A stretch of 33,578 nucleotides of DNA. It comes from Methylococcus sp. Lineage in GTDB: Bacteria > Pseudomonadota > Gammaproteobacteria > Methylococcales > Methylococcaceae. The translations under genes were made by a program, and so were the position numbers. Below the pieces are notes generated by a model, which had not been told where the DNA came from, ran no database searches, and saw only the letters and a program-made list of their open reading frames with translations. The stretch is taken from positions 1-33,578 of the forward strand of contig QYQA01000066.1 in assembly GCA_007280285.1 (NCBI GenBank), read 5' to 3'. This document shows positions 1 through 33,578 of this stretch, piece after piece; the first letter of the stretch is position 1, and each line of letters opens with the position of its first letter.

Positions 1-80
1 CATTGGGCTTCATTGCCGAATTGTTGATGAAACTCGAAAAGCTACATGCCTTTTTGGAACTGTACGGTGTTGATAGCCAT
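1..80 (-). pseudogene. IS1595-family transposase, 5' fragment with in-frame stop, cut by window edge
   Basis: An AGGAG ribosome site stands about 8 bases before the ATG at 80 on the minus strand. The reading is MAINTVQFQKGM, then TAG (44-42), then in the same frame LFEFHQQFGNEAQ up to the window edge. Both blocks match the N-terminus I know for IS1595/ISXO2-type transposases, which begin much like M-A-x-N-x-V-Q-F-Q-K-G-x-S-L and continue with an F-G-x-E-x-Q-C segment. The stop sits where the family has Ser, so one TCG-to-TAG change explains it. The rest of the gene (zinc-ribbon and DDE nuclease parts) would lie left of the window. I cannot tell whether the downstream part is intact; translation could restart internally. 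Terminal inverted repeats were not identified. Confidence 0.72.
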
Positions 81-122
81 GGGTGATCTCCTCTTCTTCA
101 GGTGCGATCATCATGGAGCCCC

Positions 123-145
123 TCAGGCTCACATGGTGAGCCTGA
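123..145. other. Perfect 10-bp hairpin in front of the transposase remnant
   Basis: TCAGGCTCAC and GTGAGCCTGA are perfect inverted repeats around a 3-base loop. It lies about 43 bases upstream of the transposase start, in what would be its 5' leader. No T-run follows on either strand, so a classical intrinsic terminator is unlikely. Hairpins at this position in insertion sequences often limit read-through expression of the transposase; that role is inferred here. Confidence 0.5.
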
Positions 146-654
146 AGGCCATTCCTGAGACTTCTTACTAATCAGGAAAAATTATGTCATACCGGTATCG
201 AATTTAGATAGGGGGTTCAAGAGGCATGTTGGATATTTTTTTTGGGGCCCTCAACGATCATGTGGGGCACCCCGCGTATCGATTTGAGCCATCAGGCCGT
301 AACGATATGTTCACAGCCGATACACTTCATGCAGCCCACTTAGCCAGACTCGGATTTTTTTAATGTTCAAAAGCCTAAGCGGGGCTCCTTGGAGTGACGG
401 GAGTCTTGAGGTTCAAGTCGTTGCGTCGGGATGTGTCTGCGACTGGCAAAGATACTGATAGAAAACCCTATTCTTCAAAGAGAGAACCCGCCATAGGTCA
501 GGTCGGTGCCTCAGAGTCTGTGTCCCTTTGAAGGGATCGTCCTTCGTCCGGATTCGAATTCAAGGTGATAGAGGAGAGGTTAGTCTAGAGAGGGGTTCCC
601 GGGTTGGGCGGGGTGCAGGGTCGCTTGATCTACTGATTTTTCGGTGACACAACT

Positions 655-679
655 AGGCTCAGCCCAATAGGCTGAGCCT
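655..679. other. Perfect 10-bp hairpin
   Basis: AGGCTCAGCC and GGCTGAGCCT pair perfectly around a 5-base loop. The outer seven bases (AGGCTCA/TGAGCCT) also occur in the hairpin at 123-145, which suggests two copies of one palindromic element. There is no adjacent T-run. Its function is unknown. Confidence 0.5.
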
Positions 680-739
680 GCCACCGGAAGGGTTATCTCA
701 AGCGTAATAATCTTACGCGTGTGCATGGGTCATGGGCAG

Positions 740-763
740 GAACAATCACCTAAGTGATTGTTC
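740..763 (-). terminator. Hairpin directly 3' of tRNA-Ser, possible terminator or processing signal
   Basis: GAACAATCAC and GTGATTGTTC form a perfect 10-bp stem with a 4-base loop, 12 bases beyond the CCA end of the tRNA on its own strand. The bases after the stem (CTGCCC) lack the usual U-tract, so this may be a weak or Rho-assisted terminator, or a stem that guides 3' trimming by blocking exonucleases. Confidence 0.4.
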
Positions 764-775
764 TATATTGGTATA

Positions 776-863
<88 letters not shown>

Positions 864-1002
864 TGAAATCATGACGCACTCGCCGTGACGTTCGTCAAGC
901 CAAGTGATCAAAAAAAGAAATTATAAACCAACATCCATGTGATTGCTAGGTTTCTGGCCTCGAGAAGAGGGCTACCCGTTAGGATAAGTCTCACCATAGC
1001 TC

Positions 1003-1031
1003 TTGTGAGCCTTGCAATTGTTTGAAATAAT
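1003..1031 (+). promoter_or_regulatory. Candidate sigma-70 promoter for the cytochrome c gene
   Basis: TTGTGA, 17 bases, then AATAAT gives four of six and five of six consensus matches at ideal spacing. Transcription would begin near 1038 and leave a leader of about 84 bases before the ATG at 1122. Nothing else was identified in the 864-1121 gap apart from the divergent tRNA promoter region. Confidence 0.4.
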
Positions 1032-1121
1032 GCATCAATCCGGGACGGATGGGCGGATTTTCCAAGACCAGCAAATCCGGATAATTAACACCTTGTCTGT
1101 TAGAAGAATATGGGAAGCACC

Positions 1122-1469
1122 ATGAAGAATTTAATGCCTATGAAGGGTCTCCTCTTGATTGCTGGTCTGATTATGGCTGGTGTATCGATGGCTGGCGAAC
1201 CCAGTGCAGATGTTGGCGAAAAGATTTACACCCGCGCCTTTGGACGTGGTTGCGGCACGTGCCATGATGTTCAGCCGAACCCGAATCTGTTTGAAAGTGT
1301 TAATAAGTTGAGCAAGGAAGAGCTCACTAAGGTTCTTGTCGAAGGTCGTAATGCAATGCCTAAGGCTATGGATCAGATCATGAACTTAGGCCCAGTGAAG
1401 AGCGCTGGGCTGACCCAGGATCAGGCGGTAGACTCACTGATTGCTTACCTTAAGGCTGGTAAGAAGTAA
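1122..1469 (+). CDS. Small periplasmic c-type cytochrome
   Basis: A 115-residue secreted electron-transfer protein. Residues 1-24 form a signal peptide (Lys, then a hydrophobic stretch ending SMA), with cleavage expected before GEP. The heme site is C44-G-T-C47-H48, preceded by the usual helix GEKIYTRAF; M79 or M83 in the AMPKAM segment is the likely distal heme ligand. This is the cytochrome c class I (c5/c551-like) layout with one heme. The ORF track starts at 1110, but GGGAAG correctly spaces the ATG at 1122, which begins the signal peptide directly. It is transcribed alone, with a terminator just after it. No oxidase or dehydrogenase partner lies nearby, so its redox partners are unknown. 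Confidence 0.9.
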   Translation: MKNLMPMKGLLLIAGLIMAGVSMAGEPSADVGEKIYTRAFGRGCGTCHDVQPNPNLFESVNKLSKEELTKVLVEGRNAMPKAMDQIMNLGPVKSAGLTQDQAVDSLIAYLKAGKK

Positions 1470-1490
1470 TTCTGTCAAACGATCGCGTTG

Positions 1491-1515
1491 AAACGCCGGG
1501 TATATCCCGGCGTTT
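1491..1515 (+). terminator. Rho-independent terminator after the cytochrome c gene
   Basis: AAACGCCGGG and CCCGGCGTTT form a perfect 10-bp, GC-rich stem with a TATAT loop, running into TTTTGCTTT. It lies 21 bases after the cytochrome stop codon and ends that transcript. Confidence 0.85.
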
Positions 1516-1548
1516 TGCTTTCTATGTCAGGTGTACCCGCTTCGCAGC

Positions 1549-1570
1549 TGGCCAACCCTAGATTTGGCCA
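1549..1570. other. 7-bp inverted repeat upstream of mltD
   Basis: TGGCCAA and TTGGCCA flank an 8-base loop, about 90 bases ahead of the chosen mltD start. It could be a protein-binding dyad or a leader hairpin. No -35/-10 pair stands out next to it. Confidence 0.3.
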
Positions 1571-1657
1571 AAGGTGCACCTTATGCCCCCAATCATCACG
1601 CCCGATTCAAGTGCCCTTAAAGCCTTGAGGTGTGATCATCGACGAGGGGCTTTCCTC

Positions 1658-3151
1658 ATGAAAGGGCAACGTGCTGTCATCGTGGCTTTAGTCCTACTCA
1701 CGGGGTGTGCGTCATCGCCGCAAGCCCTTCGGTATACCGTGGGGTCTCAAAAGCCTACGAGCTACACCACCATTCCAAGGCTCTATAGTCAGGGATTCTC
1801 CTCCACGAATGGTGAGGCGGACGATCAAATGGCTCGCCTTCAGCTGGCACTCCTTGATCCACCGAGTACCCTCGAATTGGTTGATCGCGCGGTTTCACAT
1901 CACAAAAGGGACCTTGAAGAACAGGAAGCCGCACGCTTTTTCACTCCTGATAAAAAGGGAAAAAAACGACATCAGTCATCTCTCCGCGATCGCCAGCTGG
2001 CAGGACGTTCGCGGGATCCCTCGTTAGGAGGCAAAGCCACGGGCGAGGCACTGGGCCTTCCTTGCCTTGATGCCTCCAAAGAGGGCGCTCATCATGGATC
2101 AAAGAGTATTCTTGAACGCAACGGCTGTAATGCCTTTGTTTATGGCGGGCCTCGGAATAACGCAATAAAACCGGGCAGTTCCCATCATCAAGATGCGTGG
2201 GCCGAGGTTCGCGATGGCTTAATCCTTCAACGGGTCCAGCATGAACGTCTTTCAGCGCACCTCAATTACCTTCGTCAAAAACCAGATACCGTCGACTATT
2301 TAATGGCGCGGGCAGAGCCCTATCTCCATTATCTGGTGGGTGAATTAAAACAACAGGGATTACCTACGGACCTCATTTTAGTGCCTATGGTAGAAAGCGC
2401 CTTTCAGACGACGGCGATGTCGCCCAAAGCAGCCGCTGGTCTTTGGCAATTCATGGCGAGTACCGGTCAACAATATGGTCTTCATCAGGCCCAAGGATAT
2501 GATGGACGCTATGACACGCATCTAGCAACACAAGCAGCCCTTCGTTATCTTCGCTACCTTAATCGCCTCTTCAATGGCGATTGGCTCCTCACTTTAGCGG
2601 CTTATAACGCCGGTGAAGGGCAGGTACAAAGAGCCGTTCAGGCTAATCGACAGGCGGGTGGAGGCGGCTCCTTTTGGGAGTTGAGTCTTCCACTCGAGAC
2701 TCAAAATTACGTCGTCAAAATCTTGGTGTTGTCGAAGGTGGTTTCAGATCCTTCAGGCCATGGTTTTAGACCCAGAGTCGCGCCGCCTCATCTTGCATTG
2801 GCTCGGGTTGAAACTCGGCCTGAAGTCCATGTCTCTGATTTTATAGCGACAGCCGGTCTTGCCCCTGCGGAGTTCTATAAGTTGAATCCGGCCTTTAGAC
2901 CCGATGTGAAGCCACCCCAAGAAGCGCATAATTTCCTCATCCCGCTTGAAAAAGCCGAAATCCTGATGGCGGCCAATATGCCTTGGGCGAAGGTTTATGC
3001 CCCTCGACGGGTCGTGGTTCAACCGGGTGACACCTTGGCAAACCTTGCTAAACGCCATGGAGTTTCAGAATTTAAGCTCTCAGAGTGGAATGGTCTAAGC
3101 CCGAAGAGTAAGCTTAAACCGGGTCAGGAAATTTTAGTACAAGGGGTTTGA
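1658..3151 (+). CDS. mltD: Membrane-bound lytic murein transglycosylase D (MltD), lipoprotein
   Basis: This enzyme cleaves the MurNAc-GlcNAc bond of peptidoglycan with formation of 1,6-anhydroMurNAc, from the inner face of the outer membrane. The chosen ATG follows GAGGGG and begins a lipoprotein signal with lipobox LTGC (Cys17); the track's start at 1574 would put 28 extra residues in front. The SLT domain covers roughly residues 200-350. Its catalytic Glu (~246) lies in VPMVESAF, followed by GLWQFM and, later, AAYNAGEG. A degenerate LysM-like segment lies around 390-430 and a clear C-terminal LysM around 450-495 (VVVQPGDTLANLAKRHGV), which binds glycan. Residues ~90-180 form a charged, Gly/Ser/His-rich linker of low complexity that I do not know from other MltD proteins. 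The protein is 497 residues. Confidence 0.93.
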   Translation: MKGQRAVIVALVLLTGCASSPQALRYTVGSQKPTSYTTIPRLYSQGFSSTNGEADDQMARLQLALLDPPSTLELVDRAVSHHKRDLEEQEAARFFTPDKKGKKRHQSSLRDRQLAGRSRDPSLGGKATGEALGLPCLDASKEGAHHGSKSILERNGCNAFVYGGPRNNAIKPGSSHHQDAWAEVRDGLILQRVQHERLSAHLNYLRQKPDTVDYLMARAEPYLHYLVGELKQQGLPTDLILVPMVESAFQTTAMSPKAAAGLWQFMASTGQQYGLHQAQGYDGRYDTHLATQAALRYLRYLNRLFNGDWLLTLAAYNAGEGQVQRAVQANRQAGGGGSFWELSLPLETQNYVVKILVLSKVVSDPSGHGFRPRVAPPHLALARVETRPEVHVSDFIATAGLAPAEFYKLNPAFRPDVKPPQEAHNFLIPLEKAEILMAANMPWAKVYAPRRVVVQPGDTLANLAKRHGVSEFKLSEWNGLSPKSKLKPGQEILVQGV

Positions 3152-3205
3152 CGTGCGCGAAGGGTTGCCGCTTATTTCTTTAACATTTAGAGATTAATTT
3201 TTCAC

Positions 3206-3679
3206 ATGAACCGCTCACACTTTATCGGGAGCTTCCTTTTGGGACTTCTTCTATCGCTCAGCACCTGTTCTGAAGCGGATGAGATTGGCTCCGTCAACTA
3301 CCGTTTTAAATGGCTTGGTCCGAGTGACAAGATTGTCGTCGAGGCGTTTGACGACCCCCAGGTCAACGGCATCACTTGCTATATTTCAAGGGCAGAAACA
3401 GGGGGGATTAAGAGCATGGTCGGTTTGGCTGAAAATGCAGCTAAAGCCTCTCTTTCCTGCCGTCAGATTGGCGTCATCAATACGGGTGCCTTAAAGGATC
3501 TCAAGGACCAACAAGAGGTTTTCAGCGCCCGAGCGTCGGCGATTTTCAAGACCACACAAGTAGTCAGGTTTTATGATAAAAAACGCTCGGTTCTGGTGTA
3601 TTTGACCTATACCGATCGCATTGTCGATGGAAGCCCTGAAAACGCCATCAGTATCGTTCCTGTTAGAGTCCTAGATTAG
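3206..3679 (+). CDS. creA: CreA family periplasmic protein
   Basis: A 157-residue protein with an N-terminal signal peptide (cleavage near SEA-DEIG). The mature sequence follows the CreA family closely: an EIGSV start, IVVEAFDDP, TCYISRAETGGIK, GLAEN, a SLSCRQ segment, FKTTQVVRFYD and SPENAISIVP. CreA is conserved across proteobacteria and was named for a supposed link to catabolite regulation, but its biochemical role is not established. Two conserved cysteines in the mature part may form a disulfide. The last 17 bases overlap the 3' end of the convergent cfa gene, so there is no room for a separate terminator. Confidence 0.93.
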   Translation: MNRSHFIGSFLLGLLLSLSTCSEADEIGSVNYRFKWLGPSDKIVVEAFDDPQVNGITCYISRAETGGIKSMVGLAENAAKASLSCRQIGVINTGALKDLKDQQEVFSARASAIFKTTQVVRFYDKKRSVLVYLTYTDRIVDGSPENAISIVPVRVLD

Positions 3680-4943
3680 GACTTTTGGGTCGTCCTCGAT
3701 AAAGCGGCTTTGAAAATAGCATGTGTACATCCCCCAAGGCTCTTTCTTCAAAGCCGCCCTCACAATATGCAAGGTAAAATTCCCAGAGTCGAATGAATGG
3801 CTCTGAATAGCCCATGGCACGGACTTCATCGAGTCGTTCTAAAAACCGCTCGCGCCACAGCCTTAAGGTGTTGGCATAATGACGACCCATGTCATCAAGT
3901 TGAATTAATTGCAGATCTGAAGTCCTGGTTTGAGCGTCCAGTAAGGGGCCGATGGCTGGAATGCAACTCCCTGGGAAGATATAACGCTTGATGAAGTCGA
4001 CGTCATCCCGCGCTCTAAGGTACTCCCGGTCATTGATGGTGATCGCCTGTAACAGCATGAGCCCATCAGGGTTCAACAGTTTGCTGCATTGATCAAAGAA
4101 GGTTCCAAAGTATTGATGGCCAACCGCCTCAATCATCTCAATGGACACGAGCTTATCGAAGGTCCCCTCAAGTTTTCTATAATCTTGCTTCAATAGTGTG
4201 ATTCGGTCTTCTAATCCAGATTCATGGATCCTATTTTTTGCCCACTCAAACTGATTCTCTGAAATAGTGGTGGTGGTCACGTGGCAGCCATAATGGGTGG
4301 CGGCATAAAGGGCAAATCCACCCCAGCCCGTCCCAATTTCAATCACCCGATCCTGAGGCTTAAGATCGAGCCGGTCGCAGATTCTTTTGAGCTTGGCTAG
4401 TGACGCCTCTTTCAGCGACAACGTTGGAGGTTCAAACAGCGCACAGGAATACATCATCGTTTCATCCAGAAACAGCTTAAAGAAGTCATTCCCAAGATCG
4501 TAGTGTGCAGCAATATTCCGTTGGCTTCCTTCTTCGCTATTGCGATTGAGGGTATGCACTAAGCGGCGGAATGGGGCTAGAGCATGAGTCCAGCCTCCAT
4601 CAATACCTTCTAACACCTGACGGTTCCGGATCATGATGCGGATCAGGTTCACCAGGTGATCAGAGGTCCAATGTCCAGCCATATAGCTCTCTGCAGCGCC
4701 GAGACTGCCACCAAAGGTGGTCGCGCCATAAAACCCTGGATGATGGACGGTCAACGTGGTCGTAGCCTCAAAGCTCTGATCACGAGCGCCGTAACGATGA
4801 GTAACACCATCTTTTAAGATGATTTCTCCAAATTGAATTTTTTCAAGCTGCTGCCGCAAAATGGGTGCGCCCCAATGATTGATAAGGCCTGGATGGCGCA
4901 CCTTTGAAAAACTGTCGTGATCAAGGGCAATCGTCGTTTTCAT
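3663..4943 (-). CDS. cfa: Cyclopropane-fatty-acyl-phospholipid synthase family methyltransferase
   Basis: This enzyme transfers a methylene or methyl group from S-adenosylmethionine to the double bond of a phospholipid acyl chain at the inner membrane. An N-terminal lipid-binding region (1-~130) precedes the Rossmann methyltransferase, whose SAM loop is VIEIGTGWGGF (~200-210). Cys167 in MMYSC and Glu272 in MIEAVG match the bicarbonate-site Cys139 and Glu239 of the E. coli enzyme. Where E. coli has His266 (LLHTIG), this protein has Gln299 (LLQAIT). I recall the Gln form in CFA proteins encoded beside DUF1365 and amine-oxidase genes, which may mark a subfamily with a different product. It is the last gene of the nine-gene operon. 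The 426-residue length is somewhat above E. coli Cfa. Confidence 0.93.
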   Translation of the reverse strand: MKTTIALDHDSFSKVRHPGLINHWGAPILRQQLEKIQFGEIILKDGVTHRYGARDQSFEATTTLTVHHPGFYGATTFGGSLGAAESYMAGHWTSDHLVNLIRIMIRNRQVLEGIDGGWTHALAPFRRLVHTLNRNSEEGSQRNIAAHYDLGNDFFKLFLDETMMYSCALFEPPTLSLKEASLAKLKRICDRLDLKPQDRVIEIGTGWGGFALYAATHYGCHVTTTTISENQFEWAKNRIHESGLEDRITLLKQDYRKLEGTFDKLVSIEMIEAVGHQYFGTFFDQCSKLLNPDGLMLLQAITINDREYLRARDDVDFIKRYIFPGSCIPAIGPLLDAQTRTSDLQLIQLDDMGRHYANTLRLWRERFLERLDEVRAMGYSEPFIRLWEFYLAYCEGGFEERALGDVHMLFSKPLYRGRPKSPNLGL

Positions 4944-5710
4944 GGCGGATGTTGTTCAGAGGATGTTCCTGGATGCGGATGGACGGGAATCCCTTTTCGC
5001 TTTAGGTGAAAAGCTTCGAGATAAATACCGGAGATGACTTTGAGCGTCATGAAGGGATAGGTCAAAAGTATCTTTGCAAGGCTCTTAGAATCAATTTCTT
5101 CTCGTTTGAGCCGCAAGCTCGCATCAAATTGTTTGCTATTTTCTTGGTCGAGGCGCATGTGGACATGGAGATCAGCAGCGGGCTGTGAGAAGCGCCAGTC
5201 ATAATCCATGTCCATGGGAAAAAAAGGAGAGACATGGAAGTCCTTCTGAAAGCGATAGCGATGCATGCTGCCCATAGGTTCATCAAGATCACGGGACAAA
5301 ATATAAGGATGGCGCTCTTTCCAAGGGGTATTGGTGATTTCGGCGACAATCGTTTCTACCTTTGACCCACTCGGGTCATAACAGTAATAAAAACTGACCG
5401 GGTTGAAGATAAACCCAAAATACCGAAGCTGCGTGAGCAATGCAATGCGGCCAAGAGGCCGGTAGCCTGCGTGCTGTTCTACAAGATCCCGGATGGCAAG
5501 ATCGAGGGATATCTCAGGATCACCCAAGTAGTCCGAGCGCTTAAACCAGGCTAAATTTGGACGATGGAGAGACCACAGGGTCGAGGTGTTAAAAACAGCA
5601 TCAAGCTCCTCAAGATCAAGCAGCATCATGAAGAGATGGTAGTTAAAATCATGCGGATGCGGTTTAAACCGCCGATGTCGTATGCTGCCTCGGTAGATGC
5701 CGCTGTGCAT
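4940..5710 (-). CDS. DUF1365 family protein
   Basis: A 256-residue protein of the DUF1365 family, recognised from its start (SGIYRGSIRHRRFKPHPHDF), the motif LTQLRYFGFIFNPVSFYYCYD near residue 120, and the TNTPWKERHPY segment. No reaction has been established for the family. It is nearly always encoded between an FAD amine-oxidase-like protein and a CFA synthase, as here. Its stop overlaps the cfa start by 4 bases, indicating coupled translation. There is no signal peptide or clear membrane span. The many conserved His, Phe and Tyr residues suggest an enzyme or binding protein acting on modified acyl chains, which is inference. Confidence 0.9.
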   Translation of the reverse strand: MHSGIYRGSIRHRRFKPHPHDFNYHLFMMLLDLEELDAVFNTSTLWSLHRPNLAWFKRSDYLGDPEISLDLAIRDLVEQHAGYRPLGRIALLTQLRYFGFIFNPVSFYYCYDPSGSKVETIVAEITNTPWKERHPYILSRDLDEPMGSMHRYRFQKDFHVSPFFPMDMDYDWRFSQPAADLHVHMRLDQENSKQFDASLRLKREEIDSKSLAKILLTYPFMTLKVISGIYLEAFHLKRKGIPVHPHPGTSSEQHPP

Positions 5711-5711
5711 A

Positions 5712-6956
5712 TTATGGGGTTAGCGCATTGATTTTTTCGACGACTCGGAGCCCACTCTTAACGCCATCCTCATGAAAACCATAACCCCAGTAGGCGCCCG
5801 CATAGAACGTTCTTTGGAAGCTGATATCGTCATGACGCCGCTGCGCATCAATGCCGGCCGGGGTAAACACCGGATGGTGATAGGTTAAACGCTTGATGAT
5901 TTTCTGAGGGTCGATGTGCGCGGTATGGTTCAAGCTCACACAAAAGGTCTCTTCGGCATCAAGCCGCTGCAGAATGTTCATGTTGTAAGTCACCGCCACC
6001 CGTTCCGAGGCTTCCATGGGGATGTGGTAATTCCAAGCAGCCCAAGCTTTTTTTGACTTGGGTAAGACACGGGTATCGGTATGGAGGATCACCTCATTCT
6101 CTTGATAGGGAATGGCGCCTAATAGTTCGCGCTCCAAAGGCGTTGGATCACTCAACATGGCCAATGCCTGGTCGCTATGGCAGGCGATGACCACGCAGTC
6201 AAAAGGCTCAGCTGCCGCCATGGCAGTGGTGATAAGGACCTTATTTTCCTCGCGACGGATCGATTCAACAGGGGTATCGAGCCTGATGGCTTCGTTAAAG
6301 TGTTCGATCAATGGTGTCACGTAGTTCTTTGATCCCCCTTGAATGACCCGCCAGGTTGGCCTTTCACTGACGCTCAACATCCCGTGATTTAAAAAAAATT
6401 GGATGAAGTTTTTCGCAGGAAAATCGAGCATCCCGCCAGGGGCTTGTGACCATATGGCAGAACCCATTGGGAGGATATAGTGATCCCTAAAAGGCTGACT
6501 GTAGCCCTCACGGTCAAGGTAGCTTCCAAGGGTCAAACAGGTATTTCCTTCAAGAAGAAATTTAGGCGACTCCCGATTAAAGCGGAAGATGTCAAAGAGC
6601 ATCACGTAAAAACGCGGCGACACCAGGTTACGGCGTTGAGTGAAGAGCGCGTCAAGACTGGTGCCATTGTATTCAAGCCCGGTCCTCTCGCAGCGGACAC
6701 TGAAGCTCATGGTGCTTTCAATGGAGGCGACCTTCAGCTCCTCCATGAGCGCAATGAAATTCGGATAGGTCCAATCATTGAAAACGATGAAGCCAGTATC
6801 GATGGCGTATTCACCACTTGGTGAGGTCACCTGATGCGTGTGGGTGTGTCCACCTACATGATCACCGGCTTCAAAAACAGTGATCTCATGGTGAGGCGCC
6901 AGGCGATAGGCCGCGACCAATCCTGAAATACCCGAACCGATGATAGCGATCTTCAT
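5712..6956 (-). CDS. FAD-dependent amine-oxidase-like oxidoreductase
   Basis: A 414-residue flavoprotein. It begins with the dinucleotide-binding loop IAIIGSGISGL, then the FAD ribose-binding acid in ITVFEAGDHVGGHTHTH and the DTGFIVFN motif of the NAD(P)-binding/amine-oxidase group (COG2907-like). The C-terminal FYAGAYWGYGFHEDG is a late flavin-contact motif. Proteins of this type beside CFA synthases and DUF1365 are thought to act on unsaturated or methylated lipid chains, by analogy with other flavoenzymes of fatty-acid modification; the substrate here is unknown. One base separates its stop from the DUF1365 start. Its own start overlaps the desaturase stop by 4 bases. Confidence 0.9.
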   Translation of the reverse strand: MKIAIIGSGISGLVAAYRLAPHHEITVFEAGDHVGGHTHTHQVTSPSGEYAIDTGFIVFNDWTYPNFIALMEELKVASIESTMSFSVRCERTGLEYNGTSLDALFTQRRNLVSPRFYVMLFDIFRFNRESPKFLLEGNTCLTLGSYLDREGYSQPFRDHYILPMGSAIWSQAPGGMLDFPAKNFIQFFLNHGMLSVSERPTWRVIQGGSKNYVTPLIEHFNEAIRLDTPVESIRREENKVLITTAMAAAEPFDCVVIACHSDQALAMLSDPTPLERELLGAIPYQENEVILHTDTRVLPKSKKAWAAWNYHIPMEASERVAVTYNMNILQRLDAEETFCVSLNHTAHIDPQKIIKRLTYHHPVFTPAGIDAQRRHDDISFQRTFYAGAYWGYGFHEDGVKSGLRVVEKINALTP

Positions 6957-7942
6957 GGTTCGATGCTGCTGTGGTCTTCGGGGTTTTCAATGGAGGTTCG
7001 ACGACGCTCACGAAGGCCTTCAGGCAGTCCCTTTAACTCCCAGACGAGGCCCAATGTTTCCATCAATTTAAGAAGGTAATAGGTCGGGTCGACTTCCCAC
7101 CAGAAAAACCCCTGACGCGCAGCGGCAGGGTAGTGATGGTGGTTGTTGTGCCACCCTTCACCGAGCGTAAAGAAGGCAAGGACCGCATTATTTCGGCTAG
7201 CATCACGCGTTGAATAACGCCTTTGACCCCAGACATGGGCTAAAGAATTGACCGTAAAAGTGGCATGGTAAAGCGCCAAAGTTGAAATCACGAATCCCCA
7301 GACGAGCATTTGTGGGCCATTCGTTCCTAAGTCGGGTCGGCCTATGGAGAGCCAGACGCCAAGTCCATAAAGACTCACGGCGAGGAGGGCAGGAACGACC
7401 GTGTCAAAGCGGTCAAGAAATCGAAGTTCTGGATACCGCAACCAGTCCTTGACGAGCTCACTGCGGGCATTGAAGTTGATTCTGCAGAGAAACCACCCGA
7501 CATGACTCCAGAAAAATCCATGCTGTACCGGTGAATGTGCATCGTCGATCTCATCGGCATGGACGTGATGATGACGATGATGAGAGGACCACCAGATCGG
7601 GCCGCGCTGCACCGCGGAAGCACCGACCATCGCGAAAAAAAACTGGACGAGCCGTGAAGTTCTAAAGGCTTTGTGGGAGAAATAACGATGATAAAAACCA
7701 GTGATAGCGAACATGCGGAGGGCATAGAGCCCGATGGCGATGAGCACGGCAACGGGGCTTGTGCCCACCCAGAATACAGCCACGGCAGCCACATGCATTA
7801 AAATAAAGGGGACGCTGCGAGGCCAATCGATCTGGCGGTTATGCTCATCGTTCAGAGGTTCCGTCGATTCATTATCGAACCAGCGACTGATAGCGATCAA
7901 CAGGCGCCGGGTCGATGAGGGCGATTTAAGAGTCTGCGTCAT
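6953..7942 (-). CDS. Membrane fatty acid (acyl-CoA type) desaturase
   Basis: A 329-residue integral-membrane di-iron desaturase that uses O2 to introduce a double bond into an acyl chain. The three histidine boxes are complete: HRYFSH at 85-90, the HHRHHH block at 121-126, and HNNHHHYP starting at 265. Hydrophobic segments around 43-80, 100-118, 182-200 and 212-232 form the usual paired spans. The architecture fits the stearoyl-CoA/Delta9 family, although the donor in bacteria may be a phospholipid or acyl-ACP. Lying just upstream of the flavoprotein, DUF1365 and CFA genes, it probably supplies or further unsaturates the chain they act on. 4-bp overlaps join it to both neighbours. Confidence 0.93.
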   Translation of the reverse strand: MTQTLKSPSSTRRLLIAISRWFDNESTEPLNDEHNRQIDWPRSVPFILMHVAAVAVFWVGTSPVAVLIAIGLYALRMFAITGFYHRYFSHKAFRTSRLVQFFFAMVGASAVQRGPIWWSSHHRHHHVHADEIDDAHSPVQHGFFWSHVGWFLCRINFNARSELVKDWLRYPELRFLDRFDTVVPALLAVSLYGLGVWLSIGRPDLGTNGPQMLVWGFVISTLALYHATFTVNSLAHVWGQRRYSTRDASRNNAVLAFFTLGEGWHNNHHHYPAAARQGFFWWEVDPTYYLLKLMETLGLVWELKGLPEGLRERRRTSIENPEDHSSIEP

Positions 7943-8490
7943 CGCTCCTGTCCTTTAGTCTGTGGCCACACTTGGGGCACTTTTTGGAGTACCTGGATGT
8001 CGTAACCTTCTTTTTGAAGACGTTGGGTCAGGCGTTGATAATGGTCCTCTGGAATCGTCGGTGTCCGCGCCATGATCCACACATAATCTCGGGCTTCACG
8101 GCCGATGATCGTTTCTTGGTAGTCCGGCGACAGATAGACAATCCGGTAATCCGATTTAAATGGCCACATAAACTGCATGCCCCAAATCGCATGATCCAAC
8201 GGATCCTCGACATATCCTTTTGGCTCATAGCGCTTGAGAGGCCCCGTGGGCTGATCTTGGTGAAAGGTGAAGGTCGTTAAGATGGCGCCATCTTTATCCA
8301 GTCGATAAGACTCCACAGCGTTGGTCGACCCCTTCTCAATCCATGTGGGTATATGAGCAATCACGTACCAATCCCCCATGAAACGGGGGATATCCACCTG
8401 CTTAGCAAGCCCCAGAGGCGGCTTGACAGGCGATGCGCAGGCTAAGAGTAAAGTCATCATCAAAAGAAGTGAGGCGCCTCTCGTTTTCAT
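7939..8490 (-). CDS. blc: Outer-membrane lipocalin lipoprotein (Blc-like)
   Basis: A 183-residue lipoprotein with signal peptide and lipobox LLAC (Cys18). The lipocalin signature follows as FMGDWYVIAHIPTW, and the second conserved region is DYVWIMARTPTI near residue 140. An EKGSTNAVESY segment with a Lys-Gly turn is also typical of bacterial Blc proteins. Blc proteins form a beta-barrel that binds lysophospholipids or fatty acids at the outer membrane. In an operon of acyl-chain modifying enzymes, its likely job is to carry or sequester altered lipids. 4-bp overlaps on both sides indicate coupled translation. Confidence 0.92.
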   Translation of the reverse strand: MKTRGASLLLMMTLLLACASPVKPPLGLAKQVDIPRFMGDWYVIAHIPTWIEKGSTNAVESYRLDKDGAILTTFTFHQDQPTGPLKRYEPKGYVEDPLDHAIWGMQFMWPFKSDYRIVYLSPDYQETIIGREARDYVWIMARTPTIPEDHYQRLTQRLQKEGYDIQVLQKVPQVWPQTKGQER

Positions 8491-9155
8491 GGGTTTTTGA
8501 GTCCTTCTAGGCGATATTTGAGGATATGGCCCCCCTCAAGTCGAGAATCAAGGGCGATCCAATCGCCGTTGTCGGCGTACCAGAGTTCCATATCGAATTG
8601 ACGGGTCTTTAGATGGTATCGATTGGCCGTCGTTTTATTTCCCTTCACTTCAACACGATCGCGTCCTTTTGGCGTGATTTCCACATCCACATACTCGCCA
8701 GTCTGCGGATTCAAAAGACGAGACTGCTTCAGCATGTCAGGGTTCCAGTAGGCAAAGGTCATGATGCACGAGGGCAGCATTTCTTGGACAAGTTCTCGTT
8801 TAAGAAGGAATCCAGTGCCGTTGGTTTTTCCTTCAACCACGGAGTCTGTCCCATTATCCTGAGTGGATGCCTTTAACGAGGTCAGGCAGTTGTCTTCCCA
8901 GGTCTCATTCGCTTGATGTTGATAGCGATAGGCATTGATCATCAGAAATTTGACACTAAAGGCAGCCTCACTATGGACACTCTTTTCCGCCTTTGAGCTC
9001 TCGACCCGAAAGACGTGCTGTCCAACAGGGTCTCCATCCAGAAAGACCGTAAAATCAAAGATCTGTTGCTGAGACGTTGAGGATGCTATCGCCGCGACCG
9101 ACCCTAAAAAGCAAAGACCCAGGGCTGCGATCAGCCGTGCCATGTTTTTTTTCAT
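8487..9155 (-). CDS. Periplasmic DUF6134-like (DUF3108-related) protein
   Basis: A 222-residue exported protein. The N-terminus (MKKNMARLIAALGLCFLGSVAAIASS) is a clear signal peptide cleaved near AIA. The mature part has the beta-rich pattern of the DUF6134/DUF3108 group: FTVFLDGDPVGQHVF at the start, YRYQHQANETW in the middle and YHLKTRQFDMELWYADNGDWIALDSRL near the end. The last segment resembles the DUF3108 motif in which a strand pair ends with a W-Y/D-G turn. No activity is established. Position between a membrane DUF1295 protein and the lipocalin suggests a role in periplasmic lipid handling. Confidence 0.8.
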   Translation of the reverse strand: MKKNMARLIAALGLCFLGSVAAIASSTSQQQIFDFTVFLDGDPVGQHVFRVESSKAEKSVHSEAAFSVKFLMINAYRYQHQANETWEDNCLTSLKASTQDNGTDSVVEGKTNGTGFLLKRELVQEMLPSCIMTFAYWNPDMLKQSRLLNPQTGEYVDVEITPKGRDRVEVKGNKTTANRYHLKTRQFDMELWYADNGDWIALDSRLEGGHILKYRLEGLKNP

Positions 9156-9934
9156 AACTTTTGCCGCGGCCGTCTTGGTATGAAAGAACTGGTGGATTCG
9201 ATATAGGCTAAATAATCAGGGCGCCGCGCTTTAAGGTCATTTTCAAGTAACGGGACACCTGAAAACTTCACCAACAGCCATGTCATCAGAGCCGGTGACA
9301 GGATCATCCAGTAAGGAGCCCCTGCAGCGAGCGCCATGATCCAAAAACCCCACCACAGTAAGGCCTCACCGAAATAGTTGGGGTGCCGGCTATAGCGCCA
9401 TAGTCCTTGATTAAGCACCCCACCTCCTGGATGGTGAGACTTAAAACGCATCAGCTGATAATCAGCAATGGTTTCGAATAAGAGGCCGGTGACAAAAAAT
9501 CCCATCCCGATGACATCAAGCGGGTTAAGAGGTCCTTGAGACAACATCACTGGAAGAATCGGAAGGGCGATGATGAAAGCCAGAACAGATTGAAATATGA
9601 AGATGATGCCGAGGCTTTTAAGCCAAAACATCGGCTCATAGTGTTGCCGAATCGTCTGGTAGCGCCGGTCTTCTGGATGGCCCCAGTTTCGAACCGTCAG
9701 ATGGAGGGATAATCGAATAGCCCAGATACCGACCAGCACCAAAGCCGGAAAGGCTCTTGGAGCCCTCGCTGTATCATCAGCAAACCACAATAATAAAAGA
9801 GCAGAAAAAATAAAGAGGGACCACACACTATCAACGATACTGACATCCTTCTTGATCACGCTGATCAGCCAAGTGACCGTGGCCATGCCAATGAGAAGGC
9901 CGAGGACTGTGAAGGCCAGGGTCCAATCCATCAT
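9152..9934 (-). CDS. DUF1295 membrane protein (steroid 5-alpha-reductase/isoprenylcysteine methyltransferase-like fold)
   Basis: A 260-residue polytopic membrane protein with about six hydrophobic segments. Family marks are SIVDSVWSL near the start, RNWGHPEDRRYQTIR near 85, and the C-terminal GLWRYSRHPNYFGEALLWWGFW, the motif shared by DUF1295, ICMT-like and 5-alpha-reductase enzymes. In those relatives it forms the cofactor pocket (NADPH or SAM). The substrate here is unknown; neighbours point to a lipid or polyprenoid. It ends with an Arg/Lys-rich tail. 4-bp overlaps exist with DUF2878 upstream and the DUF6134-like gene downstream. Confidence 0.9.
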   Translation of the reverse strand: MMDWTLAFTVLGLLIGMATVTWLISVIKKDVSIVDSVWSLFIFSALLLLWFADDTARAPRAFPALVLVGIWAIRLSLHLTVRNWGHPEDRRYQTIRQHYEPMFWLKSLGIIFIFQSVLAFIIALPILPVMLSQGPLNPLDVIGMGFFVTGLLFETIADYQLMRFKSHHPGGGVLNQGLWRYSRHPNYFGEALLWWGFWIMALAAGAPYWMILSPALMTWLLVKFSGVPLLENDLKARRPDYLAYIESTSSFIPRRPRQKL

Positions 9935-10464
9935 GATCTTTCTCCCTCATGCTGTGTTGAATCATTAAGATCATAGCGTTTAGCAAGAACAAAGAGGACC
10001 GGCATGATGACTGCCCAGCCAACGCCAATGATCACTAAGCTGACTATGGGGTCGGAAAGCGTCAATCCACCCATATGCATGCCGCCGAACCAGGCCAGTG
10101 GTCCCCCTACCATACCTAAAAGCGCACTGAGCCAAAGATGATTTTTTAGCCAGCGAAGTGACTGATTGAAGGTCGTTGCAAAGGCGAGCCACAAGGTAAG
10201 GATCCAAATGGGGACGGATTCTGGATCCGCTGATTCATAGTGAACCCATTGCTGATGCGTGAGGATGCTTTCCCAGGCGGCGCCGATCACACCGGTCATA
10301 AAGACCAGTTTGAGTTCGCTCAGCGGCTGCTTAGATACCCTTAAGTGCCAGCCAACCACCAACAAGCTCACTATGACACCCAGAAAAGGCCGGCCATTGG
10401 CGGCCCCCAAAATGGAAGCGAACCAGGCCGCTTGATAGAGCATGAAGTTGACGAGGGCGCTCAT
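9931..10464 (-). CDS. DUF2878 membrane protein
   Basis: A 177-residue inner-membrane protein with roughly five hydrophobic helices. I assign DUF2878 from the LVNFMLYQAAWFASILGAANGRP start, the GAAWESIL segment, the PIWILTLWLAFATTFNQSLRW stretch and GGPLAWFGGMHMG. The function is unknown. It regularly accompanies DUF1295, lipocalin and CFA genes in proteobacteria. The gene lies 9 bases after the methyltransferase stop and overlaps DUF1295 by 4 bases. Confidence 0.88.
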   Translation of the reverse strand: MSALVNFMLYQAAWFASILGAANGRPFLGVIVSLLVVGWHLRVSKQPLSELKLVFMTGVIGAAWESILTHQQWVHYESADPESVPIWILTLWLAFATTFNQSLRWLKNHLWLSALLGMVGGPLAWFGGMHMGGLTLSDPIVSLVIIGVGWAVIMPVLFVLAKRYDLNDSTQHEGERS

Positions 10465-10473
10465 GTCAAGGCG

Positions 10474-11544
10474 TTAGCTGCTGGTTGTGCCTTTTTGAAA
10501 GAGATAGTGCCCAACGGGCCATTGTTCTCCGTTCTTATAGCCAAAAAGCTCCGCACAGGCCATAAAAAATACACGCCAACGACTCCACCAGGCTTGCGTC
10601 TCGGAAGCCCCATAGGTTGCTTCCAAAATAGGCCACAATTGATCCCGATGACGATCCATATTGGAGAGCCAGGCATTGGCTGTTTTTTCATAGTGGCGCC
10701 CGTTCCACTGCCAGCGATCAACCAACTTTAGAGGTGACTCAAAGGCGATGGCGAGATCGTAGGAGGGCATCATTCCGCCTGAAAAGAAATAAGACCCCAT
10801 CCAGTCCGAGTCATCTTGCACGGTGAAAAAGTAGGGGAGTTCACGGTGACAAAAAACATGCATAAAAAAATGCCCTTGAGGATTGAGCCAGCCCGCTATT
10901 TTCTTGAAAAGGAGCGGCCAATTGCGCATGTGTTCAAACATTTCGACAGAGACAATGCGGTCAAAAGTCTCTTCCGTTTCAAAAGTATTCATGTCGACGG
11001 TGCGGATCTCGAGATGCTTTAGACCTTCAGCTTGCGCCCGCTCGAGAATGCTTTCCCGTTGGCTGCTCGAGTTTGATATCCCAACAATGCGGCTGTTGGG
11101 GAAGCGCCGCGCCATATAAAGGCTTAAGGAACCCCAACCACAACCCAGTTCAAGGATGCTCTGGCCATCAGATATTCGAGCGTGACGAAGGGTCTCATCG
11201 AGAGCGCACACCTCCGCCTGATCAAGGTCGGTTACGCCCTCTGACCACAAGCACCCACTGTATTTCCGGTGACGGCCGAGCACCAGTTCAAAAAATTGTG
11301 GAGGAATGGCGTAATGCTGCTCGTTAGCCTTTTCAGGGACCAGCGCGATAGGGCTCGACTTGAGTTCGTTGATAAACGATTCAAGGTATTGATCACGCGC
11401 TTTGGTGTTTTTGAGGGGCAACGTATCGAGTCGTTGCTGGGCCAAACGACGAATGCCATATCGAATGACCGGGTCAGGTAAGAGACCCCGTTCAGTCCAT
11501 TCAATCAGCTTTTGGGTGATGGTCATGAGGTCACAAATCTCCAT
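10474..11544 (-). CDS. CFA-superfamily SAM methyltransferase resembling coclaurine N-methyltransferase
   Basis: A 356-residue methyltransferase, first gene of the operon. The SAM loop is LELGCGWGSLSLYMARR (~132-148). Around it the sequence follows plant and protist coclaurine-N-methyltransferase-like proteins more closely than Cfa: LGRHRKYSGCLW, VSVEMFEHMRNW, FMHVFCHREL, SYFFSGGMMPS, NGRHYEKTANAWL and AELFGYKNGEQW. Glu204-His205 in FEHM corresponds to the catalytic Glu-His pair of that group; Cys98 matches the CFA-type cysteine. Bacterial members have no established alkaloid role, so a lipid or amine substrate is more likely. The start is uncertain: ATG 11544 has no ribosome site, and ATG 11526 (MTITQKL) has GGAG at rather long spacing but matches the usual family N-terminus. 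Confidence 0.88.
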   Translation of the reverse strand: MEICDLMTITQKLIEWTERGLLPDPVIRYGIRRLAQQRLDTLPLKNTKARDQYLESFINELKSSPIALVPEKANEQHYAIPPQFFELVLGRHRKYSGCLWSEGVTDLDQAEVCALDETLRHARISDGQSILELGCGWGSLSLYMARRFPNSRIVGISNSSSQRESILERAQAEGLKHLEIRTVDMNTFETEETFDRIVSVEMFEHMRNWPLLFKKIAGWLNPQGHFFMHVFCHRELPYFFTVQDDSDWMGSYFFSGGMMPSYDLAIAFESPLKLVDRWQWNGRHYEKTANAWLSNMDRHRDQLWPILEATYGASETQAWWSRWRVFFMACAELFGYKNGEQWPVGHYLFQKGTTSS

Positions 11545-11581
11545 CGGTCAAAGTGTTATCGTTGAGGGCCACGGATGTGTG

Positions 11582-11601
11582 CCTATGCACATTATCATAG
11601 G
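11582..11601. promoter_or_regulatory. Candidate operator: CCTATG-N8-CATAGG dyad
   Basis: A perfect 6-bp inverted repeat with an 8-base spacer, 38-57 bases upstream of the first gene of the lipid operon. Read on the minus strand it contains TATGATAAT, a plausible -10 region, so a bound regulator would cover the promoter. The size suits a dimeric regulator. Related lipid clusters are often under ECF sigma/ChrR or MerR-type (LitR/CarH) control; neither regulator is in this window. Confidence 0.4.
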
Positions 11602-11755
11602 TGAGTAACTATGAAAGCGGCGGCAAAAAACCCAACGCGTTATTTTTTTATATGACGTACTAAAGTGGGCAAAGGTTCACTCATATGACCCGTCATGGTG
11701 CGTCTTCAAAAAGGGCAGGCTTTCAAAGACCCTATGCTGCATCGAAACCAGTTCA

Positions 11756-11771
11756 TGGCACTTTATTTGCT
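11756..11771 (+). promoter_or_regulatory. Sigma-54-like -24/-12 motif ahead of the Anbu locus
   Basis: TGGCACTTTATTTGCT has GG and GC exactly ten bases apart and fits the TGGCAC-N5-TTGCT consensus very well. The difficulty is position: the expected transcript start (~11782) falls only about two bases before the ATG at 11784, and no Shine-Dalgarno is visible there, so the message would be almost leaderless. It may be real or chance. Confidence 0.3.
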
Positions 11772-11783
11772 TGAGCCCCAATC

Positions 11784-13208
11784 ATGATGAAAAATACGAC
11801 GCCTTTCTATAATGAAATGACGGATCTCTCGGGTGATATCCGCCCCATTTATCAGCGCTATGCGGACTGGCTGAGAGTCAATGATTCAGCAACCCTCGAG
11901 CGGAAGGGCCGCGAGGCTGAACTGTTGTTTCGGCGTCTGGGTATTACCTTTGCTGTCTATGGGGAGGCGGATGGCACTGAACGGCTCATCCCCTTTGATG
12001 TGGTGCCAAGAATTTTCGGTGGCACTGAATGGCGGCGTTTGGAAACCGGAATCAAACAGCGCGTTAAAGCATTGAATGCATTCCTTCATGACATCTATCA
12101 CGATCAGGAGATATTGAAGGCCGGTGTGATCGAACGGGAACAGGTTCTCGGTAATGCTATGTATTGCAAAGAGATGCAAGGTGTCGATCTCCCGAACCAT
12201 GTCTATGCCCACATCGCAGGGATCGATATCGTCCGCGTGGCTGAAAATGACTTTTACGTCCTAGAAGATAACCTCAGGACGCCTTCTGGGGTGTCCTATA
12301 TGCTCGAAAATCGCAGAACGATGATGCGGTTGTTTCCAGAGCTTTTCGCCCAGCATCAGGTCGAGCCGGTGGAGCATTACCCCCTCATGCTGTTGGATAC
12401 TTTGAGGGAATCGGCGCCACTGGGGATTGATGATCCTGTGATTGTCGTATTAACGCCTGGGGCTTACAACAGCGCCTATTTTGAACATGCCTTCATCGCG
12501 AGTCAGATGGGGGTTGAATTGGTGGAGGGACAAGATCTTTTTGTCCAAGACCAGCGGGTGTATATGCATACCACCGAGGGTCCACAGCAGGTCCATGTCA
12601 TCTATCGGCGTGTCGATGATGATTTTATTGACCCTCGCGCCTTCCGCTCTGATTCCATGCTCGGCGTTCCTGGTCTGATCGGGGCTTACAGGGCAGGTCA
12701 TGTCAGCCTAGCCAATGGCATCGGTGCTGGCGTTGCCGACGATAAATCAACGTATCTTTTTGTTCCGGACATGATTCGGTTTTATCTGGGTGAAACACCC
12801 ATTCTTCAAAATGTGCCTACCTATCGTCTGGGGCTTAAGGATGACTTAGCTTATGTCCTTGAACATCTTGATGAGTTGGTTGTTAAGGAAGTGCAGGGTT
12901 CTGGGGGATACGGTATGTTAGTGGGCCCAACAAGTACCCAGACTGAGATTGCTCATTATCGCGAGCGGATCCTTCTCGACCCCCATAATTTCATTGCCCA
13001 GCCGACCCTGGCCCTGTCAGCGTGTCCCACCCTCGTTGATCAAGGCGTAGCGCCTCGACACGTTGATTTAAGGCCCTTTGTCCTTTCCGGCAAAGAAATC
13101 CGTATGGTTGCTGGGGGGTTGACCCGGGTGGCCCTCAAAGAGTCTTCCCTGATCGTCAATTCTTCGCAGGGTGGTGGAACGAAAGATACCTGGGTATTGG
13201 AGGATTAG
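11784..13208 (+). CDS. Circularly permuted ATP-grasp protein (COG2308)
   Basis: A 474-residue protein of the circularly permuted ATP-grasp type 2 family, predicted to join a carboxylate to an amine using ATP. The recognisable N-terminal block is VNDSATLERKGREAELLFRRLGITFAVYGE, then TERLIPFDVVPRI, EWRRLETGIKQRVKALNAFLHDIYHD, and EDNLRTPSGVSYMLENR. The C-terminal part has VKEVQGSGGYGMLVGP and the RHVDLRPFVL/GGLTRVAL segments that make up the permuted nucleotide and metal site. In many proteobacteria this gene heads the operon with alpha-E, Anbu and transglutaminase, as here, 3 bases before the next gene. ATG 11784 and 11787 are adjacent options, neither with a clear ribosome site. Confidence 0.93.
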   Translation: MMKNTTPFYNEMTDLSGDIRPIYQRYADWLRVNDSATLERKGREAELLFRRLGITFAVYGEADGTERLIPFDVVPRIFGGTEWRRLETGIKQRVKALNAFLHDIYHDQEILKAGVIEREQVLGNAMYCKEMQGVDLPNHVYAHIAGIDIVRVAENDFYVLEDNLRTPSGVSYMLENRRTMMRLFPELFAQHQVEPVEHYPLMLLDTLRESAPLGIDDPVIVVLTPGAYNSAYFEHAFIASQMGVELVEGQDLFVQDQRVYMHTTEGPQQVHVIYRRVDDDFIDPRAFRSDSMLGVPGLIGAYRAGHVSLANGIGAGVADDKSTYLFVPDMIRFYLGETPILQNVPTYRLGLKDDLAYVLEHLDELVVKEVQGSGGYGMLVGPTSTQTEIAHYRERILLDPHNFIAQPTLALSACPTLVDQGVAPRHVDLRPFVLSGKEIRMVAGGLTRVALKESSLIVNSSQGGGTKDTWVLED

Positions 13209-13211
13209 GTC

Positions 13212-14189
13212 ATGCTCTCAAGAACGGCAGAAAATCTCTATTGGATGGCTCGGCATATTGAACGGGCTGAAAATACGGCACGTATTTTAGATGTGGCGCA
13301 TCGATCGGCATTGTTGCCCCTTGATATCGAAGCCACTGAGGCGTACCTCTGGTATGCCCCACTGAATATCACAGGCTGTGCGGAAGCCTATGAATCACGT
13401 TACGGACTTGCAAGGAACGATGCGGTCACCCACTTCATGACGTTCGACGCTGAAAATCCATGCAGCATTTACTGCTGTTTGAAGGCAGCTCGTGAGAATG
13501 CACGGGCGGTTCGCGGTGCCATCACCCAGGAGATGTGGGAAGTGATCAATGCGACATGGCTTGAGGTGACCCGTCGCTCACAAGATACCACCGGAGACGG
13601 CAATGCAGATTTCTTTGATTGGGTGAAGGACCGCTCACATCTTTTTAGAGGCGTGACCCTCGGCACCATTCTCAAGGACATTACTTTGAGCTTCATTCGC
13701 CTAGGTACTTTTCTCGAGCGCGCAGACAATACGGCGCGAATTCTTGACGTGAAATACCATATCTTGTTGCCCTCTGTGACTGATATCGGCGGTGCGGCTG
13801 ATTACTATCAATGGGGTTCTTTACTGAAGTCGGTGAGCGCCTTTGAGGCCTACCGAAAAATTTACCGCGATGTGATTACACCTTCAAAGGTAGCCGAGTT
13901 GCTCATCCTCAGGGATGATATGCCTCGATCCCTTCATGCCTGTCTCAACGAAGTTGAGGCGGCATTGAGTCAGATCAATGGCGGCTCTGGCCATGAGGCC
14001 CGGCGATTAGCCGGGGAATCACATGCAACCCTTCATTTTGGGCGTATCGACGATGTGCTGCTGCAAGGTCTCCATCAGTACCTGACCTGCTTCCTCGATA
14101 CCACGGCTCAACTAGGGCGTGAAATTGGCCAGGCTTATCTTTCCCGCAACCATCTTGGGAGGTTTTCTTCCATGTCCAAGGTGGCCTGA
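13212..14189 (+). CDS. Alpha-E domain-containing protein (COG2307)
   Basis: A 325-residue, almost entirely helical protein of the DUF403/alpha-E family. It opens with the family signature MLSRTAENLYWMARHIERAENTARILDV. A second, similar segment, FIRLGTFLERADNTARILDVKY (~160-180), makes the protein look internally duplicated. The ENARAVRGAITQEMWEVIN stretch is also typical. The biochemical role is not established. The constant pairing with the permuted ATP-grasp suggests it is a subunit of, or carrier for, that ligase. The E-R-A-[ED]-N-T-A repeats are candidate functional helices. Confidence 0.93.
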   Translation: MLSRTAENLYWMARHIERAENTARILDVAHRSALLPLDIEATEAYLWYAPLNITGCAEAYESRYGLARNDAVTHFMTFDAENPCSIYCCLKAARENARAVRGAITQEMWEVINATWLEVTRRSQDTTGDGNADFFDWVKDRSHLFRGVTLGTILKDITLSFIRLGTFLERADNTARILDVKYHILLPSVTDIGGAADYYQWGSLLKSVSAFEAYRKIYRDVITPSKVAELLILRDDMPRSLHACLNEVEAALSQINGGSGHEARRLAGESHATLHFGRIDDVLLQGLHQYLTCFLDTTAQLGREIGQAYLSRNHLGRFSSMSKVA

Positions 14190-14209
14190 GATTGCCAGGA
14201 TTTTTTCTC

Positions 14210-14965
14210 ATGACCTATTGTGTTGCTATCAAGCTCAAATCAGGGCTTGTTTTTGCCTCCGACTCCAGAACCAATGCAGGCGTTGATCAGGTTTCATGTT
14301 TTCGCAAAATGCGTTCGTTTATCGACCCTGGGAACAGAGTCATTGTGACCTTATGTTCTGGCAATCTGTCGATCACGCAGAACGCCTTGAATCTCATGGA
14401 GCTTCAAGGGCGGCATAGCGATCGCCGCAACATTTGGAATGTTGAATCAATGTTCGATGTGGCTCAGTTGCTGGGTGAATCTTTAAGGCAAGTACGTGAG
14501 ACCGATGGGGCCTTTTTGGCCCAGAGCAATGTCGATTCAGGGGCTAACTTTCTCGTGGGTGGACAGGTGGGTAATGAACGAATACGCCTCTTTTTGGTTT
14601 ATGCCGAGGGTAATTTCATCGAAGCAGGTGAAGAGACGCCTTTTTTTCAAATTGGCGAAACAAAATACGGCAAACCGATTCTCGATCGGGTCATTACTCC
14701 CACCACGCCCATCGCTGAAGCCATCAAATGCGTGATGGTTTCTTTTGATTCCACCATGCGCAGCAATCTTTCAGTGGGATTGCCGATAGACCTTGCCTGT
14801 TACGAATCGGGAAGTCTCAAATTGGGATTTGAGCACCATATCACGGCGCAAGATCCTTATTTTTCTCAAATTAGTCGCCATTGGGGAGAAGGCCTTAGAG
14901 GCTTGTTTGCCTCCCTGCCAGCCCCTGATTGGCTTAATCCATCGACCAGCCAACCAGGATCCTAG
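14210..14965 (+). CDS. Anbu, proteasome-like Ntn-hydrolase peptidase (COG3484)
   Basis: A 251-residue ancestral-beta-subunit-like peptidase. The track begins at a TTG (14192), but ATG 14210, behind AGGA, gives MTYCVAIKLKSG. Removal of Met exposes Thr1, and counting from it Asp17 (FASDSRTNAG) and Lys32 (CFRKM) fall where proteasome-type catalysis needs Asp17 and Lys33. This strongly supports the start. Later family segments are VIVTLCSGNLSITQ and TNVDSGAN-like SNVDSGANFLVGGQ. Characterised Anbu proteins assemble into large open rings or spirals in the cytoplasm; the natural substrate is unsettled. It sits 20 bases after alpha-E and 6 bases before the transglutaminase-amidoligase gene, the standard Anbu operon order. 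Confidence 0.93.
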   Translation: MTYCVAIKLKSGLVFASDSRTNAGVDQVSCFRKMRSFIDPGNRVIVTLCSGNLSITQNALNLMELQGRHSDRRNIWNVESMFDVAQLLGESLRQVRETDGAFLAQSNVDSGANFLVGGQVGNERIRLFLVYAEGNFIEAGEETPFFQIGETKYGKPILDRVITPTTPIAEAIKCVMVSFDSTMRSNLSVGLPIDLACYESGSLKLGFEHHITAQDPYFSQISRHWGEGLRGLFASLPAPDWLNPSTSQPGS

Positions 14966-14971
14966 CGGCCC

Positions 14972-17900
14972 ATGACCATTCGGGTAGCCCTTCATCACCA
15001 GTCACGCTATCGTTTTGATCGGCTCGTTAAGGCATCTCCCCATGAGATTCGCCTCCGGCCTGCCGTCCATTCAAGGACCCCGGTCCATGGATACTCTCTG
15101 AAGGTTTTTCCAGAGCAGCATTTCATCCATTGGCAACAGGATGCTTATGGCAATTTCGTGGCGCGCATCACTTTTCCAGAGCCTACCCGAGAGATCGAAA
15201 TTACGGTCGATCTGATCGCTGACATGACCGTCATCAATCCCTTCGATTATTTTATTGAGGATTGGGCGACTCATTACCCGTTTCAGTATCAAGACCAGCA
15301 GATACGTGATCTCACCCCTTTTCTCGAAAAAGGCCCGGCGACGCCTTTATTTGAAGCCTATCTCAACGCCTTTCTTGAAGCACTCCCCAAGGACCTCACG
15401 ACAACGGATCTATTGGTTTTTCTAAGTCAACGCTTTCATCAGGATATTGGCTATCAGATCCGACTTGAATCGGGTGTCCAGACACCCGAAGAAACGCTCA
15501 CCCTCCAAAGTGGTTCCTGTCGGGACAGTGCTTGGCTGATGGTCCAGGTCTTGCGCCATCTTGGCATCGCGGCCCGCTTTGTTTCAGGTTATCTCATTCA
15601 ACTGGTGCCTGATATTCAATCGACGCCTGAGGCGTTTGATGCGGACTTCACCGATCTTCATGCATGGTGTGAAGCCTATATTCCAGGGGCTGGCTGGGTC
15701 GGTATGGATGCGACCTCAGGACTTTTTGCTGGTGAAGGCCATATTCCTCTTGCAGTGTCTGCCCAGCCGACAGCTGCAGCGCCAGTGATGGGCATGACCA
15801 CGCCCTGTGAGGCGTTGCTTGACGTCGTCATGACCGTCAGTCGGATCCATGAAGACCCAAGAGTCACCAAACCTTACAAGTCTGAAGAATGGGCGTCCAT
15901 TATGGCCTTGGGCGCCACGGTTGATGAGGTTTTGAAGGCAGCAGATGTTCGCTTAACCCAAGGCGGTGAGCCGACCTTCATTGCCCGCGACCCCGGCGAT
16001 AAGGCCGAGTGGCATACCGGTGCCTTGGGGGAAGAAAAGTGGGATCTCGCCCTTCGTTTGTTTCGCCGATTAAAGGATCAATTCGGTCAGGGGGGGGTGA
16101 TACAGTTTGGTCAGGGAAAATGGTATCCAGGAGAACCCTTACCCCGTTGGGCGATGAACCTCTTCTGGCGGACCGATGGCCTCCCCCTGTGGCGTCATCC
16201 TTCTTTACTGGATCCAGCGCCTCATGAAACCCTCGATCTTGGGGTGATTGAAGAATTTGGTCAGAGACTCTGTGAGAGGCTCGGACTCTCTAAAGGTTAT
16301 CTCATACCGGCTTATGAAGATCCTTGGATGGCGCTTGATCATGAAAGTAAGCTCCCCGTCAATGTGGAGGCTGACACCACGGATCTTAAGGATTCGGCCC
16401 ACCGGCAGACGCTTGCTAAGCAATTGCGTCAAGGAGTTTGGAGTCTCGTTGGATATGTTTTACCCCTTAAATCAGAGCAGAAGGAGGGTCATCCTTGCTT
16501 TTGGCGTTCAAGTCGGTGGCCACTTCGCCATGAACAGCTCTTTCTCTTAGGCGGCGATTCCCCCATGGGTCTTCGTCTGCCGCTGGATCGGCTTCCCTGG
16601 GTTGCTCCCGAAGATTTTGAGCCCCACATCTTAGTGGATCCCTTCATGCCGCGTGGGCCCTTGGCGCCGCACTTAAAGTCGACAGCGGACATCGCCGTGC
16701 CGCGGTCTGATGAGCGCCCTAAAGATATTATCCATACAGCACTCACCTTAGAAATTCGCAAAGGACGTGTCCATCTCTTCCTGCCGCCCCTCGAGCGTCT
16801 TGAGGACTTCGTTGACTTGATGGGGCACATTGAGGCGATTGCCGTCACCATGGATCTAGGATTACGTCTTGAGGGCTATGCGCCCCCGAGAGATCCAAGG
16901 TTGACCTCACTCTCGGTCACGCCAGATCCTGGGGTGATCGAGGTTAATGTTCATCCTTCCTCTGATTGGGGTCAGCTTGTAGCCCTCACGCAAACACTCG
17001 ATGAAGAGGCCCGCGCGGTGGGCCTTGCTACAGAAAAATTCAATCTTGATGGCCGCCACACCGGAACCGGCGGAGGCAATCACATCACCCTTGGAGCGCA
17101 TGAAGCGATTGACAGTCCGTTTCTCAGGCGCCCTGATGTGCTGGTCAGCCTTCTCACCTATTGGCAGCAGCATCCCGCACTGTCCTACCTATTTTCAGGG
17201 GCCTTTATTGGCCCCTCGAGTCAGGCCCCTCGAGTTGATGAAGCTCGAAATGATCACCTCTATGAACTAGACATTGCTTTTAGCGAAATCGCACGATCGA
17301 TAAAGCCGGGTGAAGAATCATCTCAGCCTTGGCTGGTGGATCGGCTGCTCCGTCATCTCCTGACCGATATGACAGGTAACACGCACCGCTCAGAATTTTG
17401 TATTGATAAACTCTATTCTCCTGATTCTCCTACCGGCCGCTTAGGTATTCTTGAACTTCGAGCCTTTGAGATGGCCCCCCATTATCAAATGAACCTCCTT
17501 CAGGCGCTGCTTCTCCGCGCTCTGGTGGCTAGATTCTGGACCATGCCATATCGAGGGCCCTTGGTGGCCTGGGGAACACAGCTCCATGACAAATTTATGT
17601 TGCCCTCCTTCATCGAGAGGGATATCGCTGAAGTGGTTCGCGATCTAGGCCAAGGGGGATTCCCTTTCGAGATGGAGTGGTTTCAGCCATTTCTGGCTTT
17701 TCGATGTCCCAGTTATGGCGAAGTGGTCCACGATGGAATTTCACTCTCTCTGCGGCAGGCCATCGAACCTTGGCATGTGCTCGGCGAGGAGGTCGCGGCA
17801 GGTGCCACAGCGCGCTATGTCGATTCCTCCGTGGAACGCATTGAAGTCAGGGTTCGCGGCTTAACAGAAACGCGCCATCAAGTGATCTGTAATGGCAGAG

Positions 17901-18250
17901 TGCTCCCGCTTCATCCCACAGGTGTCCCAGGCGAATTTATAGCAGGCATTCGTTTTAAGGCGTGGGCTCCCCCTTCCGGACTCCATCCAACCATGGGCGT
18001 TCAATCGCCGCTCATATTTGATCTCTACGATCGCTGGAATCAGCGCTCCTTAGGGGGCTGCACCTACCATGTCAGTCATCCAGGCGGGCGTAATTTCAAA
18101 GCGTACCCAGTCAATGCCCAGGAGGCTGAATCCAGACGGCGCGCGAGATTTTGGGGGCATGGTCACACGCCCGGTCCTATGACGATTAGCCAGGAACCTT
18201 TAAATCCTCATTTTCCAATGACGTTGGACCTTCGTTGGACCCCCTATTAG
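14972..18250 (+). CDS. Transglutaminase-like / DUF2126 putative amidoligase fusion
   Basis: A 1092-residue two-part enzyme. Residues 1-~85 are the beta-rich bacterial transglutaminase N-domain (IRVALHHQSRYRFDRLV). The papain-like transglutaminase core follows with Cys183 (QSGSCRDSAW), His230 (LHAWCEAYI) and Asp245 (GMDATSG). From about residue 315 the DUF2126 part begins (LTQGGEPTFIARD) and runs to the C-terminus; it includes NLDGRHTGTGGGNHITLG (~690-706), SEFCIDKLYSP and LELRAFEMAPHYQMN. DUF2126 is described as a putative amidoligase with glutamine-synthetase-like fold. The pair can therefore be read as isopeptide hydrolysis or transfer plus ATP-driven amide formation on one chain. No signal peptide is present, so it acts in the cytoplasm. 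It is part of the Anbu operon. Confidence 0.92.
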   Translation: MTIRVALHHQSRYRFDRLVKASPHEIRLRPAVHSRTPVHGYSLKVFPEQHFIHWQQDAYGNFVARITFPEPTREIEITVDLIADMTVINPFDYFIEDWATHYPFQYQDQQIRDLTPFLEKGPATPLFEAYLNAFLEALPKDLTTTDLLVFLSQRFHQDIGYQIRLESGVQTPEETLTLQSGSCRDSAWLMVQVLRHLGIAARFVSGYLIQLVPDIQSTPEAFDADFTDLHAWCEAYIPGAGWVGMDATSGLFAGEGHIPLAVSAQPTAAAPVMGMTTPCEALLDVVMTVSRIHEDPRVTKPYKSEEWASIMALGATVDEVLKAADVRLTQGGEPTFIARDPGDKAEWHTGALGEEKWDLALRLFRRLKDQFGQGGVIQFGQGKWYPGEPLPRWAMNLFWRTDGLPLWRHPSLLDPAPHETLDLGVIEEFGQRLCERLGLSKGYLIPAYEDPWMALDHESKLPVNVEADTTDLKDSAHRQTLAKQLRQGVWSLVGYVLPLKSEQKEGHPCFWRSSRWPLRHEQLFLLGGDSPMGLRLPLDRLPWVAPEDFEPHILVDPFMPRGPLAPHLKSTADIAVPRSDERPKDIIHTALTLEIRKGRVHLFLPPLERLEDFVDLMGHIEAIAVTMDLGLRLEGYAPPRDPRLTSLSVTPDPGVIEVNVHPSSDWGQLVALTQTLDEEARAVGLATEKFNLDGRHTGTGGGNHITLGAHEAIDSPFLRRPDVLVSLLTYWQQHPALSYLFSGAFIGPSSQAPRVDEARNDHLYELDIAFSEIARSIKPGEESSQPWLVDRLLRHLLTDMTGNTHRSEFCIDKLYSPDSPTGRLGILELRAFEMAPHYQMNLLQALLLRALVARFWTMPYRGPLVAWGTQLHDKFMLPSFIERDIAEVVRDLGQGGFPFEMEWFQPFLAFRCPSYGEVVHDGISLSLRQAIEPWHVLGEEVAAGATARYVDSSVERIEVRVRGLTETRHQVICNGRVLPLHPTGVPGEFIAGIRFKAWAPPSGLHPTMGVQSPLIFDLYDRWNQRSLGGCTYHVSHPGGRNFKAYPVNAQEAESRRRARFWGHGHTPGPMTISQEPLNPHFPMTLDLRWTPY

Positions 18251-18263
18251 GAGTGATAAAGAC

Positions 18264-19502
18264 ATGCTTGAGTCCAATTCAATGCCTCGTTTTGGCGATA
18301 AAAAAAACTCAGAGTTCTTTGAAGAATACCTCTCCCGTCTTCTAGACGAGCGTGATCGAACGGGATTAACGGATATGCTGGGTGAAATTGAAGCCTTGCT
18401 GATCGGTGTTGAGCCAGGAAATGCCGTTGAATATATCGCCGAGCTTGCGCTGATGACGCCTTATCATTATCTGGTCACTCTGGAAAGTGAAAAACATCAG
18501 ACGCACGTCTTAAGAATTGATATGGCATCGCCGGATATCCTCCTTCGAGAACCCCGCCAGATGGCCTATAGCGATATCTTCACCAGCCTCAATGATCTTT
18601 ATCCGGTTGGTGCAAAACGCCCTCACAGCCGTTATCTCGGTGAAATTCTGCACTGTGATGATCGCCATCAGGTCGTGGCCCTCCAACAACAACGAGAATT
18701 CCGTTTTTTCTCAGTAGGCCAGCTGGCTGATCTTGATTTACCGCTCAATGTCAGCATCTCGAAACCTTCACCGTATACCCAGAATGTCTTGGGCTATATG
18801 GACCGGCCAGAGGATTCGATCAGGGTTTATCACCATGGCCGGTCTGAGATCTTCGCTAAAGCGCAAGCGGCTAATGATCGCGGCAAGGAGATGCAGGAGC
18901 GATTGGGTATTAGTGAACTCATCGGCCCCATCGATCATCTGGCGACTCGTGTCTACAGTCAAAACCGGGAACCGGCCATTCTTGAATACCTGGCTTTATC
19001 GAGCTACTACTACTGGGGTAGCTACGATATTGTGCCTCAAAATTCATCGACGAATGTTACTAAAAATCTCCGCGGTTGGCCTGAATCGAGGAGCCCTGCG
19101 AAGGTTTTCACCGCTAATAACCATCCTTATTGCGTCAATCATCTTGACCGGCTTCCAAGTCCTACGGAAACCTTTGTCAGAAACTACGGGCCACGACTTC
19201 ACCACATGGCCGTCGAAGTGAAAGATGGGCAGCGTGATGGACGCGAGTATATCGATATTGTCGTCGATGCCATCTCAGGTCAAGGCAAAGGCTTTCTCCT
19301 TGAAACCATTGGCTCTAGAAAAGAGGGCCTGAAGCAGATCTTCTCATCAGCTTCTGATTTCTCCTCCCTGATCATCGAATATGTCCAACGATTTGGTGAT
19401 TTTGAAGGCTTCTTTACCCGCGACAACGTCGCCAAGTTGACGTTTGCTGCTGGCCAAGAAGAGGGGGTCAAGGAAGAGTTGGACTTGAATTCAACGTCTT
19501 AG
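18264..19502 (+). CDS. HPPD-like VOC-superfamily protein, probable Fe(II) dioxygenase
   Basis: A 412-residue protein whose C-terminal half (from ~220) resembles 4-hydroxyphenylpyruvate dioxygenase-type VOC domains. It begins GPIDHLATRVYS; LHHMAVEV and VVDAISGQGKGFLLETIG follow; it ends with LIIEYVQRFGDFEGFFTRDNVAKL, much like the HPPD terminal helix region. His225, His313 or 314, and Glu372 could form the two-His/one-Glu iron site. The N-terminal ~200 residues are not recognised; they are partly helical at first, then mixed, and could be a diverged first VOC domain. AGGAG precedes the ATG, 13 bases after the amidoligase stop, so it is probably in the Anbu transcript. A true HPPD role is doubtful because no tyrosine-catabolism gene is nearby. 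Confidence 0.65.
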   Translation: MLESNSMPRFGDKKNSEFFEEYLSRLLDERDRTGLTDMLGEIEALLIGVEPGNAVEYIAELALMTPYHYLVTLESEKHQTHVLRIDMASPDILLREPRQMAYSDIFTSLNDLYPVGAKRPHSRYLGEILHCDDRHQVVALQQQREFRFFSVGQLADLDLPLNVSISKPSPYTQNVLGYMDRPEDSIRVYHHGRSEIFAKAQAANDRGKEMQERLGISELIGPIDHLATRVYSQNREPAILEYLALSSYYYWGSYDIVPQNSSTNVTKNLRGWPESRSPAKVFTANNHPYCVNHLDRLPSPTETFVRNYGPRLHHMAVEVKDGQRDGREYIDIVVDAISGQGKGFLLETIGSRKEGLKQIFSSASDFSSLIIEYVQRFGDFEGFFTRDNVAKLTFAAGQEEGVKEELDLNSTS

Positions 19503-19528
19503 AATTTGAGGGGGTATAATGCCCCGCC

Positions 19529-20344
19529 ATGGACTGTTCTGATCTCCTCGAACCTGTCATTGCGATTGCCAAGGCGGCTGCTAAGGCTGTTTTGGAGGTG
19601 TATTCAGAAGATTTCGAGGTCACCGAAAAATCGGATCACTCGCCCTTAACGCGGGCAGATCTTCAGTCACATCATTTGATTGTGAAAGGCCTCCAGGGTC
19701 TTTCTCCTCACTACCCCATTCTTTCTGAAGAAGCCGCTGATATTCCCTACGAGGTTCGTTCCACGTGGTCGACTTATTGGCTGGTAGATCCCCTTGATGG
19801 CACCAAAGAATTCATCAAACGCAATGGTGAATTTACCGTCAACATTGCACTCATTCATCACCACCAACCCCTCCTTGGGGTTGTTTTAGCGCCGGTTCCT
19901 GAACGGCTCTATTTTGCAGCGATGGGGCAGGGGGCCTATCGATCGGTGGCTGGTCAGCCGCCCGTTCGACTTCAGGTGGGTGGCACCGAAGAGGGGCCAT
20001 GGCGACTCATCGGCAGTCGTTCCCATGGTTCGAACGAATGGGATCGTTTTCTTGAAACGGTGGGTTCTTATGTGCTCGACACAGTAGGCAGCTCATTAAA
20101 GTTCTGTCGAATTGCCGAGGCGAGTGCCGATCTTTATCCCCGCTTTGGACCCACTTCTGAGTGGGATACCGCCGCCGCGCATGCGATCGTTCTTGAGGCT
20201 GGAGGCACCGTCTGTGATCTTCAAGGTGTTGAGCTCCTTTACAACATGAAACCGTCTCTTTTAAATCCATTCTTCCTCGTCCATGCCAAGGGGGATCAAC
20301 GCTGGCTTCCTCTCGCTCAAAGCATTCTTCCACATCCTTTATGA
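19529..20344 (+). CDS. cysQ: 3'(2'),5'-bisphosphate nucleotidase CysQ
   Basis: A 271-residue member of the inositol-monophosphatase-like, Mg2+-dependent, Li+-sensitive phosphatases. It hydrolyses adenosine 3',5'-bisphosphate (PAP) formed during sulfate assimilation and by phosphopantetheine transfer. Metal-binding motifs are SEEAA (~68), WLVDPLDGTKEFIKRNGEFTVNIAL (~92-115) and the C-terminal SEWDTAAAHAIVLEAGG. The length agrees with the family (~250-270). The nearest purine-rich block (GAGGGGG) is 14 bases before the ATG; a GGGG/CCCC pairing in between could shorten the distance. The stop overlaps the trkA start by 4 bases. Confidence 0.95.
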   Translation: MDCSDLLEPVIAIAKAAAKAVLEVYSEDFEVTEKSDHSPLTRADLQSHHLIVKGLQGLSPHYPILSEEAADIPYEVRSTWSTYWLVDPLDGTKEFIKRNGEFTVNIALIHHHQPLLGVVLAPVPERLYFAAMGQGAYRSVAGQPPVRLQVGGTEEGPWRLIGSRSHGSNEWDRFLETVGSYVLDTVGSSLKFCRIAEASADLYPRFGPTSEWDTAAAHAIVLEAGGTVCDLQGVELLYNMKPSLLNPFFLVHAKGDQRWLPLAQSILPHPL

Positions 20345-21711
20345 AAATTATTATCCTAGGCGCCGGACAGGTTGGTGTGAGCCTCCTTGCAAGTCTATCG
20401 AGTGAAAAAAATGATATCGTCATGGTCGATATGCGAGGTGACCTCTTAGATACCCTCCAGGACCGTTTTGACATTCGGACGGTACAGGGTAATGCGGCCC
20501 ATCCGACCGTGCTGCAGCATGCAGGGGCGCATGAGGCCGATCTTTTGATTGCCGCCACCAGTGATGACGAAACCAACATGCTGGCCTGCCAGATGGCCGA
20601 CCTTCTGTTCAAAGTCCCTAAGAAAATTGCGCGGGTGAGGGCGATTGAGTACTTCATGTTTCCAGGGCTTTTCTCCCCTGAAACGATACCGATTGACTAC
20701 GTCATCAGCCCCGAACAGATCATCACCCAGTTTATTCAGCGCCTCCTTGAGTATCCAGGCGCCAATCAGGTGCATGATTTTGCGGAGGGGAAGGTACGGA
20801 TGGCTTCTGTGAAAGCGCTTCGTGGCGGGCTCATTGTGGGTCGGGAAGTCCGCGAACTGCAGCAACACATTCCAAACTTTCATGTCCGTATCGCCGCTAT
20901 TTTTCGCAATGGTCAACCTATTGTGCCGAATGGAAACACCATCATCAATCATGATGACGAAGTCTTTTTTTTAGCCTCCAGTGAAGAAATTAAAGGCGTT
21001 ATGGCCGAGCTTCGAAAAACTGAACGCCCTTATAAAAAACTCATCTTTGCTGGTGGCGGTCATCTCGGTAAAAGGGTTGCACTCGCGCTTGAACATGACT
21101 ATCAAGTCAAAGTGATTGAGCGAAATCCACTACGTGCTAAAAAAATTGCAGGGCAACTTGATAAGGCCACGGTCCTGGTGGGCGATGCCTCTGATAAAGA
21201 GTTGCTCCTCAGTGAGAACGTTGATTCGGTGGATGTCTTTTGCGCCATCACCAACAATGATGAAGTGAACATCCTTTCTGCGATGCTGGCCAAACGCCTA
21301 GGAGCACGCCGGGCCATCTGTCTGGTGAATAACGACGCTTATTCTGATATTGTCGATACCTCCCATGTCGATCTCGTTATTTCGCCACAACAAGCGACGA
21401 TCAGCGCACTCTTACGCTACATCAGGCGGGGTGATATTGCCCAAGTTCATTCTTTGCGGCATGGATCCTCCGAGGCGATTGAAGTGATCGCGCATGGATC
21501 AGCGGAAGATTCTAAGGTGATTGGCGTCCCCTTAAAAGAGATCGAAATGCCTGAAGGCGTGGTCATGGGCGCTTTGGTTCGTGATGATGAGGTTCTTCAT
21601 ATCCACCATGACACCGTCATTGAAGATGGCGATCATGTCATCATGTTTGTTTTGGATAAGAAGCTCATTCCCGCGGTTGAACGTTTGTTCCAATCGGGCT
21701 TTAGCAACTAA
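20341..21711 (+). CDS. trkA: Trk potassium uptake system NAD(H)-binding regulatory subunit TrkA
   Basis: A 456-residue peripheral inner-membrane protein that binds NAD(H) and gates K+ uptake through TrkH/TrkG. It consists of two tandem RCK units: the first Rossmann loop is IIILGAGQVGVSL (residues 2-14) and the second is IFAGGGHLGKRVAL (~238). Each is followed by an acidic strand end (VDMRGD, IERNP) and a TrkA-C domain, the latter visible as IGVPLKEIEMPEGVVMGALVR and EDGDHVIMFV. Length matches E. coli TrkA (458). No trkH lies in the window, so the channel is encoded elsewhere. It is translationally coupled to cysQ. Confidence 0.96.
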   Translation: MKIIILGAGQVGVSLLASLSSEKNDIVMVDMRGDLLDTLQDRFDIRTVQGNAAHPTVLQHAGAHEADLLIAATSDDETNMLACQMADLLFKVPKKIARVRAIEYFMFPGLFSPETIPIDYVISPEQIITQFIQRLLEYPGANQVHDFAEGKVRMASVKALRGGLIVGREVRELQQHIPNFHVRIAAIFRNGQPIVPNGNTIINHDDEVFFLASSEEIKGVMAELRKTERPYKKLIFAGGGHLGKRVALALEHDYQVKVIERNPLRAKKIAGQLDKATVLVGDASDKELLLSENVDSVDVFCAITNNDEVNILSAMLAKRLGARRAICLVNNDAYSDIVDTSHVDLVISPQQATISALLRYIRRGDIAQVHSLRHGSSEAIEVIAHGSAEDSKVIGVPLKEIEMPEGVVMGALVRDDEVLHIHHDTVIEDGDHVIMFVLDKKLIPAVERLFQSGFSN

Positions 21712-21722
21712 GCCTTCCCCCT

Positions 21723-22121
21723 ATGTCTACCATCCAACGACTGCTCCCACAAGACGTATTCAAAGCCATCGAAGATTCCTCTGATGCGCTCCTGATTGAT
21801 GTCAGAGATCCGGTTGAATTTCGTTTCGTCGGGCACCCGATCGGTGCCATCAACGTTCCCTGGGCATTTGCTCCCGATATGCGGACTAATCCGTCCTTTG
21901 TAGAACAGATCCTCCTCTTGGCGCCTTCTTATGACACCCCCTTATTCTTACTTTGTAGGAGCGGCCAACGATCGTTCCTCGCCGCAAAGGCTCTTGAAGA
22001 GGCGGGATATCAAAAGCTCACTAATATAGAGGAGGGGTTTGAAGGCAGCCTCGATGCAAGCAAACAGCGATCTACCCTCAACGGCTGGCGTTTTCACGGA
22101 CTTCCTTGGGAGCAGACTTGA
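21723..22121 (+). CDS. Rhodanese-like domain protein
   Basis: A single rhodanese domain of 132 residues, predicted to carry sulfane sulfur as a persulfide. LLIDVRDPVEF is the CH2A-type entry strand, and the active loop is LLCRSGQRS with the catalytic Cys at about residue 79. The later EEGFEGS and the C-terminal GW-x-x-H-GLPW tail are usual for short bacterial rhodaneses. There is no signal peptide, so it is cytoplasmic. It follows trkA by 11 bases and ends exactly where the convergent panE ends (no intergenic base), leaving no room for a terminator. The sulfur acceptor is unknown. Confidence 0.92.
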   Translation: MSTIQRLLPQDVFKAIEDSSDALLIDVRDPVEFRFVGHPIGAINVPWAFAPDMRTNPSFVEQILLLAPSYDTPLFLLCRSGQRSFLAAKALEEAGYQKLTNIEEGFEGSLDASKQRSTLNGWRFHGLPWEQT

Positions 22122-23044
22122 TCACTGATTTTCGCGGCTTCTTTTAGCTTTGGCGGTCATGAGGTGATAGACCGTTTCGAGATGAGGATGGGCTACCCCG
22201 ACACGTTGAGCGGCGCGGACTGCGTTTCCTAAAATCGCTTCGATTTCCATTTCATGTCCCGATTCATAGTCAAGGAGCATGCTGGTCTTATAAGGCGGCA
22301 TCTTCAAAGTCCCCTCAATCTGCTCTTCTAAAATACAAGGATCAAGGGGATGGCCCACTCCCTCAGCAATCATCATCACTTCGGTCATGATGGCTCGGAT
22401 GATAGGGTCTAGGGCGACGAGCATCTCTTGGGTATTAAGGCCCCCACCAAGAACCGATAAGGGATTAAATACGGCGTTCCATACGCATTTTCTCCAACGT
22501 GCCGACACAATGTTCTCGGTGGTTAATGCTTTGACGCCCGCACGCTCGATGGCCTCCGCTAACAGGACGGTTTTGTCAGAGAGACCATAGGGGTAATTCC
22601 CGAGAGCAACATGACCGTATGCCTGATGCCAGATGGTGCCAGGTTGCGTCCGGGTCACACAGATAAAAGCAAGGCCAGAAATAATTTCATGGGTTTTGAA
22701 GGCGGCCTGAATGGAGTCTTCAACGTCGACCCCATTGCATAACAAGCCGATCGCGGTGTTGGATCCAACAAATGGCCTAATAAGGGCCACGCGATCGAGA
22801 CTCTTAAGAACCTTGGTACAGAGCAGGATGACATCAGGCTCGAAGGACAATGAGTCTTGGTCTTTGATCACTTCAGCCGGCATGAAATGCCAGTGGCCCA
22901 GGGCGGTGTCACTGATGATATGGATGCCGTGTTGTTTGATCATCTCATAGTCTGATCGCGCGAGTACGGCGACATGGTGACCACCTTTTGCTAACAGTGA
23001 CCCGTAAAAGCTGCCTATGGCGCCTGCCCCTATAATCAGGATGT

Positions 23045-23048
<4 letters not shown>
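22122..23048 (-). CDS. panE: 2-dehydropantoate 2-reductase
   Basis: A 308-residue NADPH-dependent reductase of the ketopantoate reductase family; the canonical reaction makes pantoate for coenzyme A. The N-terminal Rossmann loop is ILIIGAGAIGSFYGSLLAKGGHHV. The catalytic Lys lies in ARWRKCVWNAVFNPLSVL (~170-187), and the C-terminal domain has the motif PPYKTSMLLDYESGHEMEIEAI with the conserved Ser/Asp/Glu. Many genomes carry several paralogues acting on other 2-keto acids, so panE is the likely but not the only reading. Its start overlaps the hda stop by 4 bases. Confidence 0.9.
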
Positions 23049-24371
<1,323 letters not shown>

Positions 24372-24395
24372 CTAATGATGATGAGGCTTTGGGGT

Positions 24396-24743
24396 TTAAA
24401 GAATCGATAGAACTCGTTCGGGTGGACGACCAATGACGGCAGCATCAAGGCCGATGAGGATGGGTCGCTCAATCAAGATGGGATGGGTCACCATCGCTTC
24501 AATGAGCACCTGATCGGCAAGGCTTTGGTCGCTAAGATGCAGCGCTTTATAGGGCAGCTCTTTGGTTCTTAAAAGCGCTCTGGGAGGGATTCCGAGTTTT
24601 TTCAAGACCGACCCGAGGGTCGCTGCGTCGGGGGGGTCTTTGAGATATTCGCGGATCACAGGCTCAATACCTTTGCTTCGTATCAGTTCAAGGGCTTCCC
24701 GCGACTTCATACAACGCGGATTGTGATAAAGCGTCATGGTCAT
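24396..24743 (-). CDS. arsC: ArsC-family (glutaredoxin-type) arsenate reductase
   Basis: A 115-residue thioredoxin-fold protein. The active cysteine is in TLYHNPRCMKSREAL, and later family marks are IREYLKDPP, RTKELPYKAL and HPILIERPILI; arginines positioned for oxyanion binding are present. ArsC enzymes reduce arsenate to arsenite with glutathione/glutaredoxin, although the copy next to hda in enterobacteria (YfgD) has no clear link to arsenic resistance. No ars transporter or regulator is nearby, so the house-keeping paralogue is likelier. The track start at 24782 overlaps truD by 4 bases, but AGGA before ATG 24743 and the family N-terminus favour the shorter form. Confidence 0.9.
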   Translation of the reverse strand: MTMTLYHNPRCMKSREALELIRSKGIEPVIREYLKDPPDAATLGSVLKKLGIPPRALLRTKELPYKALHLSDQSLADQVLIEAMVTHPILIERPILIGLDAAVIGRPPERVLSIL

Positions 24744-24778
24744 AGGAGATTCCTGAGATGGATTGATCACATCAAGGT

Positions 24779-25822
24779 TCATATATCAACGCGTGCCATC
24801 TGAATGACTTCTCGAAGGACGGTCGTTGCATAGGATCCGGCGGGCAGGGTAAAACTGATCTTGATCGCGTCGATTCCGATACTTTCATACCGGAGATGCT
24901 CAGGACAAAGCCTAAATGGGCGCCGTTGGGTTTCAAGGCCTTCTTGCCGCAAGCCTTCGACGAGATCGAGATGTTGCTCTTCTATCGCTTCTTCCATGAA
25001 GCGGGCTTTTCCAGTGGCGCTCGAGGGTGCTTGTCCTACCAAGACACCACTGGGATGAATGACCTTGGTGGCGAGCCGTTCCTGAATCGCCTGATCGAGG
25101 GGATCTGGGATGAAGAAACTTTTGGAATCCTCAAACATGAAGACATCACCGTCAACCCATTGATCCCACTCACGCCCCATGACCCTTTGGGCCAAAAGGT
25201 CATTGAAAATCTGAGAGCGTGCTGCTGAGAGAAAAAGCCCACGCCGGTGAGCGTCGATCTTTCGCTCTTTATCTTTAAACAGCTGCCGCGCCCGTTCGGT
25301 GTTATCGCCCTGATGGCCAAAGCGCTGTGGGCCAAAATAATTGGGAACCCCAAAGGTCTGAATGGCTGTTAATCGCGCTTCAAGCGTTTCAGGCGCCACG
25401 CTCAACTGACGGAGGCAGAGGCTGAATCGATTGCCTTTCAGGGCCCCTTTTCTCAGCTTTCGGGCGTTTCGCGCCGCGGTGAGAATCCTGATTGTTGGCG
25501 TATTGAACCGTGTCCAGTCAGGATCCTCTTTTCCAGGCAATTGAATGCTGAACCATTGTGTGGTTAACCCGTGACGGTCTTTAAGGCCCGCATAGCTGAC
25601 GTCACGTATTCTGACACCGCAAAAGGCGGCCAGCTGGCGGGCCACCACATCGGTATTTTCTCCCGCCTTTTCGACGTGGACGAAGGCATGTTCACCTTCT
25701 CCCGAGATGTCAAAACTTAAGATTTCCTCAACAATAAAATCCATGGGGGTCAGCTTGATCACCCCATGGGCTGCTGGAACGCCATGGCTATGCGGTAAGT
25801 CAGCGGTGGGGTCTGACGTCAC
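24779..25822 (-). CDS. truD: tRNA pseudouridine(13) synthase TruD
   Basis: A 347-residue enzyme that isomerises U13 of tRNA-Glu to pseudouridine. The catalytic Asp is in SYAGLKDRHGLTTQWFSI (~80-97). Other TruD signatures are FIVEEILSFDISGEGEHAFVHVEKAGENT near the N-terminus, the RNRFSL-like KGNRFSLCLR, and VPNYFGPQRFG around 155. Motifs in order and length agree with bacterial TruD. It starts 4 bases after ispF and is followed by arsC. The ispD-ispF-truD order is typical of gammaproteobacteria. Confidence 0.96.
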   Translation of the reverse strand: MTSDPTADLPHSHGVPAAHGVIKLTPMDFIVEEILSFDISGEGEHAFVHVEKAGENTDVVARQLAAFCGVRIRDVSYAGLKDRHGLTTQWFSIQLPGKEDPDWTRFNTPTIRILTAARNARKLRKGALKGNRFSLCLRQLSVAPETLEARLTAIQTFGVPNYFGPQRFGHQGDNTERARQLFKDKERKIDAHRRGLFLSAARSQIFNDLLAQRVMGREWDQWVDGDVFMFEDSKSFFIPDPLDQAIQERLATKVIHPSGVLVGQAPSSATGKARFMEEAIEEQHLDLVEGLRQEGLETQRRPFRLCPEHLRYESIGIDAIKISFTLPAGSYATTVLREVIQMARVDI

Positions 25823-25826
25823 TTGA

Positions 25827-26303
25827 TTAGGGCTTTTCTATGAGGGCAACCGCCATCGATGAGATGCCTTCGCCGCGGCCTTCAAACCCCATTCCCTCGG
25901 TGGTGGTGGCCTTGACGTTGACAGCATCGATCTTAATAAGAAGGTCTTGGGCAATGTTTGCGCGCATTCTTTCGATGTAAGGGGCTAACTTTGGGAGTTG
26001 CGCAATGATCGTGACATCGACATTGACGACGACATAGGATTGTTGAGTTAATTTAGCCACAATATCCCTTAAGAGGATACGACTGTCGATGCCTTTAAAG
26101 TGTTGGTCAGTATCTGGAAAATGGCGACCAATGTCGCCTAAGCCTGCAGCGCCCAAGAGGGCATCTGAGAGGGCATGAAGGGCCACATCGCCATCAGAGT
26201 GGGCCGCAAGACTCTTCGAATAATCGATGGGGACGCCGCCAAGAATCAATTGACCGCCTTCGGTGAAACGGTGGGCATCGTACCCTTGTCCAACTCTGAT
26301 CAT
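25827..26303 (-). CDS. ispF: 2-C-methyl-D-erythritol 2,4-cyclodiphosphate synthase
   Basis: A 158-residue cytoplasmic enzyme of the MEP isoprenoid pathway. It converts CDP-ME 2-phosphate to MEcPP with release of CMP. The zinc ligands are in GQGYDAHRF (Asp9, His11) and the His of [33 protein letters not shown] and [15 protein letters not shown] are the remaining signatures, the latter binding the cytidine. The family works as a trimer with active sites at interfaces. AGGA lies 11 bases upstream of the ATG. A 71-base gap separates it from ispD. Confidence 0.97.
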
Positions 26304-26374
26304 GAGATCTTATTCCTATTTGAGTGATGATTTAAAAAAAAACCGACGCACGGACTTGGATCACAGGTTGTGCC

Positions 26375-27106
26375 TTACACTGATGGGCCCTGGGCCAGAT
26401 TCGGGGCGTTCTCCTTCATTTGTTCCTCAAGAAAAAAAGCGGCAAGGCCAAGATCTTCTGGGCGTGTGATCTTGATATTATCGGGACGGCCTTCAATGAT
26501 CCGAGGTTTTAGGCCGGTCCACTCGATCGCACTCGCTTCATCGGTGATTAAGGCGCCTTCAAAAAGACCCTCACGAAGCGCCGTTCTAAGGGCTTCATAA
26601 CGAAACATTTGCGGTGTCTGCGCCCGCCAAATCTGCCGTCGATCGGTGGTTTCTAGGACGCGCCCTGCTTCAACACGTTTTAAGGTATCGCTGACCGGTA
26701 AGGCGAGTAATCCACCCACGGGGTCATCAGAGAGAGTCTTCATGAGCTTTAGGATGTCGCTTTGGGTGATACAAAGCCTCGCTGCATCGTGGACAAGCAC
26801 CCAATCCATCGGGGCAGCAAGCTTGCTGAGGTGATCAAGTCCCATGAGAACGGAGTCCGCTCGCTCTTGGCCACCTTCTGCTCTAAGGATCCGTGGGTGG
26901 TTGTCAAAGGGAAGCTCTTCCCAATAGCCATCCAAAGGCCCAAGGGCTACCGCAATGGCTGAAATGTCAGGCACCGCAAGAAGCCGTTCAAGGGTGTGTT
27001 GCAGCACGGGTTTGCCGAGGACCTCTAGGTACTGTTTGGGTCGGTCGGATGCCATTCTTGTCCCTACGCCAGCTGCAGGAACCACGGCCCAGAAACGGTC
27101 TTTCAT
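26375..27106 (-). CDS. ispD: 2-C-methyl-D-erythritol 4-phosphate cytidylyltransferase
   Basis: A 243-residue nucleotidyltransferase that couples MEP to CTP in isoprenoid synthesis. The nucleotide loop [35 protein letters not shown] is intact, with the conserved Arg and Lys. [11 protein letters not shown] follows near 108 (most relatives have Pro in place of Leu). [27 protein letters not shown] is the C-terminal signature. The product feeds IspE (not in this window), then IspF encoded next door. The upstream ftsB gap is 53 bases with no visible terminator. Confidence 0.97.
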
Positions 27107-27159
27107 CGGTGGTGAAGAGTGCTTGATTGACAGTGTGATCGCACTGATGCCCCATGGCT

Positions 27160-27552
27160 TCAGTGCTTGCTAGGGGTTATCGCCTTCCCGGGTGGCTTTG
27201 CCTTTGCGTGGTCTTTGTTCCGCGCTTTAGGTTGATCAACGGTGACCTCGGGTGCCAACGGCTTGATGGGCGTTTGCGTCTCTTCGTCGTAGACCTGGAC
27301 GTAGGTTTCGCCAGGCTTGACCATGCCGAGATCGTGTCGAGCTCGTTCTTCGATGGCATCAGAGCCATCGCGAAGATCGATCACATCGGCAGCCACTGCT
27401 GCATTACGGACTTTACGCTTTTCGCCTTCCTGCTGAAGTTCTTCAATACGGTGCGTTGTTTCACGGAGTTCCTCAACGCCACCATCACCGAACCAGAGTC
27501 GGTATTGGAGTGCCGCAATCAGTAACAGCAGGAAAACGATCAGCTTAGACAA
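27160..27552 (-). CDS. ftsB: Cell division protein FtsB
   Basis: A 130-residue bitopic divisome protein. Residues 3-20 form the single membrane span ([19 protein letters not shown]), and 27-60 the periplasmic coiled coil with heptad-spaced Leu/Val. The conserved [23 protein letters not shown] segment binds FtsL/FtsQ and activates septal synthesis. The tail (~95-130), rich in Pro, Lys and Ala, is longer than in E. coli FtsB (103 residues) and looks disordered. Its position between eno and ispD is standard for gammaproteobacteria. Confidence 0.95.
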
Positions 27553-27570
27553 GGGTCTGACCTTAAGGTG

Positions 27571-29719
<2,149 letters not shown>

Positions 29720-29724
29720 GATCT

Positions 29725-31389
<1,665 letters not shown>

Positions 31390-31431
31390 TCACCAAGTCC
31401 CTGTTGCTGGAATTTGATCTGGCAGGTACCT

Positions 31432-31460
31432 ATTTTACTTCACCGTCAGGCAGCCGTCAC
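31432..31460 (-). promoter_or_regulatory. Candidate sigma-70 promoter for pyrG
   Basis: On the minus strand GTGACG, 17 bases, then TAAAAT match the -35/-10 pattern (four and five of six). A start near 31424 would leave a leader of about 68 bases before pyrG. It lies inside the divergent interval shared with the DUF4156 gene. Confidence 0.45.
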
Positions 31461-31530
31461 CGGATATGGCTTCTTGATTCAGCATAATCCGTTTAAAATT
31501 AGAACATTGTTGCTTTTTGAGGTCATTCTA

Positions 31531-31854
31531 ATGCGGTCCACCTTCAACGTTCTGCTGTTCATCACGCTTTTAGCCATCACCAGCTCTGGGTGCACCTGGG
31601 TTGATTTGAAACCACAGGGCGAAAAGGTCAAGCTGCTGACCGCGCTGAATGCTCGAAAATGCAAAAAAATTGGTCATGTGACCTCCAACACGACGGACTC
31701 CGTGGCTTATATCCCGAGAGACTCTGAATCAGTTAATGATGAACTCTCTCGGCTTGCACGGAACTACGCCGGGCAGATGGGTGGCAATGCCATTGTTTCT
31801 ACCGGCGTCGCCCATGACGGTGAACAATCCTTCAACGTTTTCTACTGCAAATAA
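31531..31854 (+). CDS. DUF4156-like small lipoprotein
   Basis: A 107-residue lipoprotein. The track begins at 31375, but ATG 31531 follows GAGG at 8 bases and starts a clean signal peptide (MRSTFNVLLFITLLAITSSGC, lipobox SSGC, Cys21). The mature part (QGEKVKLLTALNARKCKKIGHVTSNT, then LSRLARNYAGQMGGNAIV) has the DUF4156/YdgH-RcnB-like pattern in which a small alpha/beta domain contains a conserved Cys and a GGNA turn. The second and third cysteines (LNARKCKK, FNVFYC) could pair. The function is unknown. It is the only plus-strand gene between pyrG and the window end, and its stop is 4 bases from the tilS stop. Confidence 0.85.
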   Translation: MRSTFNVLLFITLLAITSSGCTWVDLKPQGEKVKLLTALNARKCKKIGHVTSNTTDSVAYIPRDSESVNDELSRLARNYAGQMGGNAIVSTGVAHDGEQSFNVFYCK

Positions 31855-31858
31855 TCTT

Positions 31859-33184
31859 TTAGGGATCCTGCCGCTCGGGCTTTAATCCTTGAGTGTTTTT
31901 TGCGGCGGCTGAAAACGCTTCGTCTATCCATAAATCACCCACCGCTGCTAATTTCTCATCGAGATAAATTATCGGCATGGTTTTTCGGACCCAAGGGGGG
32001 ACGCCTGCTTCTTGAAACAGTTTACGAAGGTCTTGGTGGCCCGCGCGCCCTTTAATTTTTATCTTTTCACCCCCTTGTCGGTAACGGACTGAGATCTTGT
32101 GAGCGTGCCAGTCCATGAGGTCAATGCCATCACCAAAGGTCTCGTGCAGCACCAAGCTCCCATTCTGTTCAAGCTGAATCAGTCGGGTGGTTGAAGCAAT
32201 CGGCACAGACGTGACTTTAGGGATTTCGGGGCGGGGAGGATGGAGGTAGAGGCGCCCACGATAGCGCCGAATTTGTCCTTGTGCCCAAGCAATATTGGGG
32301 TTGCGATCCTCCGCTGCGGAGAGGCCTTCGCCGCAAATACGTTCGATCATCTTGGTCGATGGCAGTCTATATCCCAAACAGCGGATCCAGCGCCTAACGA
32401 TAGCTCGTTGCAACGCTGGCCCCAGCCTTATCAGTCGATCGACGTCGAGACACGAGCCTTTTAAGGTCTTTTCGTAATGTTCCTCGATCGCTTCTTCCAG
32501 CAGTTGTTCTGCCTCCGCCACATGCTGCGCGCTCCTCGCGATGACAGCGCTTAGCGTGGGCCAGCGTTGTTGGATGATAGGGAGAATCTCACGCCGGACT
32601 AAATTACGATCCATGCGCGCGTCCTGATTGCTCGGGTCCTCCACCCAGGAGATGTCCTTCTCGAGACCAACTTTCATGATGTCCTCACGCGTTACGCCCA
32701 AGAGAGGCCTCATGAGGCATCCATCTTGAAAAGACGTTCTTAAGGGCATCGCCGAAAGACCTCGAAGGCCAGCGCCTCTAAAAAGCTGCAAGAGAAACGT
32801 CTCGGCCTGGTCGTCTTGATGTTGGGCCAACACTAAGGCCTCTTTCGGCTTGATGATCGAGGCAAAAGCCTCGTAGCGACAGTTGCGCGCCTTTTCTTCA
32901 GGGCTTTCGCCTGGGGCGTGACGGGCATCCACCTTGATGATCACGAGGGGGATCTCCAATTGGCCACTATAAGAGCTGCAGTGGGCAGTCCATTGGTCCG
33001 CTTGATCATGAAGCCCATGATGAACATGGATCGCTTTAACGATGCTATGGGGCAGAAAATGTCGAATTTCAGCGAATAGCGTTAACAGAACGCTTGAATC
33101 GATGCCGCCGCTGTAGCCGACCCAATAGGTACTAGCGCTTGGCCATCTCCTCAGCTGATCGAGGAGATAAGCGGGTGTCAGCAT
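31859..33184 (-). CDS. tilS: tRNA(Ile)-lysidine synthase TilS
   Basis: This PP-loop ATPase attaches lysine to C34 of tRNA-Ile(CAU) so that it reads AUA instead of AUG. The P-loop motif is VGYSGGIDSSVLL. Next come HVHHGLHDQADQW, ALVLAQHQDDQAETFLLQLFRGAGLRGL, and RPLLGVTREDI. The TilS middle domain and the C-terminal RAGHQDLRKLFQEAGVPPWVRKTMPIIYLDEKL complete the family pattern. The track start (33241) overlaps accA by 32 bases with no ribosome site. ATG 33184, with AAGG ahead of it, gives 441 residues and places the P-loop about 22 residues in, as is usual. Start confidence is moderate. Confidence 0.95.
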   Translation of the reverse strand: MLTPAYLLDQLRRWPSASTYWVGYSGGIDSSVLLTLFAEIRHFLPHSIVKAIHVHHGLHDQADQWTAHCSSYSGQLEIPLVIIKVDARHAPGESPEEKARNCRYEAFASIIKPKEALVLAQHQDDQAETFLLQLFRGAGLRGLSAMPLRTSFQDGCLMRPLLGVTREDIMKVGLEKDISWVEDPSNQDARMDRNLVRREILPIIQQRWPTLSAVIARSAQHVAEAEQLLEEAIEEHYEKTLKGSCLDVDRLIRLGPALQRAIVRRWIRCLGYRLPSTKMIERICGEGLSAAEDRNPNIAWAQGQIRRYRGRLYLHPPRPEIPKVTSVPIASTTRLIQLEQNGSLVLHETFGDGIDLMDWHAHKISVRYRQGGEKIKIKGRAGHQDLRKLFQEAGVPPWVRKTMPIIYLDEKLAAVGDLWIDEAFSAAAKNTQGLKPERQDP

Positions 33185-33209
33185 CGACCGAACCTTCAGT
33201 GGGTCCGCA

Positions 33210-33578
33210 TCAACTTGGATTCGCTTCCTCAAAAACGCCATAAGACATCAATTTTTGATAGCGTTTCTCAAGGAGTGTGTCGAGTGGAATAGCCTTCAGT
33301 TCGGCCAGCGATCGTTTAAGCGCACGAGCGATGGCTTCTGCGGTGTTCTCACGATCACGATGACAACCCCCTAGAGGCTCAGGGATGATTTCATCGATCA
33401 GTGAGAGCCCTAAAAGGCGATCGGAAGTAATGCCCATGGCTTCAGCGGCGAGTTCCGCCTTATCAGCACTTTTCCAAAGAATCGTGGCACATCCCTCGGG
33501 TGATATGACCGAATAAGTACTGTATTGAAGCATCATGAGTCGATCACCCACCCCAATGGCTAAAGCGCCCCCTGAGCC
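33210..33578 (-). CDS. accA: Acetyl-CoA carboxylase carboxyltransferase subunit alpha, C-terminal part
   Basis: The last 122 residues of AccA; the rest lies beyond the right edge. The frame is open to the edge as [17 protein letters not shown], followed by [45 protein letters not shown] and a final [11 protein letters not shown], all standard. AccA with AccD transfers the carboxyl group from biotin to acetyl-CoA to form malonyl-CoA. The M at 33551 in the track is an internal GTG codon, not a start. The stop lies 25 bases upstream of the preferred tilS start, so the two are probably co-transcribed. Confidence 0.97.

Follow-up and report, generated by a model that had tools for sequence, protein, structure and literature searches.

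A divergent HPPD-fold, dioxygenase-like protein encoded beside the ATP-grasp/Alpha-E/amidoligase module of an Anbu-type operon in Methylococcus

What Anbu does, and what the ATP-grasp/Alpha-E/amidoligase module encoded with it does, has been unsettled since 2008–2009, and a locus in which a further enzyme gene follows this module raises the question of whether that enzyme belongs to the system and which reaction it would contribute. Such a locus was analysed in a contig of Methylococcus sp. (QYQA01000066.1, assembly GCA_007280285.1; the window is the whole stretch of 33,578 nucleotides), where the four genes described for the Anbu operon, or COG2307-COG2308-transglutaminase system (Iyer 2009; Valas & Bourne 2008), were all found between 11784 and 18250 in the order ATP-grasp, Alpha-E, Anbu, TGase/DUF2126, an order shared by L027 and other loci (L, G and C numbers are our handles). 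The described version comprises four genes, whereas the window adds a fifth, here called the VOC gene, which a sequence-only reading had put forward as a candidate HPPD-like dioxygenase that could act on a peptide product. A term search of PMC5666114 and PMC6376114 showed four operon genes and no dioxygenase, a further paper is likewise silent on one, an earlier mention in Iyer 2009 being possible, and a search of the literature on the system beyond Anbu returned nothing relevant. Assays cited in PMC6376114 detected no peptidase activity.

Feature coordinates are collected in Table 1. The reading frame of the VOC gene is intact, running from the ATG at 18264 to a stop at 19500–19502, and is separated from the end of the TGase/DUF2126 gene by 13 intergenic bases; its AGGAG, 10 bases 5' of the ATG, overlaps the TAG stop of the preceding gene, in agreement with the earlier claim of an own ribosome-binding site and a 13-base spacing. 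No terminator-like or promoter-like site was found on the + strand between the two genes, and, from the sequence, the VOC gene is probably co-transcribed with the amidoligase operon. The identities given earlier to the four preceding genes held up in Pfam, with that of Anbu resting on a weak Proteasome match (PF00227, below cut-off) together with the MTYCV N-terminus and the operon position. The longest Anbu reading frame opens at TTG 14192; the ATG at 14210 was preferred, giving MTYCV with Thr directly after Met and thus leaving Thr1 as the Anbu nucleophile. A second Anbu paralogue, ~40% identical, was seen 5' of the ATP-grasp gene in Methylomonas-like loci (L025, L029, L030, L042). On the other side of the VOC gene, cysQ and trkA (window 19529–21711) follow after a 26-base gap, the order VOC-cysQ-trkA being found only in the closest relatives of the window (L021, L027); these two genes may have a transcript in common with VOC. 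The VOC reading frame is a conserved gene and not a chance one, since it was found in related genomes and at GTDB loci, with its nearest relatives 93% identical and flanked by the same neighbours.

Table 1. Positions of the VOC gene, its predicted iron ligands and the genes that precede it in the window.
Feature	Position	Strand	Evidence
Circularly permuted ATP-grasp (COG2308 type)	11784..13208	+	PF14403, E 1e-162; PF04174
Alpha-E protein (COG2307 type)	13212..14189	+	PF04168, E 7e-102
Anbu	14210..14965	+	PF00227 weak, below cut-off; MTYCV N-terminus; operon place; Anbu-protein search
Transglutaminase-like + DUF2126 putative amidoligase fusion (TGase/DUF2126)	14972..18250	+	PF08379, PF01841, PF09899 (1212 bits)
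AGGAG ribosome-binding site	18249..18253	+	Sequence
VOC gene, HPPD-fold 2-oxo-acid dioxygenase-like protein, 412 aa	18264..19502	+	ORF, AlphaFold2 model, Foldseek, hhalign
His225 codon, predicted first Fe ligand (IDHLATRV)	18936..18938	+	Invariant in 62 rows; on HPPD IDHL
His314 codon, predicted second Fe ligand (RLHHMAVEV)	19203..19205	+	Invariant in 62 rows; on HPPD QHIAL
Glu372 codon, predicted third Fe ligand (LIIEYVQR)	19377..19379	+	Invariant in 62 rows; on HPPD FFEIIQR

Sequence searches with the VOC protein returned no Pfam family match at E 1 and no NCBIfam match at E ≤ 1, TIGR01263 included, and no TIGR01263 match, and so no canonical HPPD, was found in its own genome. Against the PDB, a sequence-profile search with the alignment gave no match, and searching with the sequence by itself yielded just one at chance level, to DnaA. 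An alignment of 62 rows (A1; 61 relatives and the window protein) was used as input for AlphaFold2, producing a model with a pLDDT of 91 and a pTM of 0.90. When this model was compared with the PDB using Foldseek, every one of the 50 best matches listed was an HPPD or a hydroxymandelate synthase (best E 1.5e-15), with 12–15% identity over ~400 alignment columns, both modules covered, TM ~0.5–0.6 by query length, and rmsd 4–9 Å. 4-Hydroxymandelate synthase (2r5v, 3zgj) was among the best structural matches (TM up to 0.61 relative to the query length and 0.72 relative to the target length, for 3zgj_B), although the VOC protein is 13–15% identical to it. The two VOC modules are thus arranged in the model as in HPPD, and the predicted structure has a common architecture with HPPD and hydroxymandelate synthase, at considerable divergence, which bears out the HPPD-like fold of the sequence-only reading. 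Since the matches span both halves of the protein, its N-terminal half, previously described as unrecognised, corresponds to the usual metal-free first half of HPPD; profile alignment to HPPD backs the C-terminal half only, the N-terminal likeness being structural alone. Viral structures gave no match to the model, and plasmid records encoded no relative of the protein. The VOC protein is a member of an HPPD-fold family without a name in Pfam and NCBIfam.

For the metal site, A1 was aligned using hhalign with HPPDs taken from TIGR01263 matches, the local alignment being informative and the global one not. The local alignment covered VOC residues 221–399 (E 7.8e-4, 155 columns) and placed H225, H314 and E372 on the HPPD iron ligands, a triad that is invariant in 76 sequences and likewise in the 62-row A1. 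The predicted site therefore has the 2-His-1-Glu ligands of the HPPD/HMS superfamily, and the C-terminal His/His/Glu site proposed earlier was retained; the metal would be Fe(II). By the same alignment, Q358-x-F360 falls on HPPD LLQIF, N286 matches the PINEP-type loop Asn, and N388 matches the Asn in GNF, so that the protein resembles HPPD in its two-module fold, in the triad, and in having, close to the predicted site, Q-x-F, an Asn and a GNF-type Asn; H225, H314, E372, N286, Q358, F360 and N388 are invariant in both groups of the family (A and B, below). Unlike HPPD, to which it is 12–15% identical, it has no TIGR01263 match, lies in another genomic setting, and is changed in some pocket residues, with P300 in place of the SQI Gln, H313 in place of the Gln that precedes the second iron His, and V389 in place of the GNF Phe (hhalign). 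Of the HPPD pocket residues for the hydroxyphenyl substrate, N286, Q358, F360 and N388 are retained and these three are changed, and given the changes, 4-hydroxyphenylpyruvate is probably not the substrate of the VOC protein.

The VOC gene was found in 19 of 61 near genomes (its own and 18 related), in 7 of 399 genomes spread over the phylum, convincingly in 4 of 199 genomes of Planctomycetota (the phylum of L066), and at 62 loci from GTDB genomes. On the tree, the family forms two groups with full support. Group A, at 58–94% identity to the window protein, comes from Gamma- and Betaproteobacteria (e.g. Methylococcaceae, Methylophilaceae, Gallionellaceae, Thioalkalivibrio), and group B, at ~40% identity, from Alphaproteobacteria (Sneathiella, Roseibium, Ruegeria), Planctomycetes and two Actinobacteria.

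Loci were scored as linked when a gene for ATP-grasp, Alpha-E, DUF2126 or Anbu lay within the retrieved flanks, and as unlinked when none did despite at least 5 kb of flank on both sides, leaving 7 group-A loci unscorable. Linkage was found at 32 of the 41 scorable group-A loci (L086, at 6.7 kb, being a weak case), the other nine being unlinked, and never in group B. The linked loci showed at least seven gene orders: DUF2126 followed by a VOC gene that closes the operon (window clade); ATP-grasp, Alpha-E, VOC, DUF2126 (L088, L047); ATP-grasp, Alpha-E, VOC (L087, L090, L091, L094); ATP-grasp, Alpha-E, TGase, VOC (L043, L122); VOC, DUF2126, ATP-grasp, Alpha-E, Anbu (L050); VOC and a reversed Anbu, followed by DUF2126, ATP-grasp, Alpha-E (L046); and VOC, DUF2126, Anbu with divergent ATP-grasp, Alpha-E, TGase (L123). 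The linkage label was clustered on the tree, with 8 changes; at a chance rate of ~3% per locus, estimated by hand, even seven independent links are unlikely (P 3e-4). Alpha-E was present in 17 of 19 genomes with VOC versus 20 of 42 without (P 0.002, uncorrected for kinship), DUF2126 in 15 of 19 versus 13 of 42 (kinship not considered), and Alpha-E occurred somewhere in 36 of 39 other VOC-bearing genomes. Counted the other way, VOC was found in 17 of 37 relatives with Alpha-E and 15 of 28 with DUF2126; it is not a constant component of the Anbu operon, and is an accessory, lineage-specific gene of the Anbu-type operon. The single decayed copy of the VOC gene, a broken remnant, lies in L092 (G032:C90, ~8606–9000), and its genome gave no match for Alpha-E, DUF2126 or Anbu.

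Anbu itself was absent from the VOC-bearing locus in L043, L047, L087, L088, L094 and L122. A strict dependence of VOC on Anbu was considered and rejected, the VOC locus often lacking Anbu, which then lies on another contig or in another region (e.g. G056, C32 versus C17). Since Anbu is often elsewhere in the genome, VOC is tied to the ATP-grasp/Alpha-E/amidoligase module rather than to Anbu, and since nine group-A copies and all of group B are unlinked, the enzyme can act without the module. The expected co-occurrence with COG2308/Anbu loci thus stood, at 32 of 41 loci, with the module as the partner rather than Anbu. Neither of the two findings named beforehand as refuting the sequence-only reading, a structure without the metal site or an absence of co-occurrence with Anbu genes elsewhere, was obtained. 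The suggestion of an extended Anbu system stood in that VOC recurs at such loci, but fell short in that group B lies outside them and the family is not dedicated to Anbu.

Other neighbouring genes suggest a small acidic 2-oxo acid as the substrate. In group B, Sneathiella, several Planctomycetes and Actinobacteria carry malic enzyme and an FMN glutamate-synthase-like gene next to VOC; in Ruegeria, VOC adjoins genes of the 5-oxoprolinase type (LamB/YcsF and carboxyltransferase). In group A, malic enzyme adjoins VOC in L048, lies two genes away in L035, and is also near in L032/L033, and citrate synthase lies directly downstream of VOC in some methanotroph-like genomes (L034:2718–3992, L040:10250–11521, L054:10248–11522). 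Malic enzyme is an inconstant neighbour, missing beside VOC in three further Planctomycetes, and operon neighbours need not belong to one pathway. The group-B loci with malic enzyme beside VOC were L053, L055, L057, L062, L058, L064, L066, L056 and L061; the malic enzymes near VOC fall into two distantly related subfamilies, seen in groups A and B; the FMN glutamate-synthase-like protein near group-B VOC is membrane-anchored; and lipA/lipB lie just upstream in L054 and L034.

The reading that we favour, with a probability of roughly 0.6, is that the VOC protein uses Fe(II) and O2 for the oxidative decarboxylation of a 2-oxo acid, which is probably one other than 4-hydroxyphenylpyruvate, and that in Proteobacteria it provides or alters a building block for the amidoligases. 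Computation supports the fold, the conserved triad and the linkage to the module. From these we infer a reaction in which the C-terminal barrel would bind Fe(II) via H225, H314 and E372 (by homology), the iron would be chelated by the 2-oxo acid, O2 would attack with loss of CO2, and the resulting Fe(IV)-oxo species would hydroxylate the same substrate. Substrate and role are speculative: the best guess is a small acidic, 2-oxoglutarate-like 2-oxo acid that would be turned into a hydroxy acid such as malate, the expected product of 2-oxoglutarate in a hydroxymandelate-synthase-type reaction. HglS (2-oxoadipate dioxygenase, DUF1338), itself of the VOC fold, removes CO2 from a small acidic 2-oxo acid and hydroxylates it; the enzyme is a mechanistic analogue only, the VOC protein having no DUF1338 match and HglS not being among the 50 structural matches listed. 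In Proteobacteria, the ATP-grasp (COG2308)/Alpha-E (COG2307)/transglutaminase-DUF2126 locus would have acquired the gene, whose product would most likely make or modify a building block joined by the amidoligases, with Anbu as an optional hydrolase of the pathway. A fully specified scheme, in which this new HPPD-fold family converts a central 2-oxo acid (e.g. 2-oxoglutarate) and O2 to a hydroxy acid, which in Proteobacteria is condensed by ATP-grasp/DUF2126 and released by Anbu as a hydroxy-acid-containing peptide or depsipeptide-like product, is improbable in all its detail.

The strongest competitor, though an unlikely one, is a housekeeping 2-oxo-acid dioxygenase (e.g. 2-oxoglutarate to malate, or another C4/C5 side route) that is only co-regulated with the amidoligase locus (under nitrogen limitation, for instance) and is not involved in the peptide chemistry. 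Group B and the nine group-A copies outside any module locus fit it, as do the recurrence of malic enzyme and citrate synthase beside VOC, the clearly unrelated cysQ and trkA that follow in the window clade, and a report, cited in PMC5666114, that Anbu is induced in nitrogen-limited P. putida. However, at least seven gene orders with VOC beside ATP-grasp/Alpha-E/DUF2126 go beyond accidental co-regulation, and the version in which VOC replaces a missing 2-oxoglutarate dehydrogenase was rejected, SucA (TIGR00239) being present in 59 of 61 relatives, all VOC carriers included. Oxidation of an aromatic or keto-acid end of a finished peptide, as originally proposed, would suit a gene that adjoins the amidoligase gene and a protein whose nearest folds, HPPD and hydroxymandelate synthase, use aromatic 2-oxo acids, but it is very doubtful given the changed HPPD pocket residues (P300, H313, V389), the group-B copies that lie among acid-metabolism genes pointing to small acids, with no ligase nearby, and the lack of any known peptide product. 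Among VOC enzymes, some isomerases and lyases have comparable ligand sets, and iron is only predicted here, so an HPPD-fold lyase or isomerase with another divalent metal was also weighed; it has the least credence of all, as the full-length, two-module matches among the 50 listed are to alpha-keto-acid dioxygenases only, and the Q-x-F that lies near the iron in HPPD is retained.

The VOC protein is an undescribed relative of HPPD whose kin in other bacteria recurrently lie beside peptide-bond-making genes, and its linkage gives a first chemical clue to the Anbu-type system. A partner enzyme with a guessable reaction provides a handle on this system: if the 2-oxo acid used by the VOC protein is found, the substrate of the module may follow.
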